DNA from: Rhodobacteraceae bacterium HLUCCA12
GTDB lineage: Bacteria; Pseudomonadota; Alphaproteobacteria; Rhodobacterales; Rhodobacteraceae
Assembly (NCBI GenBank): GCA_001314715.1
Contig: LJSV01000004.1
Span: 186,001 to 250,000, forward strand
Direction: 5' to 3'
DNA: 64,000 bases
This document shows, one piece after another, positions 1-64,000 of the stretch. Each line of letters opens with the position of its first letter. The first letter of the stretch is position 1. The notes under the pieces are model-generated. The model did no database searches. It was not told where the DNA came from and worked only from the letters and a program-made list of their open reading frames with translations. The translations under genes were made by a program, and so were the position numbers.

Positions 1-392
1 CCGCAAGCCCGGTATTCACCGCCGGCGACCTGATCGCCGCGCAGGCGCTGATCCGGCGCATGCCGGTGGGCGAAAGCGTGGTGGCCGCGATCCTGGATCT
101 GGTGCGCGCCTGCCGTCCCGGCACCGATGACACCGACCCCGCCTTGGGCGACAGTCTCAGCTGGGGGCCAGGGCCGCGCGCGGCGCAGGCCCTGATGCTG
201 GCGGTTCGCGCGCGAGCGCTGATCCAGGGCAGGCTGGCCCCATCGGCCGAGGATGTGGCGGCACTGGCCCGCCCGGTCCTGATCCATCGCATGGCCCTGA
301 GCTTTGCGGCGCGGGCGCGAGGCGAAGCCCTTGGCACGATCATCGACCGCGTTGCGGGCCGCGTGACCGGCAGTATCGAGGCCGCGGCCTGA
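1..392 (+). CDS. MoxR family AAA ATPase, 3' end only
   Basis: The frame is open from the first bases of the window, so the gene starts upstream and only about 130 C-terminal residues are visible. They match the helical lid domain of MoxR ATPases: a GPSPRA-like segment (WGPGPRAAQAL) is followed by a GR-x-x-P-S-x-E-D-V stretch and PVLIHRM. MoxR proteins are chaperone-like AAA+ ATPases that usually work with von Willebrand-type or DUF58 partners. The next genes (DUF58, BatA/DUF4159, amidotransferase-like) are the usual partners in this order. The ATPase core with its Walker motifs lies outside the window. The TGA stop at 390-392 overlaps an ATG at 392. Confidence 0.85.
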   Translation, partial: ASPVFTAGDLIAAQALIRRMPVGESVVAAILDLVRACRPGTDDTDPALGDSLSWGPGPRAAQALMLAVRARALIQGRLAPSAEDVAALARPVLIHRMALSFAARARGEALGTIIDRVAGRVTGSIEAAA

Positions 393-475
393 TGACCGTC
401 CCACGCGCCCATGCCGACCGCTTTGCGAACGCGCCGGCTACGCGCGGTGCGCTTGACGCGGAGGGCTGCGCGTGA
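392..475 (+). CDS. 27-codon ORF bridging moxR and the DUF58 gene
   Basis: The ATG at 392 shares a base with the moxR stop (TGATG). Its TGA at 473-475 overlaps the GTG start of the DUF58 gene (GTGA at 472). An uninterrupted 27-codon frame therefore exactly fills the moxR-DUF58 gap, which is the arrangement expected for translational coupling. No domain is recognisable in the arginine/alanine-rich peptide. It may be only a coupling leader, or chance in GC-rich DNA. Confidence 0.3.
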   Translation: MTVPRAHADRFANAPATRGALDAEGCA

Positions 476-1356
476 GTTCGGTGGCAACGCGACTGCGCGC
501 CGAGGCCGAGGCGCTGACAGGCGGGCTGGCCCCGCTGCTGGTCGCTGCCGAACATCTGGCCAACAGCGCCCTGCCCGGCGCGCACGGGCGCAGGCGGTCG
601 GGGTCGGGCGCCGAGTTCTGGCAGTTTCGCCCGGCCGAGGCGAACGACGCGGTGGCGCGGATCGACTGGCGTCGCTCGGGTCGCGGGGACGATGTCTTTG
701 TGCGCGAGACCGAATGGCAGGCGGTGCGTGCCGTATCGCTCTGGGTCGATGACGGCGTGGCGATGACCTATTCCGGCGGCAGGGACCGCCCGACCAAGGC
801 CGCGCGCGCCCGCCTTCTGGCGATGGCGCTGGCCCTGGTACTGTTGCGCGGCGGGGAACGCGTGGGCCTGGCACTGCCCGACTTCGCACCCCGAAGCGGG
901 CGCGGGCAGGCCGAACGGCTGGCGCAGGCACTGACTGCAACCGCAGGAACGCAAGAACACGTGGCACCCGACCTCGATTCAACACCGTCCGGGGGCCACG
1001 CCGTTCTGTTCTCGGACTTTCTGGGCGATCCGGACATGGTGCATTCGGCCTTGCGCGTGGCTGCCGGCCGGAACCTGCGCGGCATCCTTGTGCAGGTTCT
1101 GGACCCGGTCGAAGAGGCTTTCCCCTTCGACGGCCGCACCCGCTTTGAAAGCATGAGCGGGCATCTGAGTTTCGAAACCCTGCGCGCGGGAGATCTGCGC
1201 GCGGCCTATCGCGACCGGCTTGCCGCGCGCAAGGATCTGCTGGCCGAACTGGCGCGGCAGGCCGGATGGCGCTTTACCACGCTGCACACCGACCGCCCCG
1301 CCGCCGCCGGGCTGTCATGGCTCTATCATGCGTTGGCCGAAGGCCGGAGGCGCTGA
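472..1356 (+). CDS. DUF58 domain-containing protein
   Basis: A 294-residue soluble protein of the DUF58 family, which is related to von Willebrand factor A folds and nearly always sits next to moxR. The signature region at residues 42-85 contains GRRRSG, FWQFRPAE and a D-W-R-R-S block followed by FVRETEWQ, as in the conserved DUF58 core. I chose the GTG start at 472 because it overlaps the preceding stop and gives a normal N-terminus. The stop at 1354-1356 overlaps the next ATG by one base, so the two are probably translated together. The biochemical role of DUF58 proteins is not established; assembly or maintenance of envelope complexes with the MoxR chaperone is the usual inference. Confidence 0.85.
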   Translation: MSSVATRLRAEAEALTGGLAPLLVAAEHLANSALPGAHGRRRSGSGAEFWQFRPAEANDAVARIDWRRSGRGDDVFVRETEWQAVRAVSLWVDDGVAMTYSGGRDRPTKAARARLLAMALALVLLRGGERVGLALPDFAPRSGRGQAERLAQALTATAGTQEHVAPDLDSTPSGGHAVLFSDFLGDPDMVHSALRVAAGRNLRGILVQVLDPVEEAFPFDGRTRFESMSGHLSFETLRAGDLRAAYRDRLAARKDLLAELARQAGWRFTTLHTDRPAAAGLSWLYHALAEGRRR

Positions 1357-4193
1357 TGCTGACGTTCGGCGCCCTTGGCTTTGTCAGCCCGGCGATCCTG
1401 ATCGCCCTGGTGGCCTTGCCGGTCTTGTGGTGGATGTTGCGCGCCGTGCCGCCCGCGCCGGTGCGCCGCCGTTTTCCCGGCATTGCGCTGCTGCTGGGGT
1501 TGCACGAACGCGACCCCGAAAGCCAGCGCACGCCCTGGTGGTTGCTGTTGCTGCGCATCGGGGCGCTGGCCGCGCTGATCCTGGCATTGGCCGGTCCGGT
1601 GCTGAACCCCCAGCCATCCGAGCCGGGCAGCGGCCCGCTGCTGGTGGTGATGGATGCAAGCTGGGCCAGCGCCGCGAACTGGCCGCAGCACATCGAACGT
1701 GCGGGGCAGGCGCTGGCCGAGGCCCGGCGCGAGGGGCGCACGGTGGCGGTTGTCACGCTGACCGCACCGCCCGCCGACCCGCTGGCCTTTCGCGGGGCCG
1801 AGCATTGGCAGGAACGTCTTGCCGCGCTGGCGCCGCAACCCGTTGCGCCGCACCCCGATCTGCCGGACTGGGTATCCGCGCTTCCCGCGCAGGTCGATAC
1901 GCTGTGGTTGTCCGATGGCCTTGCGCATGAGGGGCGCGGGACCCTGCATGACGCCCTCTCCCAGCGCGGCCGGGTCCGGGTATTCGAGCCGCGCCGCGGC
2001 GTTCTGGCGCTTGCGCCCGCGCGGTTTGACGGTGGATCAGTCTCGGTGCCGGTGCGGCGCAGCGACCACGACACAGCCCCGACCACCCTCGATCTTGTCG
2101 CGATCGGCCCAGATCCGGCGGGCACCGAGCGCGAACTCGCCCGTGCCGAGGCGGCCTTTGCCGCCGGTGAGACCGAAACGGTTGCGGAATTCGCGCTTCA
2201 GCCGGAATTGCGAAACCGTGTCACCCGGTTTCAGATCGTCGACCGGCGCGGCGCCGGGGCGACCTCGTTGACCGACGATGGCCTGCGCCGCCGCAAGGTC
2301 GGGTTGCTGGATACCCGCGACGATACCGAGGCCCTGGCCCTTCTGACACCGTTGCACTATCTGCGCCAGGCGCTTGCCCCCGGCACCGACCTGATCGAGG
2401 ATGCCGGAATTGACGAACTGCTGTTGTCCGCGCCCGATGTGATCGTGCTGGCGGACATGCCTGGCCTGAGCGACGACGAAACGACCGCCTTGCTGGATTG
2501 GGTGGATGACGGCGGGCTGCTGTTGCGCTTTGCGGGCCCGCGCATGGCGGCGGCGGGTCAGGACGACGCGGTCGGAGCCGCGAACCTCCGGCCGGACGAT
2601 CCGCTGCTGCCCGTGCCCCTGCGGATGGGGGGCCGCACGGTCGGCGGCGCCATGAGCTGGGGCGAACCACGCCGCCTCGCGCCGTTTCGCGACGACACGC
2701 CGTTTGCGGGTCTGAGCGTACCCGAGGATGTGGAAATCCGTGCGCAGGTGCTGGCGCAACCGGACCCCGAGCTGGCCGAACGCTCGATCGCGGAACTGGC
2801 CGATGGCACACCCCTTGTCACCCGGCGGATGCAGGGCGCGGGGCAGATCGTGCTGTTCCATGTCACCGCCAACGCCGAATGGTCCAGCCTGCCGCTGTCG
2901 GGCCTGTTCGTCGACATGCTGGAACGGCTGTCGGTTTCGGCACGCGGCAGCCAGCCCGAACCCGCCGACATGGCCGGAACCGACTGGCAACTGGAAACGC
3001 GAATCGACGGTTTCGGGCAGCTTCACCGCGCAAGCGACCGTCCGGCGATAGACGGGGCGGTCCTGTCCGATGCGCTGATCGGCGCGCGCCCGCTTGACGC
3101 CGATCTGGCACCCGGCCTGTATGCCGGGCCGTCGCGGCGCGTCGCGCTGAACGCGACCGATGCGACCACCCGGCTGGACGCCGCGCGATGGACCCCCGGC
3201 ACCGAGATCGAAACCGGCCTGTCGCGTCCCGAACAGCCGCTTGCGGGATATTTCCTGGCTCTGACGGCGATGCTGCTGATGGCCGATGCGCTGGCGACAC
3301 TGGCGCTTGGTGGCCGGCTTGTGCGCACCGCCATTGCGGTGCTGGCGCTGGGCATGGTCGCGATCGTGCCCGCCGCCGATGCCCAGACCGGAGACCGCGC
3401 AGCGCAGTCGTCGCCGGACACCAGCGACGGCCCGGTCGATGCCCGCATTCTCGAAGCGACGGAATCGGTGGTGCTGGCCCATGTCGCCACTGGCGACGCG
3501 CGCGTGGACGAGATCGCGCGCGCAGGGCTCGAAGGGCTGTCGGAAGCCCTGTTCCGGCGCTCATCGGTCGAGCCGGGAGCGCCGATGGAGGTGGACCCGG
3601 AAACCGACGAACTGGCGCTGTTTCCGTTCCTGTACTGGCCGATCGTCGAGACCAGCCCGATCCCGTCGTCTGACGGATATGCGCGCCTGAACCGGTATCT
3701 GCGCTCGGGCGGGATGATCCTGTTCGACACCCGCGATGCCGAGGTCGCGCGGCTTTCCGGCACGACGCCCGAGGCCCGGCGCCTGCGCGCGATCGCCGCC
3801 GGGCTCGACATTCCGCCACTGGAACCGGTTCCATCGGATCACGTCCTGACCCGGACCTTTTATCTTTTGTCCGACTTTCCCGGCCGGCATGCCAATTCGA
3901 CCGTCTGGGTCGAGGCCGCACGCGCCGATGCCGAACGCGCCGAAGGCATGCCGTTTCGCGAACTGAACGACGGTGTCACACCGGTCGTGATTGGCGGCAA
4001 TGACTGGGCCGCAGCCTGGGCCATCGACGAAGACGGCCTGCCGCTGCTGCCGGTCGGCCGCGGCATGACCGGCGAGCGCCAGCGCGAAATGGCGCTGCGT
4101 TTCGGCGTGAACCTGATCATGCATGTGTTGTCGGGCAACTACAAATCCGATCAGGTTCATGTGCCCGCCCTTCTGGAAAGGCTGGGCCAATGA
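1356..4193 (+). CDS. BatA-like/DUF4159 domain membrane protein
   Basis: A 945-residue protein. The N-terminus is a BatA-type module with two hydrophobic segments (about residues 5-25 and 60-80) flanking an arginine-rich loop. A von Willebrand-like region with the phrase LLVVMDASWA follows. Another membrane segment lies near residues 635-655. The C-terminal third is DUF4159 (FPFLYWPIVETS, then YLRSGGMILFDTRD), a class I amidotransferase-like fold. I chose the ATG at 1356, which overlaps the upstream stop, over in-frame starts up to 1266 that run inside the DUF58 gene. It is probably an inner-membrane partner of MoxR and DUF58. The molecular role is unknown. Confidence 0.8.
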   Translation: MLTFGALGFVSPAILIALVALPVLWWMLRAVPPAPVRRRFPGIALLLGLHERDPESQRTPWWLLLLRIGALAALILALAGPVLNPQPSEPGSGPLLVVMDASWASAANWPQHIERAGQALAEARREGRTVAVVTLTAPPADPLAFRGAEHWQERLAALAPQPVAPHPDLPDWVSALPAQVDTLWLSDGLAHEGRGTLHDALSQRGRVRVFEPRRGVLALAPARFDGGSVSVPVRRSDHDTAPTTLDLVAIGPDPAGTERELARAEAAFAAGETETVAEFALQPELRNRVTRFQIVDRRGAGATSLTDDGLRRRKVGLLDTRDDTEALALLTPLHYLRQALAPGTDLIEDAGIDELLLSAPDVIVLADMPGLSDDETTALLDWVDDGGLLLRFAGPRMAAAGQDDAVGAANLRPDDPLLPVPLRMGGRTVGGAMSWGEPRRLAPFRDDTPFAGLSVPEDVEIRAQVLAQPDPELAERSIAELADGTPLVTRRMQGAGQIVLFHVTANAEWSSLPLSGLFVDMLERLSVSARGSQPEPADMAGTDWQLETRIDGFGQLHRASDRPAIDGAVLSDALIGARPLDADLAPGLYAGPSRRVALNATDATTRLDAARWTPGTEIETGLSRPEQPLAGYFLALTAMLLMADALATLALGGRLVRTAIAVLALGMVAIVPAADAQTGDRAAQSSPDTSDGPVDARILEATESVVLAHVATGDARVDEIARAGLEGLSEALFRRSSVEPGAPMEVDPETDELALFPFLYWPIVETSPIPSSDGYARLNRYLRSGGMILFDTRDAEVARLSGTTPEARRLRAIAAGLDIPPLEPVPSDHVLTRTFYLLSDFPGRHANSTVWVEAARADAERAEGMPFRELNDGVTPVVIGGNDWAAAWAIDEDGLPLLPVGRGMTGERQREMALRFGVNLIMHVLSGNYKSDQVHVPALLERLGQ

Positions 4194-6271
4194 CCGGGCT
4201 GGGCGGCACGCAGATCGTGTTCGATCCCTATCTGGGCTGGGGCGTGCTGGCCGTCATGGCCACATTGGCCGCGCTGATCACGGTGCTGTCGCTTTGGCGC
4301 GGGCTGGCCGGGTGGTGGCTGCGCGCGCTGGGTCTGGCGGCCGTGCTGGCGGCACTGGCAAACCCCGCCCTTCTGACCGAGGATCGCGACCCGCTTGACG
4401 ACATCGTCCTGATCCTGCGCGACGACACCGGGTCGAACCGGCTGGCAGACCGTGCCGCCCAATCCGACGATGCCGTCGCGCATCTTCGGGCGCGACTGTC
4501 TGATATGGGGGTCGATCATCGGGTTGTCCCGGTTCCCGATGGCCTCGACGACAGCGGCACGCGGCTGATGGCGGCCATGGACGACGCGCTGGCGGACCTG
4601 CCACGCGACCGTCTGGCCGGCGTTGTCGCGGTCTCGGACGGGATCGTGCACGATGTTGAGGCCGCGCCGGCCCTGCCGGCACCGCTGCATCTGCTGCAAA
4701 CCGGCGACGACGACGATTGGGACCGCCGCCTGATCGTGCGCAACGCGCCGGCCTACGGCATCCTGGGCGAGCCGGTCACGATGACCCTGCGCATCGAGGA
4801 CGAGGGCGCGGTGCCGCAAGACCTGCGCGACGAGCCCGTGCGCGTGGGGTTTTCGCTCAACGGCGAGGAGATGCGCTATGCCACGGCACCGGTCGGGCGC
4901 GACATGGAGCTGGATCTGACGCTGGAACGCGGCGGGCCCAACGTGCTGCATTTCGTGGTCGATCCGGCTGCCGACGAGTTGACCGCGCGCAACAACGAAG
5001 CGGTTGTCCAGATCAACGGCATCCGCGACCGTCTGCGGGTGCTTCTGGTCTCAGGTGAGCCGCATACCGGCCAGCGGACATGGCGCAATCTGCTGAAATC
5101 GGACCCGGCCGTCGATCTGGTGCATTTCACCATCCTGCGCCCGCCCGACCGGCAGGATGGCGTTCCGGTCAATGAACTGTCGTTGATCGCCTTTCCGACA
5201 CGCGAACTGTTCGTTGAAAAGATCGACGAATTCGATCTGATCGTCTTTGATCGCTATCGCCGCCGCGGCATTCTGCCCAACGCCTATTTCGAGAACATCC
5301 GCAGCTATGTCGAATCCGGTGGCGCGATGCTGATCTCTGGCGGCGATGAACTGGCAGGGGCAAACAGTATCTTTCATTCACCGCTGGGCCGGATCTTTCC
5401 CGCCGAACCGACCGGCCGCGTCTTTGACGAGGCCTACAGACCACGGCTGAGCGAGACTGGCACCCGCCATCCCGTCACCGCCGATCTGGCCGAAGGGCAA
5501 GGGGACGGCACCGACGATGCGCCCGGCTGGGGACGCTGGCTGCGCCAGATCGAACTGATCGCGCAATCCGGCGTCACCGTGATGGACGGCATCGACGGCC
5601 GCCCGCTACTGGTTCTGGACCGCGTCGGCGAAGGTCGGATCGCGCTTCTCGCCTCGGATCAGGCGTGGCTCTGGGATCGCGGTTTCGAAGGGGGCGGCCC
5701 ACAGGCAGAGCTGTTGCGCCGGCTGGCACACTGGATGATGGGCGAACCCGACCTTGAGGAAGAGGCGCTGCGCGCCGAGGCGCAGGGCATGGCCCTGCGG
5801 ATCGTCCGGCGGTCGCTGGAGGAAGGCCCGCATGTCGTCACGATCGAGGATCCGCAAGGCGCGCGGCACGAGCGCGAACTGCAAGAACGGTCGCCGGGCC
5901 GCTTTGCCGCCACGTTCGAGGGTGACGAACCCGGCCTTTATCGCCTGCGCGACGGCGATCTGGATGCTGTGGCCGTGCTGGGCCCGACCAACCCGCGCGA
6001 ATTCGCGACCACGATCGCCAATCCCGATGTCCTGAACCCGGCGATCGCGCCCACGCAAGGCGGCACTGTCCGGGTCGCGCACGGGCTGCCGGATTTGCGC
6101 ACCGTGGCATCCGGGCGCCAGGCCGCCGGGCGGGGCTGGCTGGGGATTGTCCCGCGTGGCGCCTATGTGACCACCGACCTGCGCCTCGGCGCGGCGCTAC
6201 CACCCTGGGCCTGGCTGTTGCTGGGCGCTGGCTTGATCCTGGCCGGCTGGCTGCGCGAGGCCCGTCGATAA
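4190..6271 (+). CDS. Membrane protein with glutamine-amidotransferase-like domain
   Basis: A 693-residue protein starting in a 4-bp ATGA overlap with the DUF4159 gene. It has two N-terminal hydrophobic helices (about residues 15-60), a region beginning DDIVLILRDDTGSNRLAD that resembles a degenerate von Willebrand domain, and a class I GATase-like segment near residues 280-390 (LRVLLVSGEPH, FDLIVFDRYRR, GGAMLISGGDE). A membrane helix lies close to the C-terminus. No catalytic Cys-His-Glu triad is evident, so enzymatic activity is doubtful. It is the last gene of the moxR operon, and a gap of 130 bases precedes glcD. Its function is unknown. Confidence 0.75.
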   Translation: MTGLGGTQIVFDPYLGWGVLAVMATLAALITVLSLWRGLAGWWLRALGLAAVLAALANPALLTEDRDPLDDIVLILRDDTGSNRLADRAAQSDDAVAHLRARLSDMGVDHRVVPVPDGLDDSGTRLMAAMDDALADLPRDRLAGVVAVSDGIVHDVEAAPALPAPLHLLQTGDDDDWDRRLIVRNAPAYGILGEPVTMTLRIEDEGAVPQDLRDEPVRVGFSLNGEEMRYATAPVGRDMELDLTLERGGPNVLHFVVDPAADELTARNNEAVVQINGIRDRLRVLLVSGEPHTGQRTWRNLLKSDPAVDLVHFTILRPPDRQDGVPVNELSLIAFPTRELFVEKIDEFDLIVFDRYRRRGILPNAYFENIRSYVESGGAMLISGGDELAGANSIFHSPLGRIFPAEPTGRVFDEAYRPRLSETGTRHPVTADLAEGQGDGTDDAPGWGRWLRQIELIAQSGVTVMDGIDGRPLLVLDRVGEGRIALLASDQAWLWDRGFEGGGPQAELLRRLAHWMMGEPDLEEEALRAEAQGMALRIVRRSLEEGPHVVTIEDPQGARHERELQERSPGRFAATFEGDEPGLYRLRDGDLDAVAVLGPTNPREFATTIANPDVLNPAIAPTQGGTVRVAHGLPDLRTVASGRQAAGRGWLGIVPRGAYVTTDLRLGAALPPWAWLLLGAGLILAGWLREARR

Positions 6272-6351
6272 GGGCTTCCCGCCTTTTGCAGGGCATTCCT
6301 CCTTGCCGTTCCCAACATGATCCCGGATCGGCGGAGATCCGCAATCGTGGC

Positions 6352-6396
6352 TGGACAACACCGGAAATTGGTTATATTTTCTTACCAATAAGGGGG
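6352..6396 (+). promoter_or_regulatory. Putative glcDEF promoter with TTGGT/ACCAA inverted repeat
   Basis: TGGACA at 6352-6357 and TATTTT at 6375-6380 are 17 bases apart and would serve as -35 and -10. ATTGGT (6367-6372) and ACCAAT (6384-6389) form a perfect inverted repeat over the -10 region, 11 bases apart. GntR-type regulators of lactate, pyruvate and glycolate genes bind TTGGT-N3-ACCAA, so the half-sites fit but the spacing does not. A strong SD (AGGGGGA, 6391-6397) precedes the start. Confidence 0.4.
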
Positions 6397-6401
6397 ATTT
6401 C

Positions 6402-7838
6402 ATGATGGACATGCCCATTCCCGACGCCATGGTCCTGGATCGGCGCGACCGGATCATCGCCGGCCTGCTGGACCTTCTGCCGGCCGAGGCCGTCATCCAT
6501 GACCCTATGGAAACGCGCGCCTATGAATGCGATGCGCTGACCGCCTATCGCTGTGCACCGTTGGCCGCGGTTCTGCCAGCCACCACGCAAGAGGTGGCAG
6601 CGGTCTTGCGGCTGTGCCATGCCGAAGGTGTGAAAGTGGTGCCGCGCGGGGCGGGGACATCGCTGGCGGGCGGGTCGCTGCCGACAGCGGACAGCATCAT
6701 CCTGGGGGTGGCCCGCATGCGCGCGGTGCTTGAGGTGGATTACCCCAACCGCTTTATCCGGGTTCAGGCCGGCATGACAAACCTCTCGGTCACCGGCGCG
6801 GTCGAGGAGGACGGGTTCTTTTATGCCCCGGACCCGTCAAGCCAGTTGGCCTGCGCGATCGCGGGCAATATCGGCATGAATTCGGGCGGCGCACATTGCC
6901 TGAAATACGGCGTGACCACCAACAACCTGCTGGGTGTGACCATCGTCTTGATGGATGGCACCGTGGTCGAACTGGGCGGGGCACATATGGATGCGCCGGG
7001 GCTGGACTTGCTGGGCGTCGTCTGCGGATCCGAGGGGCAGCTGGGCGTCGTGACCGAGGCCACCTTGCGCATCCTGCCCAAACCCGAGGGCGCGCGCCCC
7101 GTCCTGATCGGGTTCGAGTCGAACGAGGTTGCCGGGGAATGCGTCTCGGACATCATCAAGGCCGGGGTGCTGCCGGTGGCGATCGAATTCATGGACCGGC
7201 CCTGCATTCGTGCCACCGAGGCCTTTGCCAAGGCCGGGTATCCCGATTGCGAGGCCTTGTTGATCATCGAGGTCGAAGGGTCGGCCGCCGAGATCGATGA
7301 ACAGATGGGGCTGATTTCGCAGATTGCGCGCAAGCACGATCCGGTGGAACTGCGCGAGAGCCGGTCGGCGGACGAGTCGGCGCGGATCTGGCTGGGGCGG
7401 AAATCGGCCTTCGGGGCGATGGGGCAGATCAACGATTACATGTGCCTGGACGGAACGATCCCGGTCTCCAGCCTGCCCCATGTCCTGCGCCGGATCGGCG
7501 AGATGTCGCGCGACTACGGGCTGGAGGTGGCCAATGTCTTTCATGCCGGCGACGGCAACATGCACCCGCTGATCCTGTTCGACGCCAACAAGCCGGGCGA
7601 TCTTGAACGCTGCGAGCAGTTGGGCGCCGATATCCTGACGCTGTGCGTCGAAGTCGGCGGCTGCCTGACCGGCGAACATGGCGTCGGCGTCGAAAAGCGC
7701 GACCTGATGACCGCACAATACGACCCGGCGGATCTTGAGGCTCAACTGCGCGTCAAGGACGCGTTTGATCCGAAATGGCTGTTGAACCCGGCCAAGGTTT
7801 TCCCGCTGGATGCGACGGCCAGCCGTCGTGCCGCGTAA
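6402..7838 (+). CDS. glcD: Glycolate oxidase subunit GlcD (FAD-linked)
   Basis: A 478-residue FAD-dependent dehydrogenase subunit that oxidises glycolate (or D-lactate) to the 2-oxo acid. The FAD-binding PCMH domain holds PRGAGTSLAGGSLP (about residues 83-96) and the GNIGMNSGGAHCLKYG phosphate-binding loop. The C-terminal cap contains NVFHAGDGNMHPLI and GCLTGEHGVGVEKR, typical of this family. The start has two adjacent ATG codons (6402 and 6405); 6402 is taken because the SD lies 4-5 bases upstream. It is followed by glcE and glcF on the same strand, giving the complete three-subunit enzyme. No glcC regulator is adjacent. Confidence 0.95.
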   Translation: MMDMPIPDAMVLDRRDRIIAGLLDLLPAEAVIHDPMETRAYECDALTAYRCAPLAAVLPATTQEVAAVLRLCHAEGVKVVPRGAGTSLAGGSLPTADSIILGVARMRAVLEVDYPNRFIRVQAGMTNLSVTGAVEEDGFFYAPDPSSQLACAIAGNIGMNSGGAHCLKYGVTTNNLLGVTIVLMDGTVVELGGAHMDAPGLDLLGVVCGSEGQLGVVTEATLRILPKPEGARPVLIGFESNEVAGECVSDIIKAGVLPVAIEFMDRPCIRATEAFAKAGYPDCEALLIIEVEGSAAEIDEQMGLISQIARKHDPVELRESRSADESARIWLGRKSAFGAMGQINDYMCLDGTIPVSSLPHVLRRIGEMSRDYGLEVANVFHAGDGNMHPLILFDANKPGDLERCEQLGADILTLCVEVGGCLTGEHGVGVEKRDLMTAQYDPADLEAQLRVKDAFDPKWLLNPAKVFPLDATASRRAA

Positions 7839-7900
7839 GCGTCCCGCATCCAGCCCCTGACCCCGGATATGTGCAAGCCGATGACCGACCGGAACATGCA

Positions 7901-9007
7901 ATGCGCGTAAGCAGCGAAAGCGAGCTGGCCGAGGCGATCCGCGATGCCTCTGGGCCTCTGACGGTGATGGGCGGCGGCACGCGGCCGGTGGGTCGCCCGG
8001 TGGACGGCACGCCGCTGTCCGTGGCCGGGATCAGCGGTATCCGGCTGCATGAGCCCGGCGCCCTGACGCTGGTTGCCGCGGCCGGCACGCCCATGACCGA
8101 GATCGAGGCGACCCTGGCCGCGGCCGGGCAGCGCCTGCCCTTCGAGCCGATGGACCATCGCGCCCTTCTGAGAACCGAAGGCAGCCCGACCATCGGCGGA
8201 GCGGTCGCAACCAATGCATCGGGCCCGCGGCGGGTGCTGGCCGGGGCCTGCCGCGACAGCCTGATCGGCGTCAGGTTCGTCGATGGCACCGGGCAGATCG
8301 TCAAGAATGGCGGGCGGGTGATGAAGAATGTCACCGGCTATGACCTGGTCAAGCTGATGGCGGGGTCGCATGGCACGCTGGGCGTGCTGTCCGAGGTCGC
8401 CTTCAAGGTGCTGCCGCGCCCGGAAACCGAGGCCACGCTGGTCTTGCATGGGCTGCCTGCCGAACAGGCCGTCGCGGCCATGTCGGCGGCACTGGGATCG
8501 CCCTATGAGGTGAACGGCGCCGCGCATCTGCCCGATGGTCGCACGCTGCTGCGTATCGAAGGCTTTGCCGCCTCGGTCGCCTATCGCTCCGAGGCCTTGG
8601 CCCGGCAACTGGCCGAACATGGCCGGGCCGATCCTGTCAGCGCCCATGACAGCGTTGCACTTTGGGCCGGTGTCCGCGACGTGGCACCGCACCTTGACGA
8701 GCCCGGCGATGTCTGGCGCCTGTCGGTCAAACCCTCGGACGCGCCGGGCCTGGCCGCACGCGCGGGCGGGGCGGCGCTTTTTGACTGGGGCTGCGGGCTG
8801 GTCTGGCTGCTGCGCCCCGAGGGCGAGGATCTGCGCGCGCGGCTGGGTGCGTTCCAGGGCCATGCCACATTGGTACGCGCCAGCCACGAGACGCGCGCAA
8901 GGATCGCCCCGTTTCACCCCGAGATCGCCCCGATCGCCGCGCTTTCGGCGGGGTTGCGGGCCCGGTTCGACCCGCGCGGCATCCTCAATCCCGGCCTGAT
9001 GGGCTGA
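7901..9007 (+). CDS. glcE: Glycolate oxidase subunit GlcE (FAD-binding)
   Basis: A 368-residue second FAD-binding subunit of glycolate oxidase. It is a PCMH domain with VMGGGTRPVGRPV near the N-terminus and TIGGAVATNASGPRR at about residues 92-106, followed by GYDLVKLMAGSHGTLG. I chose the ATG at 7901 because the protein then begins directly at the conserved domain. A GTG at 7871 in the same frame would add ten residues. Reading frames further upstream lie inside glcD. It is shorter than GlcD because the C-terminal cap is reduced, as usual for GlcE. It is co-transcribed with glcD and glcF. Confidence 0.93.
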   Translation: MRVSSESELAEAIRDASGPLTVMGGGTRPVGRPVDGTPLSVAGISGIRLHEPGALTLVAAAGTPMTEIEATLAAAGQRLPFEPMDHRALLRTEGSPTIGGAVATNASGPRRVLAGACRDSLIGVRFVDGTGQIVKNGGRVMKNVTGYDLVKLMAGSHGTLGVLSEVAFKVLPRPETEATLVLHGLPAEQAVAAMSAALGSPYEVNGAAHLPDGRTLLRIEGFAASVAYRSEALARQLAEHGRADPVSAHDSVALWAGVRDVAPHLDEPGDVWRLSVKPSDAPGLAARAGGAALFDWGCGLVWLLRPEGEDLRARLGAFQGHATLVRASHETRARIAPFHPEIAPIAALSAGLRARFDPRGILNPGLMG

Positions 9008-9026
9008 CCCGCAACAAGGCTGACCC

Positions 9027-10349
9027 ATGCAAACCCATTTCACGCCCGCCCAACTCGAAGATCCCGGACTCGCCCGCGCAAACCAGATCCTGCGGGCCTG
9101 CGTGCACTGTGGCTTCTGCACGGCGACCTGCCCCACCTATGCGGTTCTGGGCGACGAACTGGACAGTCCGCGCGGACGTATCTACCTGATGAAGGAAATG
9201 CTGGAATCCGGCCGCCCGGCGGATGCAAGGACCGTCAAGCATATCGATCGCTGCCTGTCGTGCCTGTCGTGCATGACGACCTGCCCCTCGGGCGTGCACT
9301 ACATGCACCTGGTCGATCACGCGCGCGACCACATCGAGCGCACCTATCGCCGCCCGCTGATGGATCGGTTGCTGCGGTGGACGCTGGCACGGGTGATCCC
9401 GCATCCGACGCGGTTCCGGCTGGCGCTGCTGGGTGCGCGGATCGGTCGGCCGTTCGCGTTCCTGATGCCGGATGCCCGTCTGCGGGCCATGCTGGCGATG
9501 GCTCCGCGCCAGCTTCCGCCGGTCAGCCGCAACGACGATCCGCAAACCTTCACGGCGCAGGGCAAATGCCGCAAGCGCGTGGCGCTGATGACGGGCTGCG
9601 CGCAACGCGCGCTCAACACCGACATCAACGATGCCACGATCCGGCTGCTGACCCGGCTGGGCTGCGAGGTGGTGGTCGTCGAAGGCGCCGGTTGCTGCGG
9701 CGCGCTGAGCCATCACATGGGCCGGACAGGCGAAAGCCATGCCGCGGCAGAACGCAATATCCGCGCCTGGATGGCCGAAGATCGCAGCAAGGGGTTGGAT
9801 GCGATCGTCATCAATACCTCGGGCTGCGGCACCACGGTCAAGGATTACGGCCATATGTTTCGCAACGGGCCGCTGGCGGACGACGCGGTACGCATCGCGC
9901 ACCTGGCGCGTGACGTGACCGAGCTGCTGGCGGAGCTGGAGATCGACGCGACAGCACCCGAACCGATGCGGGTGGCGTATCATTCCGCCTGTTCGCTGCA
10001 ACACGGCCAGCAGATCAGGACCGCGCCCAAGGATCTTCTCAAGCGGGCGGGGTTCGACGTGGTCGAACCCGCCGACGCGCATCTGTGTTGCGGCTCGGCC
10101 GGCACCTACAACCTGTTGCAGCCCGAGATTTCCCAGGCGCTGAAGACACGCAAGATCGCCACGCTGGAAGCCCGGTCGCCCGAGGTGATCGCGGCGGGCA
10201 ATATCGGCTGCATGATGCAGATCGCCTCGGGCACGGGAATTCCGGTCGTGCATACGGTGGAACTGATCGACTGGGCGACCGGCGGCCCGCGGCCGCGCGC
10301 ACTCAGCGCCGAGGGGCACACGGCGCAACCCGTGCCAAACCTGCGCTGA
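9027..10349 (+). CDS. glcF: Glycolate oxidase iron-sulfur subunit GlcF
   Basis: A 440-residue electron-transfer subunit of glycolate oxidase. Two ferredoxin-like 4Fe-4S motifs are complete: Cys25, 28, 31 and 35 (CVHCGFC) and Cys76, 79, 82 and 86 (CLSCLSCMTTC). The C-terminal half carries two CCG-type cysteine domains (GAGCCGALSHHMG and LCCGSAGTYN). Electrons from the flavin subunits would pass to the quinone pool at the inner membrane. It begins 19 bases after glcE and closes the glc operon. Confidence 0.95.
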   Translation: MQTHFTPAQLEDPGLARANQILRACVHCGFCTATCPTYAVLGDELDSPRGRIYLMKEMLESGRPADARTVKHIDRCLSCLSCMTTCPSGVHYMHLVDHARDHIERTYRRPLMDRLLRWTLARVIPHPTRFRLALLGARIGRPFAFLMPDARLRAMLAMAPRQLPPVSRNDDPQTFTAQGKCRKRVALMTGCAQRALNTDINDATIRLLTRLGCEVVVVEGAGCCGALSHHMGRTGESHAAAERNIRAWMAEDRSKGLDAIVINTSGCGTTVKDYGHMFRNGPLADDAVRIAHLARDVTELLAELEIDATAPEPMRVAYHSACSLQHGQQIRTAPKDLLKRAGFDVVEPADAHLCCGSAGTYNLLQPEISQALKTRKIATLEARSPEVIAAGNIGCMMQIASGTGIPVVHTVELIDWATGGPRPRALSAEGHTAQPVPNLR

Positions 10350-10472
10350 TCGCAACCGGATCGGCCTGGGAATGATCCCCGCGCCCATCGGCTCCGCCGC
10401 AAGACGGAGCACAGCGCCGCGAGGGGGCGGCGCAGGGCGACCGAAACCGCAGAGAATGCGCATTTTCAGCCT

Positions 10473-10502
10473 CTTGAAACCGGGGCGCGCGTTTCCCAGA
10501 TT
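10473..10502 (+). promoter_or_regulatory. Heat-shock (sigma-32 type) promoter of hsp20
   Basis: CTTGAAA begins at 10473 and CCCAGATT spans 10495-10502, with 16 bases between CTTGAA and the -10 element. This matches the sigma-32 consensus (CTTGAA, 13-17 bases, CCCCATNT) closely. It lies about 100 bases upstream of the hsp20 start, leaving a leader long enough for the structured elements noted next. Confidence 0.6.
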
Positions 10503-10542
10503 CCAGATGCGCGACGCCCGAACGGGGTCCGCATCAACCCCC

Positions 10543-10594
10543 GCCCGGCCGGGAAACCGGCGGGCACATAGCAAGCATCGCTCAATGGAGGATG
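10543..10594 (+). promoter_or_regulatory. Structured 5' leader with ROSE-like thermometer hairpin
   Basis: The leader has a GC hairpin with a GAAA tetraloop (10543-10565). It then has a short weak hairpin over the Shine-Dalgarno sequence: 10576-10582 (CATCGCT) pairs with 10589-10594 (AGGATG), leaving one bulged G at 10580. The UCGCU sequence opposite AGGA with a bulged G is the diagnostic core of ROSE RNA thermometers known upstream of small heat-shock genes in alphaproteobacteria. Melting would free the GGAGGA site six bases before the ATG at 10599. The pairing is seen in the sequence; the temperature response is inferred. Confidence 0.5.
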
Positions 10595-10598
10595 ACCC

Positions 10599-11060
10599 AT
10601 GCGCAATTTCGATCCGTCCCCGCTTTTCCGGGCCACCGTCGGCTTTGACCGAATGGCCGATCTGATGGACAGGGTTCTGGCCGCCGACCCGGCACAACCC
10701 ACCTATCCCCCCTACAACATCGAGAAGACCGACGAGAATGCCTATCGCATCTCGGTCGCCGTCGCGGGGTTTGCCGCCGATGAACTGAATGTCGAGGTGA
10801 AGGAAAACGCGCTGGTGATCTCGGCGCGCAAGCCCGAGGAAGAGGGCAAACGCACCTTCCTGCATCGCGGCATCGCGACGCGCGCGTTCGAACGCCGCTT
10901 TCACCTTGCCGACCACATCAAGGTGACCGGCGCGACCCATGCCGACGGCATGTTGCATATCGATCTGGTGCGCGAGATCCCCGAGGCGCTCAAACCCCGG
11001 CGCATCGAGATCGCCCGCGCAGAATCCGGCGGCGCACTGGTGGATGCCTCGGCGGCCTGA
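10599..11060 (+). CDS. Hsp20/alpha-crystallin family small heat-shock protein
   Basis: A 153-residue IbpA-like small heat-shock chaperone that would bind unfolding proteins and hold them for refolding. The alpha-crystallin domain spans about residues 38-130: YNIEKTDENAYRISVAVAG, then VEVKENALVISARK, an FERRFHLADHIKV strand and the closing GMLHIDLVREIPE. The N-terminal arm (DPSPLFRATVGFDRM) matches IbpA-type proteins. The SD TGGAGGAT at 10586-10593 decides the start. A sigma-32-like promoter and a ROSE-like hairpin precede it. Confidence 0.93.
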   Translation: MRNFDPSPLFRATVGFDRMADLMDRVLAADPAQPTYPPYNIEKTDENAYRISVAVAGFAADELNVEVKENALVISARKPEEEGKRTFLHRGIATRAFERRFHLADHIKVTGATHADGMLHIDLVREIPEALKPRRIEIARAESGGALVDASAA

Positions 11061-11138
11061 GCGCCCCGGCGCCGCAAGGCTGAACCGATGATCGCGATCG
11101 CGGGCGGGGACCGGTGAGGGCTCCCGCCCGTCGTCATA

Positions 11139-11275
11139 TGGCGGCTGCGCCGCCACATTCCTCCCGTTGGGCCGGGCCGCGCGCCTGCGGCGCGCGGCAA
11201 AGGGGGCGCTGCCCCCTCTGGGCCTTCGGCCCATTCACCCCCGGCGTATTTGTCGGCAAGATGAAGGGGCCGGGG
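11139..11275. repeat. Tandem intergenic hairpins plus CGTATTT-type element
   Basis: The 340-base gap between hsp20 and the next gene holds four consecutive perfect hairpins: 11139-11155 (GGCGGC stem), 11177-11197 (9-bp stem with TGC loop), 11201-11217 (AGGGGGC/GCCCCCT) and 11220-11232 (GGGCC-TTC-GGCCC). A sequence with the pattern CCCCC, GCGTATTT, GCAA, ATGAA follows at about 11238-11270. The same pattern occurs inverted at 21415-21445. No run of T follows the hairpins. They probably end transcription of hsp20 or the opposite gabD, or are a dispersed intergenic repeat. No gene is seen in the gap. Confidence 0.5.
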
Positions 11276-11400
11276 GCGCGCATGCCGATTTGCCAAGACC
11301 GCGGGGGGCGCCGTGGAGACACGAGAATGGCGCCTCAACGGCCGGAAACGGGGTCATGGCAGGAGGACATGCCCGCAGCGCGCGGCGGGCATTGACCTGA

Positions 11401-12879
11401 TCAGATGCTGAGGCAGACGTATTTCATTTCCAGGTAGTCGTCGATCCCGTGGTGCGACCCCTCGCGCCCCAGGCCCGATTGCTTGACGCCCCCGAAAGGC
11501 GCGACCTCGGTCGAGATGATCCCCGTGTTCACGCCGACGATGCCGTATTCCAGCGCCTCTTGCACCCGCGTGATCCGGCCCATGTCGCGGGCATAGAAAT
11601 ACGCGGCAAGGCCAAAGATGGTGTCGTTGGCATAGCCGATCGCCTCGTCCTCGGTGTCGAAGCGAAAGAGCGGCGCCAGCGGACCGAAGGTCTCTTCCTT
11701 TGCCACCTTCATCGACTGCGTGACCCCGGTCACGATCGTCGGCTCGAAATAGGTGCCGCCGTTGCCATGCCGCCGCCCGCCGGTCAGAAGCTGCCCGCCC
11801 TGCGACAGCACGTCGGCGATATGCTCCTCGACCTTTTCGACCGCGTCTTCGTTGATCAGCGGCCCAAGGTCGGTGCCCGGCTCAAGCCCGTCGCCGACCT
11901 TCAGCGCCTCGACCGCGGTCTTGAGCTTTTCGGCAAAGGCGTCATAAACCCCGGACTGGACATAGATGCGATTGGCGCAAACACAGGTCTGGCCGTTGTT
12001 GCGGTACTTGGACATGATCGCGCCCTGGACCGCGGCATCGAGATCGGCGTCGTCGAAGACGATGAACGGCGCGTTGCCGCCCAGTTCCATCGAGCATTTC
12101 ATCACCTGATCGGCGGATTGGCGCAGCAGGATCCGACCCACCTCGGTCGAGCCGGTGAAGGTCAGTTTGCGCACTGCCGGGTTCTCGCAGAATTCCTTGC
12201 CGATGTCCGAGGAGCGCGAGGAGGTCACGACCGACAAGACGCCCCTGGGCACGCCGGCGCGTTCGGCCAGAACGGCCATCGCCAGGGCCGACAGCGGGGT
12301 TTCCGCCGCCGGGCGGGCGACGAAGCCGCAACCGGCGGCCAGCGCCGGCGCGACCTTGCGCGCGATCATCGCGTTGGGGAAGTTCCACGGCGTGATCGAG
12401 GCCGCGACCCCGATCGGCTGTTTCAGGACCGTGATGCGCTTGTCGCGCATATGCCCCGGAATCGTCTCGCCATAGATGCGCTTGGCCTCTTCGCCGAACC
12501 ATTCGACGAAGGCCGCGCCATAAAGGATCTCGCCGCGCGCCTCGGCCAGCGGCTTGCCCATCTCGGCGGTCAGGATCGCGGCCAGGTCGTCGGCATTGGC
12601 CACCATCAGGTCATACCACTGGCGCAGGATCGCCGCACGCTCCTTGCCGGTGCGTGCCGCCCAGTCCTTTTGCGCCGCCTGCGATGCCGCGATCGCCCGT
12701 GCGACCTCGGTCCGGCCCAAGTCGGCGATCTGGGCGATCACATCGCCGCGCGCGGGATTGCGCACGTCGAACCGCGACCCGTCGTCCGCATCAACCCAAT
12801 CCCCGCCAACGAAGGCGCGGGTTTCAAGAAGCGACGGGTCCTTCAGAAGGGAACGAAGATCGGTCGGTCGGTCTAGCAT
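11401..12879 (-). CDS. gabD: NAD(P)-dependent succinate-semialdehyde dehydrogenase
   Basis: A 492-residue aldehyde dehydrogenase of the GabD type, oxidising succinate semialdehyde to succinate in GABA and related catabolism. Catalytic Glu265 sits in MELGGNAPF and catalytic Cys299 in NNGQTCVC. The Rossmann motif FTGSTEVGR is present at about 241-249. The lysine of the usual VLKPA cofactor motif is arginine here (Arg189 in FVARPAAETP), which may be lineage-specific. No other GABA genes are adjacent. The gene is divergent from the arylformamidase-like hydrolase, with 79 bases between them. Activity on another short semialdehyde is possible. Confidence 0.85.
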   Translation of the reverse strand: MLDRPTDLRSLLKDPSLLETRAFVGGDWVDADDGSRFDVRNPARGDVIAQIADLGRTEVARAIAASQAAQKDWAARTGKERAAILRQWYDLMVANADDLAAILTAEMGKPLAEARGEILYGAAFVEWFGEEAKRIYGETIPGHMRDKRITVLKQPIGVAASITPWNFPNAMIARKVAPALAAGCGFVARPAAETPLSALAMAVLAERAGVPRGVLSVVTSSRSSDIGKEFCENPAVRKLTFTGSTEVGRILLRQSADQVMKCSMELGGNAPFIVFDDADLDAAVQGAIMSKYRNNGQTCVCANRIYVQSGVYDAFAEKLKTAVEALKVGDGLEPGTDLGPLINEDAVEKVEEHIADVLSQGGQLLTGGRRHGNGGTYFEPTIVTGVTQSMKVAKEETFGPLAPLFRFDTEDEAIGYANDTIFGLAAYFYARDMGRITRVQEALEYGIVGVNTGIISTEVAPFGGVKQSGLGREGSHHGIDDYLEMKYVCLSI

Positions 12880-12958
12880 GCGAGCCTCTCTGGTTTGGTC
12901 GGGGCTTGCCGCCCCGGCAAGTTTGCGTGAGTTTGACCATATCCGAAGGGGGAAAACA

Positions 12959-13759
12959 ATGGACCAAACCGACGACCTGAGCCGCGCCTATGTCAACGCC
13001 GATTTCATCGAGGACGCCGCCAGCTACCCGCCGCGCTGGCGGACCGAGGCCGCCACGTTTCGCGCCACGCTGGGGGCGCGGGCGCGGACCGGACTTCCCT
13101 ATGGGCCCGGCGAACGCCAGACCTTCGATCTGTTCCTGCCCGAAGGCCCGGCCCGCGGGCTGATGGTGTTCATCCATGGCGGCTACTGGATGGCCTTTGG
13201 CCCCGGCGACTGGTCGGGCCTTGCGCAAGGCGCGCTGGCGCGCGGCTGGGCAGTGGCCATGCCCGGCTACACATTGGCGCCGCACGCGCGCATCGCCGCC
13301 ATGACGCGCGAGATCGAAACCGCGATCGGCGCCGCTGCCGCAATGGTGGACGGCCCCATCGTTGTGACGGGGCATTCCGCCGGCGGGCATCTGAGCGCGC
13401 GGATGGCCTGTGTCGACATGACCCCCGACTGGGCCGCGCGCCTGCGCCGTGTGGTGCCGATTTCGCCGCTGGCCGATCTGCGGCCGTTGCGCCGGACCAC
13501 CATGAACGAGACGTTGCACCTGGACGCCGCCGAGGCCCAGGCCGAGAGCCCGGCGCTTCTGGCGCGGCGCGACGGAAGCGAAGTGTTCGTCTGGGTCGGC
13601 GCGCAAGAACGCCCGGCGTTTCTGTGGCAGGCCCGGCTGTTGTCGGAAGAGTGGAACTGCCCGTGGCACGCCGCCACCGGGCGGCACCATTTCGACGTGA
13701 TCGAGCCGTTGCGTGAAGCCGAGAGCGACTTGACGCAAGTCTTGCTGGGCGGCCTTTAG
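12959..13759 (+). CDS. Alpha/beta hydrolase, arylformamidase-like
   Basis: A 266-residue alpha/beta hydrolase. The oxyanion-hole motif HGGYWM follows a core strand (LMVFIHGGYW), the nucleophile elbow is GHSAGGH, and the probable catalytic histidine is in GRHHFDVIE near the C-terminus. HGGYW plus GHSAGG is typical of kynurenine formamidases, which release kynurenine from N-formylkynurenine in tryptophan degradation. The start at 12959 follows a GGGGGAAAA purine stretch; longer upstream frames overlap gabD. The neighbour hmgA belongs to tyrosine rather than tryptophan breakdown, so the substrate is not settled. Confidence 0.75.
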   Translation: MDQTDDLSRAYVNADFIEDAASYPPRWRTEAATFRATLGARARTGLPYGPGERQTFDLFLPEGPARGLMVFIHGGYWMAFGPGDWSGLAQGALARGWAVAMPGYTLAPHARIAAMTREIETAIGAAAAMVDGPIVVTGHSAGGHLSARMACVDMTPDWAARLRRVVPISPLADLRPLRRTTMNETLHLDAAEAQAESPALLARRDGSEVFVWVGAQERPAFLWQARLLSEEWNCPWHAATGRHHFDVIEPLREAESDLTQVLLGGL

Positions 13760-13795
13760 CACAGGTGATGGCCGGGTTGCCCCCTGGCCGATCCG

Positions 13796-15157
13796 TTACT
13801 TGGTGCCGGCGCTGCCGTCGAATTTCTTTTCCAGCGAGGTCCAGCAATCCAGGTAGTCATCCTGGAGCGGGGCCTCGGTCGCGGCCCATTCGGTCAGGTG
13901 CTGCGGGAACCGGGTCTCGAACATGAACGACATGGTGTTGTCCAGTTTCTCGGGCTTCAGATCCGCGTTCGAGGCACCTTCGAAGGCCGTGCGATCGGGG
14001 CCATGCGGCAACATGCAGTTGTGCAGGCTCATGCCGCCGGGGGCGAAGCCCTGCGGCTTGGCATCATACTGGCCATAGATGTTGCCCATGAGTTCGGACA
14101 TGAGGTTCTTGTGATACCATGGTGGCCGGAAACTGTGCTCGGCCACCATCCAGCGTTCGCGAAACAGCACGAAGTCGATATTCGCCGTGCCCGGCTGGCC
14201 CGACGGGGCCGTGAGAACGGTAAAGATCGACGGATCGGGATGGTCGAACAGGATCGCGCCGACCGGGCTGTAGGTGCGCAGGTCGTATTTGCAGGGGGCG
14301 TAGTTGCCGTGCCATGCGACCACATCAAGCGGCGAATGGCCGATGACGGTTTCGTGGAACTGGCCGCACCATTTGACGATGACCCGGCTTTGCGTCTCGC
14401 GGTCCTCGAAGGCGGCAACCGGGGTCTTGAAGTCGCGCGGATTGGCCAGGCAGTTCGCGCCGATCGGGCCGCGCCCCGGCAATTCGAATTTCTGGCCATA
14501 ATTTTCGCAGACAAAGCCACGGCAGGGGCCTTCCAGCACCTCGACGCGATAGACCATGCCGCGCGGAAGGATGGCGATCTCCTTGGGTTCGAGGTCGATG
14601 ATCCCCATCTCGGTGCAAAAACGCAACCGCCCCTCTTGCGGCACGACCAGCAGCTCGCTGTCGGCGGAATAGAAGTATTCATCCACCATCGAGGCGGTCA
14701 CCAGATAGATATGGCTTGCCATGCCGACCTGAGTGTTGACATCCCCTGCCGTGGTCACGCTGCGCATGCCGGTCAGCCAGGTATAGCTTTCGCCTGCGGT
14801 GGGCATCGGCACCGGATCCCAGCGATACTGGCCCAGGCTGATCACATCGGGCAGAACGTTGGGCGCGGTTTTCCAGTGCGGCAGGTCGATCTTGCGAAAC
14901 CGCGATGTGTGCTTGACCGACGGGCGGATGCGATAGCACCAGGCGCGCTCGGGCTTGGGCTGGGTGAAGGCCGTGCCCGAAAGTTGTTCGGCATAAAGAC
15001 CGTAGTTGCATTTCTGCGGCGAGTTCTGGCCCTGCGGCAGCGCGCCGGGCAAGGCCTCGGTTTCGAAATCGTTGCCGAAGCCGGGCATGTAGCCTTCATG
15101 CGTGCCAATGCTGGTCGAGGCGCGGATCATGCCGCGCGGCAGGCTGTGTTCGGTCAT
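13796..15157 (-). CDS. hmgA: Homogentisate 1,2-dioxygenase
   Basis: A 453-residue iron dioxygenase, the normal family length, opening the ring of homogentisate to maleylacetoacetate in tyrosine and phenylalanine catabolism. The N-terminus ([20 protein letters not shown]) is the family hallmark. The iron-ligand region [12 protein letters not shown]-x-MSE and the downstream [12 protein letters not shown] are intact. The gene is divergent from a MarR-type regulator with 166 bases between them. The maleylacetoacetate isomerase and fumarylacetoacetase genes are not in this window. Confidence 0.96.
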
Positions 15158-15211
15158 GGCGTCCTCCGTTTCGCTGATGCCCGCTGCGGCGCGGGTTTGC
15201 GCCAGAATTCA

Positions 15212-15261
15212 TTGCAAGTGCAACAATGTCAACCCTCGCCGCGATGGTCGTTGCAAGCGCA
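15212..15261. promoter_or_regulatory. Two TTGCAAG-type operator candidates between hmgA and marR
   Basis: TTGCAAGTGCAA at 15212-15223 contains the inverted repeat TTGCA-AG-TGCAA. A second near-identical copy, TTGCAAGCGCA, starts 39 bases further at 15251. Both lie between the divergent hmgA and MarR starts. MarR dimers bind short palindromes of this form, so these are the best candidates for the sites of the adjacent regulator. Confidence 0.5.
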
Positions 15262-15323
15262 TTGATCTGGCGGGCGGTTTGTGATCGGCTGCCAAGCTAT
15301 CGAAGCGATGCGAGCGCCAGACC

Positions 15324-15785
15324 ATGTCCGACCACCCATTGCGGGAGTTCGATCTCCACACGTTCTTGCCCTATCGGCTGGTGGCCGCGGCAAATCGCAC
15401 CAGCCGGGCCTTTGCCGAACGTTATCGCAGCGAATTCGGCATCTCGATCGCCGAATGGCGCGTTCTGGCGCATCTCAATCATGCCGGGGCGGTCTCGGTC
15501 CGCGACATCGAGGCGCGGGTGGACATGGAAAAGTCAAAGGTCAGCCGTGCCGCCAGCCGGCTGCAAGATGCGGGCTACATCACCAAACATGTGAACGGCG
15601 GGGATCGTCGGTTGCTTGAACTGCGGCTGACGCCGTCGGGGCAGGCACTGGTGGCAAGGTTGCTGCCTGTCGCCGTTGCCTATCAGCAAGAAATGCTGGA
15701 GCGACTGGGCGATGCCGCACCCGGCCTGATCAAGGCGCTGGACATCTTGCTGCGCGACCTGCCGCCGGGCAATGGCGAGACCTGA
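15324..15785 (+). CDS. MarR family transcriptional regulator
   Basis: A 153-residue winged-helix regulator. The helix-turn-helix and wing are clear: FGISIAEWRVLAHL, then VSVRDIEARVDMEKSKVSRAASRLQDAGYI and the wing with GGDRRLLELRLTPSG. Its position opposite hmgA suggests it represses homogentisate degradation until the substrate (or an analogue) binds. The paired TTGCAAG sites in the shared upstream region fit autoregulation together with hmgA. No ligand-binding residues can be assigned from sequence alone. Confidence 0.88.
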   Translation: MSDHPLREFDLHTFLPYRLVAAANRTSRAFAERYRSEFGISIAEWRVLAHLNHAGAVSVRDIEARVDMEKSKVSRAASRLQDAGYITKHVNGGDRRLLELRLTPSGQALVARLLPVAVAYQQEMLERLGDAAPGLIKALDILLRDLPPGNGET

Positions 15786-15940
15786 GCACGCGGCACTGGT
15801 TTCGCTTGCGGCAGCGTGTCGCGGCGCTGGCGGGATTTCGGGCTTCACATTTCTGACAGAAATAGTAGGCTTTGATTGCCCAGCCAATACGCCCTCAGGC
15901 GTCCGCCCGGCACCCTGCCACGAAAAAATGGAGTGATGCC

Positions 15941-16228
15941 ATGACGTTCCCGTCCCGCATGTTTCTGGCCGCGGCGCTGCTGATCCCTTCGGCCCTGGCG
16001 GCAGAGCCCTATACCTATGCCGAATTCGAGGCTTCGGTGCCGCATATCGACCTTGAGACCTGCCCCGAAGCACTGCTCGAAGGTGATTCCGAGGCTGACG
16101 TCTTCTGCCGTGTCTCGATGCACAACGACGCCTTGCATATCTATGTGTTCGAAACCGAAGGCACCCAGGAATTCGTCGCGCTTCACACGCGCTATGAGGA
16201 CCAGTTCATGCTCGATTTCGCCGACTGA
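15941..16228 (+). CDS. Small secreted hypothetical protein
   Basis: A 95-residue protein with a clear signal peptide (RMFLAAALLIPSALAA, cleavage near residue 21). The mature part of about 74 residues is acidic, with two cysteines (in DLETCPEAL and VFCRVSMH) that could form a disulfide in the periplasm. I chose the ATG at 15941, preceded by GGAG at 15931-15934, over an upstream in-frame start that would bury the signal peptide. No family is recognised. It stands alone between the MarR gene and lrgA. Confidence 0.6.
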   Translation: MTFPSRMFLAAALLIPSALAAEPYTYAEFEASVPHIDLETCPEALLEGDSEADVFCRVSMHNDALHIYVFETEGTQEFVALHTRYEDQFMLDFAD

Positions 16229-16314
16229 AACGGCCCGCCGCGCGCACGGGGACCATGCCTTGCGCAGGCGCCCGGTTCGGCGCAGGATGAAGCCGTTTCA
16301 ACGGACGCGGTTTC

Positions 16315-16674
16315 ATGATCCAGGCACTGGCGCTGATCCTGACCTGCCAGCTTGCAGGCGAAGCCCTGGCGCATTGGACCGGCTTGCCGGTTCCCGGCCC
16401 GGTGCTTGGTCTGGGTCTGATGTTGATCCTGCTTTCGGCATCGGCACGCATCGCCGGGCTGGTCGTGCCCGTCGGCACGGGCATCTTGCGCCACATCGCG
16501 CTGTTGTTCGTACCGGCCGGCGTCGGCGTCGTCGGGCATCTGGATCGGCTGGGGCCACAGGCGGCCGTGCTGGCCGCGGCAATCGTCGTCTCGACGGTGC
16601 TTGCCATCGCCGCCGGGGCGTTGGCGTTCAGGCTGGTCGCGCGCTTGACCGGATCGGAGGATGGCGATGCGTGA
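16315..16674 (+). CDS. CidA/LrgA family membrane protein
   Basis: A 119-residue membrane protein with four predicted helices. The family motif PVPGPVLGLGLM is at residues 25-36, and ILRHIALLFVPAGVGVVGH follows in the third helix. CidA/LrgA proteins are holin-like and act with LrgB; in several bacteria the pair moves small carboxylates or affects murein hydrolase export. The 3' end overlaps the next gene (LrgB). Confidence 0.88.
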   Translation: MIQALALILTCQLAGEALAHWTGLPVPGPVLGLGLMLILLSASARIAGLVVPVGTGILRHIALLFVPAGVGVVGHLDRLGPQAAVLAAAIVVSTVLAIAAGALAFRLVARLTGSEDGDA

Positions 16675-17383
16675 CTTCGCCGAGATCTGGTCTTATCTCG
16701 CCTCGGGCCCGCTGATCTGGCTGACCTTGACGCTGGTCGCCTATCTGGTCGGCGATACCTTGTCGCAAGCCTTCGGCCGCAACCCCGCTGCGAACCCCGT
16801 CCTGATTGCGATCATCCTGCTGGGGCTGGTCCTGTGGCTCAGCGACACGCCCTATCCGGTCTATTTCGAAGGCGCGCAATTCGTGCACTTCCTGCTGGGG
16901 CCGGCGACGGTGGCACTGGCGATCCCGCTCTGGCAACAGGGGCGTCAATTGCGCCGGTCCATGCTGCCGGTGGCGGCGGGTTTGCTGACCGGCTCGCTGG
17001 TCGCGGTCGTATCCGCCCTTGGCATTGCCCATGCGCTGGGGCTCGACCGCGAGACGCTGGCCGCGCTTGCCCCCAAAAGCACAACGGCACCCGTCGCCAT
17101 CGGGATCGCGCAGACGCTGGGCGGATCGCCGACGCTGGCTGCGGTCCTGGTGCTGCTGACCGGGATCACCGGTGCAATGGTTGCAACACCCGTGCTGAAC
17201 GCCTTGCGCATTCGTGACTGGCGCGCACGCGGGCTGGCCGTGGGGACAGCGGCGCACGGTATCGGCACCGCGCGGGCGCTTCAGGTCCACACGCGGGCGG
17301 GCGCCTATGCCGCGATCGGCATGGGGCTGAACGCGATCCTGACCGCGTTTCTGGCACCGCTGATCTTTGGCCTGCTGGGCTGA
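16667..17383 (+). CDS. LrgB family membrane protein
   Basis: A 238-residue membrane protein with six or seven helices. It shows the LrgB features PVYFEGAQFVHFLLGPATVALAIP and the conserved LAPKSTTAPVAIGIAQTLGG segment, and ends in GTARALQ and GMGLNAILTAFLAP. I prefer the ATG at 16667 to the one at 16661, because the GGAGG at 16656-16660 is six bases from the former and touches the latter. It overlaps lrgA by eight bases. It pairs with LrgA as a two-component membrane system. Confidence 0.9.
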   Translation: MRDFAEIWSYLASGPLIWLTLTLVAYLVGDTLSQAFGRNPAANPVLIAIILLGLVLWLSDTPYPVYFEGAQFVHFLLGPATVALAIPLWQQGRQLRRSMLPVAAGLLTGSLVAVVSALGIAHALGLDRETLAALAPKSTTAPVAIGIAQTLGGSPTLAAVLVLLTGITGAMVATPVLNALRIRDWRARGLAVGTAAHGIGTARALQVHTRAGAYAAIGMGLNAILTAFLAPLIFGLLG

Positions 17384-17423
17384 GGGCCGTCAAGGGGCCA
17401 CGGTGATCCGGCGGCCGCGTCGC

Positions 17424-18572
17424 TCATAGGCAGGCTTCGAACAACTTTCGGGTATTGTCGCGCGTCATCTCCACCGGGTTCCCCCCGCAGGACGGGTCCT
17501 GCAACGCCATGTCGGTCAGTTCGCCAAGGCGCGCGGCCTCGACCCCAAGCGCGCCCAGATTGGGCGGAATCGCAAGTGCGGCCCGCAGATCCATGATCCG
17601 CGCGCGAAATCCGTCGAAACCGTCCGCGATCCCCAGATAGGCGGCGGCGCGTGCGATCCGGCCTTCGATTGCAGCCCGGTTGAAATCCAGCACCATGGGC
17701 ATGACCACGGCATTGGTGGTGCCATGATGGGTGTTATAGACCGCGCCGACCGGGTGGCTGAGGCTGTGAATCGCGCCCAGCCCCTTTTGAAACGCAACCG
17801 CCCCCATCATCGCCGCCGACATCATCTGCGCGCGCGCCTCCAGATCCGCAGGTTCGGCATAGGCGCGCGGCAGGTTTTCCAGCACCAGGCGCATCCCCTC
17901 AAGGGCGATGCCCTGCGACATCGGGTGATAATGCGGGCTGCAATAGGCCTCAAGGCAATGGGCCAGCGCATCCATTCCGGTGCCAGCGGTGATGAAAGGC
18001 GGCATGCCGACCGTCAGTTCGGGATCGCAGATGGTCACGGCGGGCATCAACCGGGGATGAAAGATGATCTTCTTCTGATGCGTCGCGCTGTTGGTCAGGA
18101 CCCCCGCGCGCCCCACCTCGGACCCGGTGCCCGCGGTCGTGGGCACCGCGATGATCGGCGCGATCTTGTCGGCATCGGCGCGTGTCCACCAATCACCGAC
18201 ATCCTCAAGATCCCAGACCGACACCGTCTGCCCGGCCATCAGCGCGATCATCTTGCCCAGATCCAGCGCCGACCCGCCACCGAAACAGACCACGCCATCA
18301 TGCCCGCCCTGGCGAAAGACCCCCAGACCGGCCTCCATGTTGGTCTCGTTCGGGTTCTGATCGACCTCGGAAAAGACCGCGCGGCCCAGGCCCCCGGCCT
18401 CCAGCACGTTCAAGGCCTGCGCGGTGATCGGCAGCGCCGCCAGCGCCTTGTCGGTCACCAGAAGCGGGCGCGTCATGCCGGCGGACTGACACGCCTCGGC
18501 CAGTTCGGTGATCCGGCCCGCGCCAAAGCGGATCGCGGTGGGGTATGACCAGTTCGTTGTCGGAACGCTCAT
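17424..18572 (-). CDS. Iron-containing alcohol dehydrogenase
   Basis: A 382-residue group III (iron-type) NAD-dependent alcohol dehydrogenase. The nucleotide-binding FGGGSALDLGKM is at about residues 93-104. The metal-ligand region includes GMDALAHCLEAY and AIHSLSHPVGAVYNTHHGTTNA. I chose the start at 18572 because its ATG overlaps the stop of the aldehyde dehydrogenase gene by four bases. It is the last gene of a long operon. Together with the ligase and the aldehyde dehydrogenase it could oxidise a gamma-glutamylated amino alcohol to the aldehyde (inference). Confidence 0.88.
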   Translation of the reverse strand: MSVPTTNWSYPTAIRFGAGRITELAEACQSAGMTRPLLVTDKALAALPITAQALNVLEAGGLGRAVFSEVDQNPNETNMEAGLGVFRQGGHDGVVCFGGGSALDLGKMIALMAGQTVSVWDLEDVGDWWTRADADKIAPIIAVPTTAGTGSEVGRAGVLTNSATHQKKIIFHPRLMPAVTICDPELTVGMPPFITAGTGMDALAHCLEAYCSPHYHPMSQGIALEGMRLVLENLPRAYAEPADLEARAQMMSAAMMGAVAFQKGLGAIHSLSHPVGAVYNTHHGTTNAVVMPMVLDFNRAAIEGRIARAAAYLGIADGFDGFRARIMDLRAALAIPPNLGALGVEAARLGELTDMALQDPSCGGNPVEMTRDNTRKLFEACL

Positions 18573-19957
18573 GTCGTCACCTTCTTCAAATGATAGGACT
18601 TGGGCCGCGTGACCGCATGAAACCCCAGCGGCGACAACGCCGCGCCGCGCCCGGTATCCTTGCACCCCGTCCAGCACAGCGCCGGGTCAAGATAGTCGCA
18701 GCGATTCATGTAGATCGTGCCGGTATCGATCCTGGCACCGATTTCAGCGGCCTTGTCGGCATCGCGCGTCCAGATCGAGGCCGTCAGCCCGAAAGGCGAG
18801 TCGTTCATCAGCGCAATTGCCGCGTCGTCGTCCCTGACCGGCATGATCCCGACGACCGGGCCAAAGCTTTCCTCGCGCATCACGCGCATCGAGTGATCTA
18901 CCCCAACCAGGATCTGCGGGGCCAGGTACGCACCGCCATCATCGGCCGGAAACCGCGCCGGGTCGATCAGCGGTTTCGCCCCCGCCGCCACCGCCTCGGC
19001 AATCTGCGCCCGCACCACGGCCGCGAAACGTGCATGGGCCATTGGCCCCAGCGTTGTTTCGGCCTCGAACGGGTTGCCCAGCTTCAGGCGATTGGTCCAG
19101 GCCACGGCCTTTTCGACGAAGGCGTCAAAAAGGCTTTCATGCACATAGATCCGTTCGATCCCGCAGCAGCACTGCCCCGCATTGAACATTGCGCCGTCCA
19201 TCAACCCCTCGACCGCGGCGTCGAGGTCCGCATCGGCGCGGACGTAGCCCGGATCCTTGCCGCCCAGTTCCAGCCCCGTGGCCGTGAACGTCCCCGCCGC
19301 GGCCCGCTCGATCGCCGCGCCCCCGGCCACCGAACCGGTGAAGTTCACGAAGCCGAAATTGCGCCCGGCGATCAAGGCCTCGGTGGTGTCATGATCCAGC
19401 ACCACGTTCTGGAACACCTCGGCCGGTACGCCCCCGGCATGAAACGCCTCGGCCAGCCGCTCGCCGACCAGCAGGGTCTGCGTGGCGTGCTTGAGCATGA
19501 CACTGTTGCCCGCGATCAGGGCCGGGGCGATGGTGTTGATGGCGGTCAGATAGGGGTAGTTCCACGGCGCGATGATGAAGACCACGCCCACGGGTTCGCG
19601 CGCCAGGAAACGGTGAAACCCGTCGCTGTCTTCCACCACATCAGGCGCCAGCGCATCGCCTGCGATCGCGGCCATGTAATCGGCCCGTTCCTTCACCCCG
19701 CCGAATTCGCCGCCATAGCGCACCGGGCGGCCCATCTGCCAGGCCAGTTCCTCGACGATGCGCGCGGTCATTCCCTCCAGCGCGGCCACCCCGGCCTTCA
19801 CCCGCGCGATACGCTCTTCCAGCGGCAGCGCGGCCCAGCCTGACTGTGCCTCCCTGGCCCGCGCGGCGGCCGCTTGGGCATCCTCAAGCGACAGCGCAGT
19901 GCGCTCGGCATAGATCCGTCCGTCAACGGGTGACACGCATTGAATCGTTCTGGTCAT
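18569..19957 (-). CDS. Aldehyde dehydrogenase family protein
   Basis: A 462-residue NAD(P)-dependent aldehyde dehydrogenase. The active site is complete: Glu230 in TGLELGGKDPGYV and Cys263 in NAGQCCCGIERIYV. Lys156 sits in the cofactor-binding MLKHATQT segment and the PWNYPYLT loop is present. It is translationally coupled to the iron alcohol dehydrogenase (4-bp overlap) and lies 63 bases after the glutamine-synthetase-like gene. In this context it would oxidise the aldehyde made by its neighbour, possibly still carrying a gamma-glutamyl group. Confidence 0.88.
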   Translation of the reverse strand: MTRTIQCVSPVDGRIYAERTALSLEDAQAAAARAREAQSGWAALPLEERIARVKAGVAALEGMTARIVEELAWQMGRPVRYGGEFGGVKERADYMAAIAGDALAPDVVEDSDGFHRFLAREPVGVVFIIAPWNYPYLTAINTIAPALIAGNSVMLKHATQTLLVGERLAEAFHAGGVPAEVFQNVVLDHDTTEALIAGRNFGFVNFTGSVAGGAAIERAAAGTFTATGLELGGKDPGYVRADADLDAAVEGLMDGAMFNAGQCCCGIERIYVHESLFDAFVEKAVAWTNRLKLGNPFEAETTLGPMAHARFAAVVRAQIAEAVAAGAKPLIDPARFPADDGGAYLAPQILVGVDHSMRVMREESFGPVVGIMPVRDDDAAIALMNDSPFGLTASIWTRDADKAAEIGARIDTGTIYMNRCDYLDPALCWTGCKDTGRGAALSPLGFHAVTRPKSYHLKKVTT

Positions 19958-20020
19958 GAACTCACCTTTCGCACCTGGCAGCGGGGACGGGCTTGCCCCC
20001 CGCTTGCCCCTGTTGCCGGG

Positions 20021-21388
20021 TCAGGCCCGCTCCAAGCCGCGCTGGCGCTCGAAATCGGTCACGACGCGATCGGCCTCGGCCACCTCCCAGCGCGCGGCGT
20101 GGACATAATGTGCCACCACCGCATCGCCCAGGGCCGCGCGCAACCACTCGGAACTTTCGGCCAGATCGGCAGCCTCGCGCAGGGTCTTTGGAATCTCGCG
20201 CACCCCTTCGGCATGGTACATGTCACCCCTCAACTCAGGCTCCAGCTCCAGGTTCCGCTCGATCCCGTCCAGCCCGGCCGCCAGCAGCGCGGCGCAGGCC
20301 ATATAGGGGTTCAGGTCCGACCCGCCGATCCGGCATTCGACGCGCACGGCCTTGGAATTCTCGCCGCAGATGCGAAAACCAGCGGTCCGGTTATCGCATG
20401 ACCACACGGCCTTGGTCGGGGCGAACAGACCCACGCAGAACCGCTTGTAGCTGTTGACATAGGGGGCCAGGAACAGCGTGATCTCGCGGGCATGCGCCAG
20501 CTGTCCGGCCAGGAAATGCTTCATCAGCGCCGACATGCCGTGCGCCTCGTCGGCGTCGTGAAACGCGGGTGATCCGTCAAGGGTCCACAGCGACTGGTGC
20601 ACGTGGCTGGACGAACCGGCCTTGGCGGTGTCGTATTTCGCCATGAAGGTGACGGCGCGGCCCTGGGCATGCGCGATCTCCTTGGTCGCGGTCTTGATGA
20701 TCACGTGGTTGTCGCAGGTGGTCAGCGCATCGGCGTAGCGCACGTTGACCTCAGCCTGACCCGCATCGGCCTCGCCTTTGGTGTTCTCGACCGCGATACC
20801 GGCCCCGTAAAGGCCATTGCGCAGGGCTCGCATCAAGGGCTCTTCCTTGGTGGTCTGGAAGACGTGGTAATCCTCGTTGTAGCCCGAGATCGGCACCAGA
20901 TCGCCGGTGCCAAGATCGCGCAACGACTCGTAGCTGTTGTCGAAGACATAGAATTCCAGCTCGGTCGCCATCATGGCATCGAAGCCCAGCGCGCGGGCGC
21001 GCGCCACCTGCCGTTTCAGAACGGCGCGCGGCGATTGCGCGATCTCCGCGTGCGTATGATGATCCAGAAGATCACACAGAACCAGCGCCGTGCCGTCCAG
21101 CCAGGGCACGCGCCGCAGCGTGTTCAGGTCGGGTTTCATGACATAGTCGCCGTATCCCTGCTCCCAGCTCGCGGTGTCATAGCCGGGAACGGTATTCATC
21201 TCCATGTCCACCGTCAGCAGGTAATTGCAACAATGGGTCTCGGCATGGCCGCCGTTCAGGAAATGCGCGGCATGAAACCGCTTCCCCATCAGCCGGCCCT
21301 GCATGTCGATCGCGGCAACGACCACCGTATCGATCTCGCCCGCATCGAAGGCCGCCTGCAATGTCTCCAGCGTCAACATGCCCTGCAT
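20021..21388 (-). CDS. Glutamine synthetase family ligase (gamma-glutamylamine synthetase-like)
   Basis: A 455-residue protein with the catalytic domain of glutamine synthetase: TELEFYVFDNS, GEADAGQAEVN, GSSSHVHQSL, CDNRTAGFRI and RVECRIGGSDLNPYMA all correspond to family motifs. The short N-terminal domain and GSSSHVHQSL in place of GSGMHVHMSL place it with PuuA/GlnA-III-like enzymes that glutamylate amines, rather than with housekeeping GlnA. Its operon contains an importer, two dehydrogenases and an amidohydrolase, and no nitrogen-assimilation genes. I therefore infer that it joins glutamate to an imported amine. The amine is unknown. Confidence 0.8.
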   Translation of the reverse strand: MQGMLTLETLQAAFDAGEIDTVVVAAIDMQGRLMGKRFHAAHFLNGGHAETHCCNYLLTVDMEMNTVPGYDTASWEQGYGDYVMKPDLNTLRRVPWLDGTALVLCDLLDHHTHAEIAQSPRAVLKRQVARARALGFDAMMATELEFYVFDNSYESLRDLGTGDLVPISGYNEDYHVFQTTKEEPLMRALRNGLYGAGIAVENTKGEADAGQAEVNVRYADALTTCDNHVIIKTATKEIAHAQGRAVTFMAKYDTAKAGSSSHVHQSLWTLDGSPAFHDADEAHGMSALMKHFLAGQLAHAREITLFLAPYVNSYKRFCVGLFAPTKAVWSCDNRTAGFRICGENSKAVRVECRIGGSDLNPYMACAALLAAGLDGIERNLELEPELRGDMYHAEGVREIPKTLREAADLAESSEWLRAALGDAVVAHYVHAARWEVAEADRVVTDFERQRGLERA

Positions 21389-21451
21389 TCCGTCTCCCTC
21401 GGCCCAAGGCCGCCTTTCATTTTGCTAAAAATACGCACAGGGGGTTCTCAG

Positions 21452-21509
21452 GGGGGGCGCGTGCGCCCCCCTGAGGCGGGGGTGCGGGGGCGGCAGCCCC
21501 CGCACCCCC
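21452..21509. terminator. Two strong GC hairpins inside the TRAP-ligase operon
   Basis: A palindrome of GGGGGGCGC arms (21452-21471) is followed by a perfect 14-bp stem, GGGGGTGCGGGGGC at 21478-21491 and its complement at 21496-21509, with a GGCA loop. They lie between the substrate-binding protein gene and the ligase gene. No T-run follows. They may reduce read-through and keep the binding protein mRNA more abundant than the downstream enzymes, a common design in transport operons. Confidence 0.5.
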
Positions 21510-21519
21510 GGCCGACGGA

Positions 21520-22557
21520 TCAGCCGTAACGATACGGGCGCCCGGCCCGGTCCATGGCGGCGTTGTAATCCCGAAAGATCTGGACGACCCGCGCCTTGGT
21601 TTCGCTTTCCGAGGCGATCTCCTCCCAGAACTCGCGCGCGGCCTGTTCGACCGTGGCCCATTCATCATCCGGGATCGAGGTCAGCTCCAGCTTCTCGCCC
21701 TCGGTGCGCAACCGCGCCTCGCCGGCCCAGTACCAGTGCTGCCGGTAATAATGCGACTGTTCGAAACAGGTCGCCATCAGGTTCTGCAAATGCTCGGGCA
21801 GTTCGTTCCAGCGATCCATGTTGGCAAAGAAATGCCCGATCCAGGCGCCCGAGATGTTGTTGGTCAGGAAATGCGAGGTCACATCAGCCCAGCCCACTTC
21901 ATAGGCTTCGGTGATGCCGCACCACGCCACGCCGTCGATCTCGCCGGTCTGAAGCGAGATCTCGACATCTTCCCAGGGCACGGTGACGGGCACGACGCCG
22001 AACTGCGACAGGAACCGCCCCGCCGTGGGGAAGGTGAACACCCGCTTGCCCTCGAGATCGGCCAGCGAGGTGATCGCCGACGAAGTGATGAAATGGCACG
22101 GATCCCAGGCTCCGGCCGAGATATGCTTGATGCCGACGCTTTCATATTCTTCGGCCCAGATCTCGTTCAGGCCCCAGTCGTTGAACAGCGCCGGGACGTC
22201 CAGGCTGTAGCGGCTAGCAAAGGGAAAATAGCCGCCGAAGACCGTCACCTCGGTCGGCCCGGCCATCGAATCGTCGTCCGACTGCACCGCGTCGATCGTG
22301 CCGCGCTGCATGGCCTGGAACAGCTCCTGCGTCGGCACCAGCTGATCGGCATAGAAAAGGTCGATCTGCATCTCGTCGCCGGCAATGGCGTTGAACATGT
22401 CGATCGCGGGCTTGGCCACCTGTTCGCCCAGGCTGGTGCCGGCATAGGTCTGCAGACGCCAGCGGATCGTCGATTGCGCCTTGACTGCGGGCGCCGCCAG
22501 GGTGGCGGCACCGGCCAGCGCGCCGGTGGTCAGAAACGTGCGTCTTGTGGTCGTCAT
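21520..22557 (-). CDS. TRAP transporter substrate-binding protein (DctP family)
   Basis: A 345-residue periplasmic binding protein. The N-terminus TTTRRTFLTTGALAG is a Tat-type signal followed by an AAPAVKAQ cleavage region. The mature protein has the DctP fold with the conserved GRFLSQFGVVPVTVPWEDVEISLQTGEIDGVAW stretch spread over residues 160-192; the arginine there normally holds a carboxylate. Sequence features (TYAGTSLGEQ, SDDDSMAGPTEV) resemble the subgroup often annotated for mannitol or chloroaromatics, so the ligand cannot be named. It is transcribed after the two permease genes. Confidence 0.88.
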   Translation of the reverse strand: MTTTRRTFLTTGALAGAATLAAPAVKAQSTIRWRLQTYAGTSLGEQVAKPAIDMFNAIAGDEMQIDLFYADQLVPTQELFQAMQRGTIDAVQSDDDSMAGPTEVTVFGGYFPFASRYSLDVPALFNDWGLNEIWAEEYESVGIKHISAGAWDPCHFITSSAITSLADLEGKRVFTFPTAGRFLSQFGVVPVTVPWEDVEISLQTGEIDGVAWCGITEAYEVGWADVTSHFLTNNISGAWIGHFFANMDRWNELPEHLQNLMATCFEQSHYYRQHWYWAGEARLRTEGEKLELTSIPDDEWATVEQAAREFWEEIASESETKARVVQIFRDYNAAMDRAGRPYRYG

Positions 22558-22597
22558 GGTCTTACCTCCGTTGGTTGCGGCTCTTCGTTATGGGTCG

Positions 22598-23926
22598 TCA
22601 CGGATTATAGAGCGTCTGCGGCAGCCAGAGCGCGATCTGGGGAAACAGCATGATCAGCGCCAGCCCAAGGATCATCACCCCCACGAAGGGCACGATCGAG
22701 CGGTAGATGTCGCGCAATGTCACCTCGGACGGGGCCATGGCGCGCATCAGGAACAGGTTGTATCCGAACGGCGGCGTCATGTAGGCGATCTGGCATGTGA
22801 TGGTATAAAGCACACCATACCAGATCAGATCGAATTCCAGCATTCGCACGATGGGCACATAAAGCGGCGCCACGATCACCAGCATGGCGGTGTCGTCCAG
22901 GAACGTGCCCATGATGATGAACGACAATTGCATCAGGATCAGGATCTGCCAGCGGTTCAGGCCCAGATCCTCGACGAACAGCGCGCGCACGAAATCGACC
23001 GCGCGCAACCCGTCGAACACCGCCCCGAACGCCAGCGCCGCCAGGATGATCCACAGGAACATGCAGCTGACGGCCAAGGTGCGACGGCTGCATTCCTCGA
23101 AGACGGCCCAGTTCATCCGCCCCTTCACGACCGATGCCGCAACCGCCGCCAGCGCCCCCATGACCGAGCTTTCCACCAGCCGCGTGTAGCCCAGCACGAA
23201 CGGCACCATCATCACGACAAAGATCATGAGCGGCAGCGCGCCCGCCATCAAGAGCCGGCGTTTCTCGGCCCTGCTGACACTGGCCAGTTCCGCCTGCCCG
23301 ATGGTCGGGCCCAGCGCCGGGTTGATCCGGCAGCGCAGCCAGATATAGGCCACGAACAAACCCGCCATCATCAACCCCGGCAGAACGCCGGCCAGCCACA
23401 ACTGTCCCACTGGCTGACGCGCGATCATCGCATACAGCACCATCACCACCGAGGGCGGGATCAGGATCCCAAGGCTGGACCCCGCCTGGATCACGCCGGT
23501 CACCATTCGCTTGTCATAGCCGCGCTTGAGCAGTTCGGGCAACGCAATCGTGGCGCCGATCGCCATGCCAGCGACGGAAAGCCCGTTCATGGCCGAGATC
23601 AGAACCATCAGCACGATGGTTCCGATCGCCAGCCCGCCCGGCACCGGGCCGAACCAGACATGGAACATGCGATACAGATCATCGGCCAGCCGGCTTTCCG
23701 ACAGCACGTAGCCCATGAAGATGAACATCGGCAGCGTGATCAGCGGAAACCAGTTCATCACCTTGAAGGTCTGCGAGAACGCCAGATCATAGCCGCCGCG
23801 ATCGCCCCACAGCAAGATCGCCGCGACCACGGCGACAAAGCCGATCACGCCGAACATGCGCTGACCCGTCAGCATCATGACCAGCATCGAGCCGAACATC
23901 AGCATGGCGATCATCTCGGTGGCCAT
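22598..23926 (-). CDS. TRAP transporter large permease (DctM)
   Basis: A 442-residue integral membrane protein of the TRAP large-subunit family with about twelve hydrophobic segments. It includes MLMFGSMLVMMLTGQRMFGVIGF at the N-terminus and the internal GILIPPSVVMVLYA and VAPLYVPIV motifs. It is the Na+-driven translocating subunit. The start overlaps the last base of the small permease stop, and a 40-base gap precedes the binding protein gene. Confidence 0.92.
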   Translation of the reverse strand: MATEMIAMLMFGSMLVMMLTGQRMFGVIGFVAVVAAILLWGDRGGYDLAFSQTFKVMNWFPLITLPMFIFMGYVLSESRLADDLYRMFHVWFGPVPGGLAIGTIVLMVLISAMNGLSVAGMAIGATIALPELLKRGYDKRMVTGVIQAGSSLGILIPPSVVMVLYAMIARQPVGQLWLAGVLPGLMMAGLFVAYIWLRCRINPALGPTIGQAELASVSRAEKRRLLMAGALPLMIFVVMMVPFVLGYTRLVESSVMGALAAVAASVVKGRMNWAVFEECSRRTLAVSCMFLWIILAALAFGAVFDGLRAVDFVRALFVEDLGLNRWQILILMQLSFIIMGTFLDDTAMLVIVAPLYVPIVRMLEFDLIWYGVLYTITCQIAYMTPPFGYNLFLMRAMAPSEVTLRDIYRSIVPFVGVMILGLALIMLFPQIALWLPQTLYNP

Positions 23927-24435
23927 CAGATGTCCTTTCCGCGCAGCCGGGCGATATCACGGATCAGGAAGGCCGTGCATTGCAGGATCATCAGCACAAT
24001 CCCGACCACCATCGCGATCTTGATCGGCGCCATGTAGGGTCGCCACAGGCCCCGGCGTCGCTCGCCGTATTCCAGCGCGTATTGCGTGCTTTCGATCCCG
24101 CCCCACAGCAGGACAACCAGGTAGAACAGCAGCGCAAAGATCGTGACCGCATCCACCGCGGCGCGGGTCCGGTCGGACCAGCGTTCATAAAGCAGGTCCA
24201 TGCGCACCGCCGATCCCAGTTGCAGCGCATAAGCACCACCAAGCATGAAATAGCCCATCAGGATGAACTGGGCCATTTCGTCGGTCCAGATCTGCGGTTG
24301 AAAGCCGAACCGCGCGACCGCTCCAACCATCAGGACGCCCATGAGCGCGAACAGCGAATACATCGCCAGTCGGCCGACACCGTAATTCAGGCGCTCGACC
24401 AGGCGGACATATGCGACCAGGAACCGCGGCATCAT
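23926..24435 (-). CDS. TRAP transporter small permease (DctQ)
   Basis: A 169-residue membrane protein with four hydrophobic helices, the size and topology of DctQ subunits. The family segment VGAVARFGFQPQIWTDEMAQFILMGYFMLG is at about residues 39-68. It supports the large permease. The start overlaps the amidohydrolase stop by four bases (ATGA) and the 3' end abuts dctM, so translation is probably coupled through all three genes. Confidence 0.9.
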   Translation of the reverse strand: MMPRFLVAYVRLVERLNYGVGRLAMYSLFALMGVLMVGAVARFGFQPQIWTDEMAQFILMGYFMLGGAYALQLGSAVRMDLLYERWSDRTRAAVDAVTIFALLFYLVVLLWGGIESTQYALEYGERRRGLWRPYMAPIKIAMVVGIVLMILQCTAFLIRDIARLRGKDI

Positions 24436-25265
24436 ATCGCCCCGACAGTATGCAACGCCTGTTGCAAAACCGGCGCGATCCGATCCGCCACGGCGTCCTG
24501 TCCCGACGGGGTCGCGATCAGGTCGTTGCGAATTTCCAGCATCGTGTTTTGCAGGCGCAGGGGCGTGGCATGGAGCCGAATGGTATGGGTCACTTCGCCC
24601 TCGGCCGAATAGGGCTCGTTCAGGCGTGTGGCCAGGCCGCAGCCCGGTGCGGCATCCATCACCGCATCGGTCAGGGTGGTGTCATCGTCATGAATCACCC
24701 CGAATTCGACCGCCCGCGGCGCGCCGTGAAAGACCGGGGTGAACGAATGCACCGCGATCAGCGCCGGTCGCCGCCCGCGCGCGACCAGCGCCGCGATCTC
24801 GGCGCGCAGGGTTTCATGAAACGGCAGGTACAGCGCCCGCGTCCGCGCCAGACGTTGCGCCGCGTTCAGGCCACGATTGCCGGGGATGTCGAACGCCTCG
24901 GACCGTTCGGACATGGCGCCGGGGTGATCGGGCGCGCGATTGAGGTCGAACACCAGCCGCGACAACGGCGCGTGCACCAGCACCACGCCGCCGCAGGCCC
25001 CCGCCAGGCGCCGGGCTAACGCGCGCGACAGCCCCAGTGCCCCGATGTCCCAGGCCACATGCGCCTGACGGGCCGCCACGTCCAGCCCCAGATCGCCCCC
25101 CAGATCAGGCCGATCATCGGGCAGGGTATTGGACGCATGTTCGCAGATCAGAACCAGCCCCGCGGGCCCGCCGCCCGCGTCATCGCCAAAGGTTTCGACG
25201 ATACCGGGAAAGACCGGCATCGATGCTTCGGCGGCATCGGGTAGGGCAAAGGCGGTCTGGTTCAT
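24432..25265 (-). CDS. N-formylglutamate amidohydrolase family protein
   Basis: A 277-residue protein of the FGase/HutG family, zinc amidohydrolases that release glutamate from N-formylglutamate. Visible family features are LICEHASNTLP at about residues 38-48, HVAWDIGA, RLVFDLNRAPDHP and FTPVFHG. No hut genes are nearby. As first gene of an operon with a glutamylating ligase, it could instead hydrolyse a gamma-glutamyl or N-acyl product and return glutamate (inference). It is divergent from the RpiR regulator. Confidence 0.82.
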   Translation of the reverse strand: MNQTAFALPDAAEASMPVFPGIVETFGDDAGGGPAGLVLICEHASNTLPDDRPDLGGDLGLDVAARQAHVAWDIGALGLSRALARRLAGACGGVVLVHAPLSRLVFDLNRAPDHPGAMSERSEAFDIPGNRGLNAAQRLARTRALYLPFHETLRAEIAALVARGRRPALIAVHSFTPVFHGAPRAVEFGVIHDDDTTLTDAVMDAAPGCGLATRLNEPYSAEGEVTHTIRLHATPLRLQNTMLEIRNDLIATPSGQDAVADRIAPVLQQALHTVGAI

Positions 25266-25353
25266 GCAGCGGCCAGTTCAACGGTGTCGGGTAACGCCCT
25301 TCAGCCTGTTGCATCCCCCAGCATCCTGTCAAGAATTTTTCTATGCGGTCATT

Positions 25354-25366
25354 TTTGTTACAAAAT
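25354..25366. promoter_or_regulatory. TTTTG-TTA-CAAAA palindrome, candidate RpiR operator
   Basis: TTTTG (25354-25358) and CAAAA (25362-25366) form an inverted repeat with a three-base centre, in an AT-rich patch of the 150-base region shared by the divergent amidohydrolase and RpiR genes. It is the only clear palindrome there, so it is the best candidate operator for the adjacent regulator. Confidence 0.45.
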
Positions 25367-25415
25367 CCACAAAGCCGTGTATCCTGCGACAAACCCCGCC
25401 GCCCACAGGAGGTTC

Positions 25416-26285
25416 ATGCCACAAAAGGATACCGCCGAGACGCGCCTGCGTGCGGCCCTGCCCGGCCTGACCCGCGCCGAACGCCAGCTCGCCGCACATA
25501 TGCTCAACAACTACCCGGTCGCCGTGCTGGGTTCGGTCGCGTCGGTGGCGCGTGGCGCCGGCGTATCCGGCCCGACCGTGGTGCGGCTGGTACAGAAACT
25601 GGGCTATTCCGGCTACCCCGAATTCCAGGCCCAGCTGCGCGAAGAGGTGGGCGAAAAACTTGCCTCGCCCATCGCAAAGCGTGCGAAATGGGCGGATTCT
25701 GCCGACAATGACCATGTTCTCAGCAGTTTCACCGCCCAGGTGATCGAGAACCTGACCGCCACCCTTGGCCAGATCGACCGCGACGGCTTTGACCGCGTGG
25801 CCGACCTTCTCGCTGATCCGAACCGCCGGGTCTACATGATGGGCGGGCGGTTGACCCATGCCATCGCCGATTACTTCGCCACCGCGCTGAAGGTGATGCG
25901 CGGTGATGTCACGCTGTTGTCGGCCATGCTCAACAGCTGGCCGCCGGTCTTGCTGGACATGGGCGCGGGCGACGTGCTGATCGTCTTCGACATCCGCCGC
26001 TATGAGCAGACGGTTCTTCAGGTCGTCGAACTGGCGCGCGAACGCGGCGCCGAGGTGGTTCTGATCACCGACCGCTGGGTCTCGCCGGCGGCCGGCTTTG
26101 CGCAACACCTGTTGCCCTGCCATATCGAAGTGCCCTCGGCCTGGGACTCGCTGGCATCGCTGATGGTCCTGGTCGAGGCATTGCTGGCCGGGGTGCAACA
26201 GCGCAACTGGGACGAGACCTCGGATCGTCTGACCAGGATGGAGGCGCTTTATGCGCGCACCAACCTTTTCCGCCGTGTCCGCTGA
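25416..26285 (+). CDS. MurR/RpiR family transcriptional regulator
   Basis: A 289-residue regulator. It has an N-terminal RpiR helix-turn-helix (LTRAERQLAAHMLNN, then SVASVARGAGVSGPTVVRLVQKLGYSGYPEFQ) and a C-terminal SIS domain (VYMMGGRLTHAIADYF, VLIVFDIRRYEQTV, VVLITD) that normally senses a sugar phosphate or small metabolite. The ATG at 25416 follows a perfect AGGAGG at 25407-25412; the frame upstream is open but has no such site. It is divergent from the amine operon and probably controls it. Confidence 0.9.
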   Translation: MPQKDTAETRLRAALPGLTRAERQLAAHMLNNYPVAVLGSVASVARGAGVSGPTVVRLVQKLGYSGYPEFQAQLREEVGEKLASPIAKRAKWADSADNDHVLSSFTAQVIENLTATLGQIDRDGFDRVADLLADPNRRVYMMGGRLTHAIADYFATALKVMRGDVTLLSAMLNSWPPVLLDMGAGDVLIVFDIRRYEQTVLQVVELARERGAEVVLITDRWVSPAAGFAQHLLPCHIEVPSAWDSLASLMVLVEALLAGVQQRNWDETSDRLTRMEALYARTNLFRRVR

Positions 26286-26359
26286 ACGTGTGCGCTAACA
26301 TCGCGGCTTGACCGCCCGTCCGCGGACGCCTAACAAGTCGGCCTTTTCAGGGAAGCCCC

Positions 26360-28021
26360 ATGCATCCGCTCATCGTGTTGCTCAATCTTGCCGCCGCCGT
26401 CATGCTGCTCTTGTGGGCGGTGCGGATGGTGCGCACCGGGATGGAGCGCGCCTATGGCAGCGCCTTGCGCGACGGGCTGCGCCATGCCCGCGGCGGCGCG
26501 GCGGGGGCCGCCGGGGCCGGCGCAATGCTCGCGATCCTTCTGCAAAGCGCGACCGCCGTCGGGGTCCTGGCGGCCGGTTTCGCCGCCAGTGGCTTGCTGG
26601 GCGGCACGATGGGCCTGGCGGCGCTGCTGGGTGCGGACCTGGGTTCGGCGTTGGTCGTGCGCATCCTGGCGTTCGATCTTTCGGCCCTGATTCCAGCCCT
26701 GCTGCTGATCGGCGCCACGCTGTTTCTGAAATTCGAGGCGCGGCGGGTTCGGCAGATCGGGCGCATTCTCCTGGGGATCGGCTTCATCCTTCTGTCGCTG
26801 ACCATGATCGGCACGGCGACCGAGCCGATGCGCGAAAGCGCGGTGCTCCCTGCCGTGATCCGCTATCTTGAGGGCGATCCCCTGACCGGCTTTGCCGTGG
26901 TCGCGCTGCTGACCTGGGGAATGCATTCCTCGGTGGCGATGGTGCTGTTGCTGGCGGCGCTGTCGCAGGGCGGGGTTCTGCCACTTTCGGCCGCGATTCC
27001 GATGTTGCTGGGCGCCAATTTCGGCGCCGGGCTGATCGCGGTCTGGCTGACCCGCGGGATGGCCCCGGCCGCGCGACGTATCCCGCTGGGCAACCTGATT
27101 CTGCGCGGGACGATTGCCGCGCTGGCCCTTTTCGTCTTCTGGCAGGGCGCGCCACAGATGCCCACGTGGCTGGGCAGCCGCGCCGATGTCCAGATCGTCA
27201 ATGCCCATGTGCTGTTCAACCTTGCGGTCGTGGTGCTGGGTCTGCCGGCGGTCGGCGCAGTGCATCGGCTGTCGCGGGCACTGCTGCCCGATGCGCCCGC
27301 CACGACCGAGCCCGAGCGCAGGCCGCGCTCGGCGCTCGATCGCACCACCCTGTCGACGCCGACGCTTGCGCTGGCCTCGGCCAAGCGCGAGTTGCTGCTG
27401 ATGGGGGAAACCGTCGAGGATATGCTGCGCCCGCTGATCGAGGTGCTGGACGACGGCTCTGCCGACCGGATCGCCGCGCTGCGCGCCCTCGACGACGAGG
27501 TCGATCGCCGCCATTCCGAGGTCAAGCTGTTCATCGCCGAACTGAACCGCGGCGACCTGAGCGACGAGGACGCGCGCCACAGTATCGAGCTGACCGATTT
27601 CGCCATCAATCTGGAACATATGGGCGACATCATTGCCAAGACCCTGCTGCCCCTGGCCCAAAAGAAGGCCGCCGAAAACCGCCGATTCTCGGCCGAGGGC
27701 TGGCGCGAAATCCGCGATCTGCATGCGCGCGTGCTGGCCAATACACAACTGGCAATGAACGTGCTGATCTCGGGCGATACCGCGTCGGCGCGTCAGCTCA
27801 TGCTCGAAAAAGAGGCCATGCGGCGGCTGGAACGCGAAAGCCATGAACGCCACCTCGAACGGCTGCAACGCGGAAACGCCGACAGCCTGGCAACCAGCAA
27901 CTGGCACCTTGAGGTCGTGCGCGCCCTCAAGGAGATCAACTCGCTTCTGGTCACGGTGGCGGTGCCGATCCTGGAAGAGCGCGGCATGATGCTCAAAAGC
28001 CGCCTTGCCGAACCGCGCTGA
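26360..28021 (+). CDS. Na/Pi cotransporter family protein
   Basis: A 553-residue protein. The first 300 residues hold two inverted PNaS repeats, with the QSATAV signature at about residues 67-72 and a weaker counterpart, GMHSSVAMV, in the second repeat. The C-terminal 200 residues form a PhoU-like helical domain (SAKRELLLMGETVEDMLRPL, then NLEHMGDIIAKTLLPLA). This is the domain order of bacterial NptA-type Na+/phosphate symporters with a PhoU module. It is a single gene, convergent with the prepilin peptidase. Confidence 0.88.
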   Translation: MHPLIVLLNLAAAVMLLLWAVRMVRTGMERAYGSALRDGLRHARGGAAGAAGAGAMLAILLQSATAVGVLAAGFAASGLLGGTMGLAALLGADLGSALVVRILAFDLSALIPALLLIGATLFLKFEARRVRQIGRILLGIGFILLSLTMIGTATEPMRESAVLPAVIRYLEGDPLTGFAVVALLTWGMHSSVAMVLLLAALSQGGVLPLSAAIPMLLGANFGAGLIAVWLTRGMAPAARRIPLGNLILRGTIAALALFVFWQGAPQMPTWLGSRADVQIVNAHVLFNLAVVVLGLPAVGAVHRLSRALLPDAPATTEPERRPRSALDRTTLSTPTLALASAKRELLLMGETVEDMLRPLIEVLDDGSADRIAALRALDDEVDRRHSEVKLFIAELNRGDLSDEDARHSIELTDFAINLEHMGDIIAKTLLPLAQKKAAENRRFSAEGWREIRDLHARVLANTQLAMNVLISGDTASARQLMLEKEAMRRLERESHERHLERLQRGNADSLATSNWHLEVVRALKEINSLLVTVAVPILEERGMMLKSRLAEPR

Positions 28022-28027
28022 CGCCGC

Positions 28028-28810
28028 TTACCGCGCCAGCGGCAGCAGCCAGACCGCCGCGGCGGCAATCGCCAGGAACGCGCCGAACGGCACACGGCCC
28101 GCGCGCCGCAGGGCGCGGCCGCGTCGCAAGGCGCGCAGCACGGCCAGTACCAGCGCCGAAAGGCCGGCCAGAAGGACGGTCATGGGCAACGCCTGCGCGC
28201 CCAGCCCGGCGCCGATTCCGGCCATCAGCTTGACATCGCCCAGCCCCATCCCCTCGCGGCCGGTGAGCCGGCGATAGGCGGTACGCAAGATCCAGAAACT
28301 GCCACCGCCCAGCGCGGCCCCGGTCATGCCAGCCGCCAGCCGCTGCGGCCAGTCGGGCCACCCGCTGCCGTCGCCCGCCAGCGCCAGTGCCAGACCCAGC
28401 CCCGCCAGCACACCCGTCAGCGGATCGGGCAGGCGAAAGAACCGCAGATCAGCCAGCGCCAGCGCCAACAGACACCACAGAAACATCGCCCCCAGCACCG
28501 CAACCGCAGATGTCGGCCCCACCAGCGCAGCCCCCAGGCCAAAGAGCAGCCCGATCACCTCGGCATGCAGCAGGCGCGCAGGGATCGGCGCGCCGCAGTG
28601 GCGGCAGCGCCCGCGCTGAACCAGCCACGACCAGATCGGCAGCAATTCCTGCCACTGCAGCCGCGCGCCGCAGCCACGGCAACGCGACCGCGCCATTACC
28701 ACCGGCTCACCCCGCGGCAGGCGATCGGCCAGAAGCGCGGCGAAAGATCCGGCCGCCGGCCCGACCAGAACGACCAGCAGCCGCACGCCCTCGTCCCACG
28801 GGGCGATCAT
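28028..28810 (-). CDS. gspO: Prepilin peptidase/N-methyltransferase
   Basis: A 260-residue membrane aspartyl protease that trims and methylates type II pseudopilins. It has the zinc-type CRGCGARL and CRHCGAPI cysteine pairs at the N-terminus, two catalytic aspartate motifs (ALADLRFFRLPD and GMGLGDVKL) and about seven hydrophobic helices. I chose the start at 28810; longer frames upstream lack a clear membrane start. It lies divergent from gspG with 162 bases between them, so enzyme and substrates are encoded side by side. Confidence 0.88.
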   Translation of the reverse strand: MIAPWDEGVRLLVVLVGPAAGSFAALLADRLPRGEPVVMARSRCRGCGARLQWQELLPIWSWLVQRGRCRHCGAPIPARLLHAEVIGLLFGLGAALVGPTSAVAVLGAMFLWCLLALALADLRFFRLPDPLTGVLAGLGLALALAGDGSGWPDWPQRLAAGMTGAALGGGSFWILRTAYRRLTGREGMGLGDVKLMAGIGAGLGAQALPMTVLLAGLSALVLAVLRALRRGRALRRAGRVPFGAFLAIAAAAVWLLPLAR

Positions 28811-28972
28811 GCCATTGCCCCCGGTTCGCGAATGCCCCTGCCCCGCCAAACGCGAAACAAGGGTCCGAGGATGCGCCACAAACCCTCGCCGACCGGTTGT
28901 GGCGGTTGTGCGCCGTCAGGCGATTGGCTAATCTTTCCGGCTGAAGACATCGGGGATGGGTGCGGCTCGACC

Positions 28973-29440
28973 ATGACGAATACTGCTAGCAAAACGCGGC
29001 GGGCCGCGAAAGCCGGACGAACGGACCGGGGGTTGACCCTGATCGAGCTGATGGTTGTCGTGGTCATCCTGTCGATTCTGGCCGTTGTGATCGTGCCAAG
29101 AGTGATCGACCGACCCGACCAGGCGCGTGTCGCAAGGGCGCGCGCCGACATCGCGGCGTTGACCGGCGCGCTCAACCTCTATCGGCTGGACAACGCCACC
29201 TACCCCACCACCGAACAGGGGCTGGCGGCGCTGGCATCACGCCCGACCTCGCAGCCCGTGCCCGACAACTGGGCCGAAAATGGTTATATCGACCGCATTC
29301 CCGACGATCCCTGGGGGCGCCCCTATGAATATCTCGAACCCGGTGTGCATGGCCCGTTCGACGTGTTCAGCCTCGGCGCGGACGGACGCCCCGGCGGCAC
29401 CGGTGTGGATGCCGATATCGGAAACTGGCAGCTTGAATGA
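28973..29440 (+). CDS. gspG: Type II secretion major pseudopilin GspG
   Basis: A 155-residue major pseudopilin of the type II secretion pseudopilus. A basic leader ends in RG, followed by the processing site and N-methylation glutamate in LTLIELMVVVVILSILA. The body holds YPTTEQGLAAL and the C-terminal DPWGRPYEYLEPG and FSLGADGRPGG stretches typical of GspG, including the calcium-site region. The start at 28973 gives a leader of about 19 residues. It begins a run of eight overlapping gsp genes. Confidence 0.94.
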   Translation: MTNTASKTRRAAKAGRTDRGLTLIELMVVVVILSILAVVIVPRVIDRPDQARVARARADIAALTGALNLYRLDNATYPTTEQGLAALASRPTSQPVPDNWAENGYIDRIPDDPWGRPYEYLEPGVHGPFDVFSLGADGRPGGTGVDADIGNWQLE

Positions 29441-29942
29441 CCGCGCCCGGCCGCGGCGGCGGCCACGAGGGTTCACCTTGATCGAACTCGTGGTGGTGAC
29501 GACCATCATCTCGGTCCTGGCGCTGACCCTGATCGTGGGCAGCGGCGCCGATACGCTGTTCGGGCGTGGCGGGGGCACCGCCGCCGACCGCGCCGCACGC
29601 GGTTTCGAACAGGCCGTCGAAACCGCGCGCGAGCGTGCTTTCCTGACGCAGCTGCCGCATGGCATTCTGCCGCTGCCCGAGGGCTGGTTGCTGCTGGAAC
29701 GCGACCGCGAAGCGGATGGCTGGCGCATTGCCGAACGCGCCGAGACCACCGCGACCGGGTGGACAATCGACAACAGGGCGCATTTCCCCGCACCGCTTTC
29801 AACCGATGCGGCACCCGAACCCCGCGTGGTGCTGGCCGCGGATGGCCGGATCACCCCGTTCTCGGCTGATTTTCACGCCGGGCAACACCGGGTCCGTTGC
29901 CAGTCCGACGGATGGGAGGCCGTTCAATGCGCCGCCCCGTGA
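29433..29942 (+). CDS. gspH: Type II secretion minor pseudopilin GspH
   Basis: A pseudopilin of about 169 residues with the leader RRPRGFTLIELVVVTTIISVLAL. The best start is the TTG at 29433, which overlaps the gspG end by eight bases and leaves a normal short basic leader; an ATG at 29409 is the alternative. The C-terminal domain is beta-rich and weakly conserved, with a late cysteine pair (RVRCQSDG and QCAAP). It is a minor pseudopilin near the pilus tip. Confidence 0.85.
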   Translation: MNDRARPRRRPRGFTLIELVVVTTIISVLALTLIVGSGADTLFGRGGGTAADRAARGFEQAVETARERAFLTQLPHGILPLPEGWLLLERDREADGWRIAERAETTATGWTIDNRAHFPAPLSTDAAPEPRVVLAADGRITPFSADFHAGQHRVRCQSDGWEAVQCAAP

Positions 29943-30310
29943 CGCCCAGCGACCGCCCTGACCGTGGCATGACGCTGATCGAGATCGTTATTGCCATCGC
30001 GATCCTGTCGATCGGTTTGATCGCCGCTTTGCGCAGCTATGATCAGGCCCATCGCAGCATCGGCGGCCAGATCGACCGTGTTCTTGCACGGCAGGTTGCA
30101 CTCAACCGCGCGGCCGAACTGCGCCTGCTGGGCCGGGACGGCGCACGTGCCCTGCCGTCCGATCTGCGGCTGGGACCGCATCGCTGGCAGATAACCATGG
30201 ACGAGGCGCAAACGCGCGCCGGGCTGATCCGGATCTCGATCGGTGTGGCCGCCGATGGCGTGGCCGGGGCACATGTCGTGACCCATGTTCCGGGAAGGGA
30301 CGGGCCATGA
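29927..30310 (+). CDS. gspI: Type II secretion minor pseudopilin GspI
   Basis: A 127-residue minor pseudopilin with the cleavage motif DRGMTLIEIVIAIAILSIG. The ATG at 29927 follows a GGGAGG at 29914-29919. It overlaps gspH by 16 bases and gspJ by four. The alanine-rich, arginine-rich body (RQVALNRAAELRLL) resembles the GspI core helix. GspI forms the tip complex with GspJ and GspK. Confidence 0.88.
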   Translation: MRRPVTPSDRPDRGMTLIEIVIAIAILSIGLIAALRSYDQAHRSIGGQIDRVLARQVALNRAAELRLLGRDGARALPSDLRLGPHRWQITMDEAQTRAGLIRISIGVAADGVAGAHVVTHVPGRDGP

Positions 30311-30885
30311 CCCGACGCGTTGCCTTCGGCTTTACATTGATCGAGCTGATCGCGGTTCTGGCGATCTTCGCGCTGGTATCGGTGATGGCGTTGCAGGCGT
30401 TGACAGGCGCGATCCGGCAGCGCAGCGCCATGACCCGCATCGACGACGAGGCCGCAACCCTGGCACGGGCCCTTGTGATGCTGCGCCGCGATTTTGACGC
30501 GGCGGTCCCTATCGCCTTTCATCCGCCGCAATCCGACCCCGAACCCGCGCTGGCGCCACAGCCCGAGGCCGGGCGCGTCGCCCTCAGCATCGGCGGCCAT
30601 CCGCAACTGCCCGGCGAGCCGGGTGCCGGGCTGGCGCGGGTGATCTGGCGCCACGACCCGGTGGAGCGGACCCTGACGCGGCAGGTCTGGCCGGTGCTGA
30701 ACCCGGCGCGCGGCGATCTGATCGGGCCCGAACGCGTGATCCTCGACGGCATCGCGGGGCTTGAGTTCGAACCGCGCGGGGAATGGCCCGAGCGCGAACA
30801 GAACCTGTCAAGCCTGCCCGAGGGGTTCGAAGTATCCATCGCCACGGATCGGTATGGCACGCTTGACCTCGTGGTGGCGCGATGA
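30307..30885 (+). CDS. gspJ: Type II secretion minor pseudopilin GspJ
   Basis: A 192-residue minor pseudopilin starting in an ATGA overlap with gspI. The leader and methylation site read FGFTLIELIAVLAIFALVSVMALQAL. The body contains the GspJ features LRRDFDAAVP and VILDGIAGLEFE. It should form the tip of the pseudopilus with GspI and GspK. Confidence 0.9.
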   Translation: MTRRVAFGFTLIELIAVLAIFALVSVMALQALTGAIRQRSAMTRIDDEAATLARALVMLRRDFDAAVPIAFHPPQSDPEPALAPQPEAGRVALSIGGHPQLPGEPGAGLARVIWRHDPVERTLTRQVWPVLNPARGDLIGPERVILDGIAGLEFEPRGEWPEREQNLSSLPEGFEVSIATDRYGTLDLVVAR

Positions 30886-31808
30886 GACGGTTTCGGCCGA
30901 TGAACCGGGGTGTCGCCCTGATCAACGCCCTGATCGTCGTCGCGGCACTGGCGGCGGTGTCGGTCGCGCTGCTGGCGCGCAGCGACGCGGCGCGCCAACG
31001 CATGGCGCTGCATTTGGATGCCGATCAGGCCGCGCTCTATCTCGATGACGCAACCATGCTGGTGGCTCGCCTGATCGAGGACACATCCGCAGACGCGGTT
31101 CACCTGGGCCAGCCCTGGGCGGCGCCTCGGTCCGAGGTCCAGATCGACCGGGGCACCTTCGGCTTTCGGATCGCTGACCTGCAAGGGCGTTTCAACGTCA
31201 ACTGGATGACGCGCGACGATGCCATGGGCGAGGCCGCGCGCATCGCCCTGACCGCGCTGGCCCGGTCGCAGGGCGTGCCCGGCGCGGTTGCCGGCCGGAT
31301 ACAGGTCGCGCTGGACCCCGCGAACCAGTACCGCGATAGCGCGTTTGGCGGCGGCGGTGCCATCAGCGCACCACCGCCACTGCCGCTGGCGTCGCCTGCC
31401 GTTCTGCGCCTGGTGTCGGGGGGGGACGGGGACCGGCTGGATCGGTTGATGCCGCATCTGGCGGCGCTGCCGCCGGAGCTTGGATTGAACGTCAACACCG
31501 CCAGCCTGCCGGTTCTGGCCGCCTTGATCCCGGCGCTTTCGCCCCCCGACCTGGCCGAGCTTGACGAAACCCGCCGTCAGCAACCGTTTCGGCATGTTTC
31601 GGAGTTTCTGGAATGGGTGGAACAGGTCATGGGTGAGGACGCGGCCCTCGCCCTGGAGGCATTGCATCTGGATGTCGGCTCGCAATGGTTCGAGGCGCGG
31701 CTTTCGGCGCGGCTTGACAGCGTGGTTCTGCAACGCTCTGCTGTGCTGCAACGCCGCGCGGATAGCCGGCGCAGCACCGTCGTCATGTCCATGCCCGAGG
31801 TCGATTGA
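30882..31808 (+). CDS. gspK: Type II secretion minor pseudopilin GspK
   Basis: A 308-residue protein, much larger than the other pseudopilins, as usual for GspK. Its processing region RGVALINALIVVAALAAVSVA lacks the glutamate at position 5, which is normal for GspK and fits its place at the very tip. The body has FGFRIADLQGRFNVNW and two helix-hairpin-helix-like segments (LGLNVNTASLPVLAALIP and PFRHVSEFLEW). A start at 30882 overlaps gspJ; an ATG at 30900 is the alternative. Confidence 0.88.
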   Translation: MRRFRPMNRGVALINALIVVAALAAVSVALLARSDAARQRMALHLDADQAALYLDDATMLVARLIEDTSADAVHLGQPWAAPRSEVQIDRGTFGFRIADLQGRFNVNWMTRDDAMGEAARIALTALARSQGVPGAVAGRIQVALDPANQYRDSAFGGGGAISAPPPLPLASPAVLRLVSGGDGDRLDRLMPHLAALPPELGLNVNTASLPVLAALIPALSPPDLAELDETRRQQPFRHVSEFLEWVEQVMGEDAALALEALHLDVGSQWFEARLSARLDSVVLQRSAVLQRRADSRRSTVVMSMPEVD

Positions 31809-33028
31809 TGCCCGCAACCCGGCCCCAAAGGGCGCCACGCCTTCCCGGCCTTGCGCGCCCGCGAGCCGCGCCACGGCTTTGGCGGATCGGCCAGGGCGAG
31901 GCCCCGCAATCGGGCAATTGGGTCGCGCTGGTTCCTGGCACCGAAGCACCTTTGCTGGGCGTCGCGCTTCCTGCAACGCTGACAGGCGCCGCCCGCGAGG
32001 GGGTGGCGCTGCGCCAGGTGCGCGACCGGATCGGGCCCGAAGCCGAGGGCATGATCCTGCGCCCGGCCCGCCTTGGCCGCAACGACGCCTGGGGCCATGT
32101 GCTGTGCGCACGGCGCACAGTCGTTGACGCGTGGCGCAAACGGGCTCGCGCCGGACGCGGACACTGCCGGGCGATCCTGCCCGACTATCTGGCGCTTCCG
32201 GCTGCCAACGGCCTCTGGACCGTTCAGACCAGCGCAGGCGAAGACAGGGTGCAGGTGCGTCTGGGCCTGCATGACGGCTTCAGCGCCGAGCCCGAACTGG
32301 CGATCCTGTTGCTGCAACAGGCGCGCGAACGCGCGACGGCGCAAGGCGCGACGCCTGTCGCGGTGCTGCGCCTTGGTCCCGAAAACCCGGCAGTCGATGC
32401 CGCGCTGGACGGGCTGACGGTGCGCACGACGCCCGATGCCCTGCCCTCGGGGCTGCCCCGACCGCTGGTTCTGGGACATGGCGAGCTTGCGCTCGACCTC
32501 GGTCACGACCCGGTCGCTGCCGCCGACCGGACACGGGCAAGGATCACGGCGCTGCGCTGGCCGCTGGCGCTGGCGGCGCTGGGTGTGGCGGGCTGGTTCG
32601 CCGCAATCGAGGTCGACACACGCCACCAGCTTGCACGCGCGGCCGCGCTGAACGAGGCGACGATCGACGCCGTGCGCAGGGATTTCGTGCCCGATGGTCC
32701 ATTGCTGGATATCCCGGCGCAGGTCGAACGCGCGCTGGAACGCCGCCGCGCGCCGGTTGATCCGGACAGCGAATCCAGCCGACCGCTGGATCGTTTGCGC
32801 ATCGGCGCCGCCCGCATTGTCGATGGCTCGGCGACGCTTTTGTCGGCAACGCTGGACCGGCAGAGCGGTATCACGCTTGACCTAGAACTTGAGGATTTCG
32901 GCACGCTGGAGGCCCTGCTGGAGGGTTTGCGCAATGATGGCCTGCCGGCCGAGGCGCTGCGCTCGGGCACGGGGGACGACGGACAGGTCAGCGCGACGAT
33001 CCGCATTTCTGACGAGGTGGGGCAATGA
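31808..33028 (+). CDS. gspL: Type II secretion inner-membrane protein GspL
   Basis: A 406-residue bitopic protein. The N-terminal 240 residues are cytoplasmic and show a reduced actin-like GspL domain (LPDYLALPA, then LGHGELALDLGHDP). One membrane helix follows (ALRWPLALAALGVAGWFAAIE) and then a periplasmic ferredoxin-like domain of about 140 residues. GspL links the secretion ATPase GspE to the pseudopilus platform. The ATG at 31808 overlaps the gspK stop by one base. Confidence 0.82.
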   Translation: MPATRPQRAPRLPGLARPRAAPRLWRIGQGEAPQSGNWVALVPGTEAPLLGVALPATLTGAAREGVALRQVRDRIGPEAEGMILRPARLGRNDAWGHVLCARRTVVDAWRKRARAGRGHCRAILPDYLALPAANGLWTVQTSAGEDRVQVRLGLHDGFSAEPELAILLLQQARERATAQGATPVAVLRLGPENPAVDAALDGLTVRTTPDALPSGLPRPLVLGHGELALDLGHDPVAAADRTRARITALRWPLALAALGVAGWFAAIEVDTRHQLARAAALNEATIDAVRRDFVPDGPLLDIPAQVERALERRRAPVDPDSESSRPLDRLRIGAARIVDGSATLLSATLDRQSGITLDLELEDFGTLEALLEGLRNDGLPAEALRSGTGDDGQVSATIRISDEVGQ

Positions 33029-33528
33029 TCGCGCGCCTGACCCGCTTCGTCGCGAATCTGACCCGGCGCGAACGGATCCTGCTGGCGTTGCTGGTCCTGG
33101 GCGCGGTGCCCGCCGGGCTGGTGCAAGGCATCGCGCTGCCGCTTCTGGCGCGCAACCACGCCGCCGACACCGCCGTCGCCGAGGCCGAGGCGTTGCGCGC
33201 CTGGCTGCAAGAACGTCAGCGAGAGTTGGCGACCCTTCCGCCCGATCCCGGCGCGGCCCAATCGACGGATGCGCGAGACCCCGCCGGATTGAGCGCGCTG
33301 GAAGACAGTCTGGCCGAGGCCGATCTGCGCGACACCATGGTCAGCATGACCAACCCGCGCGGCGCACAGGTTTCCATGCAGTTCGACGCGGCCGACTTTG
33401 TGGCCCTGATGCCCTGGCTGGACCGGGTCGAGGCGCGGATGGGCTACCACGTGGCCCTGCTGCGCATCACGGGGGCCGACGCGCCCGGCACGGTCACGGC
33501 CGAAATCACGCTGGAGCCCGCGCCATGA
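33025..33528 (+). CDS. gspM: Type II secretion inner-membrane protein GspM
   Basis: A 167-residue bitopic protein with a short cytoplasmic N-terminus (LTRRERILLAL), one membrane helix (LLALLVLGAVPAGLVQGIALPLL), a coiled-coil-prone stretch and a small C-terminal domain. This is the architecture of GspM, the GspL partner. It overlaps both neighbours by four bases. Confidence 0.85.
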   Translation: MIARLTRFVANLTRRERILLALLVLGAVPAGLVQGIALPLLARNHAADTAVAEAEALRAWLQERQRELATLPPDPGAAQSTDARDPAGLSALEDSLAEADLRDTMVSMTNPRGAQVSMQFDAADFVALMPWLDRVEARMGYHVALLRITGADAPGTVTAEITLEPAP

Positions 33529-34259
33529 TCCGCGCAGTCTTCCTTGTGTTGGGTCTGACCGCCGGTATCGCCGTTGCCGTCGCAAGCCAGTTCAGCATGG
33601 CCCATCTGCGCGCCTTGGCCGGGGATCGTCTGCCGGGCTGGACGCAGATCATCCCGCAAAACGCGTCGTTGTTGACGGCAACCGCCGTTCCGCTGCCTAG
33701 GGCCCCGCACTTGACCGCGCAATGGCGTCTGGCGGGGGTCGATGGCAGTGGCCCGGTGTGGCGTCTGACGCTTTCGGCGCCGGGCCTGCGGCTGACCGGC
33801 GAAATGCGCGCTGGAAACGACCGGGTACTGCGGATCGAGTCCCTGCAAGGTGATCTGACCCCAAGAGAGTTGGAAATCTGGACCGAACCACCGGCCTTTT
33901 CCGGCGTTCTCGGCATTGAACGCGCGCAAGCGCGCCTTGATCTCGTGACGGGTGTGCTGTCGAATCTACAGGCAGAGGGCATCGCGCGAGACGTGACCCT
34001 GACAGACAGCAACCTGGGCGATGGCCGCTTTGACGCCCGCAGGGAACGCGACGGCCGCTGGCAGGTCAACGTTTCGTTGGCCGAAGGCCAGGCCGAGATT
34101 GAGGTTGCGGCTGACGCGCTGGGGGGCATCCTGCGCGCGCATGCCCATCCCGATATCGCCGAGCAGGTGCTGCCCGCTTGGGGGGCGCCGGTGCCATCAG
34201 GCGCCGAGCGGGTCATGGTCAGCTATCTGTTGCCGCTGCCATCCGCCGATCCCGGCTGA
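33525..34259 (+). CDS. gspN: Type II secretion protein GspN
   Basis: A 244-residue protein with one N-terminal membrane anchor (AVFLVLGLTAGIAVAVASQ) and a periplasmic beta-rich domain. GspN is an accessory component present in only some type II systems, and its role is not well defined. Its position after gspM and the ATGA overlap at 33525 support the call. It is the last gene of the gsp run and is convergent with the MBL-fold gene. Confidence 0.78.
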   Translation: MIRAVFLVLGLTAGIAVAVASQFSMAHLRALAGDRLPGWTQIIPQNASLLTATAVPLPRAPHLTAQWRLAGVDGSGPVWRLTLSAPGLRLTGEMRAGNDRVLRIESLQGDLTPRELEIWTEPPAFSGVLGIERAQARLDLVTGVLSNLQAEGIARDVTLTDSNLGDGRFDARRERDGRWQVNVSLAEGQAEIEVAADALGGILRAHAHPDIAEQVLPAWGAPVPSGAERVMVSYLLPLPSADPG

Positions 34260-34279
34260 TACCGGCCGCCAAAGCCGGG

Positions 34280-35113
34280 TTACGGCCGAAGCAACCGATA
34301 CCCGTTTCCGGCCCGTTCGATCGCATGAAACGCCGGGCGCAGGAAATGGCCGCCCGTAAACAGGGCGCCATCGCTCGCCAACTCATCCAGCAGCCGCTTT
34401 CGGGTTCTACGCGCGGTGTCGGGGTCGATGTCGAAGACAATGGCGATCTCGGGGTCGGGCACCTGCAGGGCCGGTGCATGGACGATGTCGCCCACATGCA
34501 GCAACTGGGCGCCGTCGGAGTCCAGCCGCCAGCCGCTATGACCGGGCGTGTGTCCGGGCAGGGCCAAAGCCGTCATGCCGGGCGCGATCTCGCCTCCATC
34601 GGGGATGATCCGCAGCCGGTCAGCATAGGCGGCAAGCACCGCGCGGGCAAGCTGACCCCATTCGGATACGGGCTCGCCCGCACCCTGGGTGGTCGATTCG
34701 TTGCTCCAGAAATCATACTCGCCTTTGGTGACGAAAAGTTCCGCATTCGGGAACACCGCGGCACCGTCGGGTGTGATCATGCCGGCGATGTGGTCAGGAT
34801 GCAGATGCGTGGCAAACAGGATCTCAATGTCCTCGGGGCGTGTGCCGGCTTCGTTCAGGGCCTCGGGCAGACCACCGGCGTCTGGCCCGAACAGCTCGCG
34901 CGGGCCGGCATCGGCAAGGATCACCTTGCCCCCGTTGCGAATCAGAACCGCGTTGAAATTCGTATCGATCCGGTCGGTTCCGGCTTGCTCTAGCAATGCA
35001 TCGATCCGATCGCCCTCGGTTCCCGGAAAATAGTCTGGCGGAAAGGCGATGGCCCCGTCGGTCAGGATTGTCACTTCGGCCGAGCCGATCTTGCGCGTGG
35101 CGGTTCTGGTCAT
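34280..35113 (-). CDS. MBL-fold metallo-hydrolase
   Basis: A 277-residue metallo-beta-lactamase-fold enzyme. Metal-binding motifs are ATHLHPDHIAG at about residues 100-110, LPGHTPGHSGW, LLHVGDIVHAP and a closing GGHFLRP. There is no export signal, so it acts in the cytoplasm. Lactonases, thioesterases and other hydrolases share this pattern, so the substrate is not assignable. It is a single gene with a palindrome in its upstream region. Confidence 0.85.
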   Translation of the reverse strand: MTRTATRKIGSAEVTILTDGAIAFPPDYFPGTEGDRIDALLEQAGTDRIDTNFNAVLIRNGGKVILADAGPRELFGPDAGGLPEALNEAGTRPEDIEILFATHLHPDHIAGMITPDGAAVFPNAELFVTKGEYDFWSNESTTQGAGEPVSEWGQLARAVLAAYADRLRIIPDGGEIAPGMTALALPGHTPGHSGWRLDSDGAQLLHVGDIVHAPALQVPDPEIAIVFDIDPDTARRTRKRLLDELASDGALFTGGHFLRPAFHAIERAGNGYRLLRP

Positions 35114-35127
35114 CGGATAACTCCCCT

Positions 35128-35146
35128 CATTCCAGTTTTCGGAATG
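35128..35146. promoter_or_regulatory. CATTCC-N7-GGAATG palindrome upstream of the MBL gene
   Basis: CATTCC (35128-35133) and GGAATG (35141-35146) form a perfect inverted repeat 15 bases upstream of the MBL-fold start codon, between the gene and its likely promoter. It is a candidate operator; no regulator gene is adjacent. The rest of the 151-base gap shows nothing further. Confidence 0.4.
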
Positions 35147-35264
35147 CTAGCATGACGCGGTGCACTGACAAGGGTTCGCCTGTGGCAGGGCCTGCCGGGC
35201 GGCAGACACGAGCGGTTGCGGTTGCTCGCAGACGCTTGGCCCGAGGCCGCAGGCTCGGCATCGC

Positions 35265-36005
35265 TCAGGCCCGGCGAGGCGTCAGCCACCACAGTACGCC
35301 AAGCCCCACCGCCGCGACCAGCGCCAGCAAGGCCACGTCAACATGCCGCCCGAAATTGGCCAGGGCGATCCCTGCCAGCGCCCATCCCATCGCAAGCGGA
35401 TAGGCACCACCGGGGCGCATCACACCCGTGACCGCCGCGGCGACGATCGCGGCCAGAACGATCATCGCCCATGCCGCAATGCGCGGCGATTCGATAATCC
35501 CGAAACCGCCCAGGACCACACCCAGCGACACGAAACTCGCCGCAGTGAGCCAGCCCGCGAATAGCCCGACCGGGGCACGGGCGAGCCAGAATTCACGATC
35601 TGGTGCGCGATCGAGCGCCAGAAGCGCCAGGGCCAGCATCACAAAGATCCAGACCGCCGCCAGCACCGGGCTTGGACCGGCAATCCAGAGCCACGCGCCC
35701 CCCAGCACCATGGACCCGGCCAGCGGCCAGCGCATCCGGTCCCAATCCGCGCTCTCGGCCCGGCGCAAGAGACCGTAACCCGCGCTGATCAGAAGCCACA
35801 GATAGATCACGCCCCAGATCGAAAAGGCAAAACCCACCGGCTGCACCGGCGGATCCGCGATCGCCTGGGGCATCTGATCAAGGCGGTATCCCTGGAAATC
35901 AGGCGCGGCATAGGAAAGCGCGATAAACGCCATGGCCGCCGTCACAGTCAGAATGGCGCGCATCCTGGCACCATCAACCCGTTCGTTCCGGTCTGGATCA
36001 AGCAT
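35265..36005 (-). CDS. TspO/MBR-related membrane protein
   Basis: A 246-residue membrane protein with seven or eight hydrophobic helices, longer than classical TspO (about 160). The phrase VGFAFSIWGVIYLWLLISAGYGL matches the tryptophan-containing TspO/translocator region, hence the usual label tryptophan-rich sensory protein. The start at 36005 is chosen because upstream in-frame codons run into the tRNA-Arg gene. The ligand and function of this longer subgroup are unknown. Confidence 0.65.
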   Translation of the reverse strand: MLDPDRNERVDGARMRAILTVTAAMAFIALSYAAPDFQGYRLDQMPQAIADPPVQPVGFAFSIWGVIYLWLLISAGYGLLRRAESADWDRMRWPLAGSMVLGGAWLWIAGPSPVLAAVWIFVMLALALLALDRAPDREFWLARAPVGLFAGWLTAASFVSLGVVLGGFGIIESPRIAAWAMIVLAAIVAAAVTGVMRPGGAYPLAMGWALAGIALANFGRHVDVALLALVAAVGLGVLWWLTPRRA

Positions 36006-36104
36006 GGCAAAATCCTCCACGCCTCTCAGCGTCTGCATTGGCCCTGAGGTAATATGCCGCCGCCGCCATTCAACCCGGCCATACATGCGCACGGGTGGCA
36101 ACAT

Positions 36105-36181
36105 TGGTGACCCCGGCAGGATTCGAACCTGCAACCTGCCCCTTAGGAGGGGGCTGCTCTATCCAGTTGAGCCACGGGGCC
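36105..36181 (-). tRNA. tRNA-Arg (anticodon CCU)
   Basis: The complement of 36108-36181 folds as a complete tRNA. The acceptor stem is GGCCCCG with CGGGGUC (one G-U pair), the D arm is GCUC-AACUGGAUA-GAGC, the anticodon loop is CUCCUAA on a GCCCC/GGGGC stem, and the T loop is GGUUCGAAUCC. The anticodon CCU reads AGG codons. The CCA end is encoded (36105-36107). On the minus strand TTGCCA (36215-36220) and AATAAC (36191-36196), 18 bases apart, are a plausible promoter. Confidence 0.96.
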
Positions 36182-36415
36182 ATGCGCCCCGTTATTGGCC
36201 GCAATCCCTGCCCATGGCAAGACGACGAACACATTTTGCGCGAAAAGGCGTTTGCCCGCGGCGACCGCAGTCGGACTTTGACACCGCGCGGAATGGCGAT
36301 ACAAAGATGCACCCGCCTCGCCGGACATTGCCGCCTTGCACCGCCTTCCGCCCGGTGCCCGCTGCATCGCCAGGCCGGGCGACCGTCCGAATTCCAAGGA
36401 AGCGATCCGCCCGCC

Positions 36416-37450
36416 ATGACGCAACACCGACACGAACCCGCGCGCCGCCCGTTGACCCTGCGCGATGTCTCCGAGGCTTGCGGGGTCAGCGAGATGACCG
36501 TCAGCCGGGTCCTGCGCAACCGCGACGATGTATCGCCCGCCACGCGCGAAAAGGTGCTCGCCGCGGCACGCACACTTGGTTACGTCCCCAACAAGATCGC
36601 CGGGGCGCTGGCCTCGCAGCAGGTCAATCTGGTGGCGGTCATCGTCCCGTCGCTGTCGAACATGGTCTTTCCCGAGGTTCTCGGCGGGATTTCGGCCGCG
36701 CTGGAGGATACGGGCCTGCAACCGGTGTTCGGCGTGACCAACTATTCGCCCGAGCGCGAAGAGAACGTCCTGTACGAAATGCTGTCATGGCGGCCGTCGG
36801 GTGTCATCCTGGCGGGGCTTGAACATACGCCCGCCGCCCGTGCGATGCTGGAAAACGCCGGCATTCCGATCGTCGAAATCATGGATATCGACGGCCCCGC
36901 CATCGATTCGGTGGTTGGAATATCGCACCGCGCTGCAGGTCGGCAGATGGCCGATGCCATTGCCGCGGCCGGATATCGGCGGATCGGCTTTCTGGGCACC
37001 AAGATGGGCGGCGACCATCGGGCGCGCAAACGGCTTGACGGGCTGACCGAGGGACTGGCCGCGCACGGGCTGGTCGTATCCGATACCGAGTTCTATTCTG
37101 GGGGATCGGCGCTCAGGAAAGGGCGCGAAATGACCCAAGCCATACTGGAGCGCAGCCCGGATCTGGATTTTCTGTATTATTCGAACGACATGATCGGGGC
37201 GGGCGGGCTGCTCTACTGCCTGGAACAGGGCTATGACATCCCCGAGAAGCTTGGCCTAGCGGGGTTCAACGGCACTGATTTCCTGGAGGGTTTGCCGATG
37301 CGCCTGGCCACGATCGACGCCTGCCGCCGCGAGATCGGGGAAAAGGCGGCCAGGATCATCTCCGGCAAGGGGATCGACGGCGTGATCGGGGGCCTGCGGA
37401 TCGAGCTTACACCCCGTTTCGAACCGGGCGACACCATCCGCAAGAGCTAA
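36416..37450 (+). CDS. LacI family transcriptional regulator
   Basis: A 344-residue regulator. The N-terminal helix-turn-helix LTLRDVSEACGVSEMTVSRVL and hinge helix GYVPNKIAGALAS are standard LacI/GntR. The C-terminal periplasmic-binding-like domain (VAVIVPSLSNMVFPEVLGGI, GFLGTKMGGDHRARKR, LGLAGFNGTDFLEGLP) is closest to gluconate-type regulators. The ATG at 36416 is preceded by a weak SD; the frame upstream crosses the tRNA and was rejected. No sugar catabolic genes are adjacent, so its targets lie elsewhere. Confidence 0.88.
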   Translation: MTQHRHEPARRPLTLRDVSEACGVSEMTVSRVLRNRDDVSPATREKVLAAARTLGYVPNKIAGALASQQVNLVAVIVPSLSNMVFPEVLGGISAALEDTGLQPVFGVTNYSPEREENVLYEMLSWRPSGVILAGLEHTPAARAMLENAGIPIVEIMDIDGPAIDSVVGISHRAAGRQMADAIAAAGYRRIGFLGTKMGGDHRARKRLDGLTEGLAAHGLVVSDTEFYSGGSALRKGREMTQAILERSPDLDFLYYSNDMIGAGGLLYCLEQGYDIPEKLGLAGFNGTDFLEGLPMRLATIDACRREIGEKAARIISGKGIDGVIGGLRIELTPRFEPGDTIRKS

Positions 37451-37476
37451 GCTTCATTGGCTGAAAAATGCCGACC

Positions 37477-37537
37477 GGGGGCGCCAGCCCCCCATCTTCT
37501 TCGCAAAAGCAGTCACCCCGGGCGCAAGCCCGGGGTG
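37477..37537. terminator. Paired hairpins between convergent lacI-type and amtB genes
   Basis: GGGGGC-GCCA-GCCCCC (37477-37492) and a perfect 10-bp stem CACCCCGGGC with a GCAA tetraloop (37514-37537) lie between two convergent genes. The stems can act in both directions and are probably the terminators of the regulator and of glnK-amtB. Confidence 0.6.
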
Positions 37538-37561
37538 TCCGCATGGTCATGTGGCGATACG

Positions 37562-38914
37562 TCAGCCGCGGGTGAAATCGGGATAGGCTTCCATCCCCAG
37601 TTCGGTCTTGTCGAGGCCTGTCACCTCGGACTCAGCGTCGACCCGCAGGCCCATCACCGCCTTGACCACCAGCCAGACGATGGCCGAGGCGGCGACAACG
37701 AAGATGGCGGTGGCGATGATCCCGTAAAGCTGCGCCCCCAGCGTCGCATCGTCATTGCTCAGAACGACGGCGATCGTGCCCCAGATCCCGGCGAACAGGT
37801 GCACCGGGATCGCGCCGACCACATCGTCGATCTTGAGCTTGTCCAGAAGCGGCACGGTAACCACGACGATCACGCCGCCGATCGCACCGATCAACGAGGC
37901 CAGGCCCAGGCCGGGCGCCAGCGGCTCGGCGGTGATGGCCACCAGCCCGCCCAGCGCACCGTTCAGCATCAGCGTCAGGTCGGCCTTCTTGAACATGACC
38001 TGCGTCAGGATCAGCGCGGCCAACGCGCCGGCAGCGGCAGCGGCGTTGGTATTGGCAAAGATCCGGCTGACATCGGCCACGTCCCCGACCGTGCCCATCG
38101 CCAGTTGCGAGGCGCCATTGAACCCGAACCAGCCCATCCACAGGATGAACGTGCCCAGCGTCGCCAGCGCAAGGTTCGAGCCGGGGATCGGATTGACCTT
38201 ACCGTCCTTACTGTATTTCCCGATCCGGGGGCCAAGGATCAGCGCACCAACCAGTGCGGCCCATCCACCGACGGAATGCACGATCGTCGAGCCCGCGAAA
38301 TCCGAGAATCCGGCCTCGCTCAGGAAACCGCCGCCCCAGGTCCAGCTCGCCTGCACCGGATAGATCAGCGCGGTCAGAACCACGACGAACACGAAAAAGC
38401 CGTTGAGCTTGATACGTTCGGCCAGTGCGCCCGACACGATCGAGGCGGTGGTGGCACAGAACATCAACTGAAAGAAGAAATCCGATCCGACCGAGGCATA
38501 GCTGACATCGGCGGCCTCGTCGGCGGTGATGCCAACAGCTTCAAGCTCGGTCGGCGAAAAGGCGCCCACCCATCCCTCGATCAACCAGCCATCGCCCGGA
38601 TACATCAGGTTGAAGCCGATCAGATAGTAGAGAAACGCGGCAATGGCGAAGAGGCCGATATTCTTGGTAAGCTGCATCGTGACGTTCTTGGAACGTACGA
38701 AACCGGCTTCGAGCATGGCAAAGCCGGCGGCCATCCAGAACACCAGCACACCGCCCAGCAAGAACAGAAGCGAGTTGAAGATGAATACCATCTCGACGTT
38801 CAGCGCGCTCAGGGCGCTGGATGCATCGCCGGATTCACCGGCGTCCTGGGCATGGGCCAGCAAGGGCGCAAGGATCGCCACCGATGCCAGCAGAAGAGAA
38901 TTCTTGAGTTTCAT
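37562..38914 (-). CDS. amtB: Ammonium transporter AmtB
   Basis: A 450-residue ammonium channel with a cleavable signal peptide (LLLASVAILAPLLAHA) and eleven hydrophobic helices. Family motifs are GFAMLEAGFVRSKNV, DFAGSTIVHSVGGWAALVGA (first pore histidine), FILWMGWFGFNG and VHLFAGIWGTIAV (second pore histidine). The start at 38914 is set by the signal peptide; the open frame upstream overlaps glnK. It is downstream of glnK by 26 bases, the usual pair, in which GlnK blocks the channel when nitrogen is plentiful. Confidence 0.95.
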   Translation of the reverse strand: MKLKNSLLLASVAILAPLLAHAQDAGESGDASSALSALNVEMVFIFNSLLFLLGGVLVFWMAAGFAMLEAGFVRSKNVTMQLTKNIGLFAIAAFLYYLIGFNLMYPGDGWLIEGWVGAFSPTELEAVGITADEAADVSYASVGSDFFFQLMFCATTASIVSGALAERIKLNGFFVFVVVLTALIYPVQASWTWGGGFLSEAGFSDFAGSTIVHSVGGWAALVGALILGPRIGKYSKDGKVNPIPGSNLALATLGTFILWMGWFGFNGASQLAMGTVGDVADVSRIFANTNAAAAAGALAALILTQVMFKKADLTLMLNGALGGLVAITAEPLAPGLGLASLIGAIGGVIVVVTVPLLDKLKIDDVVGAIPVHLFAGIWGTIAVVLSNDDATLGAQLYGIIATAIFVVAASAIVWLVVKAVMGLRVDAESEVTGLDKTELGMEAYPDFTRG

Positions 38915-38940
38915 GTCGGTCAACCTTTGCTGAATTGCGA

Positions 38941-39279
38941 TCAGAGCGCGTCTTCGCCGGATTCGCCCGTGCGCACCCTGAGCGCCTGCTCCAGGTCCAG
39001 GACGAACACCTTGCCGTCGCCGATCTTTCCGGTGCGGGCGGCCTTTTGCAGGGTTTCCACGACCTGTTCGGCCATCGCGTCGCTGACCGCGATTTCCAGC
39101 TTGATCTTGGGTACGAAATTCACGGCGTATTCGGCGCCGCGATAGATCTCGGTATGGCCCGACTGTGCGCCGAACCCCTTGATTTCGGTAACCATCAGAC
39201 CGCGAACGCCAATGGCGGTGAGCGCCTCGCGCACCTCCTCCAGCTTGAACGGCTTGATTGCTGCGATGATGAATTTCAC
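38941..39279 (-). CDS. glnK: Nitrogen regulatory protein P-II (GlnK)
   Basis: A 112-residue P-II signalling protein starting with GTG at 39279 so that it reads MKFIIAAIKPFKLEEVREAL. The T-loop carries the uridylylation site Tyr51 in RGAEYAVNFVPK. The B and C loop features (TGKIGDGKVFV) are intact. The link to amtB identifies it as GlnK rather than GlnB. I see no clear -24/-12 promoter in the 270-base upstream gap, which otherwise holds no gene. Confidence 0.93.
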   Translation of the reverse strand: MKFIIAAIKPFKLEEVREALTAIGVRGLMVTEIKGFGAQSGHTEIYRGAEYAVNFVPKIKLEIAVSDAMAEQVVETLQKAARTGKIGDGKVFVLDLEQALRVRTGESGEDAL

Positions 39280-39549
39280 GAGTTGCCCCCTCTTCGCGCT
39301 TTGATTTGCAGGGCCGCCCGACGGGGCGTCCTGCCCATATGGGGAATGCCGCAGGTGCAAAGGGCAACGTTTGCGACGGCAATCACGGGGGGTCAGACCG
39401 CGTTTTATGCCGATCTTTTGCACAAATCATGGGCATTGGTGAATTTTTAGGCATATCACGAAGGCGAATCACGCTGCCCGAGACCTCCACAAAGCGTGAG
39501 CGGGGCTGTATTGTGGGGCGATAACGGCAGGACAGTGCAGTAAACAGGC

Positions 39550-41712
39550 ATGGCGAATTCAGGCAAACGGCGCCCTCCCCTCGTGGCCGAGCGGCGATCA
39601 GACACGCGGGCGCGGACGTCGTCCGGATCGGGCAACGCCCAGCCTGCGCGCAGATCCGGGCGCGGTTCGCGCCCGCCGCGCAAGGGCAATCTCGTGATGC
39701 GAATCTTCGGCGCAACCTTCGGTTTCGTCTGGCGGATGATCTGGGGCGTTGCCTGGCGCACGCTGGCGGTTCTGACGCTGCTGCTGGCTGTGGCGACGCT
39801 CTATTTCTATACCACGCTGCCGCAGTTGAACGATCTGCTGGACGGCCGTTCGCGGGGCTCGGTCACGATGCTGGATGCCGATGGCCAGGTCTATGCCTGG
39901 CGTGGCGAAAGTTTCGGCGGCTTGATCAACACCGACAACGTCTCGCCCTATCTGCGCGATGCCATTGTTGCCACCGAAGACCGCCGTTTCTGGTGGCATT
40001 TCGGCATCAGCCCGCGCGGGATCGCCGGGGCCATTCGCACCAACATCGGCGCCGGGCGTGGCCCGTTCAGCGGTGCCGGCGGGTCCACGATCACGCAGCA
40101 GGTTGCCAAGCTTCTGTGCCTTGGCCGTCCCTTCGACCCTGACCAATGGGAATCCGAGGCCGAGTATGAGGCCGACTGCCGGCGTGGCACGCTCTGGCGC
40201 AAGATCAAGGAATTGCCCTATGCCTTCGCGCTTGAGCTGCGCTACACCAAGGAAGAAATCCTGACGATCTATATGAACCGTGCATTCCTGGGCGCGGGGT
40301 CACGCGGCTTCGAGGCTGCGGCGCAACGCTATTTCGGCCGTTCCGCCGCCGAGGTCGGCCCGTCCGAGGCCGCGATGCTGGCCGGGCTCTTGGTGGCGCC
40401 ATCCTACTATGCACCCACGCGCAACCTTCGCCGCGCGCAGGAACGGGCGAATGTGGTGATCGGCCTGATGGAGCGCGAAGGATACCTGACCGAGGTCGAG
40501 GTCGCCGAGGCGCGCGCCTTTCCGGCGACCCTGTCGCTTGCCGCCGCCAGCCGGACCGGCGGATACTTTGCCGATTGGGTCATGCAGACCGGGCCGGCCT
40601 ATCTGACGCGCGAGACCACCGAGGACGTGGTCATCCAGACCACGCTGGACCAGCGCATCCAGACGTCTGCCGAAGAGGCGTTGGCCTATGTTTTCCAAAC
40701 CAGCGTGCGTGACGATTCGCAGGCGGAAGCCGCGATCGTGGTCATGTCTGCCGACGGTGCCGTGCGCGGAATGGTGGGTGGGCGCTCGTATGTGCCGGGC
40801 GGGTTCAACCGCGCCACCCAGGCAGAGCGGCAGACCGGGTCGGCCTTCAAGCCCTTTGTGTATGCCCTGGCCATGGAGGTCGGATACGAGCCCTATGACG
40901 TGGTCGAGGATGCGCCGCTGACGCTTGACGTTCCGGGGTCCGGCCCCTGGACGCCGCGCAACTATACCAACGAATTTCTGGGCATGATGACCCTGACCGA
41001 GGCGCTGGCCCGGTCGCAGAACATTCCCGCGGTGCGCATTTCCGAGGCGATGGGGCGCGAAGAGGTGCGGCGCGCGGCCAACGCTTTTGGCCTGAGCAGT
41101 GAACTGGCCGAGGGTCCGGCGCTGGCACTGGGCGCATCCGAGTCGACCTTGCTGGACATGACTGGCGCCTATGCCGGCATCCTTAATGGCGGCAGCGCGG
41201 TCCGGCCCTATGGCTTCACCGAGCTGCGGCTGGCAACCGAAAGCGAGCCGCTGATGGGAATCGGCGGCGGCATCCGGCGTCGCGTGATCTCCGATGACGC
41301 GGCGATGCGCCTGACCTGGATGATGACGCAAGTGCTGGAGGCCCCCTATGGCACCGGACGCCGCGCCGCATTGCCCGACGGGCGCGAAGCTGCGGGCAAG
41401 ACCGGCACCACCCAGGCCGCGCGCGACGCGTGGTTCGTGGGCTTTACCGCCGATTATGTGGTCGGGGTCTGGATGGGCAACGACGACAACGAACCGCTGA
41501 CCGGTGTCACCGGCGGCGGGCTGCCCGCCGACATCTGGCGCGAGACGATGACCCGCATCCATGAGGACACGCCCCTGCGGGCGCTGCCGATGATCGAGCC
41601 CGAGCGCCCGGAACTGGAACCGCCATCGACCCGACAGCCGGACAACGGCACCGGCGGGGGCCGGCTGGGCGATTCGATCCGCGATCTTCTGGGCGGTATT
41701 CTGGGGCAATAG
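39550..41712 (+). CDS. Penicillin-binding protein 1A family
   Basis: A 720-residue bifunctional peptidoglycan synthase. A basic N-terminus of about 50 residues precedes one membrane helix (VLTLLLAVATLYFYTTL). The glycosyltransferase 51 domain has ATEDRRFWWHFGIS and GGSTITQQVAK. The transpeptidase domain has the catalytic S-x-x-K in TGSAFKPF, the SQN motif in RSQNIPAVR and KTGTT at about residue 616. The tail is proline-rich. It is an inner-membrane enzyme with its active domains in the periplasm. Confidence 0.93.
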   Translation: MANSGKRRPPLVAERRSDTRARTSSGSGNAQPARRSGRGSRPPRKGNLVMRIFGATFGFVWRMIWGVAWRTLAVLTLLLAVATLYFYTTLPQLNDLLDGRSRGSVTMLDADGQVYAWRGESFGGLINTDNVSPYLRDAIVATEDRRFWWHFGISPRGIAGAIRTNIGAGRGPFSGAGGSTITQQVAKLLCLGRPFDPDQWESEAEYEADCRRGTLWRKIKELPYAFALELRYTKEEILTIYMNRAFLGAGSRGFEAAAQRYFGRSAAEVGPSEAAMLAGLLVAPSYYAPTRNLRRAQERANVVIGLMEREGYLTEVEVAEARAFPATLSLAAASRTGGYFADWVMQTGPAYLTRETTEDVVIQTTLDQRIQTSAEEALAYVFQTSVRDDSQAEAAIVVMSADGAVRGMVGGRSYVPGGFNRATQAERQTGSAFKPFVYALAMEVGYEPYDVVEDAPLTLDVPGSGPWTPRNYTNEFLGMMTLTEALARSQNIPAVRISEAMGREEVRRAANAFGLSSELAEGPALALGASESTLLDMTGAYAGILNGGSAVRPYGFTELRLATESEPLMGIGGGIRRRVISDDAAMRLTWMMTQVLEAPYGTGRRAALPDGREAAGKTGTTQAARDAWFVGFTADYVVGVWMGNDDNEPLTGVTGGGLPADIWRETMTRIHEDTPLRALPMIEPERPELEPPSTRQPDNGTGGGRLGDSIRDLLGGILGQ

Positions 41713-41813
41713 GGCCCTGGGCCGAATGGTCGATTCCGGCAGGGGCCGGCCGCGCCGCTATGTCGTGCTTGTCCCGGCCCCGCCCGGCGCACCGGTTGGC
41801 AGGGGTCGCCCGG

Positions 41814-42422
41814 TCATCCGGCGCTTGCGAGACCCTCGATCAGGCGGTCGAGCTGCCCGCCCCTGCGCTCCAGCATCGAGCCGATCTCCTGGCGTTCGGC
41901 GGCCAGCAGGTTCACCCCCTCGATGATCAGGTTGAAGAACAGGTGCCGTCCGCTGCGATCCGAGACATGCCAGCGCACCTCGAACGGGGGCTGGCCGCGC
42001 AGCGTCATGGTCGAGATAACTTCCCAGTAGCTCTGGACCTCGCGCGCGCCGGTCACATCGGCCTCGGCCCCAATGAAACGGCGGAACTGACGCCCATACT
42101 TGCGTGCCATGTAGCCGCGAAAGGCGTCGGTAAAGGCCGAAAGCTGCTGCTGGCTGGCCGACCGGGCGGGCGGGCCCAGCACCGAGCGCGCGATGACGGG
42201 GATGTCGCCGTAGTCGTTGAACAGGGTTTCGAACCGGCGCAGCATCTGCTCTTCGGTATCGGAGGAATTGATGATCGTGTGCACATCGTCCATGACGGTG
42301 CCGATCAGGGATCGGGCCTCGTCCTGGGTCATGGCCGCGGCCGGAACGGCGGTCTGCGTCAGTGCGCCGACCGCCGTCAGCCCGATCAGGAAATGGCGTC
42401 TGTCAATCTTCGAAATCTGCAT
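41814..42422 (-). CDS. MlaC/Ttg2D family phospholipid-binding protein
   Basis: A 202-residue periplasmic protein with a signal peptide beginning RRHFLIGLTAVGALTQ (Tat-like RR). The mature part matches MlaC: the FETLFNDYGDIPVIARSVLG region, YMARKYGRQFRRF, and FNLIIEGVNLLAAERQEIGSML. MlaC shuttles phospholipid between the outer and inner membranes. The start at 42422 lies inside the end of mlaA (20-base overlap), consistent with coupling; longer frames would read further into mlaA. The MlaBDEF transporter genes are not here. Confidence 0.85.
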   Translation of the reverse strand: MQISKIDRRHFLIGLTAVGALTQTAVPAAAMTQDEARSLIGTVMDDVHTIINSSDTEEQMLRRFETLFNDYGDIPVIARSVLGPPARSASQQQLSAFTDAFRGYMARKYGRQFRRFIGAEADVTGAREVQSYWEVISTMTLRGQPPFEVRWHVSDRSGRHLFFNLIIEGVNLLAAERQEIGSMLERRGGQLDRLIEGLASAG

Positions 42423-43146
42423 AGGGATCAATAAACTCTTCTTCATTTTCATCGCCCAGATTGTAACGCCGCATCTGCAGGAACAGAAGCCTGCCTTGAA
42501 CGTAGGGATCCGCACTAGCCATCACATTTGCGTCGATCAGGTCGCCATATTCAGCGCGATCGGCCAGACGCGCGGCCAGACGTGCGGCGACCGTGCCGCC
42601 ATATTCGCGACCGGGCAGCAGATGCCCCAGAGGGTCAAGAAAGGCATCGACCACCATGCCCGCCGCATCGCGCTCGGTCGACGGACCGAGGAAGGGCAGC
42701 ATCACGAAGGCCCCTTCGTTCACGCCCCAGACGTGGAGGGTTTCGCCAAAGTCACTGCGTTGGTCGTGCAGGCCGATCTGCCCGGCCGGGTCGAACAGAC
42801 CTGCCAGCCCGATCGTGCTGTTGATCGCAAAGCGCAATGTATTCTCGATCGCGCGGTCGGGCCGGGCCTGAAGCAGGTTGTTCACCACAGTGCCGGGTAT
42901 CGACAGGTTGCTGCCGAAATTCCCGACCAGATCGCGCACCGGGCTGTCGGACGGCTCGCCCGAATCGCCCAGAATGGCGCGATCGACGGCCACATTGGTC
43001 TCGAACCAGGCGCGGTTGGTCTCCTCGTAGGGGTCGTGGACTTCGACGCCGGGCGGGCGCGGGCTGCAGGCTGCAAGCCCTGCGACCAGCGCCAGGACCG
43101 CCATCAGTCGAAAGCCGTGCCAAGTGCGATTGCCATGTTCGAGCAC
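42403..43146 (-). CDS. MlaA (VacJ) family outer-membrane lipoprotein
   Basis: A 247-residue lipoprotein with lipobox LAAC at residues 24-27. The MlaA core is visible: DPYEETNRAWFETNVAVDRAIL, NLLQARPDRAIENTLRF, FGETLHVWGVNEGAFVMLPFLGPSTERDAAGMVVD. It removes phospholipid from the outer leaflet of the outer membrane and hands it to MlaC, encoded next. The start codon is GTG at 43146, placed by an AGGAGGGG SD upstream. Confidence 0.9.
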   Translation of the reverse strand: MLEHGNRTWHGFRLMAVLALVAGLAACSPRPPGVEVHDPYEETNRAWFETNVAVDRAILGDSGEPSDSPVRDLVGNFGSNLSIPGTVVNNLLQARPDRAIENTLRFAINSTIGLAGLFDPAGQIGLHDQRSDFGETLHVWGVNEGAFVMLPFLGPSTERDAAGMVVDAFLDPLGHLLPGREYGGTVAARLAARLADRAEYGDLIDANVMASADPYVQGRLLFLQMRRYNLGDENEEEFIDPYADFED

Positions 43147-43272
43147 CGGGCCCCCTCCTGTGGTGTTTACGGTTTGCTAGCGCCTGCCGCGTAACGTGAA
43201 TGTATAGGCCGCAGGCAGGGTAAGACAACCACCGCCGAACGCCATCGGACCACCGGCGGGGCACACCATCGC

Positions 43273-45060
43273 ATGACCGGGCACGATCCCACCACGATTG
43301 TTCAACCGGAAACCGGCAGCCCGGCGGACGCCTTGCTGCGCAAGAACGGCGTCTTTCTGGTCGGGATTGTCGCGTTCAGCGCGCTGGTCAATCTGCTGAT
43401 GCTCACCGGGCCGGTGTTCATGTTGCAGATCTATGAGCGGGTGTTGACGGCGCGTGCGGTCGAAACGCTGGGCGTGCTGTTCGCGCTGGTGGTCTTTCTC
43501 TATGCGATGATGTTCCTTCTGGACCATGCGCGCATGGCCATCGCAGCACGAATTGGCGCGGCCTTCCGGTCGCGGCTGGACCGGCCGGTCCTTGCGGCCG
43601 CCCGGCGCATCCAGGCGATCCGGGCAGACGACCGGATTGCCGACGCCGCCCAGAATGACCTGGCCCAGGTGCAGACATTTCTGGGCTCGCCGCTGTTTCC
43701 GGCGATCCTCGATCTGCCGTGGACACCGATATTCGTGGCACTTGTCTTTGCCTTGCACCCGGAACTGGGCATGCTGGCCGCTGGCGGCGGCGTGGGCTTG
43801 GTCATGCTGGCACTGATCAACCGGCGCATGCTGCGTGGCCCTCTGCATCGGGTCCATGCCGCCACGCGCGAAGCCGCGATCTTTCGCGACCAAATCGCTG
43901 CCGGGGCCGAGACGCTGGGCGCGCTTGGCATGCGCGATGCCGTCGCGCAGCGGTGGAAAAAGATCGGCGACACGGCCCTGCGCGCAACGCTCTTGGCCAG
44001 CGACCGGTCGGGGCTGTTCACGGCGATGACGCGCGCGTTCCGGCTGCTGCTGCAATCGTCGATGCTGGCGCTGGGGGCATGGCTGGTGCTGCGCGACCAG
44101 ATCACACCAGGGGTGATGCTGGCCTCGTCGATCATTCTGGGGCGCGCGCTGGCCCCGGTCGAACAGGTGGTCGGCCAGTGGGTGGCGGTGCAGGCCGCCC
44201 GCGACAGCTGGCAACGCCTGGACCGCTTGCTGTCGCATGCGCCCGAAAGTCCGCGCATGCCGATGCCCAGACCACACGCGCACTTGCAGGTGCGGACGAT
44301 GTCCATCATCGCACCCGGCACGACGCGCCCGACACTGCACGCCATCGACTTCGTGGTGCAGCCGGGTCGGGCTGTTGGCGTGATCGGACCCTGCGGCGCG
44401 GGAAAATCGGCGCTGGCACGCACGGTCATCGGCGCCTGGCAGCCGGCCTCGGGCGATATCCGGCTTGACGGGATTGCACTTGATCAGTTCGAACCCGACG
44501 CACTGGGTCGTCTGCTGGGGTATCTGCCGCAACAGATCGCCCTGTTCGACGGCACGATTGCCGAAAACATCGCCCGGCTGGATCGCCAGCCCGATCCGAA
44601 AGACGTGGTTCGCGCCGCGCGTCTGGCCGGCGCACATGCCATGATCCTTGGCCTTTCGGATGGCTATGACACGCGCATTGCCGCCTCCGGCAAACCGCTT
44701 TCGGGCGGGCAGGTACAGCGAATCGGGCTGGCGCGGGCGCTCTACGGCGATCCGGTGCTGCTGGTCCTGGATGAGCCGAACGCGCATCTGGACGATGCAG
44801 GCGCGCAGGCGCTCAACATGGCGATCCGCGCCGCCAAGGCGCGGGGCGCATCGGTCTTGATCATGGCACATCGCCCGGCCGCCATTCAGGAATGCGACGA
44901 TCTTCTGATGCTCGATCACGGAAGACAGAGCGCGTTTGGTCCCCGCGATTCCGTCTTGCGCGCGGTCGTCCGAAATCATGCCGAGCTGACCCGGCCGCCG
45001 GATGCGGACGCTCCGGGCGCAATCGCGGAGCAATCCGCACCAACGGGCACCGACGCATGA
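43273..45060 (+). CDS. Type I secretion system permease/ATPase
   Basis: A 595-residue ABC exporter of the PrtD type. The N-terminal membrane domain has six helices (residues 25-310). The ATPase domain carries Walker A GPCGAGKS, signature LSGGQVQRIGLARAL, Walker B VLLVLDEPNAHLDD and the switch histidine in MAHRPA. It has no N-terminal peptidase domain. It is coupled to an HlyD-type adaptor by a 4-bp overlap. No RTX-repeat substrate and no TolC-like gene are in the window. Confidence 0.92.
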   Translation: MTGHDPTTIVQPETGSPADALLRKNGVFLVGIVAFSALVNLLMLTGPVFMLQIYERVLTARAVETLGVLFALVVFLYAMMFLLDHARMAIAARIGAAFRSRLDRPVLAAARRIQAIRADDRIADAAQNDLAQVQTFLGSPLFPAILDLPWTPIFVALVFALHPELGMLAAGGGVGLVMLALINRRMLRGPLHRVHAATREAAIFRDQIAAGAETLGALGMRDAVAQRWKKIGDTALRATLLASDRSGLFTAMTRAFRLLLQSSMLALGAWLVLRDQITPGVMLASSIILGRALAPVEQVVGQWVAVQAARDSWQRLDRLLSHAPESPRMPMPRPHAHLQVRTMSIIAPGTTRPTLHAIDFVVQPGRAVGVIGPCGAGKSALARTVIGAWQPASGDIRLDGIALDQFEPDALGRLLGYLPQQIALFDGTIAENIARLDRQPDPKDVVRAARLAGAHAMILGLSDGYDTRIAASGKPLSGGQVQRIGLARALYGDPVLLVLDEPNAHLDDAGAQALNMAIRAAKARGASVLIMAHRPAAIQECDDLLMLDHGRQSAFGPRDSVLRAVVRNHAELTRPPDADAPGAIAEQSAPTGTDA

Positions 45061-46352
45061 CCGGCGCCGCCGCCTGGAACGCCCGCAAACCGCTTGCCCG
45101 CGGGGCACTGTCGGCGCTGGTGCTGATCTTCGGGTTCGGCGGCTGGGCGGTGACGGCCACGCTGTCAGGCGCAATCATCCTATCCGGACATGTCGCGGTC
45201 GAGGACGACTTGCAGGTGGTGCAACACCCCGAGGGCGGCGTGATCACCGACATCCTGGTGACGGAGGGGGCGCGCGTCGCGGCGGGCCAGGTATTGCTGC
45301 GCCTGGATGGCGAAACCTTGCATAGCGAACGCGCGATCGTCGAAAGCCAGTATGTCGAGGCGCTGGCCCGGCAAGCCCGGCTCGAGGCCGAACGCGAGGC
45401 AGCCGATCGCCTGACCTTCGCAATGCCGCTGTCCATGCTCATTGCAGCCCGACCGGATGCCCTTGCCATCGCCGAAACGCAGCGCCGCCTGTTCGCCACA
45501 CGCCATCAGGCCCTGCGTCAACAGATCGCCCGTCTGAACGCGCAGCGCGACCAGCACCGCGCCCGAATTGCAGGGCTGAACGCTCAGCGGAACGCGGCAC
45601 AGCGCGAGGCAGCGATGCTGGCGGCGGAATTGACGGGACAGGAAGGGCTGCTGGAGCGGGGTCTGGTGCAGGCCGCCCGCGTCCATGCCCTGCGCCGCGA
45701 TGTCGCGCGGATCGATGGAACGCTGGGCGCATTGACCGCCGAAATCGCGCAGGAACGCGGCCGTGAAAGCGAGGTCGAGCAACAGGTTGCGGCCCTCGTT
45801 CCCCAGCGTCGCGAAGAGGCCGAAGCAGCGCTTGGCGCGCTCGGTCCGCAGATCGTGGAACTGGCCCAACGCCGTCACGCGCTGGAACGCCGGATTGCCG
45901 CCCTTGATCTGCGCGCGCCGGTTTCCGGCCGCGTTCATGGTTTGCGCATCACCACGCCGCGCGCCGTCCTGCGCCCCGCCGAACCTGTGATGCAGATCGT
46001 GCCGGGGGACCGTGCGCTGATCATGACGGTGCGCATCGCGCCCGAGGATATCGACCAGGTCTTTGTCGGCCAGCCGGCGCTGGTCCGGTTTCCGGCCCTG
46101 CATTCGCCCGATCCGACCGATCTGGACGGTCGCGTGACGCGGATTTCGGCGGACATATTCACCGACGACCGACGCGGCGAGCGCTTCTATCGTGGCGAGA
46201 TCACGCTTTCCGAACCCCGGCGAAGGGGCGGCGTGGCCCTTTTGCCCGGCATGCCGATCGAGGCTCATCTGCGCACCGCCCAACGAACGCCGCTGGACTA
46301 TCTCACGCGGCCGCTGACGCAGTATCTGTTTCGCGCGCTGCGCGAAGGCTGA
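45057..46352 (+). CDS. HlyD family type I secretion adaptor
   Basis: A 431-residue membrane fusion protein. It has one N-terminal helix (ALSALVLIFGFGGWAVTATLSGA), a lipoyl half-motif (QVVQHPEGGVITDILVTEGARVAAGQVLLRLD), a long alpha-hairpin region rich in Q, R and A (residues 90-280), and the second lipoyl half with LRAPVSGRVHGLRITTPRAVLRP. It bridges the ABC exporter to an outer-membrane TolC-like channel. I chose the ATG overlapping the ABC gene stop; earlier in-frame codons lie inside that gene. Confidence 0.9.
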   Translation: MTGAAAWNARKPLARGALSALVLIFGFGGWAVTATLSGAIILSGHVAVEDDLQVVQHPEGGVITDILVTEGARVAAGQVLLRLDGETLHSERAIVESQYVEALARQARLEAEREAADRLTFAMPLSMLIAARPDALAIAETQRRLFATRHQALRQQIARLNAQRDQHRARIAGLNAQRNAAQREAAMLAAELTGQEGLLERGLVQAARVHALRRDVARIDGTLGALTAEIAQERGRESEVEQQVAALVPQRREEAEAALGALGPQIVELAQRRHALERRIAALDLRAPVSGRVHGLRITTPRAVLRPAEPVMQIVPGDRALIMTVRIAPEDIDQVFVGQPALVRFPALHSPDPTDLDGRVTRISADIFTDDRRGERFYRGEITLSEPRRRGGVALLPGMPIEAHLRTAQRTPLDYLTRPLTQYLFRALREG

Positions 46353-46427
46353 GCCGCTTCTGCTCTTTCCGTCCGCCCGTCTGTGTGCTTACTCTCGCGC
46401 GTCAGAGCATAACCAAGGAGCCGCGCC

Positions 46428-46892
46428 ATGCCTCATGCCATCGACCAGCGTCTTTCGGATCTGGGCCTGACCCTGCCCGACGCCCCTGCCCCGGCAGCCG
46501 CCTATGTGCCCTATGTTCTCAGCGGACGGCAGGTTTATGTCTCTGGCCAAATCAGCCAGGGGGCGAACGGACTGATCACGGGCAAACTGGGCGAGGACAT
46601 GAGCACCGAACAGGGGGCAGAGGCCGCGCGATCCTGCGCGCTGGCGCTGCTGTCGCAACTCCGTGCGGCCTGCGGCGGCGATTTCGGCCGCCTGCGCCGG
46701 GTGGTCAAGCTGACCGGCTTTGTGAATTCCACCGCCGATTTCACCGAACAGCCCAAGGTCATCAACGGCGCGTCCGAACTGCTGGTCGAGGTTCTTGGCG
46801 AAATCGGCTGGCATGCGCGTTCGGCAGTCGGTGTGGCATCGCTGCCCCTGGGCGTCGCGGTCGAGATCGAAGCGATTTTCGAGATCGCCTGA
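46428..46892 (+). CDS. RidA family protein
   Basis: A 154-residue protein of the YjgF/RidA superfamily, trimeric proteins that hydrolyse reactive enamine/imine intermediates of PLP enzymes. Features are VYVSGQISQ, GEDMSTEQGAEAARSCALALL, RVVKLTGFVNS and the closing RSAVGVASLPLGVAVEIEAIFEI. The arginine of the deaminase subgroup (RSAVG, in place of RxAVGV) is present. The 3' end overlaps the GDPD gene by one base. Confidence 0.88.
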   Translation: MPHAIDQRLSDLGLTLPDAPAPAAAYVPYVLSGRQVYVSGQISQGANGLITGKLGEDMSTEQGAEAARSCALALLSQLRAACGGDFGRLRRVVKLTGFVNSTADFTEQPKVINGASELLVEVLGEIGWHARSAVGVASLPLGVAVEIEAIFEIA

Positions 46893-47674
46893 TGCCGTCT
46901 GCCCTTCACCCCGACTTCCTGACCCGCCCGATCGCGCATCGCGCCCTGCACGACCAGGCCGCCCGGCGGCCGGAAAACAGCCTCGCCGCCATCGAGGCGG
47001 CGGTTTCGGCCGGATACGGGATCGAGATCGATCTGCAACCGTCAGCCGATGGCGTTGCCATGGTGTTTCACGACGAAACGCTTGATCGCATGACCGCACA
47101 AAGCGGGCCGGTAGCACAGCTTACGGCCGATGCCTTGGGCCGCATCGCACTGAACGATGGGAATGGCGCCGAGATTCCGACGCTGGAGGCAGTGCTCAAG
47201 GCAGTCGCCGGCCGGGTTCCTCTGCTGATCGAGATCAAGGATCAAAGCGGCAGCCTGGGTCCGGTGGACGGCCGGCTGGAACGCGCCGCGGCCGCCGCGC
47301 TGGAAGGGTATCAGGGGCCTGTCGCGCTGATGTCGTTCAACCCGCATTCGGTTGCCACCCTGGCAGAAGTCGCGCCCCATATTGCGCGCGGGCTGACGAC
47401 CTATGCCTTCCCCGCCGAGGATTTTCCGCAGGCGCGCGACCATCCGCAACTGGAAGCGCGCCGCGCTGCGCTGGCAGCGATTGCCGATTTTGACCGGGTC
47501 GGTGCCTGCTTTATTTCGCATTACTGGAAAGACCTGTCCGCGCCCCGCGTTTCGGAACTGAAGGCAAAGGGCGCGGCGATCCTGTGCTGGACCATCCGCA
47601 CCGCCGAGGAAGAAGCCCAGGCGCGGAAGGTGGCCCAGAACATCACCTTTGAAGGGTATCGGCCGGCAGCCTGA
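46892..47674 (+). CDS. Glycerophosphodiester phosphodiesterase family protein
   Basis: A 260-residue TIM-barrel enzyme that cleaves glycerophosphodiesters to glycerol-3-phosphate and an alcohol. The catalytic histidine region is IAHRALHDQAARRPENSLAAI; EIDLQPSADGVAMVFHDETLDR carries the metal-binding E-x-D and the second histidine. LLIEIKDQSG supplies a further metal ligand. There is no signal peptide, so it is cytoplasmic. It is translationally coupled to the RidA gene. Confidence 0.9.
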   Translation: MPSALHPDFLTRPIAHRALHDQAARRPENSLAAIEAAVSAGYGIEIDLQPSADGVAMVFHDETLDRMTAQSGPVAQLTADALGRIALNDGNGAEIPTLEAVLKAVAGRVPLLIEIKDQSGSLGPVDGRLERAAAAALEGYQGPVALMSFNPHSVATLAEVAPHIARGLTTYAFPAEDFPQARDHPQLEARRAALAAIADFDRVGACFISHYWKDLSAPRVSELKAKGAAILCWTIRTAEEEAQARKVAQNITFEGYRPAA

Positions 47675-47745
47675 ACAACCTTCCGAAAAGCGGCGCATCA
47701 CGGTCAGGGCATGCCCTGACCACGCGCGCCAGAAACTCAAGCCGA

Positions 47746-48897
47746 TCAGAACGTGTTGCTGGCAGTCCTGAACAGGCTCAACACCTGCGTGAAGGCGGGC
47801 GCCGGCGATTCGGTGGCCAGAACGACATCGTCGGGTTCGATCAGGAACCGCTGTGCCGCGAACAGACCGTCGGCATTGGTCAGATCAAATGAAAAGATGA
47901 CCTGCGGCTTGCGCGGATATGCACCCTCTTCGCGCACGTCCGAGGCTTCGTATTCGCGCAGGACCATCACGCCTTGCAGGTCCGCCCGCGCTGATGACAG
48001 GCCACCAATGGTCGACAAGGCATCCAGCGCGCTGATGTCCTCGCGCTCGAAATACACAACCTCCTGCCGGCCCGCGGCCCCCAGCGCGATGAAGTTGCGC
48101 TGATCCTGCTCGACCAGTATCCGGTCGCCGCCGCGCAGCTGGATGTCCTGCGACGGATCGGAAAACAACCGGTTCGCCGGGATTGCATAGCTATGCCCCG
48201 CACGCTGCAACCGCACCAGCGGGTTGCGCAGGTTCGCGTTGATCCCGCCCGCCTCGGACAGGGCAGTCAGGATGGTCGGGCTGATCTCGGTCAACGGTAT
48301 CCGGCCGGGCGAGGCGACGCCCGTAACCATGTCGATCGTGTTTTCCGACCCGGGGCTGACCGACAACTGCACCTGCGCATCGGGAACGATCATCTCCATC
48401 TGTTCCTGGATGTCCCGGCGCGCGGCATCGGCGGTCATCCCCGCGACCATGATCTCGCCGACGTAAGGAACAAAGATGCGCCCCGAGGTCGAGACGCTGA
48501 TGTCCGCCATGTCGGCAACCCGCTGTTCCTGCGTGGTCAGAAGCGATGTATCCTGGCTATCCCAGATCGCAAGCGTGATCAGATCGCCCGCGCGGATCAG
48601 CCGTGTCGTCGCGCTGGCGCCTGTGCCAACCCAGGAATAGCGCACGGCCCCGGCGGGGCGCGGCCAGGCGCCGATCTCGTCCAGCGCATCGCGCGTGACC
48701 TCGACCACCTGGAAGTCGGATTCGTCGCCTTGCGTTCCGCGCAAGACCTCGCTCTGCATCGCGGCCGATCGCGGCAGCGAACAGGCCGAGACCGTCAGGA
48801 CCAGCAGCATAAGCCCGATGGCACGAACCCAGCCCCTTGCGCTGAACCGAAGCGTTCCGGTCATGGTGCCGGGCAACGGGTCGTGTGCAAGATGCAT
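47746..48897 (-). CDS. Polysaccharide biosynthesis/export lipoprotein (Wza-like)
   Basis: A protein of about 383 residues. After a lipoprotein signal (LMLLVLTVSAC) come a PES domain (LIRAGDLITLAIWDSQDTSLLTTQEQRV, then GRIFVPYVGEIMVAGMTADAARRDI) and two SLBB-type segments (GVASPGRIPLTEISPTILTALSEAGGIN; FERED with ALSTIGGLSSARADLQGV). Such proteins form the outer-membrane channel for capsule or exopolysaccharide. I chose the ATG at 48897, which has a weak SD; 48864 would give a shorter signal peptide and is equally possible. No other polysaccharide genes are adjacent. Confidence 0.82.
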   Translation of the reverse strand: MHLAHDPLPGTMTGTLRFSARGWVRAIGLMLLVLTVSACSLPRSAAMQSEVLRGTQGDESDFQVVEVTRDALDEIGAWPRPAGAVRYSWVGTGASATTRLIRAGDLITLAIWDSQDTSLLTTQEQRVADMADISVSTSGRIFVPYVGEIMVAGMTADAARRDIQEQMEMIVPDAQVQLSVSPGSENTIDMVTGVASPGRIPLTEISPTILTALSEAGGINANLRNPLVRLQRAGHSYAIPANRLFSDPSQDIQLRGGDRILVEQDQRNFIALGAAGRQEVVYFEREDISALDALSTIGGLSSARADLQGVMVLREYEASDVREEGAYPRKPQVIFSFDLTNADGLFAAQRFLIEPDDVVLATESPAPAFTQVLSLFRTASNTF

Positions 48898-49067
48898 GAT
48901 CAGGTTCGCCTGTTTCCGTTTCTGAACCGTGCCGGATCGACACCTGGCCGGGCAAGGCCTGCACAAGGCACGCCGCCCGGTTCGATGCAGACGTTAGCCG
49001 CCTTCCGCCTGCACGGCAAGCACCCGCTTTCCGTTTCGTGCCAGGCGTTGCGCATTCTCTGCGGCGA

Positions 49068-49793
49068 TCACCGGCGCCGCATCCAGGCGCGCAGCGCGGG
49101 CCACGTACCGGGTGCAAACAGCGCCGCCAGCGCCAGGCCGAACCCGAACGCCGCGCATTCGGCAATCCAGACCTGCCCGGTCTCGGCGATCAGACCAAAT
49201 CCCAGGCGCGCGGCCAGCAAGACCGCGATCAGGCCGAACGCCTGACGCCGGCCCGCAGGGTTGCCCGCGGCACGCCAGCGCCACCAGGTGACGGCGCCGA
49301 CCAGCGCGAAAGCCGCGGGCATTCCCCCCAGCAGCCATGCCTGGGAATGATCGGCCATGATCAGGCCGAACAGAATCGCGCCCGCCATCGGCGCGATCAG
49401 AAGAACCGCCAGAAAGACCCGCGCGCCCAGCGCCTCGGCCACGAACTTGCCCAGCGCCGCCAGCAACACGATCACCAGAAATGCATGCATCGGCCCGGCG
49501 TGAATCAGCCCGAAGGCCGGATAACGCAGCAGATGCGAGACCGGAAAGCGCCCGGTTTCCAGCATCCAGGTCTGGATCGCGCCGGAAAACGCCAGCCGCT
49601 CGATCGCGCTCAGCCGCCAGCCCACCGCCTGCGCACCGCCGATCAGCCCGGCGCCACCGGCCCAAAGCGCCGCCTCGATCACGCCGATCAGGCCGATCGC
49701 CAGCCAGACCGCAACCGGCAACGGGTTGAGCGGCGCGGCGCCCGGATCGGCGGGCGCATCGCTCGGGCTGTCGTCATGGTCGTTGCGGGTCAT
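49068..49793 (-). CDS. Rhomboid-like membrane protein lacking catalytic residues
   Basis: A 241-residue membrane protein with about six helices and a rhomboid-type layout. The L1 region [30 protein letters not shown] resembles the H-x-x-x-H membrane segment of rhomboids. Where active rhomboids have G-x-S-G, this protein reads [14 protein letters not shown]. Where they have the catalytic histidine, it reads [13 protein letters not shown]. It is therefore probably an inactive homologue. It starts at 49793, divergent from trpS with 90 bases between. Its role is unknown. Confidence 0.6.
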
Positions 49794-49883
49794 CGCGTTT
49801 CCCTGTCGGCGCGGCCTCGGTTGACGCCCCGCCAAGCGAGCGATAAGCGAGGCGACAGCTTTTTTCCACCACGGAGTGACGCC

Positions 49884-50921
49884 ATGACCGGCGCGACCCC
49901 CGCCACCAAGTTCCAGCCCCGCATCTTTTCGGGCATCCAGCCCTCGGGCGGGTTGACGCTTGGCAACTATCTGGGCGCGCTCAAGCGCTTTGTCGAAAAA
50001 CAGGACGAAGGGGTCGAAACCGTCTACTGCCTGGTCGACATGCACGCGATCACCATCTGGCAGGAGCCCCGGAAACTGCGCCATGCCACGCGCGAAATGG
50101 CCGCCGGGTTCATCGCGGCCGGCATCGACCCGGAAAAGTCGATCCTGTTCAATCAAAGCCAGGTTTCGGCCCATGCGGAACTGGCATGGATCTTCAATTG
50201 CGTGGCCCGCGTGGGCTGGATGAACCGCATGACGCAGTTCAAGGACAAGGCCGGCAAGGACAAGGAGGCCGCAAGCCTGGGCCTTTACGCCTACCCGGCG
50301 CTGATGGCCGCTGACATCCTTGCCTATCATGCCACCCATGTGCCCGTGGGCGAGGATCAGCGCCAGCATCTGGAACTGACGCGCGACATCGCAATCAAGT
50401 TCAACCACGATTACGAAACAGATTTCTTCCCCGTGACCGAACCCCTGATCGAAGGGGCGGCGGCGCGGGTGATGAGCCTGCGCGACGGCACGCGAAAGAT
50501 GTCGAAATCCGATCCGTCGGACCAGTCGCGGATCAACCTGACCGATGATGCCGATGCCATCGCGCAAAAGATCCGCAAGGCCCGGACCGACCCCGAGCCG
50601 CTGCCAGAGACCCTTGACGGGCTGGCCGACCGGGCCGAGGCGCGCAACCTCGTCAATATCTACGCCGCGCTTGCCAACGTCGCGCCCGAGCAGGTTCTGG
50701 CGGAATTCGCGGGACAGGGTTTCGGGGTGTTCAAACCGAAACTGGCCGATCTGGCGGTGTCCAGTCTGTCGCCGATTTCGGCGCGCATGCAGGATCTGAT
50801 GCAGGACGTGACCGAGATCGACCGCCTTCTGGGCCGCGGTGCGGACCGGGCCGAGGCGATCGCCACGCCGATCATGGAACGCTGTTACGAGATCGTCGGC
50901 ATGGTGCGGTCGCGCCGTTGA
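49884..50921 (+). CDS. trpS: Tryptophanyl-tRNA synthetase
   Basis: A 345-residue class I aminoacyl-tRNA synthetase charging tRNA-Trp. The HIGH-equivalent is [17 protein letters not shown] at residues 14-30 and the KMSKS loop is RKMSKSDPS at about 205-213. [26 protein letters not shown] and [15 protein letters not shown] are typical of TrpS. The start at 49884 follows CGGAG at 49872-49876. Upstream open frame is antisense to the rhomboid-like gene and is discarded. Single gene. Confidence 0.96.
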
Positions 50922-50924
50922 GGA

Positions 50925-51335
50925 TCAATCCCGCAAACGGCCGTGTAACGTGCGCCGCAAATCGGGGACAAAAGCCAGCACCCTGCGATAGGGTTCAAAG
51001 GTGATGCGGTCGCCCCGCCGCGTCACTTCATAGCACAGCCAGCGGCTTTCATTTCCACTGCGCTCGCGCGCGGCGCAGTACAGATCGCCATCGACCCACC
51101 AGACCCCCTCGTAGCGTTGCAACCAGTCGCGGTGAAAGATGCCGCGTTGTGTCGCGCTACGCGTCCCATCGGCGCGCCATGTCTCGCGCTCGGGCGGCAG
51201 GTCGGGCCCTGGCGGGTCATAGACGACAGAACGCCCGGACAGCGTCTCGACGATAGTATCCCCGCGCAGCCGCCCGGCATCCATGCAAGCGGGCAGCGCA
51301 AGGCAGACCACCATTCCAGGAACGATCGCGCGCAT
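50925..51335 (-). CDS. Small hypothetical lipoprotein
   Basis: A 136-residue protein with a hydrophobic N-terminus ending in LALPAC, a probable lipobox with Cys at residue 17. The mature part reads as a small globular domain (GRSVVYDPPG, WRADGTRSAT, WWVDGDLYCA) resembling uncharacterised periplasmic proteins of this group. The start at 51335 is decided by GGAAGG four bases upstream. It is divergent from the dehalogenase and convergent with trpS. Its function is unknown. Confidence 0.6.
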   Translation of the reverse strand: MRAIVPGMVVCLALPACMDAGRLRGDTIVETLSGRSVVYDPPGPDLPPERETWRADGTRSATQRGIFHRDWLQRYEGVWWVDGDLYCAARERSGNESRWLCYEVTRRGDRITFEPYRRVLAFVPDLRRTLHGRLRD

Positions 51336-51456
51336 CGAACCTTCCATGTCGTTTTCAGACAGGATTGACCCAACCGCGCGTGTGTCAAGCGATATTGCGT
51401 CCCTTGGTGTTTCGTTGCAGCCTGCCAGCGCAAGCAAAACGGCGGGAGGGTCCGAA

Positions 51457-52149
51457 ATGAGCGTCAAGGCCTGCGTGTTCGACGCCTATGGCACCCTGTT
51501 CGACGTGGGCGCGGCAGCGCGCCTGGCAGCCGCCGAACCCGGTGCCGAAAGCTGGGCCGAACACTGGCCCCGCCTGGCGGCGGATTGGCGTCGCAAACAA
51601 CTGGAGTATTCTTGGCTTCGCGCCGTGGCGGGCGCCCATGTCGATTTCTGGCAGGTGACGCAAGACGGGCTTGACTGGGCGCTGGAATCCGCGGGACTCG
51701 CCAACCCGGACCTGCGGTCGCGGTTGCTGGCGCTCTATTGGGAATTGCCCGCCTTTCCCGAGGTTCCGGCCATGCTTCAGGCGCTGCGCGCGCAGGGGCG
51801 CACGCTGTCGATCCTGTCGAACGGATCGCCCGCCATGTTGCAGGCGGCCGTCGACTCGGCCGGGATCGCCGCAATGCTCGATGGCGGTTGCCTGTCGGTC
51901 GAGGAGGTCGGCGTGTTCAAGCCCGATGCGCGGGTCTATGACCTTGTCGGCCAGAACCTGCATTTGCACCGGGACCAGGTTCTGTTCGTCTCGTCCAACT
52001 GCTGGGATGCCTGCGCCGCCGCCGAATACGGATTCACCGCGGTCTGGGTCAACCGCGACGGCGCCCCGATCGACCGTTTGCAGGCCACGCCCGGTCATGT
52101 GCTGTCCGATCTTTCGGCCCTGCCCGCGCTGGCATCGCAACTCGATTAA
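51457..52149 (+). CDS. Haloacid dehalogenase, type II (HAD superfamily)
   Basis: A 230-residue HAD enzyme of the L-2-haloacid dehalogenase subgroup. The nucleophile is Asp9 in CVFDAYGTLFDV. LSNGSPAML is motif II, GVFKPDARVYDL carries the motif III lysine and FVSSNCWDACAAAEYGF the motif IV residues. These match type II dehalogenases, which hydrolyse 2-haloalkanoates, although many relatives act on other substrates. An SD (GGGAGGG) precedes the ATG at 51457. Upstream in-frame starts are antisense to the small lipoprotein. Confidence 0.88.
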   Translation: MSVKACVFDAYGTLFDVGAAARLAAAEPGAESWAEHWPRLAADWRRKQLEYSWLRAVAGAHVDFWQVTQDGLDWALESAGLANPDLRSRLLALYWELPAFPEVPAMLQALRAQGRTLSILSNGSPAMLQAAVDSAGIAAMLDGGCLSVEEVGVFKPDARVYDLVGQNLHLHRDQVLFVSSNCWDACAAAEYGFTAVWVNRDGAPIDRLQATPGHVLSDLSALPALASQLD

Positions 52150-52201
52150 CCTGTGCACTTTCCGGCTGGGCAAGGCGCAATCCAGCCCCTAGTCTGCTGC
52201 C

Positions 52202-53431
52202 ATGTTTGCCGTCGATTCACTTGACAGCCGCTATTCGTGGTTCCGGCTTGCGATCGCCCTCGTGGTCGCAACCATCGGCAATGTCGGCATCTGGTCGATC
52301 GTGGTGATCCTGCCCGCCGTTCAGGCCGATTTCGGGATCGGGCGGGGGGGCGCGGCGTTTCCCTATACGCTGACCATGCTGGGCTTTGCGCTGGGCAATG
52401 TGGTGTTCGGGCGGATCGTGGACCGCTTTGGCATTCACCTGACACTGGCAGGCGCGGCGCTGACATCGGGCACGGGCTATCTGCTGGCCGCAGCCAGCCC
52501 GACCCTGTCGGTGCTGGCAATGGCGCAATTCCTGATCGGTCTTGGCACCGCAGCCGGGTTCGGGCCGCTGATCGCCGATACCTCGCTGTGGTTCCGGCGG
52601 TTTCGGGGGCTGGCTGTCGCCATCGTCGCCAGCGGCAACTACCTGTCGGGCGCGATCTGGCCGATCATCCTGGCCACGCCGATGGCCGAACAGGGGTGGC
52701 GCCCGGTCATGGTGATCCTGGGGGTGACAATCGCGGGGCTGATCGTGCCGCTGGCCTTTCTGATGCGGCGCAGGCTGGGCGATTCCGATCTCAGCACCGA
52801 GGCGCAAAGATCACGCTTCAGCCCGCAGGCCACACCATTTTCGCCGCGCCTGCTGATGTGGCTTCTGGCGCTGGCCGGGCTGTCGTGCTGCATGGCGATG
52901 GCCATGCCGCAGGTCCATATCGTCGCGCTTTGCGTCGATCTGGGTTATGGTCCGGCCGTCGGGGCCGAGATGTTATCGCTGATGCTGCTGGGCGGGGTGG
53001 TTTCGCGCATCGTTTCGGGCTTTATTGCCGACCGGCTGGGTGGCGTGCTGACGCTGCTGATCGGGTCGATTTTGCAGATGGTCGCGCTGTTTCTCTATCT
53101 GCCGTTCGATGGCATGGCCTCGCTCTATGCAGTCAGCCTTGTGTTCGGGCTGGCACAGGGCGGCATCGTGCCCGCCTATGCGATCATCGTGCGAGAATAC
53201 CTGCCCGCGCGCGAGGCAGGGGCACGTGTCGGCCTTGTGATCATGGCGACGATCCTGGGCATGGCCCTGGGCGGGTGGCTTTCGGGCGTTATCTATGATC
53301 TGACCGGGTCGTATCGTCTGGCCTTTGTGAACGGCATCGCCTGGAACGCGCTCAACATCGCGATCATGCTGACGATCCTGTTCAGCAGCCGCTTTGGCAA
53401 GGCGCGTGCCACCGGGGTTGCCGGCGCGTGA
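52202..53431 (+). CDS. MFS transporter
   Basis: A 409-residue major facilitator permease with twelve hydrophobic helices in two halves. The loop after helix 2 contains GRIVDRFGIHL, the family A-motif analogue, and its counterpart in the second half is SGFIADRLGGVLT. The layout is close to monocarboxylate/oxalate-formate type exporters (the OFA-like group). The substrate is not assignable. It is the last chromosomal gene before the tRNA-Cys insertion site. Confidence 0.85.
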   Translation: MFAVDSLDSRYSWFRLAIALVVATIGNVGIWSIVVILPAVQADFGIGRGGAAFPYTLTMLGFALGNVVFGRIVDRFGIHLTLAGAALTSGTGYLLAAASPTLSVLAMAQFLIGLGTAAGFGPLIADTSLWFRRFRGLAVAIVASGNYLSGAIWPIILATPMAEQGWRPVMVILGVTIAGLIVPLAFLMRRRLGDSDLSTEAQRSRFSPQATPFSPRLLMWLLALAGLSCCMAMAMPQVHIVALCVDLGYGPAVGAEMLSLMLLGGVVSRIVSGFIADRLGGVLTLLIGSILQMVALFLYLPFDGMASLYAVSLVFGLAQGGIVPAYAIIVREYLPAREAGARVGLVIMATILGMALGGWLSGVIYDLTGSYRLAFVNGIAWNALNIAIMLTILFSSRFGKARATGVAGA

Positions 53432-53438
53432 TCGTGTC

Positions 53439-53467
53439 TTGACGATCGCTGCGCAAGACCCTAGACG
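53439..53467 (+). promoter_or_regulatory. Native tRNA-Cys promoter (now upstream of attL)
   Basis: TTGACG at 53439-53444 and TAGACG at 53462-53467 are separated by 17 bases, and the tRNA-Cys 5' half starts at 53478, ten bases after the -10. This is the expected arrangement of the original tRNA-Cys promoter. Since integration it can only transcribe the truncated tRNA and the left end of the mobile element. Confidence 0.65.
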
Positions 53468-53474
53468 AAGGCCC

Positions 53475-53514
53475 CAAGGCGGGTTGGCGGAGAGGTTACG
53501 CAGCGGATTGCAAA
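53475..53514 (+). repeat. attL: 40-bp core, 5' half of tRNA-Cys
   Basis: These 40 bases are identical to 63825-63864. They contain the tRNA-Cys sequence from its first base (53478) through the anticodon loop and then diverge at 53515, where the tRNA's 3' half should begin. This is a truncated tRNA fused to the element. Confidence 0.93.
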
Positions 53515-53766
53515 GCCCGCAATAAACCGCGCGAAATCAACGCCAAAGCCGAAAATCCGTATCAGGACAGACCGGGAACGCCGGGTGAACACGATACTGG
53601 CCACAACGCCCCTTTCCAGACCGTAAAAACGAAAAATCCCGGCGCGCTGGGGGGCGCGACCGGGATCACTGGAAAAGATCAGGAGATCAATTCCAATCGA
53701 TACACCATACGGCCCAGAAGCGCAATAAGAGAGCACGCGAAAGACCGGCACAGGCGCGCTGCGCGG

Positions 53767-54039
53767 ATGCTGGCTTACTCGTTGTTTCTGGATGATGCGC
53801 TACACTGGCACGCGCTGAGTGTCGTCTTTCTGGCGCGCCTGACCAATCGTGAAGTCCTGTCGATAGCATTCGCCGCGCTTCGTGCACTCGAACCCGAGGC
53901 GCGGGAAATGGTCTTTGGTGCGGCTCACTGGGGCACCTTGCCTGCCGCCGATCGAAACCCCTGCGACACGCCCGAGTTTCGCCAAGCCTCTGCCGAGTAT
54001 CGGCACCGGTTCAGGATGCAGGAGCTTGGGCGCGCATGA
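53767..54039 (+). CDS. Left-end gene, 3' part of a gene split by integration
   Basis: As it stands this is a 90-residue protein (starting MLAYSLFLDDALHW) of unknown function, mostly helical with arginine and alanine. The frame is open without a stop from the att core (53515) to here. In the excised circle it is continuous with the ATG at 63736 just after the integrase, giving 217 codons. In the integrated state that start is 10 kb away, so only internal starts such as 53767 remain. The upstream chromosomal part of the frame has no ATG, GTG or TTG before a stop at 53440-53442. The 3' end overlaps the next gene by four bases. Confidence 0.6.
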   Translation: MLAYSLFLDDALHWHALSVVFLARLTNREVLSIAFAALRALEPEAREMVFGAAHWGTLPAADRNPCDTPEFRQASAEYRHRFRMQELGRA

Positions 54040-54266
54040 TGACCGAAGCCGAGCTTGATGAAATCCTTACGGTTCGTTGGCCCGCCATCGTGCGCCGTTC
54101 GATGATCGACGGTGACGAATGGACGCAATCTTTTGCCAAGAGCATTGCCCGCAACGGCAAGCGCCCGAACTGGCGACCGACGCCGAAACAAGAAGCCATC
54201 ATGCGGCGGCTGGTGTCCGATCTGGGCACCGCCCCCGAACGTGATGTTGAGCTGATCGAGAGGTGA
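54036..54266 (+). CDS. Small hypothetical phage protein
   Basis: A 76-residue protein starting in an ATGA overlap with the preceding gene and followed by a GC hairpin. Sequence such as ILTVRWPAIVRRSM and TPKQEAIMRRLVSDLG suggests a small helical protein. No family is recognised. Because it is coupled to the split gene, its expression may also depend on whether the element is excised. Confidence 0.55.
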   Translation: MMTEAELDEILTVRWPAIVRRSMIDGDEWTQSFAKSIARNGKRPNWRPTPKQEAIMRRLVSDLGTAPERDVELIER

Positions 54267-54276
54267 GAAAGACGAA

Positions 54277-54298
54277 GCCCGCCGTTGGCGCGGCGGGC
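54277..54298 (+). terminator. GC hairpin after the left-end genes
   Basis: GCCCGCC (54277-54283) pairs with GGCGGGC (54292-54298) across an eight-base loop directly after the stop of the preceding gene. No T-run follows, so it may be an imperfect terminator. Confidence 0.5.
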
Positions 54299-54650
54299 TA
54301 TGCGGCAGTCGGCGTTCACGGGTTAGCCGGGGCTGACGCATCACAGTGCTACCGGGTAACGGGCCAAAGCACAAGGGCAGCTATTCCGCGTCGTGCGGTC
54401 TCTCCATGCCCTAAGGCCCCACTGCCACCCTCTACGGCGGTGAACATGGGAGAGCGGACCGAGCCGAGGGAAAGGCAGGTCTGGCCTAATGCTGGGGCTC
54501 GTCCGAATTGGCAGAGCAACATGGCGGCGGTCAGGGCGGGAGGCGGGTTTTCAACCCCGCTGGAGTAACCCGCTTTCTGACCGTCAACCGGGGTCTGAAC
54601 CGATTGGCAGGGGCAAGATAGAGCAATGATTTAATGAAGGAGAGAGGCAC
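54299..54650 (+). other. Non-coding block upstream of the packaging genes
   Basis: About 350 bases without a convincing gene. It contains two mutually exclusive stems: GCGGG at 54543-54547 can pair with CCCGC at 54556-54560, or GCGGGTT (54543-54549) with AACCCGC at 54567-54573. There is also a D-arm-like GCTC...GAGC at 54497-54516 that does not extend to a tRNA. A good SD (AAGGAGAGAGG) at its right end serves the next gene. Lambda-type terminases act at cos sites near terS, so this block is a reasonable place to look for the packaging site or an attenuator. Confidence 0.45.
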
Positions 54651-54998
54651 ATGCGACTGAACAACAAGAGCGCCCGACTGGCAGTCAATGCGTGGCTGAC
54701 CTCGTGTGGCCGTGACCCGCTTGGCAGTGATCTTTCCTATGAGCAGTTTGCCACCGAGCTCAGGAAGGTGCGCGCCGCGACCGTTGTGCAAGTGGCATTT
54801 AAGAGCCGGGCCGATGCCGTTGCCTACATCCGCGAGACGGCGCGAACAGACGCGAGAGCATTTCTGGAAACTATGAAGCACAGAGGATCAATGAAGCCTG
54901 ACCTGTTCCCAGGCAATCGTGGGTCCTTTCCAGCCAGACCGTATGCGGGGGGCGAAGGCGCGGCGTGTCAGTCTTTGCAAGAGAAAACAAAGGGATAA
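54651..54998 (+). CDS. Hypothetical phage protein
   Basis: A 115-residue protein preceded by AAGGAGAGAGG. The N-terminal 75 residues look like a small mixed fold (SYEQFATELRKVRAATVVQVAFKSRADAVAYI) and the tail is low in structure. It sits immediately upstream of terS, three bases before its start. No family is recognised. Genes in this position are often regulators or HNH-type packaging helpers, but no HNH motif is present. Confidence 0.6.
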   Translation: MRLNNKSARLAVNAWLTSCGRDPLGSDLSYEQFATELRKVRAATVVQVAFKSRADAVAYIRETARTDARAFLETMKHRGSMKPDLFPGNRGSFPARPYAGGEGAACQSLQEKTKG

Positions 54999-55001
54999 AA
55001 T

Positions 55002-55508
55002 ATGCGGATCATGCAGGAACTGCCGGGGCTTGAAGGCGAGCGCGCCATTGCGCGCATCGGCGGCGCTGACCTGTGCGACCTGCTACGCCTTACGCCCGGC
55101 GCACTCACGGGCCTGGTAAAGCGCAACCTTGCGGTGAAGCTGGGCCATGATGCTTACGATCTGGCCGAGACCGTGGGCCGGTATGTCGAACACCTGCGCG
55201 GCACCGCTTCCGGGCGCGGGGGCGAAGAACAGGTTCTTACCCTTACAGGGGAACGCGCCCGCCTGGCCCGTGCGCAAGCCGACGCGCAAGAACTCAAGAA
55301 CGCGGCCCTGCGCAGCGAGTTGGTGCCGGCGTCCGAAGTTGAACGCGCCTGGTCGGACACCCTGCGCGGCCTTCGTTCGCAGCTTCTGGCAGTCCCGTCG
55401 CGAATTCGGTCCGATCTGGGGAACCTGACCCCGGCGGACGTTGCCAAGATCGACCGCATCATGCGCGACACTCTAGCGGACCTGGGCGAAGCCGATGCCA
55501 ACGATTGA
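55002..55508 (+). CDS. Terminase small subunit (Nu1-like)
   Basis: A 168-residue DNA-packaging protein. The N-terminal half is a winged-helix-like region that would recognise the packaging site. The central helix (LTGERARLARAQADAQELKNAALRSELV) and the SEVERAWSDTLRGLRSQLLAVPSRI segment are typical of Nu1/gpNu1-like small subunits. The 3' end overlaps the large subunit by 14 bases. A terminase of its own means the element can package its DNA without relying on a helper's terminase. Confidence 0.8.
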   Translation: MRIMQELPGLEGERAIARIGGADLCDLLRLTPGALTGLVKRNLAVKLGHDAYDLAETVGRYVEHLRGTASGRGGEEQVLTLTGERARLARAQADAQELKNAALRSELVPASEVERAWSDTLRGLRSQLLAVPSRIRSDLGNLTPADVAKIDRIMRDTLADLGEADAND

Positions 55509-57276
55509 ACAAATCCAGCGCAAGGCCCTGCGCGCCCTGATACCGCCACCGCGCCTGCGCCTGTCCGACTGGATCGAGGCCGAAGTGTGCCTTCCCGATG
55601 GTGTCACGGCACAACCCGGCCCCGTCCGCCTCTGGCCCTTCCAGCGCGAGATTGCAGACGCAATCGGAGATCCGCTTATCGAGCGTGTAACGCTGGTGAA
55701 GCCGGTTCGTGTGGGCTTTACAACCCTTCTCACCAGCGCTGTTGCCAGCTTCGTAGCGAACGAACCCGCGCCAATTCTCTGCCTCTTGCCCGCTGAAGCC
55801 GACTGCCGAGATTACATGGTTTCGGACGTTGAACCGATCTTCGGAGCTTCCTCAGCCGTCGCCGCCGCCCTTTCCGACGAAAAAGACGAAGCCGGGCGCA
55901 ACACCCTTCTGTCGCGGCGGTTCCCCGGCGGTTCGCTCAAGATCGTGGCCGCAAAAGCCCCGCGCAACCTGCGCCGACACAATGTCCGAATTCTGTTCAT
56001 CGACGAAGCGGACGGCATGGAAGCCACCGCCGAAGGTTCGCCCATTTTGCTGGCCGAGCGCCGTACCCTGTCCTTTCCAGATCGCAAGATCGTCATGGGC
56101 TCGACACCGGTCCACGAAGAAACAAGCCACGTTCTGCGCGCCTTCGCCCAGTCTGACGCCCGCATTTTCGAGGTGCCTTGCCCCGAGTGTGGCAGCTTCA
56201 CCGAAATTCAGTGGGCGCACATTATCTGGACCGAGGGCGAACCAGAAACCGCCCGCTTCAAGTGCCCGCACTGCGCCGCCGAAGTGCCCGAACGGAAAAA
56301 ACCTGGCATGATCGCGCTAGGCCACTGGCGCGCCACGCGGCCCGAAGTGCGGGGACATGCAGGTTTCCGGCTCAACGCCCTGGTTTCGCTTCACGCGAAC
56401 GCGGCATGGCCGAAGCTAGCGGCGGAATTCATCGCCGCGAAGGATGACCCCAGCACCCTGCAAACCTTCGTCAACACCATTCTTGGACAGGGCTGGCGCG
56501 CCGCAGGCGACGAGCTGGACGAAGGCGACCTTGCTAGCCGGGCCGAAGCCATCGGCCTGGACGAAGTGCCTGCCGAAGTGCTGGCGCTGACAACCGGAAT
56601 CGACGTGCAGCACGATCGCCTTGAGGCCACGCTTCTAGGCTGGACTGAAGACGGCGCGGCGCTGGTGCTGGGCCACGTTGTGATCTGGGGTAGCTTCGAA
56701 GACGAAGAAGCATGGCGCGACCTGGACGAACTCTTGCGCACCCGCTTTCGGCACCAGCTGGGCGGGCGTATCGGCATAGATGCCGCCGCCATCGACGCGG
56801 GCGACGGCGCGTCAATGCACCATGTCACCGCCTTTACGATGCCCCGGACCCGCGCCAAGGTAATTGCCATCAAGGGCGCGGACGGCAACCGGCCGGTGAT
56901 CGAGCGCGCCGGATCGAAGACGAAGACCGGCGCGCGCCTCTGGATCGTGGGTGTTGATACGGCCAAGGCCCAACTATTCGCTCGACTGCCCCGACCTGAT
57001 GCCGTCCGGTTCTCTGCCGATCTGCCGCCGGTCTGGTTTGAACAACTGGCCAGCGAACGCGCCGTGATCCGCTACAGGCGCGGCCAGCCTGTCCGCAGTT
57101 TTGAGCGCATTCCAGGCAAGCGCGCCGAGGCATTGGATTGTGTGATTTACGGCTATGCCGCCCGGCAGATCGTGACATTTGACCCCGAACGCCGCCGCCG
57201 AGAACTGGCCAGCGCAAGTCCGCCAAGTCTTCGAACCGGCCCAGTGCTGGAATCCGCCTGGATGCAAAAGAGGTGA
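55495..57276 (+). CDS. Terminase large subunit (GpA family)
   Basis: A 593-residue lambda gpA-type packaging motor and nuclease. The Walker A-like KPVRVGFTT is at residues 69-77 and Walker B ILFIDEAD ends at Asp170-Glu171. A zinc-ribbon pair, CPECG (229-233) and CPHC (257-260), separates ATPase and nuclease regions. The C-terminal nuclease has TTGIDVQHDRLEATLLGW, GIDAAAIDAGDG and the ALDCVIYGYAA closing motif. The length is close to the family norm and nothing is broken. GpA terminases cut at cos, so cohesive ends are expected. Confidence 0.93.
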   Translation: MPTIEQIQRKALRALIPPPRLRLSDWIEAEVCLPDGVTAQPGPVRLWPFQREIADAIGDPLIERVTLVKPVRVGFTTLLTSAVASFVANEPAPILCLLPAEADCRDYMVSDVEPIFGASSAVAAALSDEKDEAGRNTLLSRRFPGGSLKIVAAKAPRNLRRHNVRILFIDEADGMEATAEGSPILLAERRTLSFPDRKIVMGSTPVHEETSHVLRAFAQSDARIFEVPCPECGSFTEIQWAHIIWTEGEPETARFKCPHCAAEVPERKKPGMIALGHWRATRPEVRGHAGFRLNALVSLHANAAWPKLAAEFIAAKDDPSTLQTFVNTILGQGWRAAGDELDEGDLASRAEAIGLDEVPAEVLALTTGIDVQHDRLEATLLGWTEDGAALVLGHVVIWGSFEDEEAWRDLDELLRTRFRHQLGGRIGIDAAAIDAGDGASMHHVTAFTMPRTRAKVIAIKGADGNRPVIERAGSKTKTGARLWIVGVDTAKAQLFARLPRPDAVRFSADLPPVWFEQLASERAVIRYRRGQPVRSFERIPGKRAEALDCVIYGYAARQIVTFDPERRRRELASASPPSLRTGPVLESAWMQKR

Positions 57277-57511
57277 CAGAACAGGGCAGGGACTGCCCCC
57301 GGTTGTGATGATCGCTGGAAAAGTCCCCCGTAACTGGGCGAGTGGGCAAACCCCCAGAGTGCGCGGCTGTTGTCTCTCCGGCGCGGCGCACAAATAAACT
57401 TGATTTTCACGGCCATTCTGTAAGTCCATAGACCTTCTAAAAGTATTTACATAGCGAACGATATGTGTAATCAAATGATCATCAACTTGATACTTATCAG
57501 AGAGGCGAGAT
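57277..57511 (+). promoter_or_regulatory. AT-rich promoter region inside the packaging genes
   Basis: A 235-base gap follows the terminase. From about 57395 it turns unusually AT-rich for this window. It holds ACATA...TATGT arms (around 57451-57468) and a perfect palindrome, ATCAA-C-TTGAT at 57481-57491, just before the next start. These are candidate promoter and operator sites for the HTH gene that follows. The first part contains GTGGGCAAACCCCC (57342-57355), repeated at 61763-61776. Confidence 0.45.
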
Positions 57512-57997
57512 ATGAAGACCGTTGATGATATTCGGATTTCCACCGAGGCCCTGGCGGGCTTTCTGGACGTAAAGTCAGGAACCTTCCGAAACTGGCAGAA
57601 TCGCGACGGGCTGTTGCAGGGGGGCACCTTGTCAGGGCGTGGCCGCAGGGCGTCCTTCAGCTTCTCTGACTGCCTGAAGGCGTATGTAGCGAAACAGTTG
57701 ATCGAAATGAGCGTTTCGACATCTGTTGCCGCAACCATTGCCAACCACTCTCCAGCCCTCGATGCCTTCATGAATGGAGCACCGCTTGTTGTTGGTGTGC
57801 GGGATGGAAAACCCGCTCTGGCCTATGATCCTGATCGGGATATTGCCATTCACATTCCGCTTGAGGAATTCGGCTGGTCCCTTGCGGATTGGTTCTGCCA
57901 TCACATTGCCCTTTCGGCGGGGAAGCCGGGAGCCTTCCAAACGGCGAAGCGTGACTTTGAAGAACGCGTAAACCTGCACCGGATCAACAAGCAATGA
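57512..57997 (+). CDS. HTH-type hypothetical protein between terminase and portal
   Basis: A 161-residue protein. The first 70 residues read like a MerR/AlpA-style DNA-binding domain: RISTEALAGFLDVKSGTFRNWQNRDGLL, then GRGRRASFSFSDCLKAYVAKQLI. The C-terminal half has no recognised fold. It has its own AT-rich upstream region and a palindrome next to its start, and overlaps the portal start by four bases. It probably controls the head operon. It interrupts the usual terminase-portal order and differs in base composition from its neighbours. Confidence 0.6.
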   Translation: MKTVDDIRISTEALAGFLDVKSGTFRNWQNRDGLLQGGTLSGRGRRASFSFSDCLKAYVAKQLIEMSVSTSVAATIANHSPALDAFMNGAPLVVGVRDGKPALAYDPDRDIAIHIPLEEFGWSLADWFCHHIALSAGKPGAFQTAKRDFEERVNLHRINKQ

Positions 57998-59319
57998 TCC
58001 ACCTTAGGGACATAATCCGCCGTATCGTGGCGCCCGCAGCAATCCGGCAGATTGAAGCCGGGGGCGGTGGCTGGCGTTTTCAGGGCGTGCCTATGCTTCC
58101 CGCGCCCCAGCAAAGCGCCCTTGCAGCCCGAGGCCCGGCCAAGGCGCGCGCCGCTGCCCTGTCAATGAACAACCCGATTGCCGCCCGCGCCGTGGAGGCG
58201 TGGGCATCGGCTTTGGTTGGAAAGGGCTGGCAAGTGCAGTCGCAGCACAGCGACCGGCAAGTCGCGCGCATCTTGAACAATGATCTTGAAACACTCGTTT
58301 GGCCTCTCTTGCCTATGATTGCCAGAGGCATAGTCCGCGACGGCGAAGCCTTCGTGCGCATCCTGTCCGGGCCGAACGGGTTTCGCCTGGTCATCCTGCC
58401 TTCTGATCAGATCGACCCGGCCATGACCCGCGACCTGGGCAACGGGGCGCGCATCGTGGCCGGTGTTGAATTCGACGCATCGGAGCAAGTGACAGCCTAT
58501 CACGTCCTTCCTGATGCCCCCGGAACCGCCTTTGCCAACTATGGCGAAACGCTGCGCATCCCAGCTTCGGAAATCCTGCACATCTTTGACCCGATCTTTC
58601 CAGGCCAGGTTCGGGGCGTGACTTGGCTTGCCCCGGTCCTCTTGAAGCTGGCGGATTACGACGCCGCATCCGATGCCATGCTGATGAACCTTAAGACGCA
58701 AAGCCTGTTTGCAGGTTTCATCACTGACTTGGAAGGCGGCGCAGCGGGCTTCGATAGTCCTCGTGACGCCGGCACCGCTAATATCAGCCTTGAACCCGGC
58801 GCCATGCGCATTCTGCCCCAAGGCAGCGATGTGAAGTTCGCCCAGCCGTCTGGCGGGCTTTCGCAGCAAGTGGACTTTATCAAGTCGCAGCTGCACGAAA
58901 TCGCCGCCGGGCTGGGCCTGATGTATGAGCAGCTTTCGGGCGATCTGAGCCAAGCGAACTATTCCAGCGCCCGTTTCGGCCTGCTGGAATTCCGCCGCCG
59001 CGCCGAAATGCTGCAACGAACCCTGATCGAAGGTCAGCTTCTCCGCCCTCTCTGGCGCCGCTGGATCGACTGGAAGTCGCTTGCCGGTGAAATCACGCCC
59101 GAAGATGCCATGTCGCCAGATTATCGCGCCGTGCGCTTCGTTGCGCCCGGCTGGCAATGGGTTGACCCGCTTAAGGAAGTGAATGCCGAAGTGCGCGCCA
59201 TCGAGGCAGGCTTGAAATCCCGCGCCGAAGTAGTGGCCAGCCGGGGGCGCGATCTGGACGAAGTTGACGAAGAGATTGCGGCCGACAATCGAACGAACCG
59301 CCGGGAAGGTGCAGCATGA
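57994..59319 (+). CDS. Phage portal protein (lambda family)
   Basis: A 441-residue portal, the dodecameric ring through which DNA enters the capsid. Family features include AARGPAKARAAALSMNNPIAARAVEAWASALVGKGW at residues 44-79, DGEAFVRILSGPNGFRLVILPSDQID, and GEIL-like ASEILHIFDPIFPGQVRGVTWLAPVL. A late segment, LGLMYEQLSGDLSQANYSSAR, is diagnostic for lambda-type portals. The length is a little short for the family (usually about 500). The start overlaps the HTH gene and the end overlaps the protease-capsid gene. Confidence 0.93.
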   Translation: MIHLRDIIRRIVAPAAIRQIEAGGGGWRFQGVPMLPAPQQSALAARGPAKARAAALSMNNPIAARAVEAWASALVGKGWQVQSQHSDRQVARILNNDLETLVWPLLPMIARGIVRDGEAFVRILSGPNGFRLVILPSDQIDPAMTRDLGNGARIVAGVEFDASEQVTAYHVLPDAPGTAFANYGETLRIPASEILHIFDPIFPGQVRGVTWLAPVLLKLADYDAASDAMLMNLKTQSLFAGFITDLEGGAAGFDSPRDAGTANISLEPGAMRILPQGSDVKFAQPSGGLSQQVDFIKSQLHEIAAGLGLMYEQLSGDLSQANYSSARFGLLEFRRRAEMLQRTLIEGQLLRPLWRRWIDWKSLAGEITPEDAMSPDYRAVRFVAPGWQWVDPLKEVNAEVRAIEAGLKSRAEVVASRGRDLDEVDEEIAADNRTNRREGAA

Positions 59320-61133
59320 CAATTCATCTTCGCGCGGTGACGCCGCGCCCCTCAACTCTCGACCCAAACTTGCGGACTGTCGAAGCCATCGTTTCGACCG
59401 GGGCACCCGCCGTCCGTCCGGGATTTGTGGAACGCCTTGACCTGTCGGGGGCGGACTTGTCGCGCCTTGTCGGCGCCCCCGTTCTCGACGGCCACCGCGC
59501 CCAAAGCACCCGCGATCAGCTTGGCGTGATCGAAGCTGCCGAGCTGCGCCCCGAAGGGCTTTGGGTCCGCATCAAGTTTCGCTCGAACGACGCCGCGCAA
59601 GCCGTCCTTTCCGACATTGGCGACGGAACCCTGCGCGGCCTGTCCATCGGCTACAGCGTCCAGCAATGGCGCGAGGGGCAGGAAGGAAACCGGCGCGTGC
59701 GAACCGCCATCAAGTGGACACCCGTTGAGGTGTCCGTTGTCCCAATTCCCGCCGATCCCACGGCACACTTTCGCAATGGAGCATCAACCATGCCTGAGAA
59801 CGACATTCACACCGCCACGCCCCCGGCGGATCCAATCACGACGACCACGCCCCCGGCTGGCACGCTGACCCGCGCGGACATGAACCGCGAAATTCGCAGC
59901 ATCGCCCAGCTTGCCGGACTGCCCGACGAATGGACCAATGGTCAGATTGATGCCGAGGCAACCCCGGAACAAGCCCGCGCCGCCGCCTTCGAGGAAATGG
60001 GCGCCCGGCAGGACCAGACGCGCACCCGCACGGCGCGCGCCGACATCTTGACCGATCACAGCGACCCGGCAACAATTGCCACCAGGGCCGGTGAAGCTCT
60101 GTTTGCCCGTTCGCATCCGGAGCACCAATTGTCTGAACCGGCCCGCGCCTATGCTGGCCTGACCATTCCCGACACGGCCCGCGAATGCCTGCGCCGCGCG
60201 GGCATCTCGACCACCGGCATGGCAACCGAAACGCTGATCACCCGCGCACTGCACGCGACCAGCGACTTTCCCCTGATCTTGGGCGATGCCGTAAACCGCG
60301 AGCTGCGCCGAACTTATCAAGCCCCGGTGTCCGGTGCCCGCCTTCTTGCCCGCCAGACCACGGCCCGCGACTTCCGCGCGAAGCGCCGTGCGATCCTCGG
60401 AGAAGCCCCCGCGCTGGAAAAGACGAACGAAGCGGGTGAATTCAAACACGGCACCATTGACGAAGCCGCCGAAACCTATGCCGTCGCCACCTTCGGAAAG
60501 ATTATCTCAATCAGCCGCCAGGCAATGGTGAACGATGATCTGGGGGCATTCACGACCATTCCTGCTGCCATGGGCACCGCCGCCTTGAATTTCGAGGCTG
60601 CCCAGCTGGTAGCGAAGATCGAAGGCAACCCGGAAATGTCGGACGGCATCGCGGTCTTCAACGCAGCCGGGCATGGCAACGAGAAATCGGCCACCGCAAC
60701 CGGCTCCGGCGTGACCATGGTTGATGCCATTACCGCCGATCTGGGCACCGCCCGCACCGCCATGCGCCGCAAGACCGGCTTGAGCGGTGCGCCGATCGAC
60801 GTTGCCCCCCGCTTCGTGCTGGTGCCGCCCGAACTGGAAACCGACATGCAAAAAGCCCTGGCAGCCATCCAGGCGACTAGCTCCGAAGACTTCAACCCGT
60901 TTTCGACGCTTTCGCTGGCAGTCGAACCGCGCCTGACCTCCGAAACCCGCTGGTATGTCGTTGCAGATCCGCAAACCGTGGATGGTCTGGAATATGCCTA
61001 TCTTGAAGGCGCCCCCGGCCCCCAGATCGAAAGCCGCGCAGGCTTTGAAGTGGACGGAACCCAAATCAGGGTTCGCCTGGACTTCGGTTGCGGCTGGGTT
61101 GACCACCGCGGCTGGTATCGGGTTGGCGACTGA
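59316..61133 (+). CDS. Prohead protease/major capsid protein fusion
   Basis: A 605-residue fusion. The first 150 residues are an S78/U35-type prohead protease with the catalytic pair His60 (VLDGHRAQ) and Ser110 (RGLSIGYSV). A threonine/proline-rich linker follows (about 160-185), then a delta/scaffold-like region to about residue 290. The rest is an HK97-fold major capsid protein (ALEKTNEAGEFKHGTIDEAAETYAVATFGKIISISRQ; FVLVPPELETDMQKALAA). Self-cleavage would release the mature coat protein during assembly. Such fusions are known in alphaproteobacterial phages. Confidence 0.92.
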   Translation: MTIHLRAVTPRPSTLDPNLRTVEAIVSTGAPAVRPGFVERLDLSGADLSRLVGAPVLDGHRAQSTRDQLGVIEAAELRPEGLWVRIKFRSNDAAQAVLSDIGDGTLRGLSIGYSVQQWREGQEGNRRVRTAIKWTPVEVSVVPIPADPTAHFRNGASTMPENDIHTATPPADPITTTTPPAGTLTRADMNREIRSIAQLAGLPDEWTNGQIDAEATPEQARAAAFEEMGARQDQTRTRTARADILTDHSDPATIATRAGEALFARSHPEHQLSEPARAYAGLTIPDTARECLRRAGISTTGMATETLITRALHATSDFPLILGDAVNRELRRTYQAPVSGARLLARQTTARDFRAKRRAILGEAPALEKTNEAGEFKHGTIDEAAETYAVATFGKIISISRQAMVNDDLGAFTTIPAAMGTAALNFEAAQLVAKIEGNPEMSDGIAVFNAAGHGNEKSATATGSGVTMVDAITADLGTARTAMRRKTGLSGAPIDVAPRFVLVPPELETDMQKALAAIQATSSEDFNPFSTLSLAVEPRLTSETRWYVVADPQTVDGLEYAYLEGAPGPQIESRAGFEVDGTQIRVRLDFGCGWVDHRGWYRVGD

Positions 61134-61348
61134 TGACCATTGCGGCCAGCGAGCTTGTCACCATGCGTGATGCCCTGATCAGGGCACGCGCACGGGGCGT
61201 TCGGGAAACGACGGTTGACGGGATGCGCGTTTCTTACGCCACCGATGCCGAAATGGCCGCAGTGATTGCCGATCTTGAACGCCGCATCAATGCCGCATCG
61301 GCCCCTTCGCGGGGGACGGTGCATTTCTCGACCTCCAAGGGAGTCTGA
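61133..61348 (+). CDS. gpW-like head-tail joining protein
   Basis: A 71-residue protein resembling lambda gpW, which plugs the filled head and forms part of the tail attachment site. The signature is the helix MRDALIRARARGVRET followed by DGMRVSYATDAEMAAVIADLERRI. It overlaps the capsid gene by one base. It is the only head-tail connector found in the element. Confidence 0.8.
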   Translation: MTIAASELVTMRDALIRARARGVRETTVDGMRVSYATDAEMAAVIADLERRINAASAPSRGTVHFSTSKGV

Positions 61349-61349
61349 C

Positions 61350-61685
61350 ATGAAGAACTTTGTGCAAACCGGGAACACGCTGACCTTCACCGCCGCCGAT
61401 CCTGTCACCGCCGGGCAAGGGGTTGTTATGGGGGCGTTGTTCGGCATCGCTGCCAGCTCTGCCGCCACCGGCGAATCGTTCGAGGCCGCGTTGACCGGCG
61501 TCTTTACCCTGCCCAAGGCCGAAGACGACATTGCCACCGGTGCGGCCCTCTACTGGGATGAAGCCCAGGGACTGGCGACCACGACCACCGCCGAAGGGGC
61601 TAACCCGCTGATCGGCGCTGCGACCGAAGCAGCCGGAACAAGCGCCTCGACGGTTCGCGCGCGCCTCAACGGCACCACGATCTGA
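61350..61685 (+). CDS. DUF2190 family capsid decoration-like protein
   Basis: A 111-residue protein matching DUF2190: FVQTGNTLTFTAADPVTAGQGVVMG at the N-terminus, FTLPKAEDDIATGAALYWDEAQG, and a closing GTSASTVRARLNG. DUF2190 proteins are beta-rich and thought to decorate or cement phage capsids. The ATG at 61350 follows AAGGGAG. It ends the structural operon. Confidence 0.82.
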   Translation: MKNFVQTGNTLTFTAADPVTAGQGVVMGALFGIAASSAATGESFEAALTGVFTLPKAEDDIATGAALYWDEAQGLATTTTAEGANPLIGAATEAAGTSASTVRARLNGTTI

Positions 61686-61786
61686 GCAGGGAGAGTTTGA
61701 GCAATGGCAGGGGCGCGCAACACCGCTACGTTTCACGGGGAAGCGCCCCCGTCATTCGGCGCGTGGGCAAACCCCCGCCGCGCGCG

Positions 61787-62020
61787 TCACTTGCGGCGCA
61801 AGCGGACCCCCGGCCCGCCGCCGTTCTCTTCAATGAAATCCACCCCGGCAGCCTCAAGGGCGGCTCGGATTGCTGCGACCGCATCCACTGATGCGGGGGG
61901 CTGGATTGTGCCTTCCGCCCGCTTCAATGTCGAAACCGAAACCCCGGCCATGCTGGCGAGGTCTGTCTGGGAGAGCGACACAAGCGAACGCCCTGCCCGA
62001 ATTTGCGCTGATGCTGTCAT
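61787..62020 (-). CDS. XRE-type transcriptional regulator of the element
   Basis: A 77-residue minus-strand protein with a helix-turn-helix: IRAGRSLVSLSQTDLASMAGVSVSTLKRAEGT. The tail (AIRAALEAAGVDFIEENGGGPGVRLRRK) is common in small XRE proteins of phages and plasmids. The start at 62020 leaves 66 bases to the divergent gene. It is the only regulator on the minus strand in the element and is the natural candidate for controlling the excisionase-integrase unit. Confidence 0.8.
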   Translation of the reverse strand: MTASAQIRAGRSLVSLSQTDLASMAGVSVSTLKRAEGTIQPPASVDAVAAIRAALEAAGVDFIEENGGGPGVRLRRK

Positions 62021-62086
62021 GTTTTCTGTTGAACCATTTAGACCAATGGCTATATGGACCATACAACATTTTCAGGAGGCAAGGCA
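62021..62086. promoter_or_regulatory. Divergent promoter/operator of the element's control genes
   Basis: Rightward: TTGAAC (62029-62034) and TATATG (62051-62056), 16 bases apart. Leftward, TTGTAT and TCTAAA on the complement are about 18 bases apart. The two overlap. Repeats of the form ACCAATGG and GGACCAT in between give possible regulator sites. A strong SD (AGGAGG, 62074-62079) precedes the rightward gene. Confidence 0.5.
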
Positions 62087-62512
62087 ATGTCCAAAGAACG
62101 CGCCTGCGCGAACGGCCCCATTATGTCCCGCCGCGCCCTTATCGCTACCGCCCCTGCCGCTGGCCTCGCTGCGCTGGTCGCGGGCGCAGAGCGGGTGCAG
62201 GCATTGACCGGCGAAATCATCGAACCGCCTTACCTGCATGTGGTTGATCGGCCCGTGCCTGGATCGCGGCCCGGCATGAAGCCCGGCGACATGCTGCTTA
62301 TTCTGCCCGGCCTGAGCCAGTGGGATGATACGCATTTGATGCGGAGTGGTGATTTCGCGGCTGTGCAGGTAACGCGGCCCGATGGCCTCGTTCACATCTG
62401 CTACCACGGCACCCGTCAAAGACTTCTCGTTTCCCGCGAACAGGCGAAAGAAATCGTTGCAGGAAGCATCGCCGGAAAGATTCGCCTGGTTCGCGGCCGC
62501 TGGATCGCTTGA
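62087..62512 (+). CDS. Hypothetical protein, possible Tat-type signal
   Basis: A 141-residue protein. An RR-containing hydrophobic stretch (MSRRALIATAPAAGLAALVAGAERVQA, residues 13-39) looks like a Tat-type signal or membrane anchor. The remaining 100 residues form an unknown domain (KPGDMLLILPGLSQW, VTRPDGLVHICYHG). The start at 62087 follows AGGAGG. It heads the rightward control operon. A signal in a satellite gene is unusual; surface exclusion or interference with other phages would be possible roles, but there is no sequence proof. Confidence 0.55.
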   Translation: MSKERACANGPIMSRRALIATAPAAGLAALVAGAERVQALTGEIIEPPYLHVVDRPVPGSRPGMKPGDMLLILPGLSQWDDTHLMRSGDFAAVQVTRPDGLVHICYHGTRQRLLVSREQAKEIVAGSIAGKIRLVRGRWIA

Positions 62513-62534
62513 GGCTTGTTGAGGAAATGAAGCC

Positions 62535-62744
62535 ATGAACCGCCCCGCCCCAATACTCGCCAGCGAAACCAGCGCGGCCCGACTTCTGGACATGAAGCCG
62601 GCCGAGTTTCGCGCGCTGGTCGAAGCCGGGCATTTTCCGCGCGGGCGTGAAATCGCGCCGGGAATGGTGCGCTGGCCGGTCGATGAGCTGCGCCTGATCG
62701 CAAACGGGGAAGCCGCCGAAGGGCTGGGGGACGTGCAATGGTGA
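62535..62744 (+). CDS. AlpA/excisionase-like HTH protein
   Basis: A 69-residue protein with the MerR-like fold of AlpA and phage excisionases: SETSAARLLDMKPAEFRALVEAGHFPRG, then GMVRWPVDELRLIANG. It overlaps the integrase start by seven bases, so recombination directionality factor and integrase are made together. AlpA proteins activate integrase/excision in many satellites. Confidence 0.78.
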   Translation: MNRPAPILASETSAARLLDMKPAEFRALVEAGHFPRGREIAPGMVRWPVDELRLIANGEAAEGLGDVQW

Positions 62745-63739
62745 AACGCAAGAAATACCTATGGCAGCACCCGGACGGGCGCTGGTATGTCCGCATCAAG
62801 GGCAAGTATCACCGCATCAACGCGGACGAAGGCACACCAGGCTTTGACCGCGAGTATTGGGATATTCTGACCGGTCGCAGAGCCGAGGCCAAGCGAAGCT
62901 TTTCCGCCCTGATCAAACTGATCCGCGAATCGGACTGGTGGCGCGATAAGTCTCCGAGATACCGCGCCGACCTTGAGCCGGTGTTTCAGTATCTTGAGGA
63001 AAAGGTGGGCAAACGCGACGTGTCGCGCATGACTCAGGCCGACATTTACGAGGCGATGGACCGCAACGCGCATCGGATCCGCTTCGCCAACTACATTCCG
63101 ACCGCCCTTTCCCGACTGTTCAAGCTGGCGGTGCGCAAACGCTGGCGCAATGACAACCCCGCAATCGGGATTGAGCCACTGCCGATGCCGAAAGCTAAGA
63201 AGCGCCCTCATATTCCCTGGACCGACGCCGCCGTCGCAAAGATGCGCAGCGAAGGCACCGGGCTGGCGCTTCTGGTTTTCGAGCTGGGTGTTGGAACCGT
63301 CCAGCGCCCTGGCGATCTTCCAGGCTTCACATGGGGAGACTATGACGGCGACACGCTATTCCTTCGCCAGGGTAAGACCGACAAGCCCCTTCACCTGCCC
63401 TGCACCGCCGCCCTGAAAGCTGCCCTTGCGAAGGCCCGCAACGAGCTGGGCGCGGCCCCGCATCCGTCACGGCACATTCTGACGCTGCAATCGGGCCAGC
63501 GGATGACATATCGCAGAATGGCCGAAATCTTCCTGACTGAGCGCAAGAGGCTTGGCCTAGAGGCTTTCGACCTTCACGCCCTGCGCTACCGGGGCGTGAT
63601 GGAACTAGCATGGCATGGATGCGACGACGACGAAATCCAAGCCTATTCAGGCCACAACACCAAAGCCATGGTGATCAAGTATGCGGGCGAGGCCCGCCAG
63701 ATCATGCGTGCCAGACAAGCAAGGGAGAAGCGCAAATGA
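62738..63739 (+). CDS. Tyrosine-type site-specific integrase
   Basis: A 333-residue recombinase with a complete catalytic set: Arg190 (TVQRPGDL), Lys213 region, His280 and Arg283 (DLHALRYRG), His306 (YSGHNTKA) and nucleophile Tyr315 (VIKYAGEA). An N-terminal DNA-binding region (residues 1-60) and a core-binding domain (65-150) precede it. It lies 86 bases from the right att core and would recombine the tRNA-Cys anticodon region. Its stop overlaps the ATG of the next frame. Confidence 0.95.
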   Translation: MVKRKKYLWQHPDGRWYVRIKGKYHRINADEGTPGFDREYWDILTGRRAEAKRSFSALIKLIRESDWWRDKSPRYRADLEPVFQYLEEKVGKRDVSRMTQADIYEAMDRNAHRIRFANYIPTALSRLFKLAVRKRWRNDNPAIGIEPLPMPKAKKRPHIPWTDAAVAKMRSEGTGLALLVFELGVGTVQRPGDLPGFTWGDYDGDTLFLRQGKTDKPLHLPCTAALKAALAKARNELGAAPHPSRHILTLQSGQRMTYRRMAEIFLTERKRLGLEAFDLHALRYRGVMELAWHGCDDDEIQAYSGHNTKAMVIKYAGEARQIMRARQAREKRK

Positions 63740-63873
63740 ACAGAACGAGACCGGAACAAGAACCTGATACGGAAAGTGATACGGCCTTGACGAGTGCACC
63801 GGGAAAACCTAATGAATGCGGCGGCAAGGCGGGTTGGCGGAGAGGTTACGCAGCGGATTGCAAATCCGTGTAG
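63736..63873 (+). CDS. 5' part of the att-spanning gene (45-codon stub when integrated)
   Basis: An ATG in a 4-bp overlap with the integrase stop, preceded by GGGAGAAG. When integrated, the frame reads into tRNA-Cys and stops at the TAG at 63871-63873, giving a 45-residue stub whose end is encoded by the tRNA. In the excised circle, codon 43 (the AAA that ends the core) is followed directly by 53515 and the frame continues to 54039, giving 217 residues. The N-terminal part is polar and probably disordered. Confidence 0.5.
   Translation: MNRTRPEQEPDTESDTALTSAPGKPNECGGKAGWRRGYAADCKSV
63787..63815 (+). promoter_or_regulatory. Element-borne replacement promoter for tRNA-Cys
   Basis: TTGACG (63787-63792), a 17-base spacer and TAATGA (63810-63815) form a strong sigma-70 type promoter, 12 bases before the tRNA-Cys start at 63828. 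It has the same -35 and spacing as the native promoter left behind at 53439, and lies inside the att-spanning reading frame. Confidence 0.65.
63825..63864 (+). repeat. attR: 40-bp core within intact tRNA-Cys
   Basis: Exact copy of 53475-53514. Here the core continues into the chromosomal 3' half of tRNA-Cys. Identity ends at the base after AAA in the anticodon loop, so strand exchange occurs in or before the anticodon arm. Confidence 0.93.
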
Positions 63874-63901
63874 ACCGGTTCGATTCCGGTACCCGCCTCC
63901 A
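63828..63901 (+). tRNA. tRNA-Cys (anticodon GCA)
   Basis: A complete 74-base tRNA including the encoded CCA. The acceptor stem is GGCGGGU with ACCCGCC, discriminator U, the anticodon loop is UUGCAAA on a GCGGA/UCCGU stem, and the T loop is GGUUCGAUUCC. Its 5' half (to 63864) and its promoter come from the mobile element; its 3' half is chromosomal. Confidence 0.97.
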
Positions 63902-63932
63902 GCATGCCGACATCGCAAGGCATTCACCGCGG

Positions 63933-63960
63933 CCGGCGCGGTGCCGCCAGGCACCGGCCG
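63933..63960 (+). terminator. GC hairpin after tRNA-Cys
   Basis: GGTGCC (63940-63945) pairs with GGCACC (63950-63955) across a GCCA loop, with outer CCGG pairing. It lies about 35 bases after the tRNA end and is a plausible terminator. The rest of the window to 64000 shows no gene. Confidence 0.45.
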
Positions 63961-64000
63961 GGGGTTGAATGGGCGCGAAGGCGCGTCAGTCGGGGCCGAT

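Follow-up and report, generated by a model that had tools for sequence, protein, structure and literature searches.

The element at positions 53475 to 63864 of the window (the whole stretch of 64,000 nucleotides that was analysed) is, with a probability of about 85%, a capsid-forming phage satellite whose tail is taken from a siphophage. The element encodes its own capsid, portal and terminase and carries an integrase and att sites, and it would depend on a helper phage. Genes were called from Pfam and PHROGs profiles. As the preliminary description had stated, terS, terL, the portal, the protease-capsid fusion, gpW, the DUF2190 gene and the integrase were intact, each having a profile match, with no broken frame seen among the called element genes. 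No tail or lysis gene was recognised by these profiles, again as described, and no replication gene was recognisable in this copy. The proposed XRE regulator and AlpA-like protein were less secure. The former fell just below the Pfam cut-off; the latter had a weak profile match, with 51-71% identical proteins in four relatives (L014, L052, L061, L079). The features are as follows.

53475 to 53514: attL, 40 bp, identical to attR; the site is empty in the congener L127
53767 to 54039, plus strand: orf90, left-arm gene of no known function; homologues in relatives and in a second satellite type
54036 to 54266, plus strand: orf76, left-arm gene of no known function; the PF05065-type satellite L449 encodes a protein 72% identical to its product
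54651 to 54998, plus strand: orf115, without Pfam or PHROG match
55002 to 55508, plus strand: terS (phrog_57, E=2e-27)
55495 to 57276, plus strand: terL of the lambda gpA type, GpA ATPase and nuclease (PF05876, 1.4e-80; PF20454, 2.1e-79)
57277 to 57400, plus strand: structured RNA copy 1, directly 3' of the terL stop codon (117.9 bits with RNA model R1)
57512 to 57997, plus strand: orf161, before the portal gene (AF2 pLDDT 76; weak Foldseek matches to MerR-family proteins; no Pfam match)
57994 to 59319, plus strand: portal (PF05136, 2.5e-76)
59316 to 61133, plus strand: prohead protease-major capsid fusion (phrog_4523, 4e-171; PF25209; PF04586, S78)
61133 to 61348, plus strand: gpW / Ad1 head-tail adaptor (phrog_2545, 1.4e-13)
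61344 to 61685, plus strand: cement or head decoration protein, DUF2190 (PF09956, 4e-23)
61698 to 61810, plus strand: second copy of the structured RNA, behind the last of the head genes and overlapping the 3' terminus of the oppositely oriented xre gene (R1, 59.9 bits)
61787 to 62062, minus strand: XRE-type repressor candidate (HTH_31, 9.5e-06; score 26.3 bits, cut-off 27)
62054 to 62512, plus strand: orf152, divergent from xre, no match
62535 to 62744, plus strand: AlpA-like excisionase/regulator (phrog_66, E=0.0024, weak; homologues in relatives)
62738 to 63739, plus strand: tyrosine integrase (PF00589, 1.2e-13)
63825 to 63864: attR, within the 5' half of tRNA-Cys
63828 to 63901, plus strand: tRNA-Cys, integration target, intact

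The predicted structure of the orf161 product suggested a MerR-like winged-helix protein, which is probably a regulator. A sequence search of the capsid against solved structures gave no useful match.

The two att copies reported earlier at tRNA-Cys were confirmed. These identical 40-bp sequences lie 10,350 bp apart, and in a comparison region (window positions 1-53000) exact repeats spaced 8-13 kb apart were at most 18 bp long. At locus L127 of a congener (genome G394), the same MFS gene runs straight into tRNA-Cys, which represents the empty site. A query made of the joined flanks aligned with this locus at 78%, unbroken from query position 12 to 1350 over the junction at 1273, showing that the element boundaries are right.

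GTAs are common in the host's bacterial group, and a member of the tRNA-Met group carries restriction-modification genes as cargo. The element might thus be a host-domesticated maker of GTA-like particles or a defence island that spoils helper assembly. However, the att sites, the integrase, the empty site in the congener and the patchy distribution (about 47 of 394 genomes, among the matches listed) mark it as mobile, and we hold either origin to be highly improbable. A GTA itself, which would have a fixed host locus and neither integrase nor att, was excluded by the att sites, integrase and empty site (for GTAs in this group, see the accessible part of PMC8224337).

The preliminary description was aware of no such satellite in Rhodobacterales, and the element proved not to be a lone case. 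The suggested search for the same gene order and boundaries in other genomes revealed 18 att-bounded relatives that keep the same plan. Together with the window element they make 19 elements of 9.9-12.65 kb, integrated at many tRNA genes, and terL, portal and capsid genes are present in all 19. The element-type capsid was matched in the approximately 47 genomes mentioned above, all from the host's bacterial family, and stretches were mapped from 35 of them. The group is widespread in this one family and apparently undescribed. Close copies are carried by Rhodovulum strictum DSM 11289 (L002) and Rhodobacter sp. SW2 (L007). Primases and replication initiators occur in relatives. The preliminary description had missed this family, a second satellite present in the same genome as the window element, and the two RNA copies.

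The head genes have homologues in tailed phages of the RcKemmy type, and in the tRNA-Met-group copy L068/L105 a truncated portal lies beside tail-gene fragments. Both observations would suit a decaying prophage from which the genes for tail, lysis and replication were deleted. Yet the tail-less plan recurs in the 19 att-bounded elements at their many tRNA genes. RcKemmy-type neck, tail or lysis matches occurred in only two of 40 family stretches (L056, with gpFII only, and the degraded L068) and in none of 17 others; neck or tail matches were found in all 13 control prophages with related capsids. One gpFII was the sole match to a tail or lysis Pfam family among 69 non-core ORFs. The capsid tree separated 37 element and 15 tRNA-Met-group capsids from 19 tailed-phage capsids (SH-aLRT 99). 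The head genes of the window element are under purifying selection, with dN/dS values of 0.09-0.13 for terS, terL, portal and capsid in comparison with L002. The preliminary description had named close relatives equipped with tail and lysis genes as decisive against it, and none were found; L068, which holds tail-gene pieces, is a degraded copy from a distant group. A deletion derivative was rejected on the grounds of the relatives, the tree and the selection, and we consider a decaying prophage very unlikely.

The other trees were less clear. In the first portal tree, every tail-less portal stood apart from the tailed ones. With a second tailed set included, the tail-less rows needed two changes. 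After removal of L005, L006, L139, L140 and L141, which had long branches, and of nine tRNA-Met-group rows, the last portal tree did not resolve the order of the elements, the tRNA-Met group and the second tailed set. We therefore do not claim that all tail-less portals go back to one origin. The terL tree (FastTree) was not clean either, with the elements needing three changes.

The portal and gpW of known phages serve tail docking, and both are kept in the element. This speaks against a self-sufficient small virus that delivers its DNA without a tail, or by means of an unrecognised protein from an orphan gene. Such a virus could draw on orf90, orf76, orf115 and orf152, which are of no known function, but orphan genes of this kind are small and occur in only part of the relatives, and no lysis gene was recognised. 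We give this possibility very little credence. The satellite reading assigns tail and lysis to a helper, because those genes are missing and gpW resembles that of tailed family prophages.

For the proposed helper prophage with a tail connector matching gpW, only candidates were found. Against the gpW profile of the elements, the gpW of two tailed prophages in the same genome scored 75.5 bits (C26) and 68.6 bits (C50), and that of 13 other tailed family prophages 22-32 bits. However, the gpW C-terminus reads AVKDL in C26 and C50 and SKG in the element, and 12 of 20 other gpW-bearing loci were closer to the element in this region. The helper is therefore uncertain, and C26 and C50 were downgraded as clear tail donors. 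Element capsids showed a modest co-occurrence with such prophages, in 15 of 47 genomes where 7.4 would be expected (p=0.002, one-sided Fisher test), a comparison among the matches listed that is uncorrected for kinship and mobile-element load. Circular contigs gave no proof of excision: none of 250 IMG/VR loci, which included many partial sequences and tailed phages, had terminal direct repeats, and three IMG/VR contigs of 11,696 bases, considered as one circle, were not the same DNA.

Based on these features, the following cycle may be proposed. The element, integrated at tRNA-Cys, would be silenced by the XRE-type repressor until a helper infects the cell or induction occurs, when the integrase and the AlpA-like protein would excise it. 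Its own TerS and TerL, whose genes are in place, would pack the 10.35-kb genome into heads for which the element itself supplies the portal, protease-capsid and cement proteins, again from genes that are in place. gpW would then close the head and offer a docking surface to the neck and tail of the helper siphophage, and the helper would lyse the cell.

At the end of each head gene block of the element lies one copy of a structured RNA, about 125 nt long, whose structure is shown by strong covariation. The first copy starts at the terL stop codon and the second follows the last head gene. In the RNA alignment, 24 of 31 base pairs covaried across four helices, and there were conserved unpaired stretches; copy 1 of the window belongs to the alignment of R1 itself. 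Ten of 20 window-group elements contained the RNA, some of the other ten sources being incomplete; the window element has two copies and the nine remaining carriers one each. It was found in none of 43 tailed-phage stretches, nor in the 15 tRNA-Met-group and 14 'about 40%' stretches. Not every satellite of this kind, then, needs the RNA. Rfam 15 returned only tRNA and one match elsewhere, far below the gathering score, for window positions 53000-64000 at E<=1, and only tRNAs for five loci at gathering scores. Among 347 genomes of the host's class, its own included, the model matched its own genome only. Single-sequence folding of five copies was no better than that of shuffles (z-scores -1.33 to 1.15), so the case for the RNA rests on covariation.

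This weak folding, together with the position beside terminase or head genes and the detection of the region only as DNA, would also fit a conserved DNA site, for example one used by the terminase or for packaging, or a terminator. The four helices with compensatory changes and the conserved unpaired stretches argue against it, as does the position after the portal rather than the terminase in the PF05065-type satellites described below. We regard a DNA site as unlikely. As for the function of the RNA, we can only guess that it acts in cis at the 3' end, or is set free from there as a separate RNA, and so ties head expression to the helper cycle. The RNA provides a sequence handle for finding such satellites. 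It is also a testable new part, which raises the question why the head blocks of tail-less satellites end in a conserved, folded RNA not found in the tailed-phage stretches examined.

The same RNA lies at the portal stop codon in a second tail-less type of about 10 kb. The heads of this type are PF05065/PF04860, and its orf76, xre, alpA and int genes are related to those of the window group. The gene set of the second type comprises PF05065, PF04860, S78, TerL PF03354, HNH and a gp6-like connector. The 89 ORFs of seven elements included TerL and portal in seven, capsid and integrase in six, S78 and HNH in four and the connector in three. There was no tail family among the best 25 of 29 matched families, and none of 20 surrounding contexts gave an RcKemmy tail match. 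Judged from its genes, this type has the cf-PICI set of PF05065, PF04860, S78, HNH, connector, terminase and integrase without a tail. The shared RNA and related genes suggest that satellites swap head modules on a shared chassis. On balance we favour one chassis for the satellites of this bacterial family (orf76/orf90, XRE, AlpA, integrase and tRNA att), which has received at least two unrelated head-packaging modules by exchange and which often carries the undescribed RNA exactly at the 3' end of the head block, where it may control head production or the helper encounter.

Comparison with cf-PICIs, to which the window element had been assigned, revealed the same possession of head, protease, portal, terminases and integrase, the same lack of tail and lysis genes and a size of the same order. 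Of their integrase, AlpA and Stl-like repressor, the integrase was clear, AlpA weak by profile and XRE just below the cut-off. However, the window element has a lambda-type head with a PF05876 TerL, a PF05136 portal and a PF25209 fusion, and gpW. Its capsid did not match PF05065 (PF25209, PF04586, PF10124 and PF15536 matched at E<=0.01), and no HNH match was found in the 14 element genes and ORF 54263-54565. Simple cf-PICI membership was thus rejected; the element would function in the manner of cf-PICIs, but its head module is unrelated to theirs. The capsid-forming, tail-less satellite stood, upheld by the att-bounded relatives, purifying selection, the capsid clade and the tailed prophages with related gpW in the genome. 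P4-like satellites, PICIs and PICMIs are likewise integrated, helper-dependent islands, but use the capsid of the helper, whereas elements of the window type encode their own head. According to the accessible part of PMC10803314, PICMIs carry integrase, AlpA and primase genes (DUF5906 among them), and such primases also occur in relatives of the window element. The Streptomyces satellites Mulch and Flayer encode their own encapsidation machinery as well (PMC10690885, accessible part), but have other hosts, and the Flayer satellite has its own tail adaptation and appears not to integrate. The RcKemmy-group Rhodobacter siphophages share a homologous head module, with a capsid about 35% identical; RcKemmy itself, however, has 41 kb of DNA that includes genes for tail, holin and endolysin, and its gpW precedes the portal. 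A structured RNA from the terminase region is also known from staphylococcal phages, where it is transcribed from the terminase genes and sensed by CBASS cyclases (PMC10686824, accessible part). In the accessible parts of the literature, satellites with self-made heads are described from other groups of bacteria and belong to one capsid family. The bacterial family studied here holds a separate lambda-type lineage as well as a cf-PICI-like one, and the two are related in their genes for regulation and integration. Capsid-forming satellites thus appear to be modular and to have probably originated on more than one occasion.

The window element was bounded by two identical 40-bp att copies (53475-53514 and 63825-63864) at a spacing of 10,350 bp, and the right copy covered the 5' half of a tRNA-Cys gene. 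The tRNA-Cys site is empty in a congener (L127), where this MFS gene led directly into the tRNA; the two flanks, joined into one query, aligned across the junction. The genes between the att copies were terS, a lambda-type terL, orf161, portal, a protease-capsid fusion, gpW and cement, followed by an XRE-type gene on the reverse strand, orf152, an AlpA-like gene and the integrase. None of the element's genes matched tail, lysis or replication families in Pfam and PHROG searches, and the sole match of the ORF at 54263-54565 was a marginal PHROG (E=0.008). The G+C content was 62.0%, versus 66.3% in the remaining window. IMG/VR already holds the element as an automatic call (L008), with all 14 proteins 100% identical. 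The insertion cuts the tRNA-Cys off from its native upstream region, so its promoter must come from the element or elsewhere. The 5' half of the tRNA-Cys served as att in the window and L061, and the 3' half in L060, L079 and L082. For orf161, upstream of the portal, the AF2 model (mean pLDDT 75.9) gave a best Foldseek match to the MerR-type CvkR at E 0.025 and none below 0.001. In this model orf161 looks like a MerR-type DNA-binding protein, and it may act as a head-operon regulator.

The window capsid was matched in 81 of 394 sampled Rhodobacteraceae genomes (E<=1e-60), a figure that takes in tailed prophages; by our reading, about 47 of the 394 had an element-type capsid among the matches listed. 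Named hosts of capsid relatives were Rhodovulum strictum, Pseudodonghicola, Paracoccus, Rhodobacter and Shinella, together with a Paracoccus versutus replicon. Across 385 genomes of the wider class there were matches in 14, the window's own genome and tailed types counted in; full-length capsid matches beyond the family included G450, G733, G474 and G689. We mapped 40 stretches from 35 element-carrying family genomes and 17 further stretches. Among 58 stretches checked for att sites, the window included, 19 distinct elements of 9.9-12.65 kb were bounded; the others were cut by contig ends, were duplicate records of the same element, or had no repeat. Integration was at tRNA-Cys, -Trp, -Arg, -Gln, -Met, -Phe, -Glu, -Ser or -Tyr, and one element (L055) was bounded by a 36-bp repeat with no called tRNA. 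Eight of the 19 were bounded by short repeats (14-19 bp) where the tRNA gene ends, scoring 14-19 against 8-11 after one shuffle each. TerL, portal and capsid were present in all 19 bounded elements, and 16 shared an integrase cluster.

Eleven neck, tail and lysis proteins of RcKemmy, a 41-kb tailed Rhodobacter siphophage with a homologous head module, served as queries, which detect tails of the RcKemmy kind alone. They matched in 2 of the 40 family stretches (L056 and L068, the latter as fragments beside a truncated portal) and in none of the 17 others. The same queries matched directly 3' of cement in 13 of 13 tailed prophages with related capsids (controls L106-L118), with the tail tube among the matches in 10. 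Among the best 80 IMG/VR loci per scan, such matches occurred in 0/80 and 1/80 for two element groups, and in 32/79 for the window element's own group, nearly all of these being tailed phages of low capsid identity; among window-group contigs with at least 40% capsid identity, 1 of 32 matched (L183, a neck gene). The 69 selected non-core ORFs of the window and 18 relatives matched 18 Pfam families (E<=0.001), including primase, DNA-binding, one gpFII and others, with no tail or lysis family; such families were also absent among the 25 of 73 matched PHROGs listed. We read the tail-less state as being by design. The lone neck genes, gpFII-like in L056 (15747-16076) and RcKemmy gp12-like in L183 (near 2386), adjoined terS, as if neck parts of a helper had been captured. 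Upstream of the truncated portal in L068/L105 there were fragments of chaperone, tube and tape-measure genes of a tail, and L412 had a fragment of a tail-chaperone gene; these would be remnants or, possibly, tail-interference cargo. Three IMG/VR contigs (L200, L220 and L230) were each exactly 11,696 bases long, with related head genes and DNA that was not the same.

In a quick IQ-TREE capsid tree (71 rows), 37 element and 15 tRNA-Met-group capsids, the latter from more distant tail-less relatives, separated from 19 tailed-phage capsids with an SH-aLRT of 99. A FastTree portal tree (70 rows) gave the same split, which broke down once a second set of tailed prophages was added; in a reduced portal set the elements by themselves held together at 98, and the branching among them, the tRNA-Met group and the second tailed set had no firm order. 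The terL tree showed no clean split between elements and tailed phages. Between the window and its relative in Rhodovulum strictum DSM 11289 (L002), dN/dS was 0.11 for terS, 0.13 for terL, 0.09 for portal, 0.10 for capsid, 0.31 for gpW and 0.21 for cement.

In the window's own genome, contigs C26 and C50 are prophages with RcKemmy-type tail genes. Against a profile of 49 element-stretch gpWs, their gpWs scored 75.5 and 68.6 bits, compared with 22-32 bits for 13 other tailed family prophages and at most 31.5 for six cultured phages. A gpW profile matched 99 of 394 family genomes. Twenty strong gpW loci outside elements were retrieved, and 18 had RcKemmy-type tail matches, the other two ending at contig edges. 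The gpW C-terminus was (S/T)KGL in 12 of these loci, resembling the SKG plus one residue of the elements, and AVKDL in 8, like C26 and C50. The window gpW found nothing at 1e-3 by tblastn against 50,697 phage records. On our reading, the helper would be a siphophage with an RcKemmy-type tail.

Several larger relatives encoded primase-helicases (VapE, Prim-Pol, D5_N, DUF5906), and some smaller ones HTH_36 replication initiators. The tRNA-Met group measured about 17-20 kb, from att-like repeats in four copies. Its integrase lies leftmost, it encodes a VapE-Toprim primase, and terL and portal are separated by cargo, which in G065 comprised a C5-methyltransferase, an MTaX1/HNH protein and an Eco57I-type methylase. 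The same slot held restriction-modification genes in L066 (4094-7534) and a SEC-C protein of 788 aa, weakly matched by PADLOC, in L101 (11332-13695). A second satellite in the window's genome belongs to this group; it is split over contigs C23 (L096) and C29 (L124) and shares 92% DNA identity with the G065 copy over 5.6 kb.

A 61-bp imperfect repeat led to a conserved non-coding stretch, a structured RNA whose 13-base core has two exact copies in the window's genome, both inside the element:

57277-57400, RNA copy 1, beginning at the terL stop codon
61698-61810, RNA copy 2, after cement

An 11-sequence MAFFT alignment, including both window copies, gave four helices with 31 pairs in all, of which 18 showed compensatory changes. 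In this alignment 92.5% of cells paired, and covariation was 0.403, versus 0.149 shuffled (0/500) and at most 0.092 slid. The covariance model (R1) was run on 99 sources and found 11 strong matches in 10 of them (the window with its two copies, L002, L010, L011, L014, L054, L055, L056, L060 and L061), all belonging to the model's own alignment. The independent test was the family genome search, where 33 of 394 genomes matched (E<=0.001), many at places outside the model. Two further window matches (22.1 and 16.7 bits) were taken as chance. With 36 model-aligned sequences, 24 of 31 pairs showed compensatory changes, with covariation of 0.466 versus 0.146 shuffled (0/500) and at most 0.071 slid; this alignment is biased toward the model, whereas the MAFFT alignment is free of it. 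Rfam 15 gave no match. R1 had no match in 15 tRNA-Met-group and 14 'about 40%' satellite stretches or in 43 tailed-phage stretches, and the own genome was the sole match among 347 genomes of the class. It was also absent from window-group L003, L004, L007, L012, L013, L015, L052, L057, L058 and L059, some of them incomplete stretches; half of the window-group sources thus lack the RNA, and it is no requirement for all such satellites.

We examined 20 of the RNA-bearing places outside the window type (L449-L468). The RNA started at -30 to +3 nt relative to a stop codon in 15. Upstream of it lay a PF04860-type portal in 13 (assigned by sequence clustering; one was a remnant of 215 aa) and a PF05065 capsid in one; L451 starts at a contig edge. 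A copy closes each of two head gene blocks in the window, and one copy, at the stop codon of portal, closes the single block of this second tail-less satellite type of about 10 kb; in L055 the RNA follows gpW, not terL. From these positions we infer an element acting in cis at the 3' end, or a processed 3' RNA, in preference to a packaging-motor RNA, although half of the window-group sources lack the RNA. The copies in L450, L458 and L460 (80-103 bits) had no recognised head gene before or adjoining them, and that of L450 adjoined an integrase. L453 and L466 showed a third arrangement, with the RNA kilobases upstream of a distant window-capsid relative (530-540 aa), then a small gene and the integrase; L453 had a replication initiation protein near the RNA.

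Six of the 20 places had repeats at a tRNA gene (tRNA-Glu, -Arg or -Cys) that bounded 9.3-10.7 kb (17-23 bp in L449, L452, L454 and L465; 48-50 bp in L461 and L464), and the RcKemmy tail and lysis queries found no match in the 20 contexts. By blastp, genes in common with the window element were orf76 (3/20; 72% identity in L449), integrase (8/20; 69% in L461), AlpA (2/20; 70% in L461, the other being of the window-capsid type) and XRE (6/20; 44-53%). From this sharing, two unrelated head modules seem to be carried on a common chassis.

Our literature search found no description of such elements in Rhodobacteraceae; the founding cf-PICI (capsid-forming PICI) and SatelliteFinder papers, outside the search, might list some. 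The word 'satellite' is absent from the main text of a Rhodobacteraceae prophage survey (PMC8224337). Literature for comparison included PMC11389934, PMC13345588, PMC13230959, PMC12846349, PMC10803314, PMC12324425 and PMC10690885. In seven second-type elements (89 ORFs), the 25 of 29 matched families listed included TerL PF03354 and PF04860 with 7 members each, PF05065 and integrase with 6, S78 and HNH with 4, a gp6-like connector with 3, and DNA-binding families. This second gene set (PF03354, PF04860, PF05065, S78, HNH and connector) is of the kind described for cf-PICIs.
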